Of a DNA stretch of 59,347 nucleotides, positions 1-59,347 are shown piece after piece. The stretch is from Candidatus Woesearchaeota archaeon. GTDB lineage: Archaea > Nanobdellota > Nanobdellia > Woesearchaeales > GW2011-AR4. The DNA is taken from NCBI GenBank assembly GCA_018303655.1, contig JAGVXT010000028.1, forward strand, positions 1 to 59,347, given 5' to 3'. The position numbers were made by a program, and so were the translations under genes. Each line of letters begins with the position of its first letter. Position 1 is the first letter of the stretch. Under the pieces are notes generated by a model. The model was not told where the DNA came from. It saw only the letters and a program-made list of their open reading frames with translations, and made no database searches.

Positions 1-396
1 CCAAAAATGTGCAGAGAAACAATCCACAATATAGGAAGGGCAATGAAGCACAACATTCCGACATTTGGAATCTGCCTCGGCAACCAGCTGCTTGCGCTTG
101 CCGCAGGAGGCGACACTTACAAGCTGAAATACGGGCACCGCTCGCAAAATCAGCCATGCACGCTTGCCAATACAAAAAGATGCTTTATCACAACCCAAAA
201 TCACGGGTTTGCCGTTGACATGAAATCATTGAATGGGGAATGGCAGGAATTTTTTGTGAATGCAAACGACGGAACAAATGAAGGGATAAAGCACAGGACA
301 AAGCCGTTTATGTCGGTACAATGGCATCCAGAGGCCTGTCCTGGTCCTGTTGACACGGAGTTTTTGTTTGACGAATTTGTTAAGATGATGAAATAA
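1..396 (+). CDS. carA: carbamoyl-phosphate synthase small subunit, C-terminal part
   Basis: Class I glutamine amidotransferase half of carbamoyl-phosphate synthase: it hydrolyses glutamine and passes ammonia to CarB for pyrimidine and arginine synthesis. The reading frame is open from base 1, so the N-terminus lies outside the window. Visible are the nucleophile elbow GICLGNQLLALAAGG with the catalytic Cys, the CarA-typical YGHRSQNQP segment, and the C-terminal QWHPEACPGP motif with the catalytic His and Glu. The stop is followed after one base by the carB start at 398, so the two are co-transcribed. Confidence 0.95.
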   Translation, partial: PKMCRETIHNIGRAMKHNIPTFGICLGNQLLALAAGGDTYKLKYGHRSQNQPCTLANTKRCFITTQNHGFAVDMKSLNGEWQEFFVNANDGTNEGIKHRTKPFMSVQWHPEACPGPVDTEFLFDEFVKMMK

Positions 397-397
397 G

Positions 398-3300
398 ATG
401 AATAAACCAAAAAAAGTTTTAGTTTTAGGCTCTGGTTCATTGAAAATCGGAGAGGCCGGCGAGACCTTACAATAAGGCGCCTATTCGACTATTCCGGTTC
501 ACAATGCCTCAAAGCCTTGCGTGAAGAAGGTATAGAAACAGTTTTAGTTAATCCAAACATCGCAACAATACAGACAAGCGAAGGCATGGCTGACAAAATC
601 TATTTTCTTCCTGTTACTCCCTATTTTGTTGAAAAAGTAATCGGAAAGGAAAAGCCTGACGGCATAATGCTTTCTTTCGGAGGACAAACGGCTTTAAACT
701 GCGGAGTTGCATTGGCAGACTCAGGAGTCTTTGAAAAATATAATGTAAAAGTTCTCGGCACTCAGATTGATGCAATAAAAAATACTGAAGACAGGGAATT
801 ATTTGTAAAAAAATTAAATCAAGTTAAATTGAAAACCCCGGAAAGCGAGGCTGTTGCAAATGTTGAGCAGGCAATAGGGGTTGCAGGTAAACTAAAATAT
901 CCAATAATGCTCAGGATTGCATATGCCTTAGGGGGCCAGGGCTCCGGCGTTGCATTAAATGAGGAGGAGTTGATAAATAAATCAAAAAAGGCTTTTGCCT
1001 ACTCTTCCCAGATTCTTGTTGAAAAATATCTTGGCGGCTGGAAAGAAATAGAATACGAGGTTGTAAGAGATGCATATGACAACTGTATTACTGTCTGCAA
1101 CATGGAAAATTTTGACCCAATGGGAATTCATACAGGAGAAAGCATTGTCGTTGCTCCTTCCCAAACTTTATCAAATAATGAATACCACAAGCTAAGAGAT
1201 ATCTCAATAAAAGTGATAAGGCATCTCGGAATTATGGGGGAATGCAACATTCAGTACGCGCTTGACCCAAATTCAGAAGACTACAGGATTATTGAGGTAA
1301 ATGCAAGGCTTTCAAGAAGCTCTGCGCTTGCCTCAAAGGCAACAGGCTATCCATTGGCTTTTGTTGCCGCAAAATTAGCGTTAGGATATTCCTTAATTGA
1401 GCTTGAGAACATGATAACAAAGGTCACCAAAAGCTGCTTCGAGCCTGCATTGGATTACATTGTTGTAAAGATGCCAAGGTGGGACTTGCAGAAATTCAGG
1501 CATGTAAGCTTTGAAATAGGAAGCGAAATGAAAAGCGTTGGAGAAGTGATGGCAATCGGCAGGAAATTTGAGGAGGCAATCCAAAAGGCGATAAGAATGC
1601 TCAGCATAAATTTGCATGGCTTGGTTGGAAACAATTTAAAATTTGATGATTTGGAAAAAGAATTGAAAAAGCCAACTGATAAAAGATTGTTAGTCATTGT
1701 AGATGCAATTAAAAAACAGATCTCTGTTGACAAAATCCATGAATTGACTAAAATTGACAGATGGTTTTTGTATAAGATAAAAAATGTTGTTGAAACAGAA
1801 AAGGAATTGTTAATGTATAATGTAGATAACGTGCCTATTAACCTTATAAAATCAGCAAAACAGCAAGGGTTTTCTGATTTCCAGATTGCAAGATTATTGT
1901 TTAAATCGCCAGAAACAGAAGTTTCTGGGGAACTTAAAACCGACAAAAGCAAAGCTTTTGCGGTCCAGGAAATTCCAAAAGAATTTTCTCGGAATCAAAG
2001 ATTTTTAAGTGAGAACATCAACATGGAAGAAAGATTATTACAAATAAGGCAATTTAGAAAAAAGCATAACATAGTTCCTGTTGCAAAGCAGATTGACACG
2101 CTTGCAGCAGAATATCCTGCAAAAACAAATTACCTTTACCTAACCTACAATGGAGAAGAGGATGATATAGAATTCAAAGACAAGAATAATATCATTGTTT
2201 TGGGTTCAGGCGCTTATCGAATCGGCTCTTCTGTTGAATTTGACTGGTGCTGCGTAAACTCCGTCTTTGCATTAAAGAAATCAGGCTATTCATCAATTAT
2301 GATAAACTGCAATCCTGAAACTGTGAGCACTGACTATGATGTATGCGACAGGCTTTATTTTGAAGAGCTTAGCTTTGAAAGGGTTCTTGACATCTATGAA
2401 AAGGAAAATCCGCTCGGCATCATAATCTCAATGGGCGGCCAGATTCCAAACAACCTTGCAATGCGCCTTTACAGGCAGGATGTGAAACTGCTTGGAACAA
2501 GCCCGTTAAGCATAGACAATGCGGAAAACCGGCACAAATTTTCCGCATTGCTCGACTCATTGAATGTCGACCAGCCTGAATGGATTGAAGCTAAATCCAT
2601 TGAAGAGGCGCACAAATTCGCTGAAAGAGTCGAATACCCTGTCTTGATAAGGCCGTCTTATGTGCTTAGCGGCGCTGCGATGAGCATAGCTTCCAATAAA
2701 AAAGAGCTTGAGCGGTATTTGCAAAAAGCCGCTGATGTTTCAAAAGAGCACCCTGTTGTCATAAGCAAGTTCATAACAGATGCAAAGGAGATTGAGATTG
2801 ATGCTGTTGCGCAAAATGGCGAGGTTATTATTTATGCAATCTCCGAACACATAGAAAATGCAGGAGTGCATTCAGGCGATGCAACAATGGCCTTGCCTCC
2901 CCAGTATACATATTTGGAAACAGTAAGAAAAATAAAAGAAACAACAAAGCAAATTGCAAAATCATTGAAAATAACAGGCCCGTTCAACATGCAGTTCATT
3001 GCAAAAGACAACAAAATCAAGGTTATAGAATGCAACTTAAGGGCTTCCAGAAGCTTTCCGTTTGTTTCAAAAGTGACAAAATATAATTTCATTGACATGG
3101 CCACAAAGGCAATGCTCGGCATTGACATAAGGGGGAAATACAACACTCTTGACTTGGATTATGTCGGCATTAAGGCTCCGCAGTTTTCATTCTCAAGGCT
3201 GCACGGCGCAGACCCTGTGTTGAGCGTTGAGATGGCATCTACTGGCGAGGTTGCCTGCCTGGGAAATGACTTGAATGAGGCATTTTTGAAATCATTGCTT

Positions 3301-3723
3301 TCGGTTGGGTTTGTCATTCCGCAGTCAAATGTGCTGCTTTCCACCGGGCCCGTAAAAAGCAAAGCATATTTGCTTGAAAGCGTAAGAAAACTGGAAGAAA
3401 CCGGGTTTAAGCTGTATGCCACAGAAGGGACTGCAAAATTTCTGAAAGAGAACGGCATTGAAACAAGCATATTGCACTGGCCAACTGATAAAAAAGAGCC
3501 AAATGCATTGACCTACATTCAGGAAAGAAAAATTGACTTGGTCATTAACATACCAAAAAGTTTAGAGGAAGAAGAGCTTACAAATGATTACTTGATAAGA
3601 AGAAAAGCGGTCGATTTCAACATTCCGTTGCTGACAAACGCACAGATTACCAAACTGTTCATTGAGTCAATTTCCAAGAAAAAAATTGAGGAATTGGAGA
3701 TTAAGGAATGGGGGGAGTATTAA
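398..3723 (+). CDS. carB: carbamoyl-phosphate synthase large subunit, interrupted by a 20-nt intron-like insertion
   Basis: Two-ATP-grasp subunit that makes carbamoyl phosphate from bicarbonate, ammonia and two ATP. Translation from ATG 398 gives MNKPKKVLVLGSGSLKIGEA and then GE before a stop at 473-475. The family continuation FDYSGSQCLKALREEG resumes in another frame at 484. Removing 464-483 joins GE to FDYSG exactly as in CarB and gives an 1101-residue protein of normal length (about 1070-1100). The rest is intact: both ATP-grasp halves, the second beginning near NIIVLGSGAYRIGSSVEFDW, and a C-terminal MGS-like allosteric domain (VRKLEETGFKLYATEGTAKF). Without splicing, only a 25-residue peptide or a protein from TTG 517 lacking the first nucleotide-binding loop could be made. 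The insertion is annotated separately. Confidence 0.9.
464..483 (+). other. putative 20-nt bulge-helix-bulge intron in carB
   Basis: Seen directly: GGCG (458-461, exon 1) pairs with CGCC (478-481), giving the 4-bp central helix. CCTTA (465-469) pairs with TAAGG (473-477) around loop CAA, giving the inner helix. Each side of the central helix carries a 3-nt bulge, AGA (462-464) and TAT (482-484). The archaeal splicing endonuclease cuts after the second bulge base, which predicts removal of exactly 464-483. That is the segment that CarB homology independently says must go. An outer exon-exon helix is not evident, so the motif is of the relaxed type. A sequencing error or ordinary frameshift is the alternative, but neither explains the fold. 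Confidence 0.75.
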
Positions 3724-3728
3724 AGAAT

Positions 3729-4094
3729 TTATTCAACCAGAACAGAAAATCCATTAAATGCTTGATTTTTTATAACATAATCCTCTAACAATAATCTAAC
3801 AACATTAACATCAAATTTATGATATTCATTGCTTGTGCCATATGCCCTTATTGTTTTTTTATCAATTTTTATATCCATTAAACCACCACCTGTACAATGA
3901 AATTTAGAGGGGTCTGCCCCGGTTTTTGATAATTTTTCTTTAAAATCATTAAATACTCCCCTATGGAAAGCAAGTATGCTACTTGCATGAATATAATTTC
4001 TATGATTTGGTCCAGTTACAAGGACAAACTTATAGAAACCCCTTTCTAAGCCATAACTATCAATGTCAACTTCCGCGATATCTTCAAGTCCCAT
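3729..4094 (-). CDS. PHPT1/Janus-like phosphohistidine phosphatase
   Basis: 121 residues matching the 14-kDa protein-histidine phosphatase family (eukaryotic PHPT1, Drosophila Janus/Ocnus), recognised from memory. The N-terminal EVDIDSYG...FYKFVLV corresponds to PHPT1 DVDIDSDG-VFKYVLI. LAFHRGVFNDFKEKL carries His44 at the place of the PHPT1 active-site His53. TGGG at 68-71 corresponds to its LGGG, and the segment KKTIRAYGTSNEYH to KKIHVYGYSMAYG. The gene points against carB, ends 5 bp from it, and has its own TATA box (GATTTAAAATG near 4118-4126) with an apparently leaderless start. The substrate is unknown; members remove phosphate from histidine or lysine side chains. Confidence 0.7.
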   Translation of the reverse strand: MGLEDIAEVDIDSYGLERGFYKFVLVTGPNHRNYIHASSILAFHRGVFNDFKEKLSKTGADPSKFHCTGGGLMDIKIDKKTIRAYGTSNEYHKFDVNVVRLLLEDYVIKNQAFNGFSVLVE

Positions 4095-4216
4095 TTTTAA
4101 AATTAATAGTTAATACATTTTAAATCTATCCTTCTTCACCACTCCCAAATAACTAATCATAAAACCTTAAATTTATATATTAATTCCGAATCTCTTTTTT
4201 AAATGGGGGCCTTAAT

Positions 4217-5287
4217 TTGATATCTCACAAGAAATACATGGATTTGGCCATCAAGCTTGCTGAAAGGGGCAAGGGAATAACATCTCCAAATCCCATGGTT
4301 GGCTGCATAGTTGTGAAAAGAGGCAGGATTGTGGGAAAAGGATTTCACAAAAAAGCAGGCACAGAGCACGCTGAAGTTCTTGCGCTTAATGATGCAGGAA
4401 AAAAGGCAATAAACTCGACTTTGTATGTTAACATGGAACCATGCTCGCATTGGGGCAGAACACCTCCCTGCACAGAAAGGATTGTTGAAGCGGGGGTGAG
4501 GGAAATAATAATCGGCATGAAAGACCCGAATCCTCTGGTTGATGGATTCAGGGAATTAAAATTTAGGGGCTTAAAGACAAAGATCGGAATTCTTGAGAAG
4601 GATGCAAAAAAACTGAACGAAGTTTTCATAAAGTACATCAAGACAAAAAGGCCCTTTGTAATCCTTAAGGTTGCGATGAGCGTTGACGGCAAAATAGCAA
4701 CTTCCACAGGCGATTCAAAATACATAACAAGCAAGGAAGCAAGAACATATGTCCATCAGCTAAGAAGCGATGTCGATGCAGTCATGATAGGATTAAACAC
4801 CCTGTTAAGGGACAACCCGGAATTAACTCCAAGGCTGGTGAAAGGCAAGGATCCAATGAAGATTGTTGTTGACAGCAGCCTTAAAATCCCAAAAAGCTGC
4901 AATCTGATGAAGGACCCTGCAAAGCTTATAATCGCGACAACAAGCAAAGCGCCGAAAAATGCAGTTAAGAAGCTGCAGCAAAAAGGGATCAATGTCATCG
5001 TTACAAAATCAAAAAACGGCATGGTTGAACTGCAGGACCTGATGAAGCAGCTTGGAAAGCACGAAATAACAAGCGTTATGATTGAAGGGGGCAGTCAATT
5101 GAACAGCTCTGCAATAAAAGAGGGCATTGTTGACAGGGTATTGATATTTACAGCGCCAAAAATTATTGGCAACGGAATCGGCGCAATTGGAAGCCTAGGC
5201 ATCAAGAAAATCAACAATGCAATCAACCTGAAAAATCCCTTAACCAGAAAAATTGGAAAAGACCTGCTTATTGAAGGCTATCTTTAA
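4217..5287 (+). CDS. ribD: bifunctional riboflavin deaminase/reductase RibD
   Basis: Bacterial-type enzyme for the second and third riboflavin steps: deamination of the pyrimidine phosphoribosylamine, then NADPH reduction of the ribose. The deaminase domain (about 1-145) has HAE (51-53) and PCSHWGRTPPC (75-85), which supply the zinc ligands and the catalytic Glu. The reductase domain (about 150-356) has the LKVAMSVDGKIAT and IEGGSQLNSSAI motifs. I chose TTG 4217 because the residues before Met8 align with bacterial RibD starts, the upstream ATG 4203 frame closes at once, and GGGGGC at 4205-4210 may be the ribosome-binding site. Archaea normally use separate enzymes for these steps, so this looks acquired from bacteria. 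ribB follows. Confidence 0.93.
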   Translation: MISHKKYMDLAIKLAERGKGITSPNPMVGCIVVKRGRIVGKGFHKKAGTEHAEVLALNDAGKKAINSTLYVNMEPCSHWGRTPPCTERIVEAGVREIIIGMKDPNPLVDGFRELKFRGLKTKIGILEKDAKKLNEVFIKYIKTKRPFVILKVAMSVDGKIATSTGDSKYITSKEARTYVHQLRSDVDAVMIGLNTLLRDNPELTPRLVKGKDPMKIVVDSSLKIPKSCNLMKDPAKLIIATTSKAPKNAVKKLQQKGINVIVTKSKNGMVELQDLMKQLGKHEITSVMIEGGSQLNSSAIKEGIVDRVLIFTAPKIIGNGIGAIGSLGIKKINNAINLKNPLTRKIGKDLLIEGYL

Positions 5288-5346
5288 GATAAAGTGCTAT
5301 AAAACGCAAAAAAATATAAATAAGCAATACCAAATAAAATTTATTA

Positions 5347-5560
5347 AAAAATCACGAGAGCGACTTTTAAATTTCACAAGTGATAAAAGTAAACCGCTTT
5401 TGATTTTTAATGAATGACCGGGCGAGGCTGCGAATAATGCCGGCGAAATCAAAGATTTCGCGGACACAGAAAATTGTTTGCAATTTTCTTGTGGCAGAAA
5501 TGAGCAGCCGAGCACTAAATTTTGTGCGAAGCACGGATTGAATCATAGAAAATACAATTT
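5347..5560 (+). repeat. mosaic palindromic element, copy A
   Basis: Non-coding ribD-ribB gap. It opens with ATCACGAGAGCGACTT, identical to copy B at 19849-19864. It shares with B the block GATTTTTAATGAAT...GGGCGAG and ends with GCCGAGCAC plus a GGATT tail, as in copy C. Internal perfect palindromes include GCGAAATCAAAGATTTCGC and an AGAAAATTG/CAATTTTCT hairpin. No gene is seen in the gap. Confidence 0.7.
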
Positions 5561-5582
5561 ATTAACATAAAGTTTCCTAAAA

Positions 5583-6188
5583 ATGACTTTCTCAAAAATT
5601 GAAAATGTGATTAATGATTTCAGAAAGGGCAAATTCCTGATTGTTATTGACGACAAGCATCGCGAGAATGAAGCTGATTTGATTGTTGCAGCAAAAAAGA
5701 TTACACCTCAAAAAATAAATTTTATGATTAAGCATGCCCGCGGCTTGATCTGCGTGCCGATGCTGGGCAAAAGGCTTGATGAATTAAGGCTGCCTTTGAT
5801 GGCAAAAATAAACACAGAGTTCACAAAATGCGCCTTCACGGTTTCTGCTGACGCAAGAAAAGGCACTACAACGGGCATTTCAGCTTTTGACAGGGCAAAA
5901 ACAATAAAAGCATTGATTGGCAAAAACACAAAGCCAAATGACCTGGCAAGGCCCGGGCATATTTTTCCATTGAGATGCGATTCAAAAGGCTTAACCAAAA
6001 GAGCAGGCCATACAGAAGCGGCCATTGAATTGTGCAGATTGGCAAGTTTATATCCTGCTGCTGTTATCTGCGAGATTATTGGGGATAATGGAAAGATGGC
6101 TAAAATGCCTGAATTAAGGAAATTTGCAAAAAAACATAATCTTAAAATGCTAAGTATAGGTGACTTGCTCGAGTATATGAAATTTTAG
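5583..6188 (+). CDS. ribB: 3,4-dihydroxy-2-butanone 4-phosphate synthase
   Basis: Converts ribulose 5-phosphate to formate and the four-carbon riboflavin precursor. The 201 residues match single-domain RibB. DDKHRENEADL near the N-terminus is the acidic metal and substrate loop. TTTGISAFDRAKTI, RPGHIFPLR and RAGHTEAAIELCRLA are family signatures, the last holding the metal-binding His. No GTP cyclohydrolase II domain is fused. It shares strand and pathway with ribD upstream, but copy A of the palindromic element separates them. Confidence 0.95.
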   Translation: MTFSKIENVINDFRKGKFLIVIDDKHRENEADLIVAAKKITPQKINFMIKHARGLICVPMLGKRLDELRLPLMAKINTEFTKCAFTVSADARKGTTTGISAFDRAKTIKALIGKNTKPNDLARPGHIFPLRCDSKGLTKRAGHTEAAIELCRLASLYPAAVICEIIGDNGKMAKMPELRKFAKKHNLKMLSIGDLLEYMKF

Positions 6189-6253
6189 TTTAGCCCTCAA
6201 TAGTGGTAACAATTAGAAAATTTTATAAATATAAGAGTTTACTATAAGGTCTT

Positions 6254-7264
6254 ATGAAACTAACTCAGTATGACTTTAGCCGCAGAGATTTACTCCTCTT
6301 AACCGCAGGTGCGGCATTGTACACATTGCTTCCCAAGGCGGTTGGCGCCGAAACAAAACTATCTGGTGATAAGATATTTCCGAAGTATGAGATTTTGCAG
6401 CTTCATGTTGTGCCCGATTCTGTTAGGCCTGCTGACATAGCGCAAGTTGTAGCTGCTCTTAAATCCGGCACACCAGTAGGGACTGCTGCTTATGTGCCTG
6501 CTTTTGTTGATATCGCAAATTATGTGCACCATTTGCTCAGCGGAATGAGCTACCCGGAACACATGAGAAAATCTTATGGCTCAAAAAAGCCTCTGGAGGT
6601 AGCGGTAATAAAAGGGCTTAGCAAAATGGGCATGAATGGCGCATTCCATAACGAGAATGATTTGGGGAGCTCAAACAGAGTTTATATTGATGCAGGCAAC
6701 AAGCCTGCCAAGGCATTAAGGACACTTGTACACGACCTCGGGCATTCCTGTTTTGGAAGCGACGAATTCATACCATATGCAAATGAACATCTTGAATTAT
6801 CCCACATGGTTGCCAAATTCCCGCGCCTCGTTAGGGAAAAAGATGAGGAATGTCCTTTGTCAGCAATGCTTGATTATTATTCTCTTGGCGTGAAACCAGA
6901 GGAACAGGGCTTTATGGAACGGTTGTTTGCTAAGTTTTCAAGCAATGGAGAATGCACTTTTGTTCCAAGGCAGGCTCAGCTTTTGACGTATCTTGCTTTT
7001 TTATCTGCTGATTTAAAAGGTAAAGGGCTGGAGTACGCGAAAAGCAAGATTTTTGATTTGACAGAAGAGCGCAAAGAGATATTGTTAAAAGAAGCCATTG
7101 CAGCGCTAGCAAGCAAAAAACAGCGATACAGAGAAGAGATTCTTGGAGAATTTGCAAGCGCAACGGAATCTTACATATTAAGGCACACAACATCTGAAGA
7201 CCGAAGAGAACTTGTCAAAAGAAAAGCAGCTGGCATATCAGCCAAGGCAGTTGCATTGCTTTAA
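6254..7264 (+). CDS. Tat-exported protein with an HDLGH motif, function unknown
   Basis: 336 residues starting with a twin-arginine signal: SRRDLLLLTAGAAL, Arg10-Arg11, hydrophobic stretch to about residue 27, possible cleavage after AVGA near 32. The mature part is probably folded before export. Residues 160-164 read HDLGH inside LVHDLGHSCFGSDEF, a spacing used by metal-dependent hydrolases, but the Glu of classical HExxH zinc peptidases is replaced by Asp. I do not recognise the family. A TATA box (TTTATAAATA, about 6219-6232) lies about 25-30 nt before ATG 6254, so the gene appears leaderless and independent of ribB. A metallohydrolase role is inference from the motif. Confidence 0.7.
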   Translation: MKLTQYDFSRRDLLLLTAGAALYTLLPKAVGAETKLSGDKIFPKYEILQLHVVPDSVRPADIAQVVAALKSGTPVGTAAYVPAFVDIANYVHHLLSGMSYPEHMRKSYGSKKPLEVAVIKGLSKMGMNGAFHNENDLGSSNRVYIDAGNKPAKALRTLVHDLGHSCFGSDEFIPYANEHLELSHMVAKFPRLVREKDEECPLSAMLDYYSLGVKPEEQGFMERLFAKFSSNGECTFVPRQAQLLTYLAFLSADLKGKGLEYAKSKIFDLTEERKEILLKEAIAALASKKQRYREEILGEFASATESYILRHTTSEDRRELVKRKAAGISAKAVALL

Positions 7265-7282
7265 CTGCCAAAACCATCGAAA

Positions 7283-7378
7283 ATGCGTGGCATGCGAGTG
7301 GGCAGTGAAATGCGAAAGAGGTTATTAAAGAGTGGATGGTACTCTGATGTGATTGACAAGGTGATGAAAAGGAGATAA
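7283..7378 (+). CDS. possible small protein, 31 residues
   Basis: A short open frame, MRGMRVGSEMRKRL then LKSGWYSDVIDKVMKRR, between the Tat protein and argS. It is basic and has no recognised family. Its start overlaps ACTGCC...GGCAGT inverted arms (7264-7269 and 7300-7305) and a GCATGCGAGTG string like that of the palindromic elements. It may therefore be chance coding over a repeat remnant. Confidence 0.25.
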   Translation: MRGMRVGSEMRKRLLKSGWYSDVIDKVMKRR

Positions 7379-7420
7379 CTTTTTAGATGTAATCTAAAAT
7401 CTTCTAAGTTATTGATTTAA

Positions 7421-7438
7421 CCAAAACATTTAAATCAT
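7421..7438 (+). promoter_or_regulatory. argS promoter (BRE/TATA)
   Basis: CCAAAACATTTAAATCAT, an A-rich BRE-like run followed by a TATA box, about 25-30 nt before ATG 7459. The spacing predicts a leaderless argS transcript. Confidence 0.6.
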
Positions 7439-7458
7439 GCAATTTTTCTTAATTCTTT

Positions 7459-9120
7459 ATGGATGAATTTAAAGATGCAATAATAAAATTCCTAAAAAAA
7501 GAGACAAAGCTTGAAAATATTGGATTAGAGACACCACCAAATTCAGAAATGGGGGATTATGCGTTTCCCTGCTTTGTTCTTGCAAAAGAGCTGAAAAAAT
7601 CTCCGAATGAAATAGCACAAGAGTTAAGTAAAAAATTCAAGCCAAATAATTTAATCAGCGAAGCCAAAGACATAGGCCCTTACCTTAATTTTTTTGTCAA
7701 TAAAAGCAAAATAGCAGAGGAAATAATAAAAGAAGTTCTTAAGCAAAAGGAAAAATACGGCTCTTCTGGCATCGGCAAAGGTAAAAAAATTTTGGTTGAA
7801 CATACAAGCATCAATCCAAATGCAAGTCCTCATGTCGGCAGGGCAAGAAATGCGTTAATTGGGGACGCAATTGTAAGGATTTTGAAATTTCAAGGTTATA
7901 ACATTGAAGTTCATTATTTTGTAAATGATGTGGGCAAGCAGATAGCAATGCTTGTCCTTGGAGCAAAAGGAAAGAAAAATGTCAATTTTGATGATTTATT
8001 AAAAATTTACATTGATATAAACAAAAAAATTGAGGAAAATCCTGAACTGGAAAAAAGCGTGCTGGATTTGCTAAACCGGCTGGAAAAAGGCGACAAAGCA
8101 ATAAAGAGCAAGTTCAAAAAAATAGTTGATATTTGCGTTAAAGGGCAGATAAAAATTCTTTCTGAGCTGGGGATTAAATATGACCATTTTGACTACGAGT
8201 CAAAGTATTTGTGGGATAAAAAAACAGATGAAACCCTTAAGAGATTGGAAAAAACAGGAAAATTGTTCATTGACGGATTCAACAGGTGGGTTTTGGACCA
8301 AAAAGGCTACGAGCTTGGAATGAAAATGCCTGTGCTGGTTTTGACGAGGAATGACGGAACATCGCTTTATCCGTTGAGGGACATTGCATACACCATAGAA
8401 AAAGTGGAAAAAGGCGACAACATAGTTGTGCTTGGCGAAGACCAGAAATTATATTATGAGCAACTTGCAGCCGCGCTTAAGGAGCTTGAGCTGAAAGTTC
8501 CAAGGGTTGTGCATTACTCATTTGTATTATTGAAAGAGGGCAAGATGTCCACCAGAAAAGGCAACCTTGTGTTATTAGAGAATTTCATGAAAGAGGCAGT
8601 CAACAAAGCAGGAGAAGAGTTAAAAAAAAGATACAAAAAAAGTGACGAAAAAGCCGCAAAAACCATTGCTTACGGCGCAATAAAATACGGCATTCTGAAA
8701 GTCAGCCCTGAAAAAAATGTCATTTTTGACTGGCAGCATGCGCTTTCATTTGAAGGCGAAACAGGGCCTTACATACAGTACGCCTATGCAAGGATAAGCA
8801 GCATCCTGAAGAAGGCTAAAAAAATTAACCATAAAGCCGATTTGGGCTTATTAAAAGAAAAAGAGGAAAATGAGATGATTAAATTATTGCACAATTTACC
8901 TGAAGTTGCAGCTAAAGCAACCAGCGAGCTAAAGCCGCATCTGATTGCAGCTCATCTTTATTCACTGGCGCAGAAATTCAATGAGTACTATCATGCGCAT
9001 CAGATACTCAAGGCTGACAAAGGTATAAAAGATGCAAGAATATTGCTGATAAGCGCAGTAAGGCAAGCAATAAAAAATGGATTAGACTTGTTAGGAATAG
9101 ATGCCTTGGAAAGGATGTAA
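7459..9120 (+). CDS. argS: arginyl-tRNA synthetase
   Basis: Class I synthetase charging tRNA-Arg. The 553 residues match the family. An N-terminal additional domain covers about 1-95. The HIGH-type motif appears as SPHVGRARNAL (HVGR at 125-128) and the KMSKS loop as EGKMSTRKGN. The C-terminal DALR anticodon-binding domain includes EGETGPYIQYAYARISSIL. The start is the ATG placed correctly after the TATA box. The next gene starts one base after the stop. Confidence 0.97.
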   Translation: MDEFKDAIIKFLKKETKLENIGLETPPNSEMGDYAFPCFVLAKELKKSPNEIAQELSKKFKPNNLISEAKDIGPYLNFFVNKSKIAEEIIKEVLKQKEKYGSSGIGKGKKILVEHTSINPNASPHVGRARNALIGDAIVRILKFQGYNIEVHYFVNDVGKQIAMLVLGAKGKKNVNFDDLLKIYIDINKKIEENPELEKSVLDLLNRLEKGDKAIKSKFKKIVDICVKGQIKILSELGIKYDHFDYESKYLWDKKTDETLKRLEKTGKLFIDGFNRWVLDQKGYELGMKMPVLVLTRNDGTSLYPLRDIAYTIEKVEKGDNIVVLGEDQKLYYEQLAAALKELELKVPRVVHYSFVLLKEGKMSTRKGNLVLLENFMKEAVNKAGEELKKRYKKSDEKAAKTIAYGAIKYGILKVSPEKNVIFDWQHALSFEGETGPYIQYAYARISSILKKAKKINHKADLGLLKEKEENEMIKLLHNLPEVAAKATSELKPHLIAAHLYSLAQKFNEYYHAHQILKADKGIKDARILLISAVRQAIKNGLDLLGIDALERM

Positions 9121-9121
9121 A

Positions 9122-10357
9122 ATGACGCTTCACATAGAATCAGCATTATTTACAATCATGATAGTGCTTTCAGCCTTTTTTGCAATGTCTGAAACAGCGC
9201 TTTTATCCATAAGCAGGTACAAAGTCAGGCACTGGGTTGAAAAAAAGAAGTTTGGCTCAAGCTATGTAAAGAGATTAAAAGACAGCCCGGAGATTCTTTT
9301 GTCAACAATTCTTATAGGCAACAACGTGGTCAATACTGCAGCAGCGGTAATTGCAACATCAATCGCATTGCAGGTATTCCAGCACAATGCTATTGGAATC
9401 GCAACAGGAGTTGCAACATTTTTAATACTGATAGTTGGGGACATAACTCCAAAATCAATCGGCGCAAACAACAACGAAATTTTAGCTCCAATTGTGGCTC
9501 CTGTTATTTGGAACCTGAGTATTGCTATCTACCCATTGACTAAAGCGCTTGAGTATTTCCTTAAGGCTATAAACAAGCTGGTAGGCACCAAAAAAATCCC
9601 AATCATTACAGAGGAAGAGCTTAAAACAATAGTGAAAGCAAGCGAGGAGGAAGGCTCTATAAAGGAAATAGAAAAAAAGATGATACAGCGCATTTTCGAT
9701 TTTGACAACACTCCTGTGAGCGATGTCATGACAAGGAAGAAAAGCATTGTTTATGTAAGCTCGGACATGCAGATCAAGGATGTTTTGCAGCTGCCAACAG
9801 CCAAGATGTACTCAAGGTTTCCTGTTTATGAGAAAAATAAGGAAAATATTATCGGAACTCTTTACCTAAAAGATACTTTAAAGTTTGTAAAGGAAGGCAA
9901 ATTTGACGTGCCAATCAAGGATATCATGAAAAAGCCGTTTTTCGTGTTTGAGAACAAAAAAATGGACACAATGCTTCGCCTGTTCCAGAACAGGAAGCAG
10001 CACATGGCAATAGTTATTGACGAGAAAGCCCATGTTGTTGGGCTTGTTACTATAGAAAATATCCTTGAGGAGATTGTCGGCGAAATAATTGATGAAAGCG
10101 ACAAGCTGAACCCGAGCATAACGGAGTTTTCCAAAAACGAGTGGATTGTAAAGGGCTCTTCTGAAATAGAGGAGGTAAATGCAAAGACAGGCATTTCAAT
10201 AAAGAAAGCGGACTACATAGACTTGGATGGATTCATACTTGCAACGCTTGGCAAGGCTCCAAAGGTTGGCGATGTCATAGAGCACCAGGGCTACAGAATA
10301 ATAATGGAAGATGTGCAGGGCAAGAAAGTTATACAGGCTAAGATTGTGAAAGGATGA
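9122..10357 (+). CDS. CNNM/HlyC-CorC family membrane protein with CBS domains
   Basis: 411 residues. The N-terminal CNNM domain has about four membrane segments (roughly 1-24, 58-80, 88-112, 118-145) and the family string FFAMSETALLSISRYK. A pair of CBS domains follows (about 205-325, including VSDVMTRKKSIVYV and AIVIDEKAHVVGLVTIENILEEIVGEI), then a C-terminal CorC/HlyC domain (about 335-411). Family members are linked to Mg2+ or Co2+ efflux or its control by nucleotide binding; the exact ion is not readable here. ATG 9122 directly follows argS and begins just before the first membrane helix. Confidence 0.88.
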   Translation: MTLHIESALFTIMIVLSAFFAMSETALLSISRYKVRHWVEKKKFGSSYVKRLKDSPEILLSTILIGNNVVNTAAAVIATSIALQVFQHNAIGIATGVATFLILIVGDITPKSIGANNNEILAPIVAPVIWNLSIAIYPLTKALEYFLKAINKLVGTKKIPIITEEELKTIVKASEEEGSIKEIEKKMIQRIFDFDNTPVSDVMTRKKSIVYVSSDMQIKDVLQLPTAKMYSRFPVYEKNKENIIGTLYLKDTLKFVKEGKFDVPIKDIMKKPFFVFENKKMDTMLRLFQNRKQHMAIVIDEKAHVVGLVTIENILEEIVGEIIDESDKLNPSITEFSKNEWIVKGSSEIEEVNAKTGISIKKADYIDLDGFILATLGKAPKVGDVIEHQGYRIIMEDVQGKKVIQAKIVKG

Positions 10358-10360
10358 TTC

Positions 10361-10379
10361 CGCAACCTTTAAATATTCC
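10361..10379 (+). promoter_or_regulatory. alba promoter (TATA)
   Basis: CGCAACCTTTAAATATTCC lies just past the end of the CNNM gene, giving alba its own transcript with a leader of roughly 10 nt that contains GGGGG at 10401-10405. Confidence 0.6.
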
Positions 10380-10409
10380 AATATTTGAACTCTTGTTTCA
10401 GGGGGTTAA

Positions 10410-10736
10410 GTGATTTCATTGTCAACTACAACAGAGTTTGATGACAGCAGCAAAATGCCTGACAACAGCATTTTCATAGGTGGAAAGCCATTTATGAACT
10501 ACGTGACAGGAGTTGTGATGCAGTTCACAACCAAGAACGCGGATGATGTAATAATAAAGGCAAGGGGCAAGTTCATATCAAGGGCTGTTGATGTCGCAGA
10601 GGTAGCGGCAAAAAGATTTCTGGACAATACAGTTTCTATTAAAGATATAAGGGTTGATTCAGAAGGCTTCAGGAGCAATGAAGGAAGAGATGTGAGAGTT
10701 TCAACAATTGAGATAACATTGAGCAAGAACAGGTAA
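10410..10736 (+). CDS. albA: DNA/RNA-binding protein Alba
   Basis: Abundant archaeal chromatin protein that dimerises on DNA and RNA. The core SIFIGGKPFMNYVTGVVMQF, then KARGKFISRAVDVAEVAAKRF, is the Alba nucleic-acid face, and GRDVRVSTIEITLSK the C-terminal strand. GTG 10410 is preceded five bases away by GGGGG, supporting that start; it adds about 15 residues before the conserved core. The other possible start is ATG 10455, at Met16. A tRNA gene follows. Confidence 0.94.
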   Translation: MISLSTTTEFDDSSKMPDNSIFIGGKPFMNYVTGVVMQFTTKNADDVIIKARGKFISRAVDVAEVAAKRFLDNTVSIKDIRVDSEGFRSNEGRDVRVSTIEITLSKNR

Positions 10737-10799
10737 GATATTTTTTTCTTATTTTGCTACACAATATTTATAAATCAAGAATAAATTTTAACCCCTTAT

Positions 10800-10985
10800 C
10801 CCCGCGTAGCTCAACCTGGAAGCTGCCAATTTTAAAAAAATGGCTCGCTGGGTAATGGAGCGCTCGGCTGTTGAACTCCAAAGAGTTTAGCCAAAGACGC
10901 GCTCTAAGACCTTAAGCTATATGCAAGGAATGAAATAGAGTCAGCCGTGCCCGGGAGGTCGCTGGTTCAAATCCGGCCGCGGGGA
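10800..10985 (+). tRNA. tRNA-Asn(GTT) with two apparent introns
   Basis: Acceptor arms CCCCGCG (10800-10806) and CGCGGGG (10978-10984) pair perfectly; the discriminator is A10985 and CCA is not encoded. The T arm is GCTGG-TTCAAAT-CCGGC (10961-10977). D stem GCTC (10809-10812) pairs with GAGC (10858-10861), but the D loop holds about 36 extra bases with an AGC-GCCA/TGGC-GCT hairpin (intron about 10820-10855). Anticodon stem CTCGG (10863-10867) pairs with CCGGG (10951-10955), with GTT at 10870-10872 and about 76 extra bases after position 37 (10874-10949). Near that intron's ends CGGCTG (10865-10870) pairs with CAGCCG (10942-10947) and ACTC with GAGT, a non-canonical BHB. The exact borders are uncertain. 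A TATA box lies near 10763-10776 and T-runs follow. Confidence 0.85.
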
Positions 10986-10989
10986 TTTT

Positions 10990-12249
10990 TTAAATAAACT
11001 CGTCCAACCCATATTGCTTTATTTTTGGCAGTGTTTTTTCTTCTTTTATCTCTTTCTCATCAAAAATCGGTATTCCATACACTCCATCATATCCCGGCTT
11101 AAAAGGAATTTTCTGGTTTCTATTTTTTATTATATTTTCAGCAATCTTTTCTGATGTTGTTTTTTTCAATTTATTTTCCTCTGCTTCCAAAACAACATTA
11201 AACTCATTTCCAAATTCTTTTATCAGCTTGTGATATTCTTCCCATGTCTTTCTTGATTCAACCCTTTCTCCAATAGTGCCTGCAATCACTTCTGACAAAG
11301 GTATCAAATTCCTGAATGGAACTGCATTTTCAGGAACAAATCCTTCTTTCCTGTCTGCAAGCTGCTCAACCCTTTGGGCAACTCCAACTGTCAACGGCTT
11401 TCTGCATTTCGGGCATATGTTTTTTATCTTCAATGACTCTTTTGGAGAAAGGCAAACATCGCAATTTCTGTGCCCCGTGTAATGGTATTTGCCCTCATGG
11501 GGCCACATTTCAATTGTTTCAGCAAAGCCTTTTTTATTTCTTATTGCCTGCAATAAATCATCATAGCTCCATTCAGTGTCAAAAATATTTGCCTCTCTTC
11601 CAAGGCGCCATGGCCAAAATGAATGCGCATCAGAGCTGCTGAGCAAGGTATATTTGTCAAGCTTTGAAAGCCGCCAGTTCATTGCTGGGTCTGAGCTTAA
11701 TCCTGTTTCAATTGCATGAATTTTATGAGCATACTCCTTAAAGCACTCTTCAACAGAATCAAACCCCGTCATGCTGCCAAATATCCCATACCAGGGTGTC
11801 CAAGCATGAGCCGGAATTATCTCAATGTCATCATCAATTTCCTTCATCATCTCGACTAATTCAACGCATGAAAACCCGAACATTGGCCTTCCATCATAGT
11901 CCAAGCGACCTTTTTTCAGCAAAGCGGCATTTATTTGCTCTACAATTTCAAAGTTTCTTGCAAGCAGTAAGTTATGCACTCTTCTTCCTTTTCCATCCTG
12001 GGTGTAAATATTTGAAATTTCCCCTTGTAAAACAAAGTGAAAGCCTGAACTGCTTGTCAAAATTCCGGAGCCGTCTTCTTTTAATTCACTTTTGAGTTCA
12101 GCAAGCCATTTTGGATGTGTAAAATCTCCTGTGCCAAGAAGATTAATACCTTTCAATTTGGAATATTTCTCAAGATTTGCAAGATTTATGCTCGGACTTG
12201 TCGCCCTTGAAAATCTTGAATGAATCTGCAGGTCTGCGATTAGTTTCAT
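10990..12249 (-). CDS. endonuclease Q (PHP-family DNA repair nuclease)
   Basis: 419 residues matching the archaeal EndoQ family (PHP phosphoesterase plus zinc finger), which nicks DNA 5' of uracil, hypoxanthine and abasic sites. The N-terminal PHP motif is ADLQIHSRFSR (5-14), with further metal ligands in LGTGDFTHPKW, PAHAWTPW and SSSDAHSFWPWRLG. A Cys4 zinc finger uses Cys263, 266, 279 and 282. A TATA box (TCTTTATATAATCC on this strand, about 12263-12276) predicts a leaderless start at 12249. The gene is convergent with the tRNA-Asn. Confidence 0.88.
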   Translation of the reverse strand: MKLIADLQIHSRFSRATSPSINLANLEKYSKLKGINLLGTGDFTHPKWLAELKSELKEDGSGILTSSSGFHFVLQGEISNIYTQDGKGRRVHNLLLARNFEIVEQINAALLKKGRLDYDGRPMFGFSCVELVEMMKEIDDDIEIIPAHAWTPWYGIFGSMTGFDSVEECFKEYAHKIHAIETGLSSDPAMNWRLSKLDKYTLLSSSDAHSFWPWRLGREANIFDTEWSYDDLLQAIRNKKGFAETIEMWPHEGKYHYTGHRNCDVCLSPKESLKIKNICPKCRKPLTVGVAQRVEQLADRKEGFVPENAVPFRNLIPLSEVIAGTIGERVESRKTWEEYHKLIKEFGNEFNVVLEAEENKLKKTTSEKIAENIIKNRNQKIPFKPGYDGVYGIPIFDEKEIKEEKTLPKIKQYGLDEFI

Positions 12250-12293
12250 AAATGGATGGAAAAAACTGGATTATATAAAGATTTCATATGGTA

Positions 12294-12962
12294 TTATTTT
12301 CTTTTTTCCAAAATATAAACCTCAGCAGTTTGCCCAGAATTTCCTTTTGTTGTAATTACTTTGTAAGGAACATCCAGTGATTGTAAAAATCTTACAAATT
12401 CTGTTTTACTATACCAATTATTCCAGTAACCATCTTTATCCCAAATTTTCCAGCCCAAGCCTAAAGGCAATAGTCTATGAAAAAAATCTATGATTACAAC
12501 CTTACTTGAGACTCTTAACGCTTCTTTTACTGCAGTCTTATAATCTCCTAGATGCTCTAAAATATGCCTTAACACTACAGCATCAAAGCTATCATCAGAA
12601 AAAGGAAGTGCTTCAACTTCACCCCTGACAAATTTTGCCTCTTGGTGCCATTTTCTTGCCTTACTTAGCATGTAACTGCTTTTATCTAACCCAACGTAGT
12701 CTACTTTTATTTCCCCTATCCTGTAACTTACTAATTCGGTTGCAACGCCACAACCAGCATCTAATAAGGTATGTGGATTTTCTCTGTGCAATACCTCTCT
12801 TATAACTTGCCTTTCCCTATTATTTGGGTTTGATAATCGGTTAACTAAGCTAGCTAGATTATCACTGTCAGCAATATCCCAGTAGAAACCTACTCCATTC
12901 TTTGCAGCAGATCTTTGCAATGATTTGGTTACTAAGTATGCATCCTTAAGGAGTCTTCTCAT
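12294..12962 (-). CDS. class I SAM-dependent methyltransferase
   Basis: 222 residues with a Rossmann methyltransferase core of the UbiE/COQ5-like group. Motif I is LLDAGCGVATELVSY, the acidic loop after strand 2 is YVGLDKSSYMLSKA, then VRGEVEALPFSDDSFDAVVLRHILEHL. The substrate cannot be told. It lies upstream of the endonuclease Q gene on the same strand, 44 bp away. Its own TATA-like TTTTTAAATTAG (near 12980-12992) suggests a leaderless start, divergent from the gene at 13040. Confidence 0.85.
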   Translation of the reverse strand: MRRLLKDAYLVTKSLQRSAAKNGVGFYWDIADSDNLASLVNRLSNPNNRERQVIREVLHRENPHTLLDAGCGVATELVSYRIGEIKVDYVGLDKSSYMLSKARKWHQEAKFVRGEVEALPFSDDSFDAVVLRHILEHLGDYKTAVKEALRVSSKVVIIDFFHRLLPLGLGWKIWDKDGYWNNWYSKTEFVRFLQSLDVPYKVITTKGNSGQTAEVYILEKRK

Positions 12963-13001
12963 TAATGTAAATAACTTAGTCTAATTTAAAAATCTTTTTC
13001 A

Positions 13002-13020
13002 CAAAAACATTTAAATAACC
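13002..13020 (+). promoter_or_regulatory. promoter of the 13040 gene
   Basis: CAAAAACATTTAAATAACC, a BRE/TATA match about 25-30 nt before ATG 13040. It forms a divergent promoter region with the methyltransferase gene. Confidence 0.6.
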
Positions 13021-13039
13021 CAGTCAAAATAAATATATC

Positions 13040-13705
13040 ATGGCGAACAATGACATTCTTTTTGAATTCAGCGCATCGGAGATTAACCACTTCAAAAAAG
13101 ACTTCACTCAAATGATTATGGTGGGGGCGGAAATTGACAGGTACTACGGCGAGGCGCAGCATGACCTTGACACTTTTATCCCAAAATTTGAAAAGCTGGC
13201 TGAAAAATTCAACAAAAAGTACGGAGGAATAAAGATAAAGACAAAAAAAACAATAGACAGCTTTAAGGTAAGGGTTTTTGTCAGGGAGAAAAGCATCAAG
13301 GATTTTTTTGCCAGTTCCGCTTCAAGAATTCCGGGATTAAAGGCAGTTGGAAGGACAAACTTCAACCAGATTGAAATAAGCGATGCGGAAAATTTTGCAA
13401 GGTTTCTTGATTCTTTGCTGGACAAGATTCATATTTCATACTTGGACACTGAAAGCGGCACGAGCACAATTGCCGCTGTTTATGACAGGAATGAAAAAAT
13501 GGTTGAATTGGTTTATAATCCAGCTGAAATGATGAATGAAAACTCCGCAGGCTTCAGGATCTGCGCATTTTACGCGCTGAAAAACGGCTTTGACAGAAAA
13601 ATCGAGATTTACGGCACTGCATCAGCATTTGGATTCAGCAACATTCTTGATGAGATAGAGAAAAGGGAGTGGTACGACAAGTTCAACCCAAGGTTTTTGG
13701 AGTGA
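13040..13705 (+). CDS. unknown archaeal protein, 221 residues
   Basis: Not recognised. A soluble alpha/beta composition: a helical N-terminus (about 10-65, Lys-rich), a basic middle (KIKTKKTIDSFKVRVFVREK) and a C-terminal half with IEIYGTASAFGFSNILDEIEKREWYDKF. No signal peptide or membrane segment. The ATG fits leaderless initiation from the TATA box at 13002-13020. The next gene overlaps it by 4 bp (GTGA), so the two are translationally coupled. Confidence 0.8.
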   Translation: MANNDILFEFSASEINHFKKDFTQMIMVGAEIDRYYGEAQHDLDTFIPKFEKLAEKFNKKYGGIKIKTKKTIDSFKVRVFVREKSIKDFFASSASRIPGLKAVGRTNFNQIEISDAENFARFLDSLLDKIHISYLDTESGTSTIAAVYDRNEKMVELVYNPAEMMNENSAGFRICAFYALKNGFDRKIEIYGTASAFGFSNILDEIEKREWYDKFNPRFLE

Positions 13706-14145
13706 GAATAATTAGCGAAGCCCAAATTTATGCAAGGCATGGGGCAGATAAAAATTTAGCTTCTGCAGCAGCGGGCATTTATTCTGTGGCTACTTACGCT
13801 CCCAGGTACAGGACGCTTGAAGAGCGCATTAGACTTGCAAGAAGTGCTGTAGAGTTGCAGATGGCAAGCCTGGACTTATTGTTAAGAGGCAGAATTGAGG
13901 AAGCAAAAAATTATTTGGAACTGGCGTTACAAGCAGAAAATCCTGCAAGAAGGGTAATTGTTTATTCGGATGATAAAAAATCAAAGTTTGAAGAATACTC
14001 TGCAATAGGGCTGGTGAAGATTTTATTGGAGCATTTTGACAGGCTGCCAGAAATACTTAAATCTGCATTGCACGATATTGATTTGCTAAGAGGCAGATTA
14101 GGTTTTGTTCCATTAAAAGGCTATGTAGAGGGCATTGTGCAGTAG
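13702..14145 (+). CDS. unknown helical protein, 147 residues
   Basis: Not recognised. GTG 13702 overlaps the upstream stop as GTGA, the usual coupled arrangement; the frame is open further upstream but would overlap more. The product is largely helical (LEERIRLARSAVELQMASLD, RIEEAKNYLELALQAENPAR), perhaps a helical-repeat fold. Convergent with SRP54, 6 bp apart. Confidence 0.65.
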   Translation: MRIISEAQIYARHGADKNLASAAAGIYSVATYAPRYRTLEERIRLARSAVELQMASLDLLLRGRIEEAKNYLELALQAENPARRVIVYSDDKKSKFEEYSAIGLVKILLEHFDRLPEILKSALHDIDLLRGRLGFVPLKGYVEGIVQ

Positions 14146-14151
14146 ATTAGT

Positions 14152-15501
14152 TCAGCCGCCCATCGGCAGCTTTCCGCCGAATTTCTTCATCATCTTTGAC
14201 ATGTCTCCTTTGCTTCCTTTGAACATCTTGACCATCTTCTTGGACTGCCTGTACTGCTTTACCAATTCCCTTATTTCATTTGTTGGAATTCCGGAGCCTC
14301 TTGATATTCTTTCAACCCTTGAGCTGTCTATCAGCTCCGGGTCTTCAAGCTCTGCCTTGGTCATGGAATTCATTGCAATTTTCCAATGCTTTAACTTGCC
14401 TTCCTGAACTTGCAGCATTTCCTTAGGCAATTTTAAAGAAGAAAACCCGGGAATCATCTCAACAATTTGGCTTAAAGGACCCATCTTTGACATCGCTTCC
14501 ATCTGCTCGTACAAGTCAATTAAATTAAACTCTCCTTTCAGAAATCTTTTTCCCAAATCTTCAGCATCCTCTATGTTTATAACCTCTTTTGCTTTCTCAA
14601 GCAATGCTTCCAAGTCTCCCATGCCTAAAATCCTGCCTACAAATCCGGCTGGATTGAACTGCTCCAAGTCATCAATTTTCTCTCCAACTCCAATGAACTT
14701 TATAGGAGCGCCAGAAACAGAGCAAGCTGTCAATGCCCCTCCGCCTTTTGCAGTGCCGTCCATCTTGGAAACAATAACTCCTGTTATGCCGCAGCTTTTG
14801 TGGAACTGCTCCGCTTGTTTTTGAGCAGCCTGCCCGATGTCAGCTGAGATTACGAGCAGGTTTTCATCTGGCTTTATCGTCTTGTTTACCTCTTCAATCT
14901 CGTTGATTAAATCATGGGAAAGCGCATCCCTTCCGGCAGTGTCTATTATTAAAATGTCGAAATTTTGATACTTATTTTTGAAATTATTCCATATTTTTAT
15001 CGGGTCTTTTGTTTTCTTATCTGAAAACACAGTAATATTTGCGTGCTTTCCAACCTGCTCAATCTGCTCCATTGCAGCAGGCCTGTGGATATCAAGTCCA
15101 ATTAATGCAACCTTAAAGCCCCTTTTTGTGTAGAATTTTGCAAGCTTTCCTGCGGTTGTTGTCTTGCCTGAGCCGAACAATCCAACAAGCATTATCTTGA
15201 ACGGCTTTTGCTTTATTTCTATCTTATGCTGCTCTTTGCCAAGAAAATTTACCAGCTCTTCATAAACAATGTGGATTATCTGCTCTTTTTTTGTAAGCCC
15301 TTTTGCAGCTTCCTCGCTTAAAGCCCTTTGCTTTATTTTCTCGGTTAAGTCAAATACCAATTTTACGTTAACATCAGACTGCAGCAAAGCCCTCTGGATG
15401 TCCTTAATTAATTCATTAATCAGCTTTTCATCCACAAAAAGGGATTTTGCAATCTTTTGCAAAGTGTTTTTTAATGACTCGGATAGTTTTTCAAGAACCA
15501 T
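14152..15501 (-). CDS. srp54: signal recognition particle GTPase SRP54
   Basis: Binds signal peptides and 7S RNA and delivers ribosomes to FtsY (43338-44612). From ATG 15501 it has 449 residues: helical N domain (1-90), G domain with P-loop GLFGSGKTTTAGKLAKFY, DTAGRD and TKMDG-type signals (VSKMDGTAKGGGAL), and a Met-rich M domain ending MFKGSKGDMSKMMKKFGG. ATG 15501 lies one base beyond the thrS stop; this start fits the usual SRP54 N-terminus (MVLEKLSESL). Confidence 0.96.
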   Translation of the reverse strand: MVLEKLSESLKNTLQKIAKSLFVDEKLINELIKDIQRALLQSDVNVKLVFDLTEKIKQRALSEEAAKGLTKKEQIIHIVYEELVNFLGKEQHKIEIKQKPFKIMLVGLFGSGKTTTAGKLAKFYTKRGFKVALIGLDIHRPAAMEQIEQVGKHANITVFSDKKTKDPIKIWNNFKNKYQNFDILIIDTAGRDALSHDLINEIEEVNKTIKPDENLLVISADIGQAAQKQAEQFHKSCGITGVIVSKMDGTAKGGGALTACSVSGAPIKFIGVGEKIDDLEQFNPAGFVGRILGMGDLEALLEKAKEVINIEDAEDLGKRFLKGEFNLIDLYEQMEAMSKMGPLSQIVEMIPGFSSLKLPKEMLQVQEGKLKHWKIAMNSMTKAELEDPELIDSSRVERISRGSGIPTNEIRELVKQYRQSKKMVKMFKGSKGDMSKMMKKFGGKLPMGG

Positions 15502-15502
15502 G

Positions 15503-17428
15503 TTATATCTCCACCTTAACCTTCTTCTCTCCAATATTCTTCAAAACCTTTTCCAGCAAATCGTCAACCTTGATGTCAAAATAGACATTATTGTCGGGTG
15601 TTCTCACAGCAACAGCCTTGTTTTTTTCCTCTTTTTCTCCCACAGTTAAAATCAATGGGATTTTCTGATGCTGCGCTTCTCTGACTTTGTAGCCGATGCT
15701 CTCTGCTCTTGAGTCAACCTCAATCCTTATATTATTTTTTTCAAATTCCTCTTTGATTTTTTTTGCATAATCCTCAAACCTGTCAGCAACTGTCAAGATT
15801 CTCACTTGAACAGGAGCAAGCCATAACGGCAGTTTTGCAGCGTAATGCTCAACCAGAATTCCTATAAACCTTTCAATTGAGCCGAGCAATGCCCTATGAA
15901 TCATCACGACCTTGTGCTTTGAATTATCGGCACCAATATAGGTTGCATCAAACCTCTCCGGCAATTGAAAATCAAGCTGGATTGTTGCAAGCTGCCATCC
16001 TCTTCCAATTGCATCCTTAATGTGAAAATCAATTTTAGGCCCGTAAAAAGCGCCATCTCCTTCCTTGATCTCGTACTTGATTTTTTTTCTTTCAAGGGCT
16101 TTCTTCAATGCATCCTCTGCCCTGTTCCAGTCATCAGTTTCTCCAATATATTTTTCAGGCCTTGTGCTCAATTCAACTTTGTACTCAAAATCAAAAACCT
16201 CATTGTAAATGTAATGCGTAAAATCCAAAACATTTAGGATTTCTTCCTCAATCTGCTCGTGCATAATGAAAATATGCGCATCATCCTGCGACATTTTTCT
16301 GACCCTAGTCAATCCGGTTAAAACTCCTGACAGCTCATTCCTGTGCAAGGGCGCAAAATCAGCAATCCTCAAAGGCAAGTCCTTGTAGCTTCTTGATTTT
16401 GACTTATAGATTAAAACGTGCGACGGACAGTTCATGGGCTTCAATGCAAATTCCTTGCCTTCTGACTCAAGTACAAACATGTTTTCCTTGAAATGCTCCC
16501 AATGGCCGGATGTAATCCACAGGGATTTCTCGTAAAGCAATGGAGTTACAACCTCCTGGTAGCCTCTTTTCTTGTATTCGTCCTTGATAAATTTTAACAA
16601 TAAGTTGTAAATGATTGCTCCCTTTGGATAAAAAAATGGAGCTCCCGGGCTTTCTTCAAAAAAATGAAACCATTCAAGCTCTTTTCCGAGCTTCCTGTGG
16701 TCTCTTTTCTCAGCTTCTTCGATGAGCTTCAGATGCGCATCAAGCATGTTTTTTTCAGGAAAGCTTATGCCATAAATCCTCTGAAGCTGGTCATTATTGG
16801 GATTGCCTCTCCAGTAAGCCCCTGCTGTTTTTGTAAGCTTAAAGGCTTTCATCATTCCGGTTCTTGGAATATGGGGGCCTTTGCACAAGTCAGTGAAATT
16901 GCCTTGTTTATAGGCGCTGATTGGCTGCTTTTCCTTGTGGAATTCCTCTATCAGCTCAGTCTTGTATTTATTGCCCTTGAACATTCTTTTTGCTTCAGCC
17001 TCGTCAAGCTCAATTCTCTCAACTCCATAGTTTTTGCCGGCAACCTCCTTCATCCTGTGCTCTATTTTTGCCAAATCCTCAGGAGTGAAATGGTGCTCAA
17101 TTCCAAAATCATAGTAAAAGCCTTCTTCAACAGCAGGTCCTATTGTGGGCTTTGCATCAGGAAACAGTTCAACAACTGCATGCGCAAGCAAATGTGCTGT
17201 GCTGTGCCTGAAAGCTTCCAAGCCCTCCTTGTCCTTAAAAGTTATAATCTGCAAAGCTGCGTCTTCATTTATCGGAACAAATAAATCTTTTAGATTGTTG
17301 TTTACCCTTGCAATCAAAGCATCTTCTCCGAGCTTTTTCCCTATATCAAATGCTATTTCTCCTGCTGTAATTCCTTTTTGATATTCCCTTACGCTTCCAT
17401 CCGGCAGTGTTATCTTGATTTTTGGCAT
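15503..17428 (-). CDS. thrS: threonyl-tRNA synthetase, bacterial type
   Basis: Charges tRNA-Thr and edits mischarged serine. The 641 residues carry the full bacterial/eukaryotic order: TGS domain (1-60), editing domain with HSTAHLLAH (75-83) and the CKGPH motif, class II catalytic core (EWFHFFEESPGAPFFYPKGA; GLTRVRKMSQDDAHIF), and a C-terminal anticodon-binding domain (APVQVRILTVADRF). Many archaea have a different, D-Tyr-deacylase-like editing domain, so this is the bacterial form. Upstream partner of SRP54 in one transcript. Confidence 0.96.
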   Translation of the reverse strand: MPKIKITLPDGSVREYQKGITAGEIAFDIGKKLGEDALIARVNNNLKDLFVPINEDAALQIITFKDKEGLEAFRHSTAHLLAHAVVELFPDAKPTIGPAVEEGFYYDFGIEHHFTPEDLAKIEHRMKEVAGKNYGVERIELDEAEAKRMFKGNKYKTELIEEFHKEKQPISAYKQGNFTDLCKGPHIPRTGMMKAFKLTKTAGAYWRGNPNNDQLQRIYGISFPEKNMLDAHLKLIEEAEKRDHRKLGKELEWFHFFEESPGAPFFYPKGAIIYNLLLKFIKDEYKKRGYQEVVTPLLYEKSLWITSGHWEHFKENMFVLESEGKEFALKPMNCPSHVLIYKSKSRSYKDLPLRIADFAPLHRNELSGVLTGLTRVRKMSQDDAHIFIMHEQIEEEILNVLDFTHYIYNEVFDFEYKVELSTRPEKYIGETDDWNRAEDALKKALERKKIKYEIKEGDGAFYGPKIDFHIKDAIGRGWQLATIQLDFQLPERFDATYIGADNSKHKVVMIHRALLGSIERFIGILVEHYAAKLPLWLAPVQVRILTVADRFEDYAKKIKEEFEKNNIRIEVDSRAESIGYKVREAQHQKIPLILTVGEKEEKNKAVAVRTPDNNVYFDIKVDDLLEKVLKNIGEKKVKVEI

Positions 17429-17646
17429 TTGTTATATTTGCTGTTGATTTTTGTTTAATTTATATATTTTATTGAACAAAAAAGAAAATTAATCTTGAAC
17501 AATGGGTAGCTTTTTAAGCTGTTGTTGTAGTTGTAGAAGTAGCTGTAAGGGCGTTAGAAGTTCTGTCTGATGAAAATACAATCAACTTATTCATAATAAA
17601 AACAAAATAAAGCCTGTATTTAAAACTTTCTACTTTAATCCAAAAA

Positions 17647-17667
17647 ACCGAAAGCTTTAAATATTAC
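17647..17667 (+). promoter_or_regulatory. promoter of the Bat/MoxR operon
   Basis: The 17429-17722 gap is the divergent promoter region of thrS and the operon. ACCGAAAGCTTTAAATATTA is a strong BRE/TATA and nearly repeats the S-layer promoter at 29456-29476. The predicted leader is about 30 nt. Only an unconvincing 26-residue Thr-rich frame (17514-17594, minus) is otherwise seen. Confidence 0.6.
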
Positions 17668-17722
17668 TTTTAATAATTCTAAAAATAAATGTATTTTTAT
17701 TAAAAATATTAAGATTAATAAC

Positions 17723-17926
17723 ATGGAAGCTAAGTTTATAGGAAAGGCGAGGCTGACAAAGCAGGGGCAGCTGACGCTTCCCAAAGAGGGAAGGCAGGAC
17801 TTAAAGATAGATTCAAAATCCGAAGTTTACTGGTACAGGCTGAACAATGCGCTGGTTCTGGTCAAGGACATTATAAATCCAAAAGAGCTGGCAGCTTTTG
17901 TATTCAATAAAAAAAGGGGGAAGTGA
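17723..17926 (+). CDS. AbrB/SpoVT-like small DNA-binding protein
   Basis: 67 residues with the swapped-hairpin AbrB fold signature KARLTKQGQLTLPKEGRQDLKI, as in MazE/VapB antitoxins and transition regulators. No toxin gene follows; instead a Bat-type membrane protein starts 7 bp after the stop. It may be an operon-specific regulator. That role is inferred from position only. Confidence 0.75.
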   Translation: MEAKFIGKARLTKQGQLTLPKEGRQDLKIDSKSEVYWYRLNNALVLVKDIINPKELAAFVFNKKRGK

Positions 17927-17933
17927 TGATAAA

Positions 17934-19808
17934 ATGGTGACTCTGCCGTTTCAAAGACCGTTTGGATTGTGGGCGCTGATAGCAGTCGCTGTTTTCGTTT
18001 TTCTTTATCTCAGGAGGCCAAAGCCGCAGGAAAAAATAATTCCATCGCTGATGTTTGTGCTGCAGGACAACAAAAAGTCAAGGCAGTACTCCTTTTTTCA
18101 AAAATTAATGACAAATTTGCTGTTTTTGCTGCAGCTGCTCTCAATTCTGGGCCTTTCATTGGTTGCGGCTGCGCCGTTTGTAAAATTGAAGTATGATGTC
18201 ACGCTGGAAAATACAGTCATTATTCTTGATGTGAGCGCCTCGATGCAGGCAAAGGAAAAGGGAGTTTCAAGATTCGACAAGGCGCTGGAGCAGGCAAAAA
18301 AAGCGTTAAGCGGAAGGAACAGCATAATCATGGCTGAGAACGTGCCATTGATAGTATTGGAAAATGAAAATTCGAAGATAGCGCTTGACGTGCTTTCAAA
18401 AATAAAGCCTCGCGCAACAACCACAAACCTTGGAGATGCGCTGCTTCTTGCAAAGGACATTCTAGGCGACAAGCCCGGAAGAATTGTTGTAATAAGCGAT
18501 TTTATTGCCACAGAAGGGCCTGACATAGAAGTTGTTAGGGCAACCTTGTCCTCAGAGGACAAGATAGTTGATTTTGTCGATGCATCGAACAAAGCAAAAA
18601 ACACAGGAATTACAAGGCTTGAGGTGACAAAATACAACACAAAAGTTTATGTGAAAAACTTCAACAGCGAGGCAAAACAAGTTACAATAAAGATTGTCAA
18701 GGACGGCAAAGAGATAACCCAAACAAAAGTAACTATTGCCGCTAATTCCATTGAAAACTTCGTTTTTGACACTCCGGCAGGAATATCAAAAGTGGAGCTT
18801 GAGCCAAAAGATGACTTGGAAGCTGATGATGCTGCTTACATAGCAACTCCCCCCAAAATAAAAAATTCGGTTTTGCTGATAACAAACGAAAAGTCAAGCA
18901 ATCTTGAGCTTGCGCTTGGGGCTGCAAAGGATGTGGAATTAAATGTTGTAAATCCCCCTGTTCTCACAATAAACACAAAAAAAGAGAAAATTGAGCCGTA
19001 CAAGCACGATGTGGTAATAGTTTACAAAATAAATAATGTAAACAAAAGGGACGGCATTGTGCCTGGAACATTTGAGGATATTGAAGATTATGTTGAGAAA
19101 GGGGGCAATGCGATAATAGCCGTTCAGGAAGATTCAAAAGAAATCAACACAAGAGACCTGCTTGCAGTCGAATTAAGGACTAAGATAAACAAGCCGACAA
19201 AAGTTTGCGTTGAAACAATAAACCAGATAACAAAGCAGTTCGAGAAAGAAAGGTGCTTTACAACAACGGCCTCTTATTTTGGAGCAGATGCAAAAAAGGG
19301 AGCGATAACTTTTGCGTCTGCTAACGACAAAACGCCATTAATCGTTTATGGGGAAAAGAAAAGCGGCAAGATTGCCTATTACGGGATTCTGGACGACACA
19401 AGCGACTTCAATACCTTGCCATCCTATCCGATATTCTGGAATTTGCTGATAAATTTCATGATTGGGACAGAGGACATAAAGGAATTCAACCATAAAACAG
19501 GAAGGATTGCCACAATAAACGAGCAGAAAGTCAAAACTCCCTCGTCAACACTGACAACCTCGAAGCTTTTGATGGACGAAGTCGGCATTTACGAGTTCGA
19601 CAGCAAGAAATTTGCAGTCAATCTCCTTGACGAAAAGGAATCGGACGTAAATTTGCCGTCAAAGGTTGAAAATCATGAGGAAAGGGAGAAGCTGCTTGAA
19701 AGGGAAAGCAAGGAGCACGACTTCAACCTTGAATTTACAATCTTGGCGTTTGTTTTTTTGTTCATGCTTACTGAGTTTTTTTACATAAAAAGAAGAGGCG
19801 ACCTATGA
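17934..19808 (+). CDS. BatA-like membrane protein with von Willebrand A domain
   Basis: From ATG 17934 the protein has 624 residues. The N-terminal BatA domain has two membrane helices (about 10-27 and 58-82) around a cytoplasmic loop beginning RRPKPQEKIIPSLMF. The VWA domain has a complete MIDAS start DVSAS (99-103). A beta-rich extracytoplasmic region follows, then a C-terminal membrane helix (FTILAFVFLFMLTEFFYI). Bat proteins work with MoxR AAA+ ATPases and DUF58 proteins, both encoded downstream, and are thought to assist assembly or metal loading of partner proteins; the target here is unknown. A start further upstream at 17898 would overlap the AbrB gene. Confidence 0.85.
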   Translation: MVTLPFQRPFGLWALIAVAVFVFLYLRRPKPQEKIIPSLMFVLQDNKKSRQYSFFQKLMTNLLFLLQLLSILGLSLVAAAPFVKLKYDVTLENTVIILDVSASMQAKEKGVSRFDKALEQAKKALSGRNSIIMAENVPLIVLENENSKIALDVLSKIKPRATTTNLGDALLLAKDILGDKPGRIVVISDFIATEGPDIEVVRATLSSEDKIVDFVDASNKAKNTGITRLEVTKYNTKVYVKNFNSEAKQVTIKIVKDGKEITQTKVTIAANSIENFVFDTPAGISKVELEPKDDLEADDAAYIATPPKIKNSVLLITNEKSSNLELALGAAKDVELNVVNPPVLTINTKKEKIEPYKHDVVIVYKINNVNKRDGIVPGTFEDIEDYVEKGGNAIIAVQEDSKEINTRDLLAVELRTKINKPTKVCVETINQITKQFEKERCFTTTASYFGADAKKGAITFASANDKTPLIVYGEKKSGKIAYYGILDDTSDFNTLPSYPIFWNLLINFMIGTEDIKEFNHKTGRIATINEQKVKTPSSTLTTSKLLMDEVGIYEFDSKKFAVNLLDEKESDVNLPSKVENHEEREKLLERESKEHDFNLEFTILAFVFLFMLTEFFYIKRRGDL

Positions 19809-19844
19809 GGCAATAAAACAATAAAGACATATTAAAAATATTTT

Positions 19845-20085
19845 AAAAATCACGAGAGCGACTTGTCGAAAATCAAAGATTTTCGAGCATGATCGAAAAT
19901 CGCTCTGCGATTTATCGACATTTGAAAGTAGGCAAGAAGAAAGCGAACCGCTTGTGATTTTTTAATGAATAACTGGGCGAGCCCGAACGTTGAGTTGGCG
20001 AGCGAGTCTTGCGAGCCTCGCATTCGACTGGCAAAAAAGTGAGGGCGAGCACAATCTTATGTCGAAGACAGATTAAAAAATTAAA
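19845..20085 (+). repeat. mosaic palindromic element, copy B
   Basis: Fills the gap between two Bat-operon genes. The first half is bounded by AAAAATCACGAGAGCG and CGCTTGTGATTTTT, which are imperfect inverted arms, with a perfect inner palindrome around TCGAAAATC/GATTTTCGA. The second half carries GGCGAG, GCGAGCCTCGCATTCGACTGGC and GGCGAGCAC modules shared, in varying order and orientation, with copies A, C and D. No gene is seen. Confidence 0.7.
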
Positions 20086-20105
20086 TTAAAAAATAAAAAA
20101 CCAAA

Positions 20106-22574
20106 ATGGCATTTATAATACCGGATTATACAAGAATTTACTGCATTTCGAAATACTGCGTAAGGTACTATTACATTATTATAGCAATCATACCTGTCCT
20201 TTTGCTTATTTTCTGGTTTACAAGAAAAACCTTTGTGAAGTTTAACAACAGGTTCGAGTTTGAGGCCTATCTTAAGTCAAAGAAGACAGACAGAAGGATA
20301 ATACTGACGCTCAGAAGCCTGGCGCTTGTTTTCCTGCTTATAGCAATTGCATCTCCATTTGTGCTTGAGAGCAAGTTAGTTCCCGGCGACCCCCGCTTAA
20401 CGATTCTTGTGGACAATTCAAGCTCGATGGCATTGTATAACTCTGGAATTGCATACGAGCTTTACAAGAAATTGGAAGGCTTAATTCCTGTCAACATAAG
20501 GACAATTGCAAGCGGCGAGCATTCAGCTATTGGAAACGGGATACTAAATAACATTGAAGGAGATGATAATATCATGGTTATAAGCGACGGCGCCAACAAC
20601 GAAGGCAAGCTACTCGGCGACATAATACTTTTTGCATCCGGAATAAATTCTTCCATAAGTACGCTAAGCATGGAAGCAATTAACAGCGATGTTGGCGTTA
20701 CAATTGACGGCCCTCCTGAGCTTATAAAAGACACCGAAGGGGATTTTGTTGTTAAAGTGTCTGTAGTCGGCAAAAAAATACCTTATACGCTGCAGGTTAC
20801 TGTCGACGATTCAACACTAATAATGGAAGAGCAGGACAGCGCGTCAAGGATATTCCCCTTTTCAAGAAAATTTGGAGAAGGCGAGTACCACAAGCTCACA
20901 GCAAAGCTTCTTGATGTTGGAAACGAAGATTATTTCAAAAACAACAATGTGTTTTACAAGAGCATAAAGATAGTGCCAAGGCCAAAAGTGCTTTATGTGA
21001 CGGAAAAAAATTCGCCATTGGCTCAGGAATTAAACAAGATATACGAGCTTGACACAAGGAACTCTCTGCCTTCTGACCTGTCCAACTACATGGCTGTACT
21101 ATTCAACGACATAAGGGCGTCAAAAATAAACCCTTACATGGACTTGCTAAGTGATTACGTGTCTGACGGCAACGGCCTCATATTCATAGGGGGTGAAAAT
21201 TCCTTTGACAGGGGAGGCTATAAAGGAACTTTGCTTGAAACGCTGCTTCCGATAAAAATCGGCGCAAGCGAGGAGCAGAACAAAAGCGACATCAACATTG
21301 TGATTGTGATTGACATATCACAGGGGACTGAAGACTATGTTGCAGTTGAAAAAGCGCTTGCTTTAAGCGTTGTGGACAGCTTAAGCGAGAAGAACAATGT
21401 AGGGGCTCTTGCTTTTGGATATACTCCATGCCAGGGTTTTGATCTTTTGCCCGGGATAAAGCCGTTAAAAGAGGTTAAAAAAGATATGAAAGAAAAAATA
21501 TCAAGGCTAAAGTTTGACGGCCAATCGTGCTTTAATGTAGGCATCCAGGGCGGATTTCAAATGCTGAGCAAGGTTGGAGGCAGCAAGAACATCATTTTTA
21601 TCAGCGACGGCAAAACAACCTACAGCAAGCTGAGGGAGGACACATTGGACATTGTAAGGACAATCAACTCAAAAGGTACCAAAGTATTTACTGTTGGAGT
21701 TGGAACAGACACAGACGCGCTTTCCACTGAAAATAATTTATTTTTGGGCAATATAGCTGCGCTTGGAGAAGGCATTTATTACAAAACAGACGCTTCCAAC
21801 AAATTAAAAGTGCAGTTTGCCGACAAGGATGATGCAAAAGGCGAAGAATTTTACAACACGCTTGTGCCGATTGACACAACTCATTTCATAACGCTTGCAT
21901 TGGACAACATGCACGCAACAGTCTCTGGATACAATTATGCTGTTCCAAAGCCTTCTGCAAGGCTGCTTGTCACAACCCACAAAAACATCCCGATACTTGT
22001 AGTGTGGCGCTTTGGGCTTGGAAGAGTTGTTACATTGACAACTGATGATGGAGTGAAATGGGCAGGTGACTTGCTGAACAAGGAAAATTCAAAGCTGATA
22101 ACAAAAAGCATAAACTGGGCAATCGGGGATTTAGGAAGAAAAAAATCTTATGATGTTACTGTAAGAGACACTGTGCTTGGAAAGCCAACAAGCGTAAATG
22201 TAATCTCAAGGGAAATGCCCCAGGCTAATGAGCTTGCATTTGCCAAAATAGATATAAATTTGTATTCATCAGCCTACAATCCAAAAGAAATGGGATACAA
22301 GGAAATTTTAGGGGCGACATTCGCGGTAAATTATAATGATGAATACGCAAACCTCGGCATTAACAATGAGTTTACAGCATTGGTTGAAAAAACAAATGGA
22401 AAAATTTTTGACCCTAGCGATACAAAAGGAATAATAGAGTTCATCAAGGCAAAATCGAAAAGAATAAAAATTGATTCAACAGACTACAGGTGGCCTTTCG
22501 CCATTGCTGCTATGATATTATTTTTGAGCGAGATAGCGATAAGAAGGTATAGGGAAAACCTAAAGGATAAATAA
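20106..22574 (+). CDS. large membrane protein with two VWA domains
   Basis: 822 residues, Bat-related. Membrane helices at about 22-39 and 67-85 flank a short loop. The first VWA domain starts at DNSSSM (103-108). A beta-sandwich region (about 190-290) follows, then a glutamine-amidotransferase-like Rossmann segment (about 290-385, VLYVTEKNSPLAQEL...GNGLIFIGGENSF). A second VWA domain starts at VIDISQGT (about 401-408), and a C-terminal helix lies near 800. In the second MIDAS the third position is Gly rather than Ser (DISQG), so metal binding there may differ. It probably partners with the 17934 protein. Copy B of the palindromic element lies directly upstream. Confidence 0.85.
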   Translation: MAFIIPDYTRIYCISKYCVRYYYIIIAIIPVLLLIFWFTRKTFVKFNNRFEFEAYLKSKKTDRRIILTLRSLALVFLLIAIASPFVLESKLVPGDPRLTILVDNSSSMALYNSGIAYELYKKLEGLIPVNIRTIASGEHSAIGNGILNNIEGDDNIMVISDGANNEGKLLGDIILFASGINSSISTLSMEAINSDVGVTIDGPPELIKDTEGDFVVKVSVVGKKIPYTLQVTVDDSTLIMEEQDSASRIFPFSRKFGEGEYHKLTAKLLDVGNEDYFKNNNVFYKSIKIVPRPKVLYVTEKNSPLAQELNKIYELDTRNSLPSDLSNYMAVLFNDIRASKINPYMDLLSDYVSDGNGLIFIGGENSFDRGGYKGTLLETLLPIKIGASEEQNKSDINIVIVIDISQGTEDYVAVEKALALSVVDSLSEKNNVGALAFGYTPCQGFDLLPGIKPLKEVKKDMKEKISRLKFDGQSCFNVGIQGGFQMLSKVGGSKNIIFISDGKTTYSKLREDTLDIVRTINSKGTKVFTVGVGTDTDALSTENNLFLGNIAALGEGIYYKTDASNKLKVQFADKDDAKGEEFYNTLVPIDTTHFITLALDNMHATVSGYNYAVPKPSARLLVTTHKNIPILVVWRFGLGRVVTLTTDDGVKWAGDLLNKENSKLITKSINWAIGDLGRKKSYDVTVRDTVLGKPTSVNVISREMPQANELAFAKIDINLYSSAYNPKEMGYKEILGATFAVNYNDEYANLGINNEFTALVEKTNGKIFDPSDTKGIIEFIKAKSKRIKIDSTDYRWPFAIAAMILFLSEIAIRRYRENLKDK

Positions 22575-22597
22575 GATGATTCAAAAAAGAGGATAAA

Positions 22598-23101
22598 ATG
22601 GCAATAATGAAGAGGGATGTTAATTTGGGGCTGCTTCTGCTGATTGTTGCAGCGCTGCTGATGTTCAGCGGGTTTACAGTTTATTACCAGACTACTTTCA
22701 AGAACGTGTCAAAAAGCTTTGAGATAAAAATTAATGAGCTTGAAGGGGTGTCCAAGGAGCTTGAGTCAAAGCAAAGCCAGCTCAACGAAACAAGCCTGCA
22801 GCTTCAGCTGAAAAGGCAAAAAGAGGAAGACCTGAGCAAAAAATATGTTGAAACAGAGAGCGAAAGGAGCCAGCTTGAAACTGCTAAGAAAAAGCTTGAG
22901 GTGGAACTTGCCAATACAAAGGCAAGTCTGGCAAGCACAACTGCAAAATTAAGCGAAACTCAAAGCCAGTTGTCTGCGCAAGTGCAGCTTGTTGCGGATT
23001 TGAACAGGCAGGTTTCAAATCTTAAGTCTGATGTGACAAGGCTGAACAATAAAGTTGACTGCCTGAAAAGCAAAGTGGATGCTGAGGAGAGCACTTGCTA
23101 A
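22598..23101 (+). CDS. membrane-anchored coiled-coil protein
   Basis: 167 residues: one N-terminal membrane helix (about 10-30, GLLLLIVAALLMFSGFTVYY), then about 125 residues of heptad-rich coiled coil (for example LETAKKKLEVELANTKASLA) ending with two Cys (KVDCLKS and the terminal STC). GAGG lies about 7 nt before the ATG. No family assigned. Its place between the VWA proteins and MoxR suggests a structural part of the same membrane assembly. Confidence 0.78.
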   Translation: MAIMKRDVNLGLLLLIVAALLMFSGFTVYYQTTFKNVSKSFEIKINELEGVSKELESKQSQLNETSLQLQLKRQKEEDLSKKYVETESERSQLETAKKKLEVELANTKASLASTTAKLSETQSQLSAQVQLVADLNRQVSNLKSDVTRLNNKVDCLKSKVDAEESTC

Positions 23102-23107
23102 AATAAA

Positions 23108-23878
23108 ATGAAACAATTTTCAAATGTTGTAAAGGAAATAAACAAGACCTTGAATGAGATGATATTATTCGAGAATATTGTCAATACAACGCTTGTATTT
23201 TTAGTATTCTACCTAATATTGTCGGTCATGGATTTCCATCCATTGCTTGCTTCCATACCTTCTTTGATGTATCTTGGGTTTTACTCCTACATGAGCTCCA
23301 AGTCCTCAAAGCCGCTCATTATAGAAGGCAAATACGCCCCTTTGAGGGAAAAGTTGAGGACAGCAGCAGATAATGTCGGGATGAACAATCCAATCGCTGA
23401 GGAGCTTGAGTATGAAGTTACAACAGAAATGAAGAATGTCGGCCTGTCAATGTTCATCAACCCTAAAATATTATCGTACAAGATATTTGCAGCCATCATA
23501 CTCTCGTTTATGATAATATTTGCCGCTACATTGGACCTGAAGCTTCTGGAATTTGCAAGGCAGAAAGTGCCTGACATATTTGATACAAAAAATCTTAAGG
23601 GTGTTGGAAATTTTGTCGCTGTAAAGCTGAACACAAGCGAGGATATTTACGGCAAAAATGACGTGGCAAAGCTTGGCGATAAGGAGTTGAATATCAGGAT
23701 TAAGCCTGTTGACTTCAAGGTGAATGTCAGGGAAGATGGAGAGGCCACGCAGCAGGAGTTTGAGACTGTTTTTCCGAAAGAGCTGGCTGTGAAGGAAACA
23801 GTTGCTTACGAGGAAAACATTCCGCAGGAGCAGCAGGAGCTTGTTAAGAATTACTTTAAGAAACTGGCTGAGGGATGA
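23108..23878 (+). CDS. membrane protein of the Bat/MoxR operon, unknown family
   Basis: 256 residues. Hydrophobic segments at about 25-60 (two close helices) and 126-145 flank a soluble region, followed by an acidic tail of about 110 residues (KNLKGVGNF...EEFETVF-like). Starts 7 bp after the coiled-coil gene. Not recognised; a role with the neighbouring VWA and MoxR proteins is inferred from context alone. Confidence 0.75.
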   Translation: MKQFSNVVKEINKTLNEMILFENIVNTTLVFLVFYLILSVMDFHPLLASIPSLMYLGFYSYMSSKSSKPLIIEGKYAPLREKLRTAADNVGMNNPIAEELEYEVTTEMKNVGLSMFINPKILSYKIFAAIILSFMIIFAATLDLKLLEFARQKVPDIFDTKNLKGVGNFVAVKLNTSEDIYGKNDVAKLGDKELNIRIKPVDFKVNVREDGEATQQEFETVFPKELAVKETVAYEENIPQEQQELVKNYFKKLAEG

Positions 23879-23953
23879 TGATAATAAAGGAAAATTAGTT
23901 AAACAATAAAAAATAAAATTTAAAAAACAAAAAACTGTTGAGGTGAATTATTT

Positions 23954-24889
23954 ATGAAAAATTACAAACAGATTTTCGACGAGCTTCAGAAAGAAACTGG
24001 CAAGATTATAGTGGGGCAGGAGAGCATTATCGAGCAGATCCTCATAGCGATATTGTGCGACGGCAATGCGCTGCTTGAGGGATATCCCGGACTGGCAAAG
24101 ACATTGATGGTGAGAACTCTTGCGCAGCTTATGGACTTAAAGTTCAGCAGGATACAAAACACCCCTGACCTGATGCCAAGCGACATAACAGGCACATACA
24201 TAATAGAAGAATCATCCGGCAAAAGGCAATTCAAGTTCCAGCCAGGCCCGATTTTTGCAAATGTTGTGCTTGCAGACGAAATAAACCGAGCTACTCCAAA
24301 AACGCAAAGCGCTCTGCTGGAGGCAATGCAGGAAAAGCAAGTTACAGTCGGGACAAACACATTCAAGCTTGATCTTCCTTTTTTTGTGCTTGCTACACAA
24401 AACCCGATTGAGCAGGAAGGAACATATCCATTGCCAGAAGCTCAGGCAGACAGGTTTTTGCTCAAGATCAGCGTGGTGTACCCTAATTACGAGCAGGAAC
24501 TGCAGATTGTTGACAAGTACGCATCTGAATTAAAGGATCAAAAATTAAAAGTTATGCTGAACAAAAACCATCTTCTGACGCTGCAGGGCCTGGTGAGGCA
24601 GGTGCCTATTGCAAATGATATCAAGCAAAGGGCAGTAAAGATTGTGCTTGCAACAAGGGCAAACAAGGAAGTTATACAATATGGGGCTTCTCCAAGGGCA
24701 TCAATTGGGATGATTTTGGCTTCAAAGGCGAGGGCTTTGATACAGGGAAGGAACCATGTAAGCAACGAGGACCTAAACATGCTTGCCTATCCTATATTAA
24801 GGCACAGGATAATTTTGAATTTTGAAGCTGAGAGGAAAGGAATGTCAAAAGACGACGCAATAAAGAATATTTTGGACAAAATAAAGTAA
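23954..24889 (+). CDS. moxR: MoxR-family AAA+ ATPase
   Basis: 311 residues. Walker A is GYPGLAKT (43-50), Walker B VVLADEI (104-110), sensor 1 FFVLATQNPIEQEGTYPLPEAQ, and the AAA-lid domain is C-terminal (SPRASIGMILASKARAL). MoxR ATPases act as chaperones with VWA/DUF58 partners, which lie on both sides here. The start is supported by the ribosome-binding site GAGGTGA (23940-23946), 7 nt before the ATG, one of the clearest in the window. Confidence 0.95.
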   Translation: MKNYKQIFDELQKETGKIIVGQESIIEQILIAILCDGNALLEGYPGLAKTLMVRTLAQLMDLKFSRIQNTPDLMPSDITGTYIIEESSGKRQFKFQPGPIFANVVLADEINRATPKTQSALLEAMQEKQVTVGTNTFKLDLPFFVLATQNPIEQEGTYPLPEAQADRFLLKISVVYPNYEQELQIVDKYASELKDQKLKVMLNKNHLLTLQGLVRQVPIANDIKQRAVKIVLATRANKEVIQYGASPRASIGMILASKARALIQGRNHVSNEDLNMLAYPILRHRIILNFEAERKGMSKDDAIKNILDKIK

Positions 24890-24916
24890 AAAAATAGTTA
24901 AAACAAATTAATAAAG

Positions 24917-25173
24917 ATTTTAATCCGTCGCTTCGCGACATAATTTAGACTCGGCAAAATTTGTCTGCCAGTGACATGCGAGTGAGCTGGGAGATGAGCG
25001 AGCGAGAGAGTTGAACGCGAACTCGCGTTCTCGCGAGCAGGTCGAGCTCTCGCAACTCACTGCGAACTCACTCACTTTTTTGCCTCGATTTATTCAATGA
25101 ATAAATCGGCGAGGCATTTCGATGTGGTAATCGGAGAAATGCCGAGCACAAGAATTGCGAAGCGGATTAAAAT
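24917..25173 (+). repeat. mosaic palindromic element, copy C
   Basis: The 314-bp gap between moxR and the DUF58 gene contains no gene. It is bounded by perfect 11-bp inverted ends ATTTTAATCCG (24917-24927) and CGGATTAAAAT (25163-25173). Inside are nested GC-rich palindromes such as AACGCGAACTCGCGTT. CAGTGACATGCGAG (24969-24982) also occurs in copy D, and ATGCGAGTGAG in the ftsY copy. CGATTTATTCAATGAATAAATCG is a further near-perfect hairpin (given as arms CGATTTATTC and GAATAAATCG). Confidence 0.72.
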
Positions 25174-25203
25174 AATTTAAAAATTCAAAATTAATCAAAT
25201 AAA

Positions 25204-26055
25204 ATGATTGACACTTCGTTTCTGGACCAATTGACAAGATTTAATCTTGTTGTCAAAAAAAGAGTTACTTCCAATTTAAGCGGTCCCAGAAAATCAATAG
25301 CCGGGGGGCATGGGCTGACTTTCAAGGACTACAGGATTTATGCTCCAGGTGATGATGTCAGGCTCATAGACTGGAGGGTTTATGCAAGAACAGACAACCT
25401 TTACATCAAAGTTCATGAAGAGGAAAGAAACCTTACTGTGCATATAATAATAGATGGAAGCGCTTCAATGGGCTTTGGCAAGCCATTAAGCAAGTTTGAC
25501 TACGCTTCAATGATAGGGGTTGGGTTTGCGTATCTTGCTATGAGAGACAATGAAAAATTCCAGTTCTCCACATTTGCAGACGAGCTTGAGATTTTCCAGC
25601 CGAGAAGGGGCATGAGCCATCTTGCTGCAATGGTGCAGCACCTTAATTCAATAAAGCCAAAAGGCTATTCAAAGCTGCTTGACACGATAAGGCAGTACAA
25701 AAAGGTGATTGGCAGCAAGTCAATGCTTGTGATTGCAAGCGATTTTCTTGTAAACATTGAGGAGATAAGGGAAGCTTTCTATTTGCTAGGAGACCACGAG
25801 ATAAAGATAATACAGGTTTTTGACAGGGTTGAGAAAGAACTGAAAATGGAAGGGGACATGAAGCTCATAGACAGCGAAACAAAAGGGCTTTTGAGGACTT
25901 TTGTAAGCCCAAGGATGAGGATGGAGTACCAGCAGCAGCTTGATGCCCACTGCGCAAAAATAGAGGAGGTTTGCAACAAGCTTAATCTGCAGTATAATCT
26001 TGCAGTGACTGACACGCCTATCTTCGACACGTTTTATAAGATTTTGGAAGGGTAA
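25204..26055 (+). CDS. DUF58/VWA-like protein
   Basis: 283 residues of the DUF58 family that goes with MoxR and Bat proteins. The family core YAPGDDVRLIDWRVYART is at 46-63 and the MIDAS start DGSAS at 84-88. No membrane segment, so it is probably cytoplasmic and a direct MoxR partner. Last gene of the operon that begins at 17723. Copy C of the palindromic element lies just upstream. Confidence 0.92.
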   Translation: MIDTSFLDQLTRFNLVVKKRVTSNLSGPRKSIAGGHGLTFKDYRIYAPGDDVRLIDWRVYARTDNLYIKVHEEERNLTVHIIIDGSASMGFGKPLSKFDYASMIGVGFAYLAMRDNEKFQFSTFADELEIFQPRRGMSHLAAMVQHLNSIKPKGYSKLLDTIRQYKKVIGSKSMLVIASDFLVNIEEIREAFYLLGDHEIKIIQVFDRVEKELKMEGDMKLIDSETKGLLRTFVSPRMRMEYQQQLDAHCAKIEEVCNKLNLQYNLAVTDTPIFDTFYKILEG

Positions 26056-26062
26056 GAATTAA

Positions 26063-26446
26063 CTAATACGGAACTCTTAAGGTTATTTCTTCAATTTTTC
26101 TGTAATCGTCAATATTTCTACTTATTAAATTTGCCTTCATTACAAAAGCTGTTGCTGCTATGACTGCGTCAGCAAATGCTGTTCCATATTCGCGCCTGAA
26201 ATCTCCGGCTTTAACAGCTATTCTGTTATCAACAGGAATTTTTGAAAATTGGGAAAGAATTTCAACTATTTCCGCTTTTTTTTCAATTTTGTTGCATTCC
26301 TTTCCGCTAATCAATTCAACTTCTGTAACAGCAGAGTAATATATTATGTTGTCTTCTCTGTTCAATTCCTCAAAATATTTTTTGGCTTTTTCAAAGCCTC
26401 TTAACAAGTCAATGAAGATGTCTGTGTCCAGAACAAGATTATTCAT
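26063..26446 (-). CDS. vapC: VapC-like PIN-domain toxin
   Basis: 127 residues. PIN-domain acidic residues: Asp7 in LDTDIFIDLL, Glu in TEVELISG, and Asp in FADAVIAATA, plus SRNIDDYRKIE at the C-terminus. VapC toxins are RNases that cut specific RNAs such as initiator tRNA. The ATG overlaps the antitoxin stop by 4 bp. It ends 7 bp from the DUF58 stop (convergent). Confidence 0.88.
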   Translation of the reverse strand: MNNLVLDTDIFIDLLRGFEKAKKYFEELNREDNIIYYSAVTEVELISGKECNKIEKKAEIVEILSQFSKIPVDNRIAVKAGDFRREYGTAFADAVIAATAFVMKANLISRNIDDYRKIEEITLRVPY

Positions 26447-26700
26447 CTTAAGCCAAGCCTTTTCGCCCTATGTTCCCACTCTTTTCTTATGTCTCTCACG
26501 TACTTTACAGAATCCTTGATGCCTGCATTCTTCCAGCTTCCGAATGCCCTCTTAAAAATATCTTCGTCAAACTTTTTCATCTTTATCTCGCCTTTTTCCA
26601 TAGTAATAACTAATTTATCGCCTTCTTTTATATTAGCCATCTCCCTAACGTCGCGTGGTACTGTAATTTGGTAATTCCTAGTTACTTTGGTCATTGACAT
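26443..26700 (-). CDS. vapB: AbrB-type VapB antitoxin
   Basis: 85 residues. The N-terminal AbrB domain MTKVTRNYQITVPRDVREMA binds the operon promoter in this family; the basic helical C-terminus (KYVRDIRKEWEHRAKR) would wrap the PIN toxin. ATGA overlap with vapC. A TATA-like CTTTAAATACTAA on this strand lies just upstream (about 26720-26734). A later start (Met3) is possible. Confidence 0.87.
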   Translation of the reverse strand: MSMTKVTRNYQITVPRDVREMANIKEGDKLVITMEKGEIKMKKFDEDIFKRAFGSWKNAGIKDSVKYVRDIRKEWEHRAKRLGLR

Positions 26701-26744
26701 AGTATTATGATGGTAGGAGAAATTAGTATTTAAAGATTACTATT

Positions 26745-27983
26745 TTACCCGCCTACGTTAAACCCATACCTATAACTTGGCAAGCTTGTGATAATGCCTT
26801 TCAGCTGCTTTATCCTCTTCTTTATCTCCTCGCTTTTGCTGTGGCCAAGCTCGACAGCTTTCTCATAGGCATTAATTGCTTTTCCAAAGTCGCCTTTTTT
26901 GTCAAGGGCAATGCCAAGATTGTAAAATCCAATAGTATTGTTGGGATTGATCTTTGTGCCTATTTCCAGCATCTGCACCGCTGAATCATAATTTCCCATT
27001 TTTTCAAAAACAGCCCCTAAATTGTTATATATAGTATATTTGTTTGGGTTGAGGAGTATAGCCTTTGTAAGATTCCTGTAAGCTTCTTGCAGCATGCCTT
27101 TTTTCAGATAGCAAACTCCAAGGCTTTGAAATGCCTCGCTGTTTTCTTTTATCCGCAATGATTCAGTATAGTTTTTAATTGCTGCATCATAGTCTTTCTG
27201 CTTTTCATATACAATCCCAAGCTCATACAAAGCCATGCTGTGCTTTGGGTTTAAGCCAATTGATTTTTTCAGTGATTTTATTGCATCCTCAATGTTGTTG
27301 TTTTCCTTATATAAAATTCCTAATTCAAAATATGGGTTAGCGTCTGGATTTTGCTTTGCTTTCTTCTTGCAAAGCTCAAGGTAAATCCTCAGCTTTTCCT
27401 TCCTTGCCTTTTCGTCTGCGTTGCCGTAGTGGTGAATTGCCACCGATGCCGCAGCAATCTTCCCCTTTTTTGCCTCTATCGACGGCTCGACAAGCTCGTG
27501 GACAGTTCCCTGAAACTGATAGCCTTTTTTATTCCTGAAAAGCCTTGCTATAAAAGAGCCGTACCAGCCTGAATAAGCCTTTCCATTCCTTTTGTGCTCA
27601 TCATTGACAAAGCCTGCAATATTTGTTTCATTTGTATAGTTTTTTTGAAGGAACAGGAAAGCGTCTGTTTCTTTGTCATTTACTAAACCTTTTATTGCCT
27701 TTAAGCCGTCTTCATCCAATGTTTCATCAGCGTCAAGCACAAGAATCCATTCTTTTGCAGCGTGCTTTATGCTCTCATTCCTTGCAGCAGAGAAATCATC
27801 TTGCCATTTAAAGTCTATGATCTTGGCATTAAATTTCTTTGCTATCTCCTTTGTTTTGTCGGTGCTGCCCGTATCTACTATTATTATTTCATCTGCTATG
27901 CTCTTGACGCTGTTCAGGCATTGTTCTAGAAGCTTCTCCTCATTCTTTGCCATCATGCATAAAGAGATTGTTGGATTGGGCAT
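26745..27983 (-). CDS. family 2 glycosyltransferase with TPR repeats
   Basis: 412 residues. GT-A domain: ISLCMMAKNEEKLLEQCLNS, IIIVDTGSTDKT and the DxD-like LVLDADETL (about 81-89). After about residue 210 come five to six tetratricopeptide repeats (for example ALYELGIVYEKQKDYDAAIK, TIYNNLGAVFEKMGNYDSAV). This layout is common in archaeal and bacterial cell-surface glycan genes. No membrane helix, so it is cytoplasmic. The acceptor is unknown; surface or S-layer glycosylation is a guess from the general family. Confidence 0.88.
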   Translation of the reverse strand: MPNPTISLCMMAKNEEKLLEQCLNSVKSIADEIIIVDTGSTDKTKEIAKKFNAKIIDFKWQDDFSAARNESIKHAAKEWILVLDADETLDEDGLKAIKGLVNDKETDAFLFLQKNYTNETNIAGFVNDEHKRNGKAYSGWYGSFIARLFRNKKGYQFQGTVHELVEPSIEAKKGKIAAASVAIHHYGNADEKARKEKLRIYLELCKKKAKQNPDANPYFELGILYKENNNIEDAIKSLKKSIGLNPKHSMALYELGIVYEKQKDYDAAIKNYTESLRIKENSEAFQSLGVCYLKKGMLQEAYRNLTKAILLNPNKYTIYNNLGAVFEKMGNYDSAVQMLEIGTKINPNNTIGFYNLGIALDKKGDFGKAINAYEKAVELGHSKSEEIKKRIKQLKGIITSLPSYRYGFNVGG

Positions 27984-28044
27984 GAATACGGGAAATTTTT
28001 GTAATTATTTAAATTATTGTTTTAAGCGAATTCAAAGCAAAAGA

Positions 28045-28073
28045 TTTATATAGTACTTAAGTATATAAGTACT
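28045..28073 (+). promoter_or_regulatory. vapBC promoter with palindromic operator
   Basis: TATA box TTTATATA (28045-28052) is followed by the inverted repeat AGTACTTA (28052-28059), spacer AGTATA, TAAGTACT (28066-28073). It ends one base before ATG 28075. Its position over the expected transcription start fits autorepression by the antitoxin. Confidence 0.6.
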
Positions 28074-28074
28074 T

Positions 28075-28341
28075 ATGGTATTAAAAGTTGAGTTGGAAAA
28101 GGAGCTAGAGAATAAGTTTAGGGAGGCTGCGATGAAGAAATACGGCTATCAAAAAGGCTCTTTGCAGAAGGCAACAAAAGAGGCCTTAGGAAATTGGGTA
28201 ATGCAGCAATCTACAAAAGTCCCTAAAGTCAAAGACCCATTTAAATTGGTAAGGGGTATGTTAAGCGATTTGAAAGGCAAAACAACATCTGTAGAATTAC
28301 AGCACGAGGCTGTCAAGTTATGGGCAAAGAAACATTCATAG
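28075..28341 (+). CDS. VapB-like antitoxin
   Basis: 88 residues, basic, helical. The N-terminus MVLKVELEKELENKFREAAM resembles ribbon-helix-helix antitoxins, and the C-terminal half would contact the toxin. It overlaps the next PIN gene by 22 bp and stands directly behind a palindromic operator, both typical of TA pairs. The domain type is an inference. Confidence 0.7.
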   Translation: MVLKVELEKELENKFREAAMKKYGYQKGSLQKATKEALGNWVMQQSTKVPKVKDPFKLVRGMLSDLKGKTTSVELQHEAVKLWAKKHS

Positions 28342-28727
28342 ATGCAAATATCTTTCTTGAAATATTTTTCGATGATTACAAAGCCGAGGAATGCGAAAGA
28401 TTCCTGAAATCTTTGGAGACCAATGATGAAATTGGGATTACCACTGACTTCTTGGTTTATGCCTGCCTTATTGGAATAGAAAATAGATTTAAAGACTACA
28501 AAAAGCTAGAAAATGCACTGGTATTTTTTACCAGCTGCCCCAATTTAAGGATTTTAATTCCTTCCTTCGACGAATTGGAATATGCAATTAAAATATCAAA
28601 AGCAGAAAAGCTGGATTTCGATGACAGTCTTGTTGTTGCATGCATGAACAGTCATGGCATAACAGAATTGGCTTCTTTAGACAGGCACTTTGACAAAGCC
28701 AAGGGAATCAAAAGGATTGAATTGTAA
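28320..28727 (+). CDS. PIN-domain toxin
   Basis: 135 residues with PIN signatures FIDANIFLEIFF (Asp8), FLVYACLIGIENRF and LDFDDSLVVACM, and SLDRHFDKAKGI near the end. Second toxin-antitoxin pair of the window, unlike the 26063 pair in antitoxin type. Translation probably coupled to the overlapping antitoxin. Confidence 0.85.
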   Translation: MGKETFIDANIFLEIFFDDYKAEECERFLKSLETNDEIGITTDFLVYACLIGIENRFKDYKKLENALVFFTSCPNLRILIPSFDELEYAIKISKAEKLDFDDSLVVACMNSHGITELASLDRHFDKAKGIKRIEL

Positions 28728-28744
28728 TTTAAGGCAATTACAAT
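28721..28744 (+). terminator. hairpin at the end of the PIN toxin gene
   Basis: ATTGTAATT (28721-28729) and AATTACAAT (28736-28744) are perfect 9-bp inverted arms around a 6-nt loop, spanning the stop codon. They could end or protect the transcript. The right arm is part of a 19-bp direct repeat. Confidence 0.45.
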
Positions 28745-28754
28745 ATTGAAAACA
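28736..28754 (+). repeat. left copy of a 19-bp direct repeat
   Basis: AATTACAATATTGAAAACA, identical to 29342-29360. The two copies bracket the gene pair 28786-29327. Confidence 0.85.
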
Positions 28755-28785
28755 GCGAAAGCAATAAAAAGAAATTAATAATTTA

Positions 28786-29088
28786 ATGTTTATGGCGTGG
28801 ATTTTTGAGGTTAAAGACAAATCTGGCAGGAAAATTCACCTCTCAGATGAAAGATGGAAGCATCTCAATCAAGAGCATCCTGAAGTCGCGCCTTACATTG
28901 AAAATATAAAAGAAACGCTAAAAAATCCTCTTAAAATTACCACTTATGAATTTGACGAGAATGTTAGATACTATTACAGATATTTTAAAGAAAGAGAATC
29001 AGAAGCAAAATACCTTCTCGTAATCGTTAAGTATTTAAATAACCATGGCTTTATAATCACAACATATTTTGTTAGGAACATAAAATGA
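28786..29088 (+). CDS. putative toxin-like small protein (PBECR/RelE-like), paired with DUF2283
   Basis: 100 residues: DERWKHLNQEHPEVAPYIENIKETL...RYYYRYFKERESEAKYLLVIVKYLN...ITTYFVRNIK. The His-rich start of the helix, the strand pattern and the partner resemble small nuclease-like toxins encoded with DUF2283 proteins; I am not sure of the family. A second start at Met3 (28792) is possible. The next gene overlaps by 4 bp (ATGA). Confidence 0.65.
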   Translation: MFMAWIFEVKDKSGRKIHLSDERWKHLNQEHPEVAPYIENIKETLKNPLKITTYEFDENVRYYYRYFKERESEAKYLLVIVKYLNNHGFIITTYFVRNIK

Positions 29089-29327
29089 AAGGACCAATGC
29101 GAGTTTATTATGATGAGGAAGGGGATTTTTTAGAAATCTCTGTAGGAAAACCGTCGAAATGTTATGCTTCTGAGTTAGGACAAGGAGTTTTCCTTAGAAA
29201 AGATGAAAAAACAGAAGAAGTAAAAAGTATTGGTATTCTTGGTTTTAAAAAACGAACTAAAGATCTTAAAGACATCAAACTAGATATTCCGGTTGAGGTT
29301 AATTTCTCAACAATTGTTAGTTCTTAG
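29085..29327 (+). CDS. DUF2283 family protein, likely antitoxin
   Basis: 80 residues with the DUF2283 pattern: MRVYYDEEGDFLEISVG near the start, then GQGVFLRKDEKTEEVKSIGI and LGFKKRTKDLKDIKLDIPVE. These proteins commonly accompany small toxin genes. ATGA overlap shows coupling to the 28786 gene. The stop lies at the start of a GGTTGTTT/AAACAACC hairpin (29327-29334 and 29356-29363). Confidence 0.72.
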   Translation: MKGPMRVYYDEEGDFLEISVGKPSKCYASELGQGVFLRKDEKTEEVKSIGILGFKKRTKDLKDIKLDIPVEVNFSTIVSS

Positions 29328-29341
29328 GTTGTTTAATACCA

Positions 29342-29360
29342 AATTACAATATTGAAAACA
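29342..29360 (+). repeat. right copy of the 19-bp direct repeat
   Basis: Identical to 28736-28754. Here it sits in the loop and right arm of the hairpin that follows the DUF2283 gene. Confidence 0.85.
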
Positions 29361-29455
29361 ACCAAAGATATATAAAACCCATGATAAACCTATTATTTTC
29401 GTACGTAAAAACGTTATATATATACTAAAATATATATCTTTGAGTATGTGATAAT

Positions 29456-29476
29456 ACCAAAAGCTTTAAATATGAA
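29456..29476 (+). promoter_or_regulatory. S-layer gene promoter
   Basis: ACCAAAAGCTTTAAATATGA is a strong BRE/TATA, almost the same as the Bat operon promoter at 17647. It predicts a start near 29495 and an untranslated leader of about 100 nt, unusual in a window of mostly leaderless genes. Confidence 0.6.
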
Positions 29477-29527
29477 TAATATTAATTTAGTTGATTAAGA
29501 ACGCTTTGCAAGAGGTGTTCCTACACA

Positions 29528-29554
29528 GTATAGTATTTAAAAGAAATATTATAC
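29528..29554 (+). promoter_or_regulatory. 5' leader hairpin of the S-layer mRNA
   Basis: GTATAGTATTT (29528-29538) pairs with AAATATTATAC (29544-29554) over 11 bp with one G-U, loop AAAAG. Further on, AAACAC/GTGTTT (about 29573-29590) closes a small hairpin whose loop and right arm hold the ribosome-binding site GGAGGTG. These may stabilise the mRNA or tune its translation. Confidence 0.5.
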
Positions 29555-29595
29555 GATAAAAATAAAACAAAAAAACACTTGGAGGTGTTTGTAAG

Positions 29596-32211
29596 ATGAG
29601 ATTTCAAAAAGCTATAAAGAGGATGATTGCATTAGGAACAGGAGCTATTATGGTTGGCTCAAGCGTATTCGCAGCAGCAGATTTGGCAATGTATCCAAAT
29701 CAGTTTATTAAAGACGGCAAATTCAGCGGAGTTCTAGTCGTTGGAGACAAGGCAGCTGCAGAAGATGTTATCGGTATTTCTGACATAGTTTCAAGCTTGC
29801 AGTTCGCAGCAACAAAGAAAGTGGCAACCACAACAGCAGGAGCTGTTACAGTTGAAGGCGATGCATGGAAAGTAGGGACATCAAACCACTTGGAATTAAG
29901 CGAAGATGTAGTAGCGGCAAATGACGCCTATGAAACAATAAGAAATATTACCACATATGTTGATAAAAGCAATTTAAAAGCATTGGCATCCGGCTCTATT
30001 ACAAACAATAAAGTTACATCACCATACAACCAGTACCTATACTTGTTAGGGCCAGGAGGAGACGGGGTAATAGAAAGTGGTTATGTAACATACAGTGAAA
30101 ATGATGAAGATGTTACAGCAGATTTTCTATATTTCAAATCTGGGAGAGAGATAGCAAGGTATTTGATAGAGTTCACAACAGCATTGGAAAGTGATGTTGA
30201 TGACTCAGCTGGCTCAGCATCAACTACTGGATTGTTCTTGACAGACTTTCAGGATGTTGATTTGACATTATTTGGCAAGAAATACACAATAGTGACTGCA
30301 AAGAGAACAACAACTCTTGGAGCCAATGTTGTATTAACCCTAATGGGCGGTGCAGGAAAAGACACAATGATAGAAAAGCAGACAAAGACATACACAATTG
30401 GCGGAAAAGACTATGAGGTAACACTGCAGTTTGTTGATGCAGACGAAGCGCAGTTTGTCATTAATGGTCAGACAACAAGAAAAATGAAGGATGGGGACAC
30501 TGACAAGCTGGCAGACGGGACAACTGTTGGAGTAACAGATGTGCTGTACCAAGACTATGCAGGAGGTATCCATAGCGCAACATTCTTCTTAGGGGCAAAC
30601 AAATTGGAGCTAAAGGATACAGACATAACTAATGTCGATTCTAGTAATGCCCTAAAAGTGGATGACAATACAATAGATGATGCAGTAGTAATTATAGAAG
30701 GTTCTGACACAAACTCAACCTTTAAAATTACCAGAATTCATGTAAACATGAGTGCTGATGACAACTATTTTGTAGCTTCAGGAAAAAAGCTTAGTGACGC
30801 AATCAAACAGGAAGGCGGCACAAGCGCAGAGCCTCAAGTATTGTTCACAGAGAACTGGGACATCGAATACAAAGGCTTGACAAAAGTAAACACAGAGAAG
30901 ATAAGAGTTAAAACAAGTGGTTCAAGCCAGTACAATCTTGAGTTTGTAGATGGAGACGGCAACAAGGTTGATGTGCCGATTGTGAAAGCAGTAGCAGCAA
31001 GCAGAGCGTTATTCGGCGACTCAGACAAGCCATTCATCAACATGGAAAACGTAACAATAAAAAAGGATGCGTACTTTGTTGTTACAGACGGCTCTAGAAA
31101 AAGAGGAGAAAGAAAGACTTATGTGCTTCAGTATAAAGGCGCTGACAAAGTAACTGCTGACAACCCCGTGCTTAAGTTTAAGAATGTGGGAAGCGGCACT
31201 ACAATAGAGCAAACTTATTCAGCAGGTACAGGTAGTGGAAGCCAACAGTTAGCCACATTGAAACTCGGCGGTGCTGATTTTAGGGTATACAACACAAGTA
31301 ATAGTACGAACGATGGTGACTTATCGGGTAACATCTTAGTAAATGACTTCGGTATATTGGTTGATTTGGATGCAAGCGGTGGTATAAACGCTGTCGTCAA
31401 CTCAACTGTCAACATTACCACAAAGTATGGTGCAGAAATTGGATTAACTAACCTAACTGACCCATCTGGTATAACAAACAGTGTAGTTATAACAATAAAA
31501 ACACCAGATGCTGAATTTGAAGGCAATGCAAAAGACACTATAGAAGATTTGAGAGCAATGGACTATGCGCTTAACCTAAGTGCAGATTCCAGCACAAAGG
31601 TTGCAATGTCAGTGTTAACTGCATTTACAGCTGGCCAACGAGGAACAAGGTTGACAGAAAGAACACCAGATGGGGAGACAAATGTCCAGTATGGATATAC
31701 AAGCTATGGGGCATTCATAACAAGGGATTCTCCATCAAGCGACCCAGGCACATTAACTGTGGACTACCCAGAATCGCAAATGTACCCGCAGGTTTACGTT
31801 GCAGCCAAAGGAGCTTCATTCAGTGAGTCTGGAGCAACAACAACAGACGCAGTAACTGTTCAAAGGATCCAAGTTGGAGCTGCAAAGCTAGCATCAGAGG
31901 TTTCTGATGTAAAGGCACAGAACGCAATCCTTGTAGGAGGACCATGCGCTAACGCAGCATCTGCAACAGTTATGGGCAACCCAACTGACTGCACAACAGG
32001 ATTCACGCCTGGAGAAGGTATGATTCAGCTATGGGAGCACACCAATGGCAATGTGGCTATGCTAGTAGCAGGATACGGAGCATTAGACACAAGGAACGCA
32101 GCGCAGGTTGTAGCTAACTACGGCGACTACAAAGCCAACTTAAAAGGCACAAAAGTAACCGTCAAGAAAGTAAACAACCAGTTGACAGTTGCTGCACCAG
32201 CAACAGTTTAA
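29596..32211 (+). CDS. S-layer protein (MJ type)
   Basis: 871 residues. A Sec signal peptide (about 1-27, KRMIALGTGAIMVGSSVFAA) precedes the typical archaeal S-layer N-terminal segment DLAMYPNQFIKDGKFSGVLV then VGDKAAAEDVIGISDIVSSL. Acidic, Thr/Ser-rich beta-structured body, with several N-x-S/T sites that could be glycosylated. The C-terminal region has a two-Cys loop (GGPCANAAS...PTDCTTGF) and ends in a basic TVKKVNNQLTV strand with no membrane anchor. GGAGGTG lies about 9 nt before the ATG. Expected to form the cell's protein coat. Confidence 0.9.
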   Translation: MRFQKAIKRMIALGTGAIMVGSSVFAAADLAMYPNQFIKDGKFSGVLVVGDKAAAEDVIGISDIVSSLQFAATKKVATTTAGAVTVEGDAWKVGTSNHLELSEDVVAANDAYETIRNITTYVDKSNLKALASGSITNNKVTSPYNQYLYLLGPGGDGVIESGYVTYSENDEDVTADFLYFKSGREIARYLIEFTTALESDVDDSAGSASTTGLFLTDFQDVDLTLFGKKYTIVTAKRTTTLGANVVLTLMGGAGKDTMIEKQTKTYTIGGKDYEVTLQFVDADEAQFVINGQTTRKMKDGDTDKLADGTTVGVTDVLYQDYAGGIHSATFFLGANKLELKDTDITNVDSSNALKVDDNTIDDAVVIIEGSDTNSTFKITRIHVNMSADDNYFVASGKKLSDAIKQEGGTSAEPQVLFTENWDIEYKGLTKVNTEKIRVKTSGSSQYNLEFVDGDGNKVDVPIVKAVAASRALFGDSDKPFINMENVTIKKDAYFVVTDGSRKRGERKTYVLQYKGADKVTADNPVLKFKNVGSGTTIEQTYSAGTGSGSQQLATLKLGGADFRVYNTSNSTNDGDLSGNILVNDFGILVDLDASGGINAVVNSTVNITTKYGAEIGLTNLTDPSGITNSVVITIKTPDAEFEGNAKDTIEDLRAMDYALNLSADSSTKVAMSVLTAFTAGQRGTRLTERTPDGETNVQYGYTSYGAFITRDSPSSDPGTLTVDYPESQMYPQVYVAAKGASFSESGATTTDAVTVQRIQVGAAKLASEVSDVKAQNAILVGGPCANAASATVMGNPTDCTTGFTPGEGMIQLWEHTNGNVAMLVAGYGALDTRNAAQVVANYGDYKANLKGTKVTVKKVNNQLTVAAPATV

Positions 32212-32240
32212 GGGTTTAAACCCTTTATTTTTCTTTCTTT
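32210..32240 (+). terminator. S-layer gene terminator
   Basis: The perfect palindrome AAGGGTTTAAACCCTT (32210-32225) begins at the stop codon and is followed by a T-rich tract, a hairpin/poly-T end fitting a highly expressed gene. Confidence 0.7.
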
Positions 32241-32283
32241 TTTATATATTTATTTTATTCTTGTTTTTACTTTTTAGAATAAT

Positions 32284-32409
32284 ATGAACAAATTAAACTC
32301 TCTGAAAGACACTTTTGGAAAATTAAAGAAATTCAAGGCAAAATCTAACAAATCTACAGAGGAAATGCTGAAAGAAGTTGATGAAGATTTAAAGAGCAAA
32401 TTTGACTAA
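32284..32409 (+). CDS. small acidic/basic helical protein, possible orphan antitoxin
   Basis: 41 residues: MNKLNSLKDTFGKLKKF, then KAKSNKSTEEMLKEVDEDLK. The STEEMLKEVDEDL ending resembles the tails of VapB-type antitoxins, but no toxin follows on this strand; mazF is convergent 11 bp away. It could be an antitoxin relic or a real small protein. Confidence 0.45.
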   Translation: MNKLNSLKDTFGKLKKFKAKSNKSTEEMLKEVDEDLKSKFD

Positions 32410-32420
32410 AATAGTAAACT

Positions 32421-32753
32421 CTATTGCTTTAATATTTCTATAATACCCTCAATCACTTCTTGAATTTTATTCTCCTTTAGCGAGCCAATTTTATATAAAA
32501 TAATTGATTTGTCTGCGGTAAAGATCCTGTTAGGCCTTATGTAGCTTTCCAAATCAAGTTTTCCCTGCTTAAAATCAGCATCTTTAAGGTTAATGGAATA
32601 CCTATCATCTCTTTGCCTGCTTGTTATTTGGCATAACACAACATCATCGCCCCCTAAAATTGCAATAATCAATGCAGGCCTTTTCTTGGAAGAGCTTAAA
32701 TCTGAGTATGGAAAAGGCAGAACAACTACGTCTCCTTTTACAAGTTTTTCCAT
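32421..32753 (-). CDS. mazF: MazF/PemK-like endoribonuclease toxin
   Basis: 110 residues, PemK/MazF fold. KGDVVVLPFPYSDLSSSKKRPALII is the N-terminal strand and active-site loop (shown here in parts: KGDVVVLPFPY, KKRPALII), then QITSRQ and the strand around YIRPNRIFTADKS. MazF toxins cut mRNA. It overlaps the antitoxin gene by 16 bp. Confidence 0.88.
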   Translation of the reverse strand: MEKLVKGDVVVLPFPYSDLSSSKKRPALIIAILGGDDVVLCQITSRQRDDRYSINLKDADFKQGKLDLESYIRPNRIFTADKSIILYKIGSLKENKIQEVIEGIIEILKQ

Positions 32754-33004
32754 GCCTCATCCTCTTCTTCTGTAAGCCACTCTTTCGCTAGAGAACTCTC
32801 GCTCATAATGTAATTTGATATGCCTTCTTTCCTTAAGTCTGCTTTTTTAAGATATTCCAATGGCCTTATCTCGACATGGTCGTTAAAAGCAAGCAATGCT
32901 AATTTTGAGCCTTCCTTAAAACCTTCCATTTTTCTTATATCTTTGGGTATTGCTATCTGCCCTTTTGATGTTATTTTTACTGTTTTTAATTCTTTCAATG
33001 TCAT
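32738..33004 (-). CDS. mazE: MazE-like AbrB antitoxin
   Basis: 88 residues from ATG 33004, preceded 5 nt away by AAAGGTGAT; an upstream GTG (33013) overlaps that site and is less likely. The AbrB domain VKITSKGQIAIPKDIRKMEG is followed by an acidic tail (LAKEWLTEEEDEAWKNL) typical of toxin-wrapping antitoxins. The promoter region (33014-33058) has two tandem AAAGTAAGA units (33026-33043) beside the TATA box, a likely operator. Confidence 0.87.
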   Translation of the reverse strand: MTLKELKTVKITSKGQIAIPKDIRKMEGFKEGSKLALLAFNDHVEIRPLEYLKKADLRKEGISNYIMSESSLAKEWLTEEEDEAWKNL

Positions 33005-33061
33005 TATAATCACCTTTGATTCTTAAAAGTAAGAAAAGTAAGAACTTATATATAAATGTTT

Positions 33062-34282
33062 TTAATCCAGCAATTCTCCTAGGAAGATATTATGCTTTGT
33101 CCTTTTAATCCTTAGCCTTACATTTCCCTCTTCCTTATAGCAGTTTGGCACAGAAATAAGCCTGTCTTTAGCGACTGCCAGCTTCTCATTGCCTATTCTG
33201 CCTGGCAAGACTATCTCTGCATCAATAACCTGGCCTTTTTTAAATGGCTTTGGGAACTCCGGCAGCTCTTCAACATCAAAAGCTGCCTTGTCAAAAACAA
33301 GCCGTACATTACACTTTTCCTCAAGCTCTCTCATTTTCTTGTAGAAATCTTCCATTGGAACTGAATCTACGGGGTTTCTGCCAAACCTGTAATTGAGCAT
33401 GTTCTGTATGCCTATTGGCGGGCAGTTTTTGCCAGCTCCAATCTCCTCAGCAAATTTTGCCAGCTTTGGCAGCTCTTCATCATTATAGCCCGGCATCCAA
33501 ACAGGCGCTATTATCAAGTCCATCCTGGTTGGGAGGTATCTTGCGATTTCAAGCACTTTGTTAAGATTATAAGGATAACCAGCTAACTTCTGAGCTTTTT
33601 CAGGATCCAAGGCGTTAAGCGACAAATTGATTCTTGTCAATCCAGCGTCTGCAAGCTCGTCGATATATTGCTTTGTGAGCAAAGTGCCGTTTGTGTCTAT
33701 TGAGCTTCTCTTGACACCTTTGACTGACATTATGCCTCTTACCAATTCAGCCATGTCAGCGTATAAAGTTGGCTCACCCTGGGCATTTATATGAGCATCT
33801 ATGTTGCTGCTTGCCTTAAACTCAACAATCTTCCTGAATTCATTGACTAAATAGTCTTTCTCAACAACAAAATCTGCTTTTCTTCTTGAGTAAGGCCCCT
33901 CATCAACAGAGCAGAAGATGCAGCCTATGTTGCAGCTTGTTATTGGCTTTACTTCAATTATATTTGTGCCACGGTCAATCAAGCCAAAATAGTTTGTCCC
34001 GATAAGAGGAATGCCGGAAGACTGGTGTATGTATATTGTTTTCTTGTTGTTAAGCCTGTTTTTTAAGTTCTTGAATGAGTTAAACAACAAAAACTCAAAC
34101 TTCTTTCTTGCGCTGTTTTCGGAAACATTCTTGAAAGTTATTGAATGCTTGTTTACCTCATAAGGGGCTATCCTGCTAAGATTGTCTTCTTCCAGATAAG
34201 TGTAGAATAATCTAAGAAAATTAACCTTTACCTTGCCTTTGTCTTTCTCAAAGCTCAAGTCCCTGAATACAAGCTCTGCCAT
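33062..34282 (-). CDS. radical SAM protein with TRAM-like C-terminal domain
   Basis: Radical SAM enzyme of the archaeal Fe-S oxidoreductase group (COG2100-like). The cluster motif CNIGCIFC (CxxxCxxC) lies near residue 130, followed by HINAQGEPTLYADMAELVRG and SSIDTNGTLL. The C-terminal 55 residues (KKGQVIDAEIVLPGRIGNEK to the end) resemble a TRAM RNA-binding domain. The reaction is unknown; a tRNA or rRNA modification role is plausible from the TRAM-like part. I chose ATG 34282 (406 residues) because TTTTTAAAA at about 34301-34309 is a TATA box placed for a leaderless start there. Confidence 0.82.
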   Translation of the reverse strand: MAELVFRDLSFEKDKGKVKVNFLRLFYTYLEEDNLSRIAPYEVNKHSITFKNVSENSARKKFEFLLFNSFKNLKNRLNNKKTIYIHQSSGIPLIGTNYFGLIDRGTNIIEVKPITSCNIGCIFCSVDEGPYSRRKADFVVEKDYLVNEFRKIVEFKASSNIDAHINAQGEPTLYADMAELVRGIMSVKGVKRSSIDTNGTLLTKQYIDELADAGLTRINLSLNALDPEKAQKLAGYPYNLNKVLEIARYLPTRMDLIIAPVWMPGYNDEELPKLAKFAEEIGAGKNCPPIGIQNMLNYRFGRNPVDSVPMEDFYKKMRELEEKCNVRLVFDKAAFDVEELPEFPKPFKKGQVIDAEIVLPGRIGNEKLAVAKDRLISVPNCYKEEGNVRLRIKRTKHNIFLGELLD

Positions 34283-34387
34283 AGCCAACAGCACGGAATG
34301 GAGTTTTAAAAAGGTATCTATACTCACGGATAATAATCATTGAGCAATAGTTATCCATTCGTAATACAAAGAAAACCTTATGGTTTT

Positions 34388-34460
34388 CTAGTGCTCGAAA
34401 ATCAGTGACATGCGAGGTTCGAGTTGTTCGCGAGCTTGCTCGTGAACTCGCAAGCAAAGT
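34388..34460 (+). repeat. palindromic element, copy D (short)
   Basis: Lies in the divergent gap before the GINS gene. Begins GTGCTCG, the reverse of the GAGCAC end of copies A-C, then CAGTGACATGCGAG exactly as in copy C, then the inverted pair GAGTTGTTCGCGAG/CTCGTGAACTC. Confidence 0.6.
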
Positions 34461-34561
34461 AAAGGCAACAATTATGCTCAATTATTTGTTGCCTTTACTA
34501 TGTGCCTTCCTTTAATCAAAAATTATTTAAAGAGCTTGGAATACTTCCCATTTGGGGGAAA

Positions 34562-35224
34562 ATGCCGCAGGAAGTTATTATCACTTATGAAACTCTGTTT
34601 GAGCTTTTGCAGAGGGAAAAGGAAAGAACGGATTTGCAGAAGCTTGAGCCTACATTCTTCAATGACGTGATTGGCTACATCAAGGACAAAAAAAAGATAA
34701 TTGAGGCAAAAAATGACTCAATGTTCGCCAATGAAGAGAGAAGAAAGACAGAAAGGCAGCTTGAAAATATTTACAAAATCATAAAGGAGCTTTATGAAAG
34801 AAGGGAAAAGAAAATAATCAGCATAGCGCTTGACAGGAGCAGGACAAAATCAAGCCTTATAGACACAACAGCGCTATTGAAGGAAGAAAAGGTTGTTTTT
34901 GACGCTTTAACGGGTTTGCTTGACACATACAGGGATGCAATTTTGTACAGCGTGCTAAATGAAAAAATGCCTTTTATGCAGCCAAGTGATTTGCCTTCCC
35001 GCAAGCCGCTTGAGAATAAAAAAACAGAAGCGGATTTCAAAACAGCCCTTGAGCTGAAAAAGCCCGTAAGGCTAGTCAGGTTTGTGCATCCTGTCCCGAA
35101 ATTTGTAGGCCCTGAGCTGGAAGAGTACGGCCCTTTTGATGAAGAGGACATTGCAAGCCTGCCTGCAGAAGTGGCTGATGTGATTATAGGCAAGGGAAGG
35201 GCTGAAGAGATCAGGGAAGAGTAG
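34562..35224 (+). CDS. GINS complex subunit (Gins51/Sld5-like)
   Basis: Replication factor that ties MCM helicase to other replisome parts. From ATG 34562 it has 220 residues. The N-terminal helical A domain is VIITYETLFELLQREKER...LEPTFFNDVIGYIKDKKK. The C-terminal B domain is VRFVHPVPKFVGPELEEYGPF then EEDIASLPAEVADVIIGKG, as in archaeal Gins51. GGGGG sits 4 nt before this ATG and a TATA box (AATTATTTAAAG) about 40 nt upstream; the longer frame from GTG 34502 is not needed for the fold. Confidence 0.88.
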   Translation: MPQEVIITYETLFELLQREKERTDLQKLEPTFFNDVIGYIKDKKKIIEAKNDSMFANEERRKTERQLENIYKIIKELYERREKKIISIALDRSRTKSSLIDTTALLKEEKVVFDALTGLLDTYRDAILYSVLNEKMPFMQPSDLPSRKPLENKKTEADFKTALELKKPVRLVRFVHPVPKFVGPELEEYGPFDEEDIASLPAEVADVIIGKGRAEEIREE

Positions 35225-35239
35225 GAATTCATATTTTAT

Positions 35240-35330
35240 AGAGAACTTTGAAAAATCCATTGTTTTACCATTTTCATTCAAAGTTCTCTTAGAGAATTTT
35301 GACAAAATTAATACATTTCAAAATTCTCTA
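35240..35330 (+). repeat. twin hairpins with related arms
   Basis: Two consecutive perfect hairpins between the GINS and L44e genes: AGAGAACTTTGAA (35240-35252) with TTCAAAGTTCTCT (35277-35289), and AGAGAATTTTGA (35291-35302) with TCAAAATTCTCT (35318-35329). The arms differ by one C/T change, so the unit looks duplicated. Confidence 0.8.
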
Positions 35331-35395
35331 TAGACGATAAAAATCTTAAAAACGCATCAGAAAGGTTTTTAAATGGTGTATTGATACTTTTTCTC

Positions 35396-35704
35396 ATGAA
35401 GATGCCCAAACTCGTAAATAGGTACTGCCCTTACTGCAAGAAGCACACGGAGCATACAATCTCCATTACAAAGAAAAAGAACCCAAGCTCTTTGACTTAC
35501 GGCTCAAAGGTAAGGGCAAGAAGAAGGGGCCGGGCAAGGGGCAAGGGCAATTTAGGAAGATATTCAAAGCCTGCAATAAGCAAATTCAAGATGACCGGCA
35601 AGAAATCGACAAAAAAAACTGACTTTAGGTATGAGTGCAAGGTCTGCAAGAAAATGCATGTGCAAAGGCAAGGCTTCAGGGCAAAGAAGATAGAATTTAA
35701 GTGA
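35396..35704 (+). CDS. rpl44e: ribosomal protein L44e
   Basis: Large-subunit zinc protein of archaea and eukaryotes. From ATG 35396, 102 residues: PKLVNRYCPYCKKHTEHT holds the first Cys pair, RRGRARGKGNLGRYSKP the RNA-binding basic middle, and YECKVCKKMHVQRQGFRAKK the second Cys pair. A TATA box, GAAAGGTTTTTAAATGGTG (35360-35378), predicts transcription starting at or next to this ATG. Usually next to S27e; here a glycosyltransferase on the other strand lies between. Confidence 0.96.
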   Translation: MKMPKLVNRYCPYCKKHTEHTISITKKKNPSSLTYGSKVRARRRGRARGKGNLGRYSKPAISKFKMTGKKSTKKTDFRYECKVCKKMHVQRQGFRAKKIEFK

Positions 35705-35744
35705 TTGAAAAATATATTTTCTGATTTGTTTAAATTAAAAAACT

Positions 35745-37124
35745 TCAACTGCACCTATAAACAAGATAGCTTCCTTCTATTTTATCATGAAACTGGCTTA
35801 AGAAGTCGCAGTTTTTGTTCAAAAATTCTTTTATCTCGCTGAAATAAGAAATTCCTTGTTTACTTCTTATTACAAACATTATGTCCTTGCCCTTTAAATC
35901 CGCCAAAACCTTGTTCAGGTCTCTTAAGCCGGATAAAAAGATTTGGTTGTTTGTGTCAACGAAATCAAAAGCGATTTTTTTGTTTGCTGCCAATGCCAGC
36001 AATGGAACAACAGAGTCATCGCCAAAAAGCAGAGTGTCCTTGCTTGATGCGGAGTTTACAAAACCTATCAATTCCATGCCCCTCTCAAAGCCCGTAAAGC
36101 CTATTTTCTCCAAGAACATCGCATTTGATGTGAAATCCCATATAAAAACTAAAAACAAAATAATCAAGATGGGGGCTTTCCATTTTTTAACTAAATTAAA
36201 TTGCTTAAACAACCTTATGATGCTGTATCCGCCGATTACGGCTAAAAACGGGAAGACTATAATAAAATAAAACCCGAAAATTTTTTTTAATGAGATTAAG
36301 AATGCCAAATAAACAGCCGATACAATTGCAAAAGTATTAATATGTTTTCTGTCTTTTACAAAAATGAACAATAAGGCTGATGCGAACAAAATCCAGTTTA
36401 ATTTTACGATGTCAAAATACTCTTTAAAATTTTCCCTGCTGTCAAAACTTTTCAACAGATGATATTTGTAAACCTGTTCTGCATAATTGTTGCCTAAAAA
36501 TAAGGCAAAAATCCCATTGACTATTAAAAAAACAATAAAAAAGCCCGACAATAATTTAAGAAAATTCTTTTTGCTAGACAGCAAACCAAAAGCAAAAATA
36601 ACAAAGATTGGAATCAAGCTTAACAGCCTTGTGATTCCTGCAAATCCAAAGAACAAGCCAGCCAAAACAGGGCTGTTTTTGTTCCATAAAAAATAAACTC
36701 CAATCACCAAAAGCATAGTTGCTACATCTATGCCGAATGAAAAGACAGAATTAAACATTGTACTGTAAGCAAATAAGAACAATAAAGAAGAGATTATTGC
36801 TTCGCTGTTGCCGAATCTTTTGGCTATTTTAAAAATAAAAAATGCAGATGTTAAGGTTGAAATCAACGGAACAGCCTTTAAGGCAACAATATTAAATCCA
36901 AATATATTATAGATTAAAGCAATTAAATAAATCTGCAGCGGCGGATGCGCATAGAAAAAATCTTTGTATGGAAGCTTGCCTTCGGCGATTAATTTTCCCA
37001 TGTAATAATATACATTCTCGTCTCCGGGCTGGGGTGTTAGCAAGCCTTTCAGCACAATAAAAATAAAGACGATAAAAAATATAAAGAGTAATGCATAAGC
37101 TGACTTATTTTTATTAGTTAACAT
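35745..37124 (-). CDS. GT-C family membrane glycosyltransferase
   Basis: 459 residues with about ten hydrophobic helices. The first extracytoplasmic loop holds PQPGDENVYYYMGKLIAEG and KLPYKDFFYAHPPL, the acidic catalytic loop typical of PMT/ArnT-like (GT39/GT83) enzymes that transfer sugars from lipid-phosphate donors. A short soluble C-terminal part (from about 380) follows the helices. Probably serves surface glycan or protein glycosylation; donor and acceptor unknown. Confidence 0.8.
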   Translation of the reverse strand: MLTNKNKSAYALLFIFFIVFIFIVLKGLLTPQPGDENVYYYMGKLIAEGKLPYKDFFYAHPPLQIYLIALIYNIFGFNIVALKAVPLISTLTSAFFIFKIAKRFGNSEAIISSLLFLFAYSTMFNSVFSFGIDVATMLLVIGVYFLWNKNSPVLAGLFFGFAGITRLLSLIPIFVIFAFGLLSSKKNFLKLLSGFFIVFLIVNGIFALFLGNNYAEQVYKYHLLKSFDSRENFKEYFDIVKLNWILFASALLFIFVKDRKHINTFAIVSAVYLAFLISLKKIFGFYFIIVFPFLAVIGGYSIIRLFKQFNLVKKWKAPILIILFLVFIWDFTSNAMFLEKIGFTGFERGMELIGFVNSASSKDTLLFGDDSVVPLLALAANKKIAFDFVDTNNQIFLSGLRDLNKVLADLKGKDIMFVIRSKQGISYFSEIKEFLNKNCDFLSQFHDKIEGSYLVYRCS

Positions 37125-37172
37125 GCAATTTGTTCTTATTATTCTGTATATAATCTTTATTATTGTTAAAGA

Positions 37173-37191
37173 GAAAGGTATATAAATGGAC
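37173..37191 (+). promoter_or_regulatory. promoter of the S27e operon
   Basis: GAAAGGTATATAAATGGAC, a strong TATA box. It drives S27e, aIF2-alpha, Nop10 and the PAC2 gene, which follow with small gaps or overlaps. Confidence 0.6.
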
Positions 37192-37225
37192 TAAAATTAC
37201 TTAAAGCCTTTTAAAGAGACTGAAA

Positions 37226-37411
37226 ATGGCAAAAATAAAGGAACCAACAAGCAAGTTCATAAAGATAAGGTGCCCGAAGTGCAAGAACGAGCAGATAACT
37301 TTTGGAAAGACAGCAACAAAGGTTGACTGCCTTGTATGCGGCAAGCTGCTTGCAGAACCCACAGGCGGCAAGAGCAGGGTAAAGGCAAGAATTTTGGAAG
37401 TGCTTGAATAA
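37226..37411 (+). CDS. rps27e: ribosomal protein S27e
   Basis: 61 residues. Zinc ribbon IRCPKCKNEQITFG...VDCLVCGKLL (two CxxC pairs) and the C-terminal GGKSRVKARILEVLE, the standard small-subunit protein. First gene of a translation cluster seen in most archaea (S27e, aIF2-alpha, Nop10, PAC2). Confidence 0.96.
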   Translation: MAKIKEPTSKFIKIRCPKCKNEQITFGKTATKVDCLVCGKLLAEPTGGKSRVKARILEVLE

Positions 37412-37417
37412 TGCAAA

Positions 37418-38200
37418 ATGCTTTTTAAAAAACAGGATTTTCCAGAAGAAGGCGACTTAGTTCTCTGCACGGTTACAAGCGTGCAGTTCCATTCTGTGTT
37501 TGTCGACATGGACGAGTATAGCAAAGGCGGAATGATACATATTTCTGAAGTTTCTCCCGGAAGAATAAGGAACATAAGGGACTTTGTAAAAGAAGGAAAG
37601 AAGATTGTATGCAAGGTTTTGAGGATAAACAAGGAAAAGGGATACATTGACCTGTCCTTAAGAAGGGTCAATGAATCAGAAAAAAGAAGGAAAATTGACG
37701 GCATTAAAAGAGAGCAGAATGCGGAAAAGATAGTGGAGATAGCAGCCGGAAAAATAGGCATAAAAACAGAGCAGCTGTACAAGGAAATTTCAGAAAAAAT
37801 ATTAAAAAATTATGCCTCGCTTCATGCATTTTTTGAAGAGGTATTAAAAGATGAAAAGCTGCTAGAAAGCCTTGGCGCAGACAAAAAGCATTTGAAGGTC
37901 ATCGACGAAACTATAAAACAAAGGATAAAGCCGACAGAAGTTGAGATTGTAGGAAAGCTTAAGATAACAACATTTGACCCAAACGGAATAGATATCATAA
38001 AGGATTCGCTGAAGAAGGCTGAAGAGGCTGCCAATAACGAAATAAGCATAAATTATCTTGGCTCAGGGCTCTACAGGTTCATGGTCAAGGCACCTGACTA
38101 CAAGAAAGCTGAGAAACTTATGAAAAATGCAACAGAAAGCGCGATAAGCAATGTAATAAAGCACGCAGGAACAGCGGAATTCAACCGCGACTCAGCATAA
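37418..38200 (+). CDS. translation initiation factor aIF2 subunit alpha
   Basis: 260 residues. The N-terminal S1 domain is GDLVLCTVTSVQFHSVFVDM then GGMIHISEVSPGRIRNIRDF, followed by a helical middle domain and an alpha/beta C-terminal domain (TEVEIVGKLKITTFDPNG). Part of the aIF2 trimer that brings initiator tRNA to the ribosome. The Ser of the eukaryotic phosphorylation site is not clearly present. Confidence 0.96.
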   Translation: MLFKKQDFPEEGDLVLCTVTSVQFHSVFVDMDEYSKGGMIHISEVSPGRIRNIRDFVKEGKKIVCKVLRINKEKGYIDLSLRRVNESEKRRKIDGIKREQNAEKIVEIAAGKIGIKTEQLYKEISEKILKNYASLHAFFEEVLKDEKLLESLGADKKHLKVIDETIKQRIKPTEVEIVGKLKITTFDPNGIDIIKDSLKKAEEAANNEISINYLGSGLYRFMVKAPDYKKAEKLMKNATESAISNVIKHAGTAEFNRDSA

Positions 38201-38254
38201 TGAAAACCCGTTACACGAGTTTTCAGAATTGAAAATTTACATGATAACTTTCCA

Positions 38255-38431
38255 ATGATGAGGCACATTTTCAAGTGCGGCAATTGCAAGAAGTACACAA
38301 TGAAGGAAACATGCGATTGCGGGAATAAGACATTATTTTCAAGGCCTGTAAAATACACCCCAAATGACAAGTTCAGTTCTTACAAGAGAAAAGCAAAAAT
38401 TGAGCAGTATGTTAAAAGAGGATTGCTATGA
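38255..38431 (+). CDS. nop10: H/ACA RNP protein Nop10
   Basis: 58 residues from ATG 38255 (57 from 38258). Zinc-binding FKCGNCKKYTMKETCDCGNK is followed by the conserved basic tail RPVKYTPNDKFSSYKRKAK, then QYVKRGLL. Partner of Cbf5, L7Ae and Gar1 in RNA-guided pseudouridylation. ATGA overlap with the PAC2 gene. Confidence 0.95.
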   Translation: MMRHIFKCGNCKKYTMKETCDCGNKTLFSRPVKYTPNDKFSSYKRKAKIEQYVKRGLL

Positions 38432-39228
38432 GAGATAATTACTGGAAGATTATGCAGTTCGGGAAAATTCCAAAGCTGAACAAGCCTTTTTTCATAGAGG
38501 GACTGCCCGGCATAGGCAACGTTGGCAAAATTGCTATTGACTTTCTTATCGACGAGCTTAAGGCAAAAAAACTGTATGAGATAACATCATACACTTTTCC
38601 GCATTCGGTGTTTGTAAATGAAGACAATCTTGTTGAGCTGCCGATTGTTGAAGTGTTTTACAAGCGGTTCAACGGGAAGAGGGACCTTTTGCTGCTTGGG
38701 GGCGATGTGCAGCCGATAGACGAGATAAGCTCCTATGAGTTTTCAGACAAAATCCTTGATATAGTGCAGAAATTCAACGGAAAAGAAGTCATTACATTAG
38801 GAGGAATAGGATTAGCGGACATTCCAAAAAATCCAAAGGTTTACTGCACAGGCAACACAAGAAAAATCATTGACAGGTACAAAAGCGAGCTCGTAAGCAA
38901 CAAGCTTTATGGAGTTGTTGGGCCTATTGTTGGGATTTCAGGATTATTGCTCGGGCTGGCTTCAAGAAGAAATATGGAGGCGATTTCCTTTTTGGCAGAG
39001 ACTTATGGCCATCCCATGTACCTTGGCATCAAGGGCGCGAAAGAAATACTCAATATCCTGAACAAGAAGCTGGAGCTGAAGATAGACATAAACAAGCTTG
39101 ACAAGGAGATAAAAGACATAGAGAGCGAGATACTGAAAAAGACAGAGCAGCTAAGCGATGTCACAAAGCAGATTGCGCTGAAGAAATTTCAGAAAAGGTT
39201 TGGCATGGACGTGGATTATATTGGCTAA
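38428..39228 (+). CDS. PAC2 family protein, proteasome-assembly chaperone-like
   Basis: 266 residues. PAC2 core: FIEGLPGIGNVGKIAIDFLI near the start, ELPIVEVFYKRFNGKRDLLL, ITLGGIGLADIPKNPKVYCT, GPIVGISGLLLGLASRR, and a helical, charged C-terminus (IKDIESEILKKTEQLSDVTK). Conserved downstream of nop10 in archaea; a proteasome assembly role is by homology to eukaryotic PAC2 and is not proven for archaeal members. Confidence 0.88.
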   Translation: MRDNYWKIMQFGKIPKLNKPFFIEGLPGIGNVGKIAIDFLIDELKAKKLYEITSYTFPHSVFVNEDNLVELPIVEVFYKRFNGKRDLLLLGGDVQPIDEISSYEFSDKILDIVQKFNGKEVITLGGIGLADIPKNPKVYCTGNTRKIIDRYKSELVSNKLYGVVGPIVGISGLLLGLASRRNMEAISFLAETYGHPMYLGIKGAKEILNILNKKLELKIDINKLDKEIKDIESEILKKTEQLSDVTKQIALKKFQKRFGMDVDYIG

Positions 39229-39273
39229 TTAGAAATATTTAAATATATCTTGATTTCTAGTTTTTATATCAAA

Positions 39274-40557
39274 ATGGTGGAATTTTTGGACTTTAGAATA
39301 AAAAAGATTAAAGCAAGGGAAGTTCTTGACTCAAGAGGCAATCCAACTGTTGAAGTTAATTTATCAACCAATTCCTGCTGCGCAAAAGCGATTGTGCCGA
39401 GCGGAGCTTCAACAGGAATTCATGAGGCATTGGAATTAAGGGACAATGGCAAAAAAAGGTACAATGGCAAGGGCGTTCTGAAAGCAGTTTCTAATGTAAA
39501 CAAAATAATAGCAAAAAGGATTGTTGGACTGGACTGCAGAAAGCAAAGGGAAATTGATAATATTCTCATCGAGCTTGACGGAACTGAGAATAAGTCAAAG
39601 CTTGGGGCAAATGCCATTCTTGGTGTTTCAATGGCTGTTTGCAAGGCAGGTGCAATTTGCTCCGGCAAGCAGCTTTATGAGTATATTCAAAAACTATCAA
39701 ATTCTAAAAAATTAATCTTGCCAATTCCGCAGATGAATGTCATAAACAGCGGCAAACACGCCGGAGTTGAAAATGACATACAGGAGCATATGATAATGCC
39801 GGTTGGCTTTAAAAGCTTTAAAGACGCCTTAAGGGCAGGTGTTGAAACTTATTATACACTTAAAGGCATTTTAAAGAAAAAATACGGTGCAAATGCAACA
39901 TTGCTTGGCGATGAAGGGGGATTTGCGCCTCCGATTGCTGATGTTGAAGAAAGACTGGAATTGCTGCTGGCGGCAATTGATGAAAGCGGATATGGCGGAA
40001 AAATAAAACTTGCTTTGGATTGCGCTGCATCCGAATTTTATAATGAGGAAACAAACGAATATGCAATAATCAATAAAAAATATAGTAATGGGGAATTAAT
40101 TGATTTCTATAAAAAATTGATTAAAAAATTCCAGGTAATATCTGTTGAAGATGGCTTTTCACAGGACGACTGGAACGTATGGCAGCTTTTCAGCAAAGAA
40201 CTGGGCAAAAAGATACAAATTGTTGGCGATGACTTGCTTGCCACAAACATTGGAAGGATTAAAAGGGCATTGGAGCGCAAGGCATGCAATGCATTGTTGC
40301 TAAAAATCAACCAGATTGGAACGATAACGGAGTCGATTGACGCTGCAAACATAGCCTTCAAAAATAAATGGAATGTTGTTGTGAGCCACAGGAGCGGCGA
40401 GACAGAAGACAGCTTTATCGCAGATTTGGCTGTCGGGTTGGGAGCAAACCAAAGCAAGTTTGGAGCACCTGCAAGAAGCGAGAGGACTGCAAAATACAAC
40501 AGATTATTGAGGATTGAGGAAAAGCTTGGGAAAAAGGCGAAGTTTGCAAAGTTATAA
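39274..40557 (+). CDS. eno: enolase
   Basis: Interconverts 2-phosphoglycerate and phosphoenolpyruvate. 427 residues from ATG 39274. Motifs: [32 protein letters not shown], the catalytic Glu in [11 protein letters not shown], the metal Asp in [10 protein letters not shown], the catalytic Lys in [10 protein letters not shown], and [25 protein letters not shown] box (AGAAATATTTAAATATATC, 39231-39249) predicts a near-leaderless start here rather than at an upstream Met (39250). Next to gpmA on the same strand. Confidence 0.97.
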
Positions 40558-40592
40558 AACAGATTAAAAATAAAAATAAAATTTCAAATAAA

Positions 40593-41342
40593 ATGCTTAA
40601 ACTTGTTTTATTGCGTCATGGAGAAAGCACTTGGAACAGAGAAAACAGGTTTACAGGGTGGGTTGATGTTGACTTATCAGATAAAGGTGTTGAAGAGGCA
40701 AGAAAAGCAGGGCAGATATTGAAAAAAGAAGGCTATACTTTTGATGTTGTATACACTAACCTCTTGAGAAGATGCACAAGAACCTCGGAGATAGCCCTAA
40801 AAGAGATGGGCTTGGCAAAGATTCCTGTCCATAAGTCGTGGAGGCTGAACGAGAGGCACTATGGGGCATTGCAGGGGCTGAATAAGGCTGAGATGGCAGC
40901 TAAATACGGGGAAGAGCAGGTTTTGAAGTGGCGCAGAAGCTATGACATAAGGCCCCCTTCCTTGAAAAAAACAGATGCAATGTACCCTGGCAAATATCCA
41001 AAATATAAGGAACTAAACAAAAAAGACATTCCACTGGCAGAGTGCCTGAAGGATGTTGTTGCAAGAGTTTTGCCATATTGGAAGAAAGAGATTGCGACAG
41101 CGCTGAAATCCGGCAAAAAGGTGCTTGTTGTGGCAAGCGGCAACAGCTCAAGGGCAATTGTCAAGTATCTTGACAAAATCTCCAATGATGAAATTGTGAA
41201 CCTGAACATACCAACCGGAATTCCGCTGGTTTACGAGCTTGACAAGAATCTGAAGCCGATAAAGCATTATTATCTTGGCAATCCCAAAGAGATTGAGGCA
41301 AAGATACAGGCTGTTGCTGCCCAGGGGAAGGCGAAGAAATAA
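40593..41342 (+). CDS. gpmA: 2,3-bisphosphoglycerate-dependent phosphoglycerate mutase
   Basis: 249 residues. [20 protein letters not shown] carries the phospho-accepting His, [15 protein letters not shown] and [18 protein letters not shown] the active-site Arg and Glu, and [11 protein letters not shown] replaces the usual AHGNSLR loop: Ala-His of that motif is Ala-Ser here. Loss of that second His (E. coli His184) is unusual and may affect activity. Makes the substrate of the enolase next door; the cofactor-dependent form is uncommon in archaea. Confidence 0.93.
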
Positions 41343-41352
41343 AAAAATTAAA

Positions 41353-41661
41353 CTATTGCATACTTATGCATTTGTTTTCTTCACATTTGCAATGGCTAAT
41401 TCCGGCAAATCCGCAAATAGAAGCTGCTCCGCTTCTTTCACATTCCCGCTTTACTGCTTCTATGTCTGGTGTAAAATCTTTATTCACACATCTCGGGTAA
41501 TAGCCGCAGCAATTATGAACGTCCTTAACCGCACAGTCTGAATCTTCATCGCAAAAATAGGCATCTTGTTTTGCTTGGGGTTGATTGCTGCAACTGGCCA
41601 TCAAAATGCTTAAGGTTAAAATAGAAAATATAATTATTTTATCACACTTGATTTTTGTCAT
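41353..41661 (-). CDS. Cys-rich secreted lipoprotein-like protein
   Basis: 102 residues from ATG 41661, preceded by GGAGAT and starting one base past the galT stop. A signal helix (IIIFSILTLSILMASC) ends in a lipobox-like SILMASC, then a small domain with ten further Cys (CDEDSDCAVKDVHNCCGYYP, CERSGAASICG, CKCEENKC), probably disulfide-bonded outside the cell. Function unknown. Confidence 0.78.
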   Translation of the reverse strand: MTKIKCDKIIIFSILTLSILMASCSNQPQAKQDAYFCDEDSDCAVKDVHNCCGYYPRCVNKDFTPDIEAVKRECERSGAASICGFAGISHCKCEENKCISMQ

Positions 41662-41662
41662 T

Positions 41663-42601
41663 TTATCTCCTATAAAACCTTGCAGCATCCTCAGGCATCA
41701 CAGAATTTATAACAGCATTTGTTGACAATTCAAAGCCGCCCCAGGTTGCAATTCTTGGGGTTATTTCAATGTGAAAATGCAGGTTCTCTTTTTCAGGAGA
41801 GTAATGCACAAAAAAATTGTAAGAAACATTGATTTTTTTCAGTTTTACAATAATTTTTTTTAACGCAGCTGCCATGTCCATCAGCTCATTTTCCTCCAGT
41901 CCTTCCATTGTCTTTTTGTGTTTTTTTGCAAAAATCCATGCCTCATAGTTAAAGCGGGATGCAAAAGGCGCGAATGCTATTACATTCTTTGTCTCGAAAA
42001 TCTTCCTTTTGGACTTTGATTCAAGTTTTATTATTTCGCAATACGGGCATTTTTTATTTTTTCTTATTGCATTGCATTCTTCCGCTACCAAAGCTGGAAT
42101 TTGCGTCAATGCCATAACTTGCGAATGGCTGTGCATAAGTGATGTGCCAGCATCTTTGCCGTGGTTCTTGAAAATTTCAACATATTTTATGTCTTTCAGC
42201 TTGCTTAAATCTTTTATCCTGACTTTGTACACTTCAAGCAGTTCCCTTATCTGCTGCACAGGCAAGTCCGCAAGCTGGGACTTGTGGTGCTGCGTCTCAA
42301 CAATAACCTCATGAACGCCATATGATGCGCCTTCAGAAAGGTATTTTTTTGGCTTGATAATTGGCTTGCCTTTTATCTCAACAGCCGGAAACTTGTTTAA
42401 AAACCATCTCAGCTTCCATCCGTTTTTGTATTCAACCCTTCCGATTTCAGGAGGCGTCAAATGGGTATTCCACGGGCAGAAAAAGCATACTTTTGCATTG
42501 TCCTTTGCCCCCACACCACTAAATTCCCTGGGCCTTTTTTTCCTTTCGGTAGCGTAGTAAACCCACCTGTCGAGAATGTAGTCTTTTCTTATGATGCCCA
42601 T
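41663..42601 (-). CDS. galT: galactose-1-phosphate uridylyltransferase
   Basis: 312 residues of the GalT/HIT superfamily. FKNHGKDAGTSLMHSHSQVM carries the HxHxQ-type active site with the nucleotide-accepting His. CFFCPW and CPYCEI are metal Cys pairs, and HFHIEITPR a C-terminal metal site. Catalyses UMP transfer between UDP-glucose and galactose 1-phosphate (or another sugar phosphate; some archaeal members act more broadly). Co-transcribed with the lipoprotein. Confidence 0.92.
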   Translation of the reverse strand: MGIIRKDYILDRWVYYATERKKRPREFSGVGAKDNAKVCFFCPWNTHLTPPEIGRVEYKNGWKLRWFLNKFPAVEIKGKPIIKPKKYLSEGASYGVHEVIVETQHHKSQLADLPVQQIRELLEVYKVRIKDLSKLKDIKYVEIFKNHGKDAGTSLMHSHSQVMALTQIPALVAEECNAIRKNKKCPYCEIIKLESKSKRKIFETKNVIAFAPFASRFNYEAWIFAKKHKKTMEGLEENELMDMAAALKKIIVKLKKINVSYNFFVHYSPEKENLHFHIEITPRIATWGGFELSTNAVINSVMPEDAARFYRR

Positions 42602-42674
42602 ATTGATAATATGAAAACAGGCTTATTTAAAGTTTTGCATAATCTTTAAAAACAGCCAAGCAATATTCTGAATT

Positions 42675-43337
42675 ATGGAGCTTAAATCAATAAAAAAGGA
42701 GATTCCGGAGGAATTATATGAAATTCTTGAGAAGGAAATAGAAATTCTAAGGCCTGCGCAGGAAAAGTCAATCAAAAAAGGGCTTTTAAAAAGCAGGAAT
42801 CTTTTGGTTTGCACGCCAACAGCGTCTGGAAAGACATTAATTGCGGAGCTTGCAGCCCTTAAATCAATTATTGAAGGCAAGGGCAAAACAGTTTACATCG
42901 TGCCGTTGAAGGCTTTGGCATCTGAAAAGTACAGGGACTTCAAGAGAAGATATGACAAGATTGCAAAAATAGCCCTGTCCATAGGAAATATTGATTCTGC
43001 AGACCCATTTCTTGCAGATTATGATTTGATTGTCACAACATCAGAGAAGCTTGACTCCTTGATAAGGCACCATGTCCCCTGGCTTACAAACATTGCAACA
43101 GTAGTTGTGGATGAAATTCATCTGCTGAATGATGCTGAAAGAGGCCCGACACTTGAGATTTTGCTCACAATACTTAAAAAATTATTGAAAAATGCGCAAA
43201 TAATCGGATTAAGCGCCACAATCGGCAATTCAGAAGAGCTTGCGGAATGGCTGCAGGCAGATTTAATTGTTGACGACTGGAGGCCTGTAAAGCTGCACAA
43301 GGGAATTTGTTTTGACGGGAAGATTGAGTTTAGTTAA
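42675..43337 (+). pseudogene. truncated Ski2-like (Hel308-type) DNA helicase, N-terminal RecA domain only
   Basis: 220 residues keep motif Q-like ILRPAQEKSI, motif I TPTASGKT (47-54), Ia VPLKALASEKY, II DEIH, and III LSATIGN, and stop at DDWRPVKLHKGICFDGKIEFS, where Ski2-like helicases normally go on for about 450-500 more residues (motifs IV-VI, winged helix, ratchet). The stop codon touches the last codon of ftsY on the other strand with no gap. The product could not translocate on DNA. It may be a rearrangement remnant or, less likely, a stand-alone fragment in use. Confidence 0.8.
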
Positions 43338-44612
43338 CTAGGCCAGTCCCAGACTCTTCATTACAACTTCAGAATTAAAAACCTGCAAATCACCGTATTT
43401 CTGCCCTGTGCCTAAAAATAAAATCGGCTTTTTTGTAACATAAGAAACAGAGACAGCAGCTCCACCTTTTTCATCAATATCTGCCTTTGCCAGAATAATA
43501 CCGTCAATTCCTACTGCTTCATTAAAGGTTTTTGCCTGCTCAACGCAGTCATTTCCAGTTATGCTTTCTCCAACAAATATTTTCAGGTCAGGCTTTGCAA
43601 CCCTTATTATTTTTTTCATTTCGTCGATAAGATTAGTATTTGAGTGCATCCTGCCTGCAGTGTCTATAAGCACAACATCAATGCTTTTTGCCTTTGCGTG
43701 CTTTATGGCGTCAAATGCGACTGCAGCCGGGTCAGAGCCGTAATCATGCTTTATCATTTTTATCCCCAGTTTGTCAGCATGCTGCTGCAATTGCTCTATA
43801 GAAGCTGCGCGAAACGTGTCGGAAGCAGCCAAAACGCATGAGATTTTTTCCTCCTTGAGCATGTTCGCAAGCTTTGCAATGCTTGTTGTCTTGCCGCTTC
43901 CATTAATCCCAAAGAAAGCTATAATGTATGGCTTTTCTTTTTTATTCTTTATTTCTTCAATCAAGTCTATAGTGCTTGTTTCAAACAATTTTTCTACAGA
44001 ATTTTTTAATGTCTCCTGGATGGTTTCCTCGACTTTTGTCCTTTTTATTGGCTTTTCAACAAGCTGCTCTTTAAGGTCATTTTTTATCTTTTCGATGACT
44101 TCAACAGAGACGTTGTTTTCCATCAGCGCCATTTCCAGCTCCCAGAACAGCTTTTCAAACTGCGCATTGTCAATTTTGGTTGTTGTTATTTTTTCTGTTA
44201 TAGTTGCGAAGAAGCCTTTTTTTTCCGACTCTTTGTAAGCTATTGTTAGCTCTTCTTTTGCTTCAGTTTTTTCCTGAATTTCTTCTTCGGATCCTGTTAT
44301 TTTCGGCTTTTCGTATTTTTTTTCTGTTTTTATTGGATGAACATGTTCCTCTTCTTTTTTTTCTTCCTCTTTGCCTGTAAACTTTTCCTTTAATTTTGCA
44401 AAAAATCCCGTGACTTGTGAGCGAGTTTCACTTCGACTTGTTTGCGAGCCTGCTCGCAAACTCGCAGGCAACTCACTCGCATTTGACTCCTCTTTTGGAG
44501 GTTCTTCAGCAGGCTTTTCGACTATTTTTTCCTCTACCTTGCCCTCTTTCTCAACGCCTTCAGAAATCTTCGAGATTGCGCTTTTCAGCTTTTCCTTTAA
44601 AAATTTGAACAT
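43338..44612 (-). CDS. ftsY: SRP receptor GTPase FtsY, with a repeat-derived insertion
   Basis: 424 residues. Acidic, Lys/Glu-rich N-terminal A region (1-130), then NG domain: N helices (FEKLFWELEMALMENNVSVE), P-loop FGINGSGKTTSIAKLANML, DTAGRM, and GIILAKADIDEKGGAAVS. Docks ribosome-SRP54 complexes at the membrane. Residues about 44-68 (ASELPASLRAGSQTSRSETR and neighbours) are Ser/Arg-rich, unlike the Lys/Glu surroundings, and are coded by a copy of the palindromic element (44409-44483), in frame. Third gene of a prs-pfdA-ftsY transcript. Confidence 0.95.
   Translation of the reverse strand: MFKFLKEKLKSAISKISEGVEKEGKVEEKIVEKPAEEPPKEESNASELPASLRAGSQTSRSETRSQVTGFFAKLKEKFTGKEEEKKEEEHVHPIKTEKKYEKPKITGSEEEIQEKTEAKEELTIAYKESEKKGFFATITEKITTTKIDNAQFEKLFWELEMALMENNVSVEVIEKIKNDLKEQLVEKPIKRTKVEETIQETLKNSVEKLFETSTIDLIEEIKNKKEKPYIIAFFGINGSGKTTSIAKLANMLKEEKISCVLAASDTFRAASIEQLQQHADKLGIKMIKHDYGSDPAAVAFDAIKHAKAKSIDVVLIDTAGRMHSNTNLIDEMKKIIRVAKPDLKIFVGESITGNDCVEQAKTFNEAVGIDGIILAKADIDEKGGAAVSVSYVTKKPILFLGTGQKYGDLQVFNSEVVMKSLGLA
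44409..44483 (-). repeat. palindromic element, copy E, inserted in ftsY
   Basis: On the coding strand it reads ATGCGAGTGAGTTG (as in copy C, ATGCGAGTGAG), a perfect hairpin TTTGCGAGC-AG-GCTCGCAAA, and CTCGCTCAC near the end, pairing with the opening GTGAG. About 75 nt, a multiple of three, without stop codons in the ftsY frame. Confidence 0.7.
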
Positions 44613-44637
44613 TTTAAAAATAACAAAATAAGAACAT

Positions 44638-45054
44638 TTATTCCTCTGAAGCCATTCCTTGCAGCTTCATTTCAAGCTGGGCAGCGTGATGGGTCATCTT
44701 TTCAAGGTCATTTACCATCTGCTTCTGGATTTTTTTTATTTCTTCCATCTGCCTTTCAATAAGCTTTTTTGTGGATTCAATGTCTTTTCCAACAGCGACA
44801 TTTGCGCCTACATTCACAAGCAGCTTTGAGGTGTCCTTGATGCTGGCTTTGGCAAAAATTCCGGAGCTTAGCGGCACAAATATCTCTTTTCCGGCATCAA
44901 GCTTTGCAAATTCATTTAAGCTGCTGTTGGTTGCATTCAACTCTATCAGCTGATGTGTTATCATTTCAAGCTGGCTCTGCAGCTGCTTGATGTAGTTGTC
45001 AAGCATCTTGAACTCCATGTACATTTCCTGCACTTTTTTTTCTTTTTGTTCCAT
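44638..45054 (-). CDS. pfdA: prefoldin subunit alpha
   Basis: 138 residues: N-terminal coiled-coil helix (VQEMYMEFKMLDNYIKQLQS), central beta hairpins with EIFVPLSSGIFAKASIKD and KLLVNVGANVAVGKDIEST, and a C-terminal coiled-coil helix. Forms the jellyfish-shaped chaperone with prefoldin beta that hands unfolded proteins to the thermosome. Starts one base after the prs stop and is followed by ftsY. Confidence 0.94.
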   Translation of the reverse strand: MEQKEKKVQEMYMEFKMLDNYIKQLQSQLEMITHQLIELNATNSSLNEFAKLDAGKEIFVPLSSGIFAKASIKDTSKLLVNVGANVAVGKDIESTKKLIERQMEEIKKIQKQMVNDLEKMTHHAAQLEMKLQGMASEE

Positions 45055-45055
45055 A

Positions 45056-46030
45056 TTACTTTAGCTTCTTTTCAAGCTTTTTATACATTTCCTCATAAAC
45101 AACGCCCATTGGCAGCCCTTCGTGTGTTCTTTTGATAGTTTCAGCAAGCAAAGGCGCTATTGATATTATTTTCAGCTTGCTGGTCATTTTATCTTTTGGA
45201 ATATTTATTGTATTTGTTACAATCGCTTCTTTTATGCTGGACTTGCTTATCTTTTCAATTGCTGAATCTGACAAAACTCCATGTGTGGCAAGCGCGTAAA
45301 CCTCTTTGGCTCCGAATTTTACCAGTATATTTGCTGCCTCTGCTATCGAGCCCGCTGTGTCTATTATGTCATCAACAAGAAAGGCAGTTTTGCCCTTGAC
45401 ATCGCCTATGACATTTTCAACTTGGGCAACATTCTGCTCAGGCCTTCTCTTGTCTATGATTGCAATTGGCGCATTCAATAATTTTCCAAATGACCTTGCC
45501 CTTGCCGCGCCTCCTGCATCAGGGCTTACAATAACAATGTCTTTTAGTTTCTTGCCTGCTATGTAATCTGCAAAAATGGGAATAACATCAAGGTTGTCGC
45601 TTGGGATGTCAAAAAAGCCCTGTACCTGTGCAACGTGCAAATCAAACATTATAACCCTGTCAACTCCGGCTGTTTCAATCATATTTGCAACAAGCTTTGC
45701 TGTAATTGGCTCGCGAGGCTTTGTTTTTTTGTCCTGCCTGCAGTAGCCATAGTATGGAATGACTGCTGTTATCTTGTCAGGAGATGATCTCTTAAGTGCG
45801 TCAACCATTATCAACAGTTCCATTAGGTTATGGCTTGCATCAGATGATGTAGGCTGGATTACATAAACATCACATCCCCTTACGCTTTCAAGAATCCTGC
45901 AGTATATCTCGCCGTCATTGAATTTCCTTACGTCAACAGGCGTCAAAGGAATTTTTAGTATTTTAGCTACTTCTTCAGCCAGCTTCTTGTTTGCGGTTCC
46001 TGAGATTAGCTTGAAATGTTCCTTGAGCAA
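45056..46030 (-). CDS. prs: ribose-phosphate pyrophosphokinase
   Basis: Makes PRPP, the substrate of PurF and other nucleotide enzymes in this window. 324 residues. FNDGEIYCRI, VYVIQPTSSDASHNLMELLI, the Mg/PRPP site DKRRPEQNV, and the PRPP loop VDDIIDTAGSIAEAA. Closest in pattern to class I bacterial/eukaryotic enzymes (long C-terminal part after the loop). First gene of prs-pfdA-ftsY. Confidence 0.95.
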   Translation of the reverse strand: MLKEHFKLISGTANKKLAEEVAKILKIPLTPVDVRKFNDGEIYCRILESVRGCDVYVIQPTSSDASHNLMELLIMVDALKRSSPDKITAVIPYYGYCRQDKKTKPREPITAKLVANMIETAGVDRVIMFDLHVAQVQGFFDIPSDNLDVIPIFADYIAGKKLKDIVIVSPDAGGAARARSFGKLLNAPIAIIDKRRPEQNVAQVENVIGDVKGKTAFLVDDIIDTAGSIAEAANILVKFGAKEVYALATHGVLSDSAIEKISKSSIKEAIVTNTINIPKDKMTSKLKIISIAPLLAETIKRTHEGLPMGVVYEEMYKKLEKKLK

Positions 46031-46106
46031 AAAACCACCCTGTTTATAGCCTTTTAGAATAAATGGGTGTTTAAAAAGATTTCGGGGGTTGCATAGGTAG
46101 AATAAC

Positions 46107-46595
46107 TTACTGCACTTTCCGAATGTACTGAAGCCTTGGTCCCCACCCCGAACCTAGCTGAGCATAAAAGCCAACATCATAAGAATTACCATCTACACTT
46201 AATCTCCCTACCAAATTTCCAGTAAATACATTTCCGGGTGGTAATACGAACCAGTCCGTATTTACAATTAATCTTCCATTAAATTGTGCTTTTTTACCTT
46301 GTTTTAACATTTCATAAGTTTCCCTTACCAAATGCGAATCCAATCTAAGTCCTAATGGTGAATATAACTTCGAATATTCAGAAATACTATCTGCAAAAAC
46401 TCCTGTTGGTTGAAGTTCTAACATTAAATGGAGTCCTGACGATAAACGACCACCAAGGGTTGATTGCCAATAATTATTTACGGAAGCATCTAACTGCATT
46501 ATATTTCTTTGATGGAATGGATCATATTCCCTTATTCTTTCTATCAAGGTAGGTGGAGAAGTTTGCGGACATATGCTTGTTGCTGTATCAACCAC
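46107..46595 (-). CDS. unknown protein, 162 residues
   Basis: Not recognised. No signal peptide or membrane helix. A helical N-terminus (LIERIREYDPFHQRNIMQLD) and a beta-rich Gly/Asn-rich C-terminal half (GRLIVNTDWFVLPPGNVFTG) that could be a small beta-barrel domain. Stands between scpA and prs on their strand, with its own AT-rich upstream region. Confidence 0.6.
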   Translation of the reverse strand: MVDTATSICPQTSPPTLIERIREYDPFHQRNIMQLDASVNNYWQSTLGGRLSSGLHLMLELQPTGVFADSISEYSKLYSPLGLRLDSHLVRETYEMLKQGKKAQFNGRLIVNTDWFVLPPGNVFTGNLVGRLSVDGNSYDVGFYAQLGSGWGPRLQYIRKVQ

Positions 46596-46653
46596 TTTTA
46601 GAATTTATTTTTTAAACTTTATATTACTTTTGGTTTTAAAAAGATTTGGATTT

Positions 46654-47439
46654 TTAAGAAGTTGTAGTTTCAGTAGGAGTCTCTGTTTTTTCTTCCACCT
46701 TCTGCTCCTCTTCCTTTCTTTTCAGCAAAATCTTTATTTCCCCAAAAGGAATGTCCTGCACAAGCTCTATCTTATTTTGCTGGGACAAATGCAATAGAGG
46801 AATGAAAGTGTGGACTTTGTCCTCTTTTGATTCAGAAGGCAATAATTTTGAGAATGTCAGCGTTTCTTTCAATGCGCTTATAAAAAAAGACTTAATCCTG
46901 CCATAGACTTCTCTTATTATTTCTGTAACATCTTTTTTCTTTTTTGGGGCTTCAAGATTGAGGGGGGGGATTGAATTAAGCAGCCTTCTTTTCTTGACTT
47001 CAAGAGCCCTTTCCAATGCTTCAACAAGGTCAAATATTGACACTTTTCTTTTTCTTGGCTGGGGAGTTCTTGGGATTAATTGCGCTATTTCATCCATTTT
47101 AGGAATTTCATTTGTTTCTTCAAAGCCAAGCTCCTCCATCTCTTCCTCAACGCCAATAAGCAGCTTGTCAAGCTCGCTTAAGTCCTCTCCGACAAGCTTG
47201 TTGGACTTTATCTTGAGCAGGATGGCTGCTGCCAGCAAAACCTTGCCGGAAATCCTGAAATCGTGCCCTTTTAAGCCTCTGAGCATGTCAATGTACTTTT
47301 GGGCCAGAATGCTGACATCTATGTCCCATGGGTCCATCTGCTCGCTTTTGACAAGCTCGTAGATTATGGTTTGCCAGGTGATTTCATCAGCCTTTGAGAA
47401 GATTATGTTGAAAATCCTTTCGTGCGGGTCCATGGGCAT
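46654..47439 (-). CDS. scpA: segregation and condensation protein ScpA
   Basis: Kleisin that closes the SMC ring. 261 residues. N-terminal helical part MDPWDIDVSILAQKYIDMLR and FRISGKVLLAAAILLKIKSN are ScpA hallmarks; the C-terminal winged helix is VHTFIPLLHLSQQNKIELVQ. The tail is Lys/Glu/Thr-rich. smc and scpB are not in the window. Met3 (MDPHERI) is an alternative start. Confidence 0.92.
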   Translation of the reverse strand: MPMDPHERIFNIIFSKADEITWQTIIYELVKSEQMDPWDIDVSILAQKYIDMLRGLKGHDFRISGKVLLAAAILLKIKSNKLVGEDLSELDKLLIGVEEEMEELGFEETNEIPKMDEIAQLIPRTPQPRKRKVSIFDLVEALERALEVKKRRLLNSIPPLNLEAPKKKKDVTEIIREVYGRIKSFFISALKETLTFSKLLPSESKEDKVHTFIPLLHLSQQNKIELVQDIPFGEIKILLKRKEEEQKVEEKTETPTETTTS

Positions 47440-47512
47440 TTTTCAGGGCTTATAATATATAAATTTATTCATTGCAGAGAGGTAACCGAAAATTATATAA
47501 ACCAGCTGCCCA

Positions 47513-47824
47513 ATGGATTGCTTATTGGTGGAACCCATCAAGCTGTCTAAACACGATAGGTATGTTTTAGAGTTAAGCAACAAGATTAAGGACAAGTATG
47601 ATTCTATATCTGTGAATGTGCCCATAAAGTTGTCCAAGCGCTCTTTTGGCGAGATTGACATAATCGCAAAAAAAGGCAGCAGGCTTGACTTGTACGAGGT
47701 TAAATGCTCCTACAGGATTTTAAAGGCAAAAAAGCAGCTGAGCAGGCTGAAAAGATACCTTAAACTGGAGAATTCAAGAAGCTATTTCTACTGCGGAAGC
47801 TCTAATGTCCTGGTGACTGTGTAG
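47513..47824 (+). CDS. PD-(D/E)XK nuclease-like protein
   Basis: 103 residues. RSFGEIDIIAKKGSRLDLYE followed by VKCS gives the E...D-x(12-14)-E-V-K pattern of restriction-endonuclease-fold nucleases (as in UPF0102 or Hjc-type proteins), then a basic helix (RILKAKKQLSRLKRYLKLE). A TATA box AATTATATAAAC (about 47488-47499) predicts a leaderless start at or near ATG 47513. Possible role in repair or recombination; substrate unknown. Confidence 0.78.
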   Translation: MDCLLVEPIKLSKHDRYVLELSNKIKDKYDSISVNVPIKLSKRSFGEIDIIAKKGSRLDLYEVKCSYRILKAKKQLSRLKRYLKLENSRSYFYCGSSNVLVTV

Positions 47825-47831
47825 ATATAAA

Positions 47832-47914
47832 TGCGCGAGCCGAGATTCGAACTCGGGTGAGAGCCTTTCTGCTTTAATGGCAAGGCCCTATCATAGCCAC
47901 TAGATCACTCGCGC
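47832..47914 (-). tRNA. tRNA-Gly(GCC) with an 11-nt intron
   Basis: Acceptor GCGCGAG/CTCGCGC, T arm CCGAG-TTCGAAT-CTCGG, anticodon stem GGGCC/GGCTC, discriminator A, no CCA. The anticodon loop reads TTGCCA, then 11 extra bases, then A. Exon TTGC pairs with intron GCAG (one G-U), with 3-nt bulges CAT and AAA, a canonical BHB. The intron is 47867-47877 on this strand, between positions 37 and 38. Eleven nt is near the smallest size known for archaeal tRNA introns. Only 9 bp downstream of tRNA-Val, so one transcript. Confidence 0.93.
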
Positions 47915-47923
47915 ATAAGCAAA

Positions 47924-48010
47924 TGGGCCCGACCAGATTCGAACTGGTGACCTACACCGCTCTTAGTAATACATGTAAGGGTGTTGTCATAACCGCTAGA
48001 CCACAGGCCC
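47924..48010 (-). tRNA. tRNA-Val(TAC) with a 14-nt intron
   Basis: Acceptor GGGCCTG/CGGGCCC, T arm ACCAG-TTCGAAT-CTGGT, anticodon stem ACACC/GGTGT, discriminator A, no CCA. The loop is CTTACA, 14 extra bases, then C. Exon CTTA pairs perfectly with intron TAAG; 3-nt bulges CAT and AGC complete a canonical BHB. The intron is 47960-47973, between positions 37 and 38. Transcribed with tRNA-Gly. Confidence 0.93.
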
Positions 48011-48029
48011 AAAATAGCGATTTGTAGTA

Positions 48030-48048
48030 GTATAATATATAAAAAGGT
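48030..48048 (-). promoter_or_regulatory. tRNA-Val/tRNA-Gly promoter
   Basis: On the minus strand CCTTTTTATATATTATAC is a TATA region about 25 nt before the tRNA-Val 5' end. Confidence 0.55.
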
Positions 48049-48063
48049 TTTGAAAAGAAAGAA

Positions 48064-48621
48064 TTAATTTCTACTGCACTCCACAACCCTTTTCTCAGTT
48101 ACAATCATGTCAACAGGCACGTCATGCGTTTCTTTCGGTATTTTATCAACAACCTGAAAATCAAAAGCTAACCCAATTTTGATTGATTTTGGCACTTTTC
48201 CCAGAAATTTGTCATAGTAGCCAAGCCCGTATCCAATCCTGTGGCCTTCCCTGTCAAAAACAATTCCAGGCACCAAGACTAAATCAATGTTTTTATGGGC
48301 AATTTTCATTGTTTCAATCGGCTCAGAAATTCCGAATTTTCCCGGAATTAAATTGTCAAAATCAATGATAACAGATGCTTCAATTTCATGCTGCGCAACT
48401 TTCGGCAGAACAACAGTTTTATTTTTTAAGGACTCTTCTATCATTTCATGCGTATGGACTTCGCTGTTAAAAGAAACGAAGAACATCACTGTTTTTGAGC
48501 TTTTATAAGGTTTAAGATTAAAAAGATTGTTTCTTATCTTCTCGCTTTTCTCCAGAATTTCCTCTTTTGACAATGAATTGCGCTTTTGAAGGATTGATTC
48601 CTTTAGCTGATTTTTCATCAA
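48064..48621 (-). CDS. 5-formyltetrahydrofolate cyclo-ligase family protein
   Basis: 185 residues. N-terminal KESILQKRNSLSKEEILEKS, ATP-site region VMFFVSFNSEVHTHEMIEES, and the family signature RIGYGLGYYDKFL, then LAFDFQVVDKIPKETHDVPV. Converts 5-formyl-THF to methenyl-THF with ATP. It may serve the folate-independent or folate-dependent one-carbon needs of this cell; archaeal members are not always tested. Met1 or Met2 is the start. Confidence 0.88.
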   Translation of the reverse strand: MMKNQLKESILQKRNSLSKEEILEKSEKIRNNLFNLKPYKSSKTVMFFVSFNSEVHTHEMIEESLKNKTVVLPKVAQHEIEASVIIDFDNLIPGKFGISEPIETMKIAHKNIDLVLVPGIVFDREGHRIGYGLGYYDKFLGKVPKSIKIGLAFDFQVVDKIPKETHDVPVDMIVTEKRVVECSRN

Positions 48622-48654
48622 GAATCAAGTTTCAGGCAACTAATAAAAACCTTT

Positions 48655-49389
48655 CTAATCCCTTCCAATGAGGTCTGCTGTGCCTGCGCCTACAGATGAA
48701 AGCACCGATGTTACCGCTATCTGCTTGTACAATTCTGCCATGTTTGAAATGTCCAGCTGGTTAAACAAAAAGAATATAATTGGAATCATCACTAAGGAAG
48801 TTATATATATAGCCGTTGCCCTTTTTGGCAGTATGCCAAGCAATCTTTTTTCCCTGATTTCCCGGTAACCGGTTTCGTACATTAATATTATTATCAAAAT
48901 ATATGAGAATACAAGGAGAATGGTTGCCCTCACTATTGTTATATCACTTGCAATCTGCTTTCCATAGATAAATGCAAAATGCGCAACTACGCCGATAAAA
49001 GCGCCTATTATGCCTTTGTTTAAGTCTTTTATAGTAAATTTTCTCAATGGCCTTGCTGCAACTTCTTTTTTGATGTCCTTTTCCAGCTTTTCTACTTTCT
49101 CTGTTTCTTTTTCAATCTTTTTTTCTTGGGTGATGATGGCGGTTTCCTTTTGCTCTATTGCCTCTTCCTTTTTGCCAATGTCATCAACTTTCTGCTCAAC
49201 TTTCTTTTCTTCTGCAAGAATTTCAAGCTCACGCAGGGTTTCCTTCATAGGCTTTGGCTTTTCAGCAATTATGGATATAGGTTTTTGCGATGTTTTTTGC
49301 AATGTTATTCTTGGAAGTTTGGCTTTTTTAGGCGATTTTCTGGAAACAGCTTTAGATTTAGCTTTAGGTTTGCCTCTTTTTTTAGCCAT
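48655..49389 (-). CDS. DUF2391-like membrane protein with coiled-coil N-terminus
   Basis: 244 residues. Highly basic start (AKKRGKPKAKSKAVSRKSPK), a charged coiled coil (about 50-110), then four hydrophobic helices (about 125-145, 150-170, 190-212, 222-240) with the segment RATILLVFSYILIIILMYET. The membrane part recalls DUF2391 proteins; I am only moderately sure. Function unknown. Confidence 0.7.
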   Translation of the reverse strand: MAKKRGKPKAKSKAVSRKSPKKAKLPRITLQKTSQKPISIIAEKPKPMKETLRELEILAEEKKVEQKVDDIGKKEEAIEQKETAIITQEKKIEKETEKVEKLEKDIKKEVAARPLRKFTIKDLNKGIIGAFIGVVAHFAFIYGKQIASDITIVRATILLVFSYILIIILMYETGYREIREKRLLGILPKRATAIYITSLVMIPIIFFLFNQLDISNMAELYKQIAVTSVLSSVGAGTADLIGRD

Positions 49390-49428
49390 GGTATACTAAC
49401 TTTTATTTAATATATTTAAAGTTTGCGA

Positions 49429-50742
49429 TTATTCAGACAAAACTATTTTCATATGCCTAATCCTTTTCCCAATCAGTTTCTTTGTGCCAATATCTTTCCT
49501 GTGAAATAATTTTCCCTTGATTGATTTCGTTGCTTCTTCCGCTATTTTCTCTGCTTTTTCCAGAGTATCGGCTATTCCAAGGCACGCAACAGCCCGCGAG
49601 CCTGTCGTGTAAAGCCCATTTTCCTTCTGCTCAACAGAAGCATAATATAATTTTGCATTTTGAGGAACTTTGCCAACATTCATTTTTTCATTTTTTAGAG
49701 ATTTTTCAGGGTAGCCTTTAGGCACAAGGTACTTGCACACAGTTGCCTTGTTTTTAAATTTTATTTTTATTTTATGCAACTGCTGATTTATTATGGTGTT
49801 GCATATATCAACAAAATCTGTTTCCATCAATGGGAGCACATTCATTGCCTCTGGGTCGCCAAGCCTTGCATTGTACTCAAGCAGTTTAATACCATTCTTT
49901 GTTTTTATTAATCCTGCGTACATAATTCCCCTGTAGAACTCTCCTGTTTCCTTATAGACGGCGTTGGCAACTTTTTGAGTTATTTTCAATCCTTCTTCAA
50001 CATCTTTTTTCTCTAAGAATGGAAGCAGATGGTTTTCGCATGAATAAGAGCCCATGCCACCGGTATTGCTTCCTTTGTCGCCAACAAAAGCTCTTTTGTG
50101 GTCCTGCACAGGGGGCATTGCAGCAACTGTTTTTCCATCCGTCAAGCATTGCAAAGAAAATTCTTCCCCTTCCAGTTTTTCTTCAATAACAACAGCAGGA
50201 TGGGACTGCAAAACCTCGTTGCAATAGTCAAATGCCTCTTTTTTTGTCCTGAAATGGTCTCCCTGCACTTTAACTCCCTTGCCTCCTGTCAGCCCATCCG
50301 GCTTGATAACGCACTGGCTTAATCCCTCAATGAATTTTTTGGCTTCGCTTATGTTTTTTTTATTAAAAATCCCGAATTCTGGATTTCCATTTATTTTATA
50401 TTTTCTCAATAAGTTTCTTGTGAATGATTTGCTTGTTTCCAGTTTTGCAAGGCTCTTGGTTGGGCCAATTGCATCAATTTTCATTTCCTTTAATAAATCA
50501 ACAACTCCATTGCTTAAGGGCTCTTCAGGACCTATAAAAGCAAAATCAGGCTTTATTTTTTGGGCGTATGATTTTATTTTATTTAAATCACTGTAATCGC
50601 CAATTTCAAAATCTTTTGACAAAGAAATGATGCCTGGATTTTTTGACTTTAGGTAGGAATAAAGCATTGATTGCTTATTTTTCTTCAGAGTTTCTGCTAT
50701 GCAATGCTCTCTTGCGCCATTGCCGATTAGAAGTATTTTCAT
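49429..50742 (-). CDS. purD: phosphoribosylamine-glycine ligase
   Basis: Second purine step: joins glycine to phosphoribosylamine. 437 residues from ATG 50742: KILLIGNGAREHCIAETL, FIGPEEPLSNGVVDLLK, ATP-grasp VIKPDGLTGGKGVKVQG, NTGGMGSYSCENHLLPF and EYNARLGDPEAMNVLPLM. The start is set by a TATA box on this strand (AACTATATAAACC, about 50771-50783), which leaves no room for the 23-residue upstream extension. Divergent from purF, whose product is its substrate. Confidence 0.95.
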   Translation of the reverse strand: MKILLIGNGAREHCIAETLKKNKQSMLYSYLKSKNPGIISLSKDFEIGDYSDLNKIKSYAQKIKPDFAFIGPEEPLSNGVVDLLKEMKIDAIGPTKSLAKLETSKSFTRNLLRKYKINGNPEFGIFNKKNISEAKKFIEGLSQCVIKPDGLTGGKGVKVQGDHFRTKKEAFDYCNEVLQSHPAVVIEEKLEGEEFSLQCLTDGKTVAAMPPVQDHKRAFVGDKGSNTGGMGSYSCENHLLPFLEKKDVEEGLKITQKVANAVYKETGEFYRGIMYAGLIKTKNGIKLLEYNARLGDPEAMNVLPLMETDFVDICNTIINQQLHKIKIKFKNKATVCKYLVPKGYPEKSLKNEKMNVGKVPQNAKLYYASVEQKENGLYTTGSRAVACLGIADTLEKAEKIAEEATKSIKGKLFHRKDIGTKKLIGKRIRHMKIVLSE

Positions 50743-50845
50743 GAAACCACAATAATAAGTTAAGATTATTGGTTTATATAGTTTGTTGTTGATTTTTAAA
50801 TTGTTTGCCATATTGAAAATTATCCAAAAATCCTAAGCTAAAAAT

Positions 50846-50865
50846 ACAAAACATTTATATAAAAC
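50846..50865 (+). promoter_or_regulatory. purF promoter
   Basis: ACAAAACATTTATATAAAAC, BRE/TATA. It shares a 154-bp divergent region with the purD promoter, so the two genes may be co-regulated. GGGGG lies 4 nt before the purF ATG. Confidence 0.6.
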
Positions 50866-50896
50866 TTATACCTACAAACAGGCATAAGGGGGCAAC

Positions 50897-52438
50897 ATGC
50901 AGGGTGAAGCAAATCATAATTGTGCCATAGCTGCCGTTTACATCAAGGAAAACGGCGACTCAGCAAACAGGGCGCTGTTTTACCTCTACAAACTCCTTCT
51001 CAACCAGCAAAACCGAGGCCAGTTAAGCGCTGGCGTAACAACCTTTAATCCTTCCCGAATGCAGATCCTTGACACATACAAAGAGCTTGGACCTGTAAAC
51101 GAGGTTTTCAAGACAAGCGACAAGCAGCAGTCTTTAGAGCTCTTTAAGAGGTATTCAGGCAACAAGGGCATTGGGCATGTAAGGTATGCAACATCAGGAA
51201 GCGAGGAAAGGAGTTTAGCTCAACCATTTGAAAGGCATCATGGAAGAAAATGGAAATGGTTTTCATTCTGCTGGAACGGCAACCTTGCGAACTACCATGA
51301 GCTTAAGCAGCATTTGATGGAGAAAGCAGATTATCATATAATTTACAACACAGACACAGAGATTTTAATGCATTACATCTCAAGAGAGCTGAGGGGCTCA
51401 AAAAAACCCAATCTTGTCAAGGTTTTTGGAAGGCTGGCGCAGAAAATTGACGGCTGCTTCAACATCGCTTTTATGAATGCCTTTGGCGAGATGATAATTT
51501 TGCGGGATCCTTACGGATTCCGACCGATTGTATATGGATGGAAAGATGAAATGTTCCTTGCTGCTTCTGAAAGCAATGCATTGATTAATTGCGGTGTAAC
51601 GGATTACAAGCATTTGCCTCCAGGCCATTTGATTTATGTGAAAAACGGCAATGTCGAAGTCAAGAAATATGCTGAAAGCCCGAGAAAAGCGCATTGCATG
51701 TTTGAATGGGTTTATTTTGCAAATGTAAGCTCTGTTTTGGATAATCAATCTGTTTATATAACAAGAACAAACCTTGGGAAAGAGCTTGCAAGGCAAGAAA
51801 CAGAAAAAATTGACAAGGATTATGTTGTTGTTCCGGTGCCTGATACTGCAAAGGCGGCAGGGGATGCAATGGCTTATGAACTTAAAGTTCCGTCAGCAGA
51901 GGGCTTGATAAGGAACAGGTTTGTAGGAAGAACATTCATTGAAGGCTCATCCAGAGAAGACAGGGTGCAAAACAAGTACACTGCATTAAAAGAGATACTG
52001 CAAAACAAGAAAGTGCTTCTGGTTGATGACAGCATTGTAAGGGGCTCAACCACAAAGCAGCTTATCAATTATATTAAAAAAGTCGGCGGGGCAAAGGAAG
52101 TTCATGTCCGTGTTTCATGCCCGCCTATAAGAGGGCCCTGCTTTTACGGCATTGACATGTCAACTGTGGCTGAATTATTGATTCCAAGGTATGAAGGAGA
52201 GCCAAGAAAGGGCGAAGCTTCAAAAGAAGTTGTTGCCAAAATAGCAAAGGACTTGGGAGCTGATTCTTTAAGGTACCAAAGCATGCAGGGGCTTGTGAGA
52301 AGCATTAGCAAGCCTGCAAAGGATTTGTGCATGGCATGCTTAACCGGAGATTATCCAACGCCGCATGGCAAGAAATTGTACCAGAAAGCCTGGGAAAACT
52401 TCAGAAAGGGAGTCAAGGACAGGACTTATACGTGTTGA
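50897..52438 (+). CDS. purF: amidophosphoribosyltransferase
   Basis: First committed purine step: PRPP plus glutamine gives phosphoribosylamine. 513 residues. Cys9 in HNCAIAAVY would be the N-terminal nucleophile after removal of an eight-residue propeptide. NQQNRGQLSAGV and GHVRYATSGS belong to the glutaminase, LLVDDSIVRGSTTKQLI is the PRPP loop, and the C-terminal CMACLTGDYP Cys pair resembles the Fe-S ligands of Bacillus-type PurF. In place of the usual Cys-Gly start the sequence is Cys-Ala. The last codons and stop lie inside a target-site duplication. Confidence 0.94.
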   Translation: MQGEANHNCAIAAVYIKENGDSANRALFYLYKLLLNQQNRGQLSAGVTTFNPSRMQILDTYKELGPVNEVFKTSDKQQSLELFKRYSGNKGIGHVRYATSGSEERSLAQPFERHHGRKWKWFSFCWNGNLANYHELKQHLMEKADYHIIYNTDTEILMHYISRELRGSKKPNLVKVFGRLAQKIDGCFNIAFMNAFGEMIILRDPYGFRPIVYGWKDEMFLAASESNALINCGVTDYKHLPPGHLIYVKNGNVEVKKYAESPRKAHCMFEWVYFANVSSVLDNQSVYITRTNLGKELARQETEKIDKDYVVVPVPDTAKAAGDAMAYELKVPSAEGLIRNRFVGRTFIEGSSREDRVQNKYTALKEILQNKKVLLVDDSIVRGSTTKQLINYIKKVGGAKEVHVRVSCPPIRGPCFYGIDMSTVAELLIPRYEGEPRKGEASKEVVAKIAKDLGADSLRYQSMQGLVRSISKPAKDLCMACLTGDYPTPHGKKLYQKAWENFRKGVKDRTYTC

Positions 52439-52570
52439 GGTTCTGGTGCATTAACGTTTGATAGGTAAAGATGGTGCGGATTGTTTGATAAGATGATAAT
52501 GAGCACTGGACATTCACACATAAGGTTTATAAACTAGAAAACTTTATATATTTAAGAATTATTGCAATAG

Positions 52571-52840
52571 GTGATTAAAATAGCAAAAGTTGACAATTTT
52601 AGTGAGTTCGATAGATTAAAAGAAGATGAAAAGAAAGTTTTACTAAAAGCATTAGGTTATGATATAAACGAGAGGGGTTTTGTAGTTGAAGAACATACTC
52701 AAAATATTGTTTGGTGCAGATACACTAATAAACCTGTGAAATTTGATGAAGCTTCAATTTTACCTGGTTCTACCATCATTATAAACACTACACCTGTTTC
52801 TTTATCAAGTTATATTGAAGAATTTCTAGAAGATGAGTGA
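52571..52840 (+). CDS. unknown protein of the purF-adjacent element, 89 residues
   Basis: GTG start with no better ATG; a TATA-like CTTTATATATTTAAG lies near 52542-52556. Acidic start (VDNFSEFDRLKEDEKKVLLK), then a beta-rich part (RGFVVEEHTQNIVWCRYTNK; ILPGSTIIINTTPVSL). The LPGS(T)xxI string and single Cys are not diagnostic. Overlaps the next gene by 8 bp, so the two act together. Confidence 0.6.
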   Translation: MIKIAKVDNFSEFDRLKEDEKKVLLKALGYDINERGFVVEEHTQNIVWCRYTNKPVKFDEASILPGSTIIINTTPVSLSSYIEEFLEDE

Positions 52841-53579
52841 TGACAAACCTAACATAAATGAAGTCCTTGCACGAGCTAGTTTAATTAAGTTTGAAGAGCT
52901 ATCAAAAGCAGTTCTTGATAACATTAGAGATATATGGTTAAAAGCCAAAACACGAAGTGGTTTTACGCCGACTCCTGAAGAAGCAGAGAGATTAAAGAGG
53001 ATAGCTAAAAATATAACTTATCAATCATTTAAATCTTGTGTTGGTTCAACACCTTATCTCCGATTTATTAAAGTAGGATTAATGCTTTATGAATTAATGA
53101 CCGAGGGCAACCTAGACAGGATTAAAGAGATTAAAGATGAAATATATAATAGTAAATATAATATAACCGCTTTAAAAATAATACACATTGCATCAACTGG
53201 TGTTTTGTTAAATACATTAGAATATTTAATTAATCTAAGAGACGAAAGACAATTATCTAAATATGCAGTTTCTCTAGAATTTGAAAAGATTCTTGTTTTG
53301 TGGAATAATATAGCAATTCCTGTACAAAAAGATGATGACTGGGAAAAAATAATTGAAGTAATAAAATCAAAAGTTATGAATAATTCACCTTTGATTGTGT
53401 TGTATGCTTCACAATCTGCTGTTAAAGTAGCACATTCAGTGGTAGTAGAAGTAGGTAAGCAAAATTTATGCCAGAATAAATATTTTCCTTGGTCAAAAAA
53501 CCTAATTTATAAATCTCTTGAACAATATATATGCATATTCTACAAAATTGATGGAGACTGGGAAACTCCCTTTGGATAA
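52833..53579 (+). CDS. unknown helical protein of the purF-adjacent element, 248 residues
   Basis: Mostly alpha-helical, Lys/Glu/Ile-rich, with no signal, membrane helix or recognised catalytic motif. Segments: EELSKAVLDNIRDIWLKAKT, TPTPEEAERLKRIAKNITYQ, and a beta-like SPLIVLYASQSAVKVAHSVV. AT-richer than purF and guaA around it. A small-plus-large overlapping pair on a mobile element recalls toxin-antitoxin or defence cargo, but nothing in the sequence proves that. Confidence 0.65.
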   Translation: MSDDKPNINEVLARASLIKFEELSKAVLDNIRDIWLKAKTRSGFTPTPEEAERLKRIAKNITYQSFKSCVGSTPYLRFIKVGLMLYELMTEGNLDRIKEIKDEIYNSKYNITALKIIHIASTGVLLNTLEYLINLRDERQLSKYAVSLEFEKILVLWNNIAIPVQKDDDWEKIIEVIKSKVMNNSPLIVLYASQSAVKVAHSVVVEVGKQNLCQNKYFPWSKNLIYKSLEQYICIFYKIDGDWETPFG

Positions 53580-53809
53580 TTGGTAAAAATCAATTTATGC
53601 TTCTAAATAGATTTTTATTATTCCAATAACTGCAAACAATTCATTCCTATTCCTAGCCATTTTAGCCAGAAATAGGTCAAATCAAATGATTACGCACCAG
53701 AACCAAAGTAATTTATGAAAACAAAAACCACACCGCACCATTTTGCTGATTTTAGGGCAGAACAACCTTTAACGCACCACTACCCGTGTTGATATGGTAT
53801 TTAAATCTG

Positions 53810-54130
53810 TTAATGCATAACTCCAATTGCCCAGTAATCTTCTTCATGCCGAATAATTCCGTATCTTCCGCCATCATAACCCCTTAGAATTTGGTCCAAA
53901 CATCTGGCGTGCTGCTCACTTGTAGAATCTGATGATATAAGAATCCCATTAACAGCAAAAACCGGATTATCTTTTAACTGCATTAGGTACATGGCGGCTT
54001 CCTTTATTGTAGCTCTGTCGGGTTTACAATCATGACTTTTACTTGGGTTTAAGGGGATTGATTTTGCGCAACCATATCCCATGCCAACTGTAACAGCTAA
54101 AACTAAAGCTCTAATTGCTTTTGATCTCAT
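53810..54130 (-). CDS. small secreted or lipoprotein-like protein
   Basis: 106 residues. N-terminal hydrophobic segment ALVLAVTVGMGYGC with a weak lipobox (GYGC), then KSIPLNPSKSHDCKPDRATI and a domain with three Cys (EQHARCLDQILRGYDGGRYG). Function unknown. Lies between the purF-adjacent element and the IS. Confidence 0.6.
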   Translation of the reverse strand: MRSKAIRALVLAVTVGMGYGCAKSIPLNPSKSHDCKPDRATIKEAAMYLMQLKDNPVFAVNGILISSDSTSEQHARCLDQILRGYDGGRYGIIRHEEDYWAIGVMH

Positions 54131-54148
54131 TTAGGAATAGTTATATAT

Positions 54149-55150
54149 GACATTGTTTAATTAACGTCATCTTTATATAGTGGCTATTTCTTAAGAGTCT
54201 TGGTGATGTTTTATGCAGCTAAAATGCCCCAAATGCGGCTCTAAAGACATTTCAAGAAAAGGATTTAGGAAAAATAGTTCCGGAAAGAAACAAAAATTCA
54301 GATGCTATGAATGTAAGAAATGGTTTGTCAAAGATGAAGGCTTTAACAGAATGAGATTTAATCCATCTGTGATAGTTCGTGCAGTTCACATGCACGAAGA
54401 TGGAATGTCATTAAGCAAAGTTCAAAATCATCTTTGGCAGCATGATAAAGTAAAAGTAACAAGAGGGGCAATTAGCCTATGGATAAAAAAATATTCTATT
54501 TTTTTAAAATCCCATTCATTTAAACTCAAAGCCAGAAATTAAAGGAAGAGTTCATTATGATGAAAAATACGTCAAGGTAAAGAAAGAAGATTGTTATGAC
54601 TTAAATGCCGTAGACAGCAAAACAAAATATGTTTTGGCTCATCTTTTCGTCGAGAAAAGAACGATTAAGAAATGCGCAGAATTCCTCAATCAAATAAAAA
54701 TTACATGCTACGGGCAGATATTGGAAAAATACAACCAAGAAAAAGTTAAACCAACAAACAAAAGAAAATTAATAATATTTGTATGTGATAAGTTTGAAAA
54801 TTATAGAACTGCATTCAATAAGCTTTTTTATAGAGTTGCTGAATTGAGATTTGGCGTTCCAATCAAAGCAAAGAGAAATGGGCTAAAGCATAACAATAAC
54901 CACATAGAAAGGTACAACCAAGACATAAAAGACAGAATAAAAATAATGAGAAATTTTGGGAGTAATAATGGCGCAAAAGGTTTTTTGAATTTAAAGCACA
55001 TAATTCATAATTTTGTGAACCCTCACATGCAGCTAAAGGGGATTACGCCTGCTGAAGCAGCAGGAATTAACTTAAAGTTGGGCAGAAGAAAGTTGTTAAA
55101 TCTTATAAAGTATAGGGCAAAGACAAAGATGACGATAAGATGACAATGTC
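54149..55150 (+). mobile_element. IS6-like insertion sequence
   Basis: 1002 bp. Ends are inverted repeats of 25 bp: left GACATTGT-N8-CGTCATCTT (54149-54173), right the reverse of the same (55126-55150), with both blocks identical and the 8-nt spacer diverged. Immediately outside is a 9-bp direct repeat GTTATATAT (54140-54148 and 55151-55159), the target-site duplication. It carries one transposase gene. Confidence 0.88.
54213..55143 (+). pseudogene. IS6/IS240-type DDE transposase, frameshifted
   Basis: First part (54213-54542): zinc ribbon CPKCGSKDISRKGF...CYECKKWF and a helix-turn-helix (MSLSKVQNHLWQHDK). Second part, one base out of frame: PEIKGRVHYDEKYVKVK (first Asp), VCDKFENYRTAFNKLF (second Asp) and NNHIERYNQDIKDRIKIMRN (Glu), then ITPAEAAGI. 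The shift lies between 54504 and 54542, next to homopolymer runs. The frames could be joined by programmed +1 frameshifting, but no clear slippery site is seen; recent decay or a sequence error is simpler. Confidence 0.8.
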
Positions 55151-55176
55151 GTTATATATATACATTTAAATACTTT

Positions 55177-56715
55177 TCACTCGTACTCAATAGTCGCAGG
55201 AGGCTTTTGGGAAATATCATAAACAACTCTATTAACTCCCCTAACCTCGTTTATTATTCTAGTAGCAATTTTTTCCAATAATTCATATGGAAGCCTTGCC
55301 CAGTCTGCTGTCATTGCATCAACGCTTGTGACTGCCCTTAAGGAGATGACATATTCGTAAGTTCTTGCATCGCCCATGACTCCAACCGCCTTGACTGGCA
55401 ATAAAGCTGCAAATGCCTGCCATGTCTTGCCATAATAGCCGGATTTTTTCAGCTCATCAATGAAAATATGGTCTGCTTCCTTCAAAATCCTCAATCTTTC
55501 TTCTGTGATTTCTCCCAGAATCCTTATTGCCAAGCCCGGACCTGGAAAGGGATGCCTGTTCAGGATTTCAGCAGGAACTTTTAATTCCCTGCCAAGCTTT
55601 CTTACTTCATCCTTATAGAATTCCTTCAGCGGCTCAATCACCTTTAATTTCATCTTTTCAGGCAAAGTTACATTGTGATGTGATTTTATTTTTGAAGCGT
55701 ATTTGCTTGGCTGCGCGCTCTCAATCCTGTCAGGGTAGATAGTTCCCTGCCCAAGGAATTTTATGCCTTTGTGCTTTTTTTCCAGTTCAATTACCTTGTT
55801 TTCAAAAACCCCAATAAAAGTATGCCCTATTATTTTCCTTTTCTCTTCCGGATCTGTTATTCCGCTCAATTTTTCAAGAAATATGTGTGAGGCGTCAGCA
55901 AAGTAAAAATGTTTGAACTTCAGCTTTTTCTCAAAGAAGTTTTTTACTTCCTCTGCCTCGTTCTTTCTTATCAGTCCATGGTCAACAAAAACACAGTAAA
56001 GCCTGCTGCCGATTGCCTTGTGCAGCAAGGTTGCTGCAACAGTGCTGTCCACTCCCCCTGAAACGCCCATAATAACAGAGCTTTTTTCCACTTCTTTTTT
56101 TATTTCCTTTATTAGTTTTTTTGAAATGCTTTTTATATGCCAGTTCTTCTTTGCATTGCAGATGCCAAAAACAAAATTCTTCAGAATCTCATTTCCTTTT
56201 GGAGTATGGGCAACTTCTGCATGAAACTGGATTCCATAGATTTTTCTTTTATTGTTTTCAAAGGCTGCAATCGGGCATGTATCTGTTGATGCAAGCACTT
56301 CAAAATCTTTTGGCAGTTTTGCAACCAAGTCCCCATGCGACATCCACACCTGCTCTTTTTTTGACAATCCTTTCAGCAATTTCCCATTTTTTTTGACATG
56401 AAGCTCTTTTTTGCCGAATTCCTTTAATTTTCCTGCAAGAACTTCCCCATTAACAAATTTTCCTATTAATTGCAATCCATAACAAATGCCAAGGATTGGA
56501 ATTTCAAGCCCAAGAATCTTTCTGTCTATAGTCGGCGCATTATGCTCATAAACGCTTGCAGGCCCTCCGGAAAGGATTATGCCATCTGGTTTTAGCTTCC
56601 CTATTTCTTTTAAAGAAACGTCACATGGCAAAATTTCAGAATAAACGCCAAATTCCCTGATTCTGCGTGCAATTAAATGCGCATACTGCGCGCCGAAGTT
56701 AAGGACGAGTATCAT
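55177..56715 (-). CDS. guaA: GMP synthase, one-chain form
   Basis: Converts XMP to GMP with glutamine and ATP. 512 residues: glutamine amidotransferase (ILGICYGLQLIG with Cys; GIQFHAEVAHT with His-Glu), ATP pyrophosphatase (MGVSGGVDSTVAA), and C-terminal dimerisation domain (RAVTSVDAMTADWARLP). Archaea usually encode two separate subunits; the fused form is the bacterial layout. The start overlaps the upstream membrane protein stop (ATGA). Confidence 0.96.
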   Translation of the reverse strand: MILVLNFGAQYAHLIARRIREFGVYSEILPCDVSLKEIGKLKPDGIILSGGPASVYEHNAPTIDRKILGLEIPILGICYGLQLIGKFVNGEVLAGKLKEFGKKELHVKKNGKLLKGLSKKEQVWMSHGDLVAKLPKDFEVLASTDTCPIAAFENNKRKIYGIQFHAEVAHTPKGNEILKNFVFGICNAKKNWHIKSISKKLIKEIKKEVEKSSVIMGVSGGVDSTVAATLLHKAIGSRLYCVFVDHGLIRKNEAEEVKNFFEKKLKFKHFYFADASHIFLEKLSGITDPEEKRKIIGHTFIGVFENKVIELEKKHKGIKFLGQGTIYPDRIESAQPSKYASKIKSHHNVTLPEKMKLKVIEPLKEFYKDEVRKLGRELKVPAEILNRHPFPGPGLAIRILGEITEERLRILKEADHIFIDELKKSGYYGKTWQAFAALLPVKAVGVMGDARTYEYVISLRAVTSVDAMTADWARLPYELLEKIATRIINEVRGVNRVVYDISQKPPATIEYE

Positions 56716-57056
56716 TTTATTAAAATATAGCCATCTATAGCATTAAAATTTGAAAACTTGAACATTATTAACTTTAACAATGAGGAAATAATCGAAAATA
56801 ATCCAGAACTTATAATTACATGATGCATTTTTTTAGAATTAAAACGTTTTGCAATTAGAAATCCCAAAACAAATGGTATACTTCCATTATAAATAATTAA
56901 AAATGTAAAAAAAATAATCACAGAAAAGAGATTTGGGCTATATCTAAATAAAATTTCATCTATCAAACTTCCAGCAAATTGATAAATAATCAAATACAAA
57001 ATGATGACTGAACTAATTATGACACTTACTTTTTTGTGATAATTGCTTGTTAACAT
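56712..57056 (-). CDS. small membrane protein, unknown
   Basis: 114 residues, three hydrophobic helices (about 8-30, 42-72, 80-100), basic ends. No family recognised. Coupled to guaA by a 4-bp overlap and starts 18 bp after the decayed purP gene, so it may belong to a purP-guaA transcript. Confidence 0.6.
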   Translation of the reverse strand: MLTSNYHKKVSVIISSVIILYLIIYQFAGSLIDEILFRYSPNLFSVIIFFTFLIIYNGSIPFVLGFLIAKRFNSKKMHHVIISSGLFSIISSLLKLIMFKFSNFNAIDGYILIK

Positions 57057-57074
57057 TTTGTAGCAAATTTTATT

Positions 57075-58047
57075 TTAAGTACATATCAAATCCAGCTTGC
57101 CCATTTCAAGCGCTTTCTTTATCTCTAATCCTATTCTTTCACCATAGCTTATAGAGTAGCCGTAAAGATACAACAAATCTCTCTCCCATTTCAAAAACTT
57201 TTTCAAGCAATGACTCTTTGATTGTAACGGTGTAATGTCCCGTTTCAATATATTTTGGCTTTATATGGTTTAAAACTTCCAATTGCTCTGCTGCAGGCAA
57301 TCTTAAAATTCCGTCAAGGTTTGTCTGCCTTCTTGTATCTGTTCCCATCAGCTCCAATTCATCATTTAAGGGGCTGTAGAAAAAGTTGAAATTGACATGG
57401 GCACCAATGATATATTCTTCAATAACTGCTTTATTTAAGTCTGTTTTTTTTATTATTTTTTTATTTATCAATTCTGTTGATTTTTCCCTGTAATCCCTGT
57501 AGCTTGAACACAAAAAGAAAGCCCTTTCATATCCTCTTTTCGCTTCTGCTACTTTTACAATAACAAGCCTGTCTATCTTTTTCGGTTCTTTGAATATTTT
57601 TGGAGTCCTTATTCGTGCTTTTTCAAGCAAAAAGTATTGGTTTTTTGGCACGTCTCTTTCTTCTAATTTCACCATGTCCCTTGTGCCGTAGATTGGAACC
57701 ATAAATTTGCTTTCAATGTCCTTGAAATTGCAGTAAACCCAGAAATACCTATTGTGGACAAAAAGGGTATTTCTTTTCCTTAGCTCTTCCTGCACTTCTT
57801 TCTTTGTAATGTCAGAAAATTTGTTTACAACAATGACCTCATCAACAAAGCCGATGCCTTCCCTTCTTTTGTAGTATTTTGCGTATGTTTTTTCCCTTCC
57901 CTTTTGCGCAACAACAACTGTTTTGAAGCCATGGGAATGAGCGCCCCTGCAGACATCCAAGGCAGAATGGCCACCAAGCACTCCTATGGTTATGTTTTTG
58001 TGGTCATAATTTTCCAGCAGTTTTGAGATTTGCTTTTGTGAAATCAT
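57075..58047 (-). pseudogene. PurP paralogue with internal deletion and frameshift
   Basis: The first 292 codons are a good PurP-family ATP-grasp protein (TIGVLGGHSALDVCRGAHSH, MVPIYGTRDMVKLEERDVPK, AVIEEYIIGAHVNFNFFYSP, YTVTIKESLLEKVFEMGERF). It then runs into a frameshifted stop (57139). In another frame at 57075-57160 the true PurP end appears (YGERIGLEIKKALEMGKLDL). About 50 residues between, covering the GPFCLQ and FEISAR metal-site region present in the intact copy at 58326, are missing. It is therefore probably inactive. Confidence 0.85.
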
Positions 58048-58110
58048 TTTTTGAATTTTTTATCAGTTTTTTTTAATTTTTATTTATTTTTTCTTTCATA
58101 TTATAATTTT

Positions 58111-58203
58111 TCATTTGATATCATAAATTATCAATTGATATTTAAAATTATCACTTATTAGCGTCTGCCAAAGATTTGTTGAGATTTGCTTTCGGGAAAT
58201 CAT
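58111..58203 (-). pseudogene. duplicated purP 5' fragment
   Basis: ATG 58203 opens MISRKQIS, almost the same as MISQKQIS of the purP paralogue at 58047. About 31 of 35 bases (58178-58210 against 58021-58055) agree; the rest reads into unrelated AT-rich sequence. The remainder of the 58048-58325 gap is low-complexity AT-rich DNA with no gene seen. Confidence 0.5.
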
Positions 58204-58325
58204 TTTATGAATACCAATTTAAGCTTGTTTTTAAATCCCTTGTTCGAGATTTTTCTTGTCAAATTTCAAATATTAAATCAGATATAAAAACAATATTTTA
58301 TGTATTTGAGTTCAGTCTCTTCATT

Positions 58326-59339
58326 TCAGCCCAGCACCTTCTTCAACTGGTTTGTCTTAATAGCATTCTTTATTTCAATTGCAATCCTTCTTCCTGTTGA
58401 CATCGGTATATTATATTTTAACCAAGTGTATGGGCTGCCTTCGATGAATGGGTTTGTGCCTGCAACTATCCTTGCTGATATTTCGAAGACATAAATCTCT
58501 TCCTCTGGAGTCAAAATTGTTTCCAAACAGAATGGGCCAAACAATCCGGGTGGAGCTAGTTTCTTTGAAACCTCAACAACTTTCTCTCCCATTTCAATCA
58601 GCCTTGGCAAGAATGACTCCCTTACAACAACAGGTATGTTGCCGACAATCACATAGCTTGGGTCAATCTTCGGCAGAACTATCTGGTCTCTTGCAGATAT
58701 CCTTCCCAAAGAATCAACATTGCTCTCGTACCTTATGTCGCATCCCATTATCTCTATTTCATTTGTAAGGGAAGAATAAAAGTAATGTATGAACAATGGC
58801 ACCCCAATTATGTATTCCTGTATTATATATTTTCTCAGCTTGTAAGGCTTTATCTTTTTATTGAAGTCCTTTTCATTCTTTGCAAGAAAATAGCCCTTGC
58901 CCCCTTCTGCGCCCATAAACTTGGCAATGACGAGCCTGTCAATGTCCTTTGGGCTTTTGAACAATAAAGGCACTTTAAACCCGGAATTCTTGAGCCACTG
59001 CCTTTCCAGGTACCTGTCAGATTCCCATTTCAAAATCTTCTTGTTGCCATAATACAAAACCTTGAGCTTTTCAACCCCTTCATAACCCATGTAAGTCACA
59101 AAAGAGCCGTGCGGTATTATTATGGCATTCTTTTTGATAAGCTCGTTTTGTATTTTTGGAAAGTCCTTGTAAGAACTGATGCTTATTATTTCATCTGCAG
59201 AATTAAACATATTGTAGGGCCTTTCAGAGCCTTTTTTGCACACAGCAATTGTCTTGAAGCCTTCATCATGCGCTCCCTTGAATATCTGCAATCCAGAATG
59301 AGATCCAATTGTTGCAATCTTGTATTTGAGTTGCGCCAT
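58326..59339 (-). CDS. purP: FAICAR synthetase PurP
   Basis: Archaeal ATP- and formate-dependent enzyme of the ninth purine step. 337 residues: [39 protein letters not shown], the ATP-grasp segment [38 protein letters not shown], and the metal-site region [33 protein letters not shown]. Complete at both ends; the ATG is 8 bases from the window edge. It is the intact counterpart of the 57075 pseudogene. Confidence 0.95.
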
Positions 59340-59347
59340 ATCATAGG

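Follow-up and report, generated by a model that had tools for sequence, protein, structure and literature searches.

A probable IS6-like mobile insertion cassette without a transposase carries an A-B gene pair at the 3' end of purF in a woesearchaeal genome

We analyzed a 59,347-nt stretch of DNA (the window) from a Candidatus Woesearchaeota archaeon with a 1.26-Mb, 88% complete assembly. At the 3' end of purF, it very probably contains a mobile insertion cassette that lacks a transposase and belongs to an IS6-like transposon family of archaea, with two genes, A and B, as cargo. The nature of the element as a cassette is strongly supported. Its features are as follows.

52431..52438, no strand: left target-duplication copy CGTGTTGA, exact repeat, containing the purF stop codon
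52439..53784, no strand: mobile insertion cassette, 1,346 bp, without a transposase gene or detectable remnant
52439..52460, plus strand: left outer end site GGTTCTGGTGCATTAACGTTTG, TGGTGC-type motif at 52444
52472..52491, plus strand: left inner site TGGTGCGGATTGTTTGATAA, 33 bp from the tip (12/17 match, shuffle tail 0.02)
52540..52553, plus strand: likely archaeal TATA box in the CTTTATATAT region, inside the cassette, as judged from its letters
52571..52840, plus strand: gene A, 89 aa, conserved small partner protein with the SILPGSTIIINTTPVSLSSYI motif region
52833..53579, plus strand: gene B, 248 aa, helical N-terminal domain (about 1-155) and predicted C-terminal Alba-fold domain (about 160-240)
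53680..53704, minus strand: right third site GGTTCTGGTGCGTAATCATTTGATT, 85 bp from the tip
53721..53740, minus strand: right inner site TGGTGCGGTGTGGTTTTTGT, 44 bp from the tip
53763..53784, minus strand: right outer end site GGTAGTGGTGCGTTAAAGGTTG
53785..53792, no strand: right target-duplication copy CGTGTTGA, exact repeat

The inverted ends GGTTCTGGTGCATTAACG and GGTAGTGGTGCGTTAAAG match at 14 of 18 positions. When the same geometry was slid along the window as a chance control, none of 367 placements reached 14/18 together with an exact 8-bp repeat; the best score, 11/18, occurred six times, and the other 361 placements gave no match at all. These ends, the direct repeat and the TGGTGC-type sites (two left, three right) had been proposed in a preliminary description of the sequence and were borne out. 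The same holds for its proposal that the insertion spared purF. The purF stop (TGT TGA) falls inside the left CGTGTTGA copy, and relatives without the insert conserve the same purF end, ...TATGCGTGTTGA, or a sequence close to it. The cassette inserted across the stop codon and left the purF protein unchanged. Under the single-copy reading, the sequence before insertion would have been purF-CGTGTTGA-TATGGTATTTAAATC, i.e., ...ACGTGTTGATATGGTATTTAAATC. Neither an A-B module beside purF nor an empty purF site was found in relatives, and the flank beyond the cassette had no match within the genus. At 30.5% GC versus a window mean of 38.5% (SD 2.6), the cassette is about the lowest stretch in the window.

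The spacing of the end sites recurs. Of 19 family ends, 18 have an inner TGGTGCGTTATGGTTGG-type site whose distance from the tip is either 32-33 or 43-44 bp, and of the seven elements for which both ends could be seen, five combine a short with a long end; since the site consensus was drawn partly from these same ends, the agreement in site sequence is partly circular, the spacing is not. The layout resembles that of paired transposase sites about one helical turn apart, a mechanistic interpretation that we infer from the sequences. IS6 terminal repeats begin with GG and have a G as their seventh base (PMC6807381). The tips of the window cassette, GGTTCTG and GGTAGTG, follow this rule, and the ends of the G004 element listed below start with GA.

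As proposed in the preliminary description, related genomes were searched for the ends, using GGTNNTGGTGCRTTAA in the genus and GGTTCTGGTGCRTWA in the family and order (353 genomes). Both patterns matched further genomes, and the reversed control of GGTTCTGGTGCRTWA gave zero matches in the 353 genomes. The further members have other contents. Full-length members were found by pairing ends with flanking 8-mers. Four members found by this pairing have exact 8-bp duplications (that in the window and those in G018, G010 and G221). Besides the window cassette, the members with exact duplications are as follows.

G018: 1,479 bp, duplication GAAAATAA
G010: 1,960 bp, duplication GCAAATGA
G221: 2,693 bp, duplication TGAAACGG, encodes a transposase
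G214: 4,930 bp, ends GGTTGTGTTGC.../GGTTGTGTTGC..., 8-bp duplication TGCTTTGC, encodes a transposase
G004: 3,452 bp, ends GATTCTGTTGC.../GATAGTGTTGC..., 8-bp duplication TTGTGCAA, encodes a transposase

In the G013 member, the duplication is imperfect (TAAAATCA/TAAATCAA), and G015, G002, G219 and G033 yielded single ends accompanied by inner sites. For the G010 element, an exact empty site is present in the sister species G004, where ...AATAGGGCAAATGA is joined to AAAATTTTATAAACC with a single GCAAATGA copy and flanks that are 95% identical. The empty site thus defines where elements of the family begin and end and how long their duplication is. Single end matches in L089, L091, L094-L096, L078 and L080 had no partner or inner site and were judged to be chance. 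The end pattern was not found in viral contigs. Three members (L100 7970, L099 8374 and L097 8853) sit a few bases upstream of the next gene's TTTATAAA or TTTATATT-like boxes, perhaps reflecting an insertion-site preference near archaeal promoters.

Restriction-modification genes accompany three other members, plus one uncertain case. The G013 member carries a type II methylase and a restriction enzyme; the autonomous G214 element, with its exact 8-bp duplication, contains an 825-aa type IIG/I restriction-modification enzyme (L214 1035-3512); and in G219 a methylase fragment adjoins an end. In G033, a type IIG enzyme lies about 1 kb from the one visible end. The right ends of the G033 and G002 members were sought and not found, so their cargo assignment is uncertain; this also applies to a G002 protein in which we read an RN(x)4H HEPN-like motif and which had no library match. 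The G018 cargo comprises a 238-aa protein, in our reading with a nuclease-like motif, and a 150-aa protein that matches a candidate-defence model and looks Panacea-like. HTH and DUF3467 proteins make up the G010 cargo, and that of the G004 element appears to us to consist of membrane-type proteins.

Genes A and B of the window cassette overlap by 8 bp, their lengths and overlap being as first described, and the operon probably has its own promoter, judging from the candidate TATA box. At E<=0.001, a profile of B matched 13 of 353 genomes. The pair is present in 12 of the 353 genomes, and in each of the 12 readable loci A lies directly upstream of B. The 11 A-B loci outside the window all lack flanking cassette ends; thus, the pair is cargo. 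The neighbors of these loci are mixed, including restriction-modification, SLFN-type helicase, AAA and integrase genes as well as core genes. The B gene is apparently frameshifted or broken in G033 (L013 1343-1480) and G108 (L165).

Profile searches and structure prediction, also suggested at the outset, modified the initial view that neither protein has a known domain. The predicted structure of B (pLDDT 82) has a helical N terminus and a C-terminal beta-alpha-beta-alpha-beta-beta domain, for which nearly all top Foldseek matches belong to the Alba superfamily (probability 1.00, E from 6.7e-3, TM on target <=0.78). The C-terminal domain is therefore predicted to have Alba topology and to bind nucleic acids. 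Sequence searches with the C terminus yielded no significant Alba match, the N-terminal domain has no known relatives, and no nuclease or recombinase signature was found in B. A HEPN motif considered in B was rejected because it is not conserved in the alignment. For A, the initial view stood: it is predicted to be a small alpha/beta protein (AF2 pLDDT 82.6) in which GS is invariant and the preceding P nearly so, and it had no fold or sequence match. Comparison of A-B with PADLOC gave no match, searches for B relatives in genome contigs and with the B alignment in viral contigs confirmed nothing, and B was not found in phages and plasmids.

We tentatively regard A-B as most likely a compact defense or toxin-antitoxin-like pair, by analogy with the other members, which carry restriction-modification and other defense-type genes. 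Like toxin-antitoxin and defense systems, A-B is an adjacent pair of a small and a large gene with a patchy distribution. It is also conceivable, with a somewhat lower probability, that A-B is a housekeeping or regulatory pair, e.g., related to chromatin or RNA, since chromatin proteins of archaea and RNase P/MRP proteins are typical Alba-fold proteins and several A-B loci adjoin core genes. However, such a role fits less well with so patchy an occurrence, with the low GC content and mobile setting in the window, and with the small A gene being always present, as in toxin-antitoxin-like pairs.

The transposases of the G221, G214 and G004 members are 387-394 aa long. That of G221 (394 aa) combines a SWIM motif and a Zn ribbon with an IS6-type DDE domain; it scored 61 bits against the Pfam model DDE_Tnp_IS240 (cutoff 27) and 118.6 bits against the NCBIfam IS6 model (cutoff 125). 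The G214 and G004 proteins are 67% and 58% identical to it, and a 75% relative is encoded in G343, where one end is visible. The preliminary description had called the window element unclassified; its ends and 8-bp duplication place it in this IS6-like family. We write IS6-like rather than IS6 because the authors of PMC6807381 argue that the archaeal IS6 members deserve a separate family. No transposase trace was detected inside the window cassette, in agreement with the first description. The G010 cassette retains a 50-residue C-terminal remnant of the transposase (74% identity), which shows that a transposase-bearing ancestor has decayed there. Very weak C-terminal transposase traces may also be present in the regions of G013 (E 0.13) and G015 (E 0.22). 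A cassette and a close intact transposase were never found together in one genome; in the window's own 88% complete assembly, the closest transposase is about 25% identical and has different ends. More distant transposases (25-35%) are associated with other end families, which also have passengers.

Mobilization of the window cassette in trans is likely. An IS6-type DDE transposase with SWIM and Zn-ribbon motifs would be supplied from another copy, bind at least two TGGTGC-type sites per end and insert the unit, leaving the 8-bp duplication. The unit would have landed across the purF stop codon with the A-B operon aboard as cargo, in which A is the constant small partner of B, a putative helical protein whose Alba-type domain would bind nucleic acids. 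Alternatively, the cassette may be a dead deletion derivative, a fossil neither maintained nor moved in trans, with cargo trapped by chance. This is rather unlikely. The G010 remnant, the single copy per genome and the lack of a partner transposase in the window's own assembly would fit such a fossil, but the two ends, the inner sites and the duplication have all remained intact, and multi-gene cargo that is likewise intact, and different in each, is found in at least three cassettes. In addition, the exact duplications show that the units inserted as transposons, although the transposase could have been lost afterward.

Of the three roles initially considered for the two genes, cargo of a non-autonomous element is thus the one supported. 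The first of them, a new transposition system that would make the element autonomous, is very improbable: there are no other genes between the ends and B has a predicted nucleic-acid-binding Alba domain, but the pair occurs in 11 places without these ends and duplications, elements with the same ends lack A-B, the DDE transposase sits inside such elements, and B has no nuclease or recombinase signature. That the repeats are fortuitous and A and B two ordinary genes after purF can practically be dismissed, since, although the inverted ends are imperfect, no control placement matched them, elements with exact duplications recur in other genomes and an empty site is known for the G010 member.

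Mobile insertion cassettes (mic elements) have IS-type inverted ends and a target duplication around passenger genes and lack a transposase (PMC3913671). According to the same paper, the IS231A transposase mobilizes MIC231A1 in trans. Like MIC231 of Bacillus cereus and the qnrD mic elements, the window cassette has inverted IS-type ends around its passengers, an 8-bp CGTGTTGA duplication and no transposase; autonomous relatives with the same ends exist (G221, G214 and G004), none of them in the window's own assembly. Unlike these mic elements, the family has IS6-like instead of IS231-type ends, an archaeal host, two to three sites per end and a cargo that varies by member and includes restriction-modification genes. 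Thus, IS6-like ends, a multi-site architecture and a defense-rich cargo are new with respect to known mic elements.

IS6 family elements are about 0.8 kb long and generate 8-bp duplications; for the family as a whole, one passenger-carrying member (ISDsp3) and two MITEs are listed (PMC7986276). The elements described here share with the IS6 family (IS26, IS257 and archaeal clades) the 8-bp duplications, the GG start with G at position 7 and the IS6-type DDE domain. In contrast to IS6, their transposase has 387-394 aa with SWIM and Zn ribbon versus 213-254 aa, it scores under the NCBIfam IS6 cutoff, and the elements are 1.3-4.9 kb long with passengers and duplicated end sites. The strict IS6/IS26 format, a short element measuring about 0.8 kb whose single transposase has 213-254 aa, does not describe them. 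The predicted fold of the C-terminal 80 or so residues of B, and the fold only, is like that of the Alba superfamily (Sso10b, Rpp20/Rpp25 and SpoVS), from which B differs in the fusion to a helical domain of about 150 aa and in its constant pairing with A.

In DPANN archaea, restriction-modification and CRISPR-Cas systems are reported to be under-represented and compact systems to be favored (PMC12988326). The window cassette looks like a borrowed vehicle that moves small, probably defensive, gene modules between tiny archaea. Its recognizable ends provide both this vehicle and a search tag, GGTWSTGGTGCRTTAAMGKTTG, for finding defense cargo in small symbiont-like genomes; IS6-like transposition is extended to passenger-carrying, multi-site elements, and A-B represents an uncharacterized family with a nucleic-acid-binding prediction. 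A broader and more speculative proposal, which we consider doubtful as a whole, is a Woesearchaeales family of defense cassettes. Its IS6-like transposase would act on paired end sites (short, 32-33 bp, plus long, 43-44 bp, per element) and move transposase-less cassettes that swap small defense modules, A-B being a new Alba-fold immune or toxin-antitoxin system.

Just past the right repeat, a 106-aa ORF (53810-54130) has a lipoprotein-like N terminus (GYGCAKS); it matched nothing in the library, and no relative turned up in the genus. About 360 bp downstream of the cassette lies a separate IS6-like insertion sequence (54149-55150) with the inverted repeat GACATTGTTTAATTAACGTCATCT and GTTATATAT repeats on both flanks, its transposase being split into frames of 109 and 169 aa. 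It is probably not the source of the cassette, because its ends differ. Other Woesearchaeales IS6-like elements of 2.2-3.2 kb with exact 8-bp duplications also carry passengers, some of them surface- or secreted-looking (L217 1241-4463; L137 4872-7449; L143 2824-5302; L144 2989-5273; L146 3576-6054). Passenger-carrying IS6-like elements seem to be common in this order.
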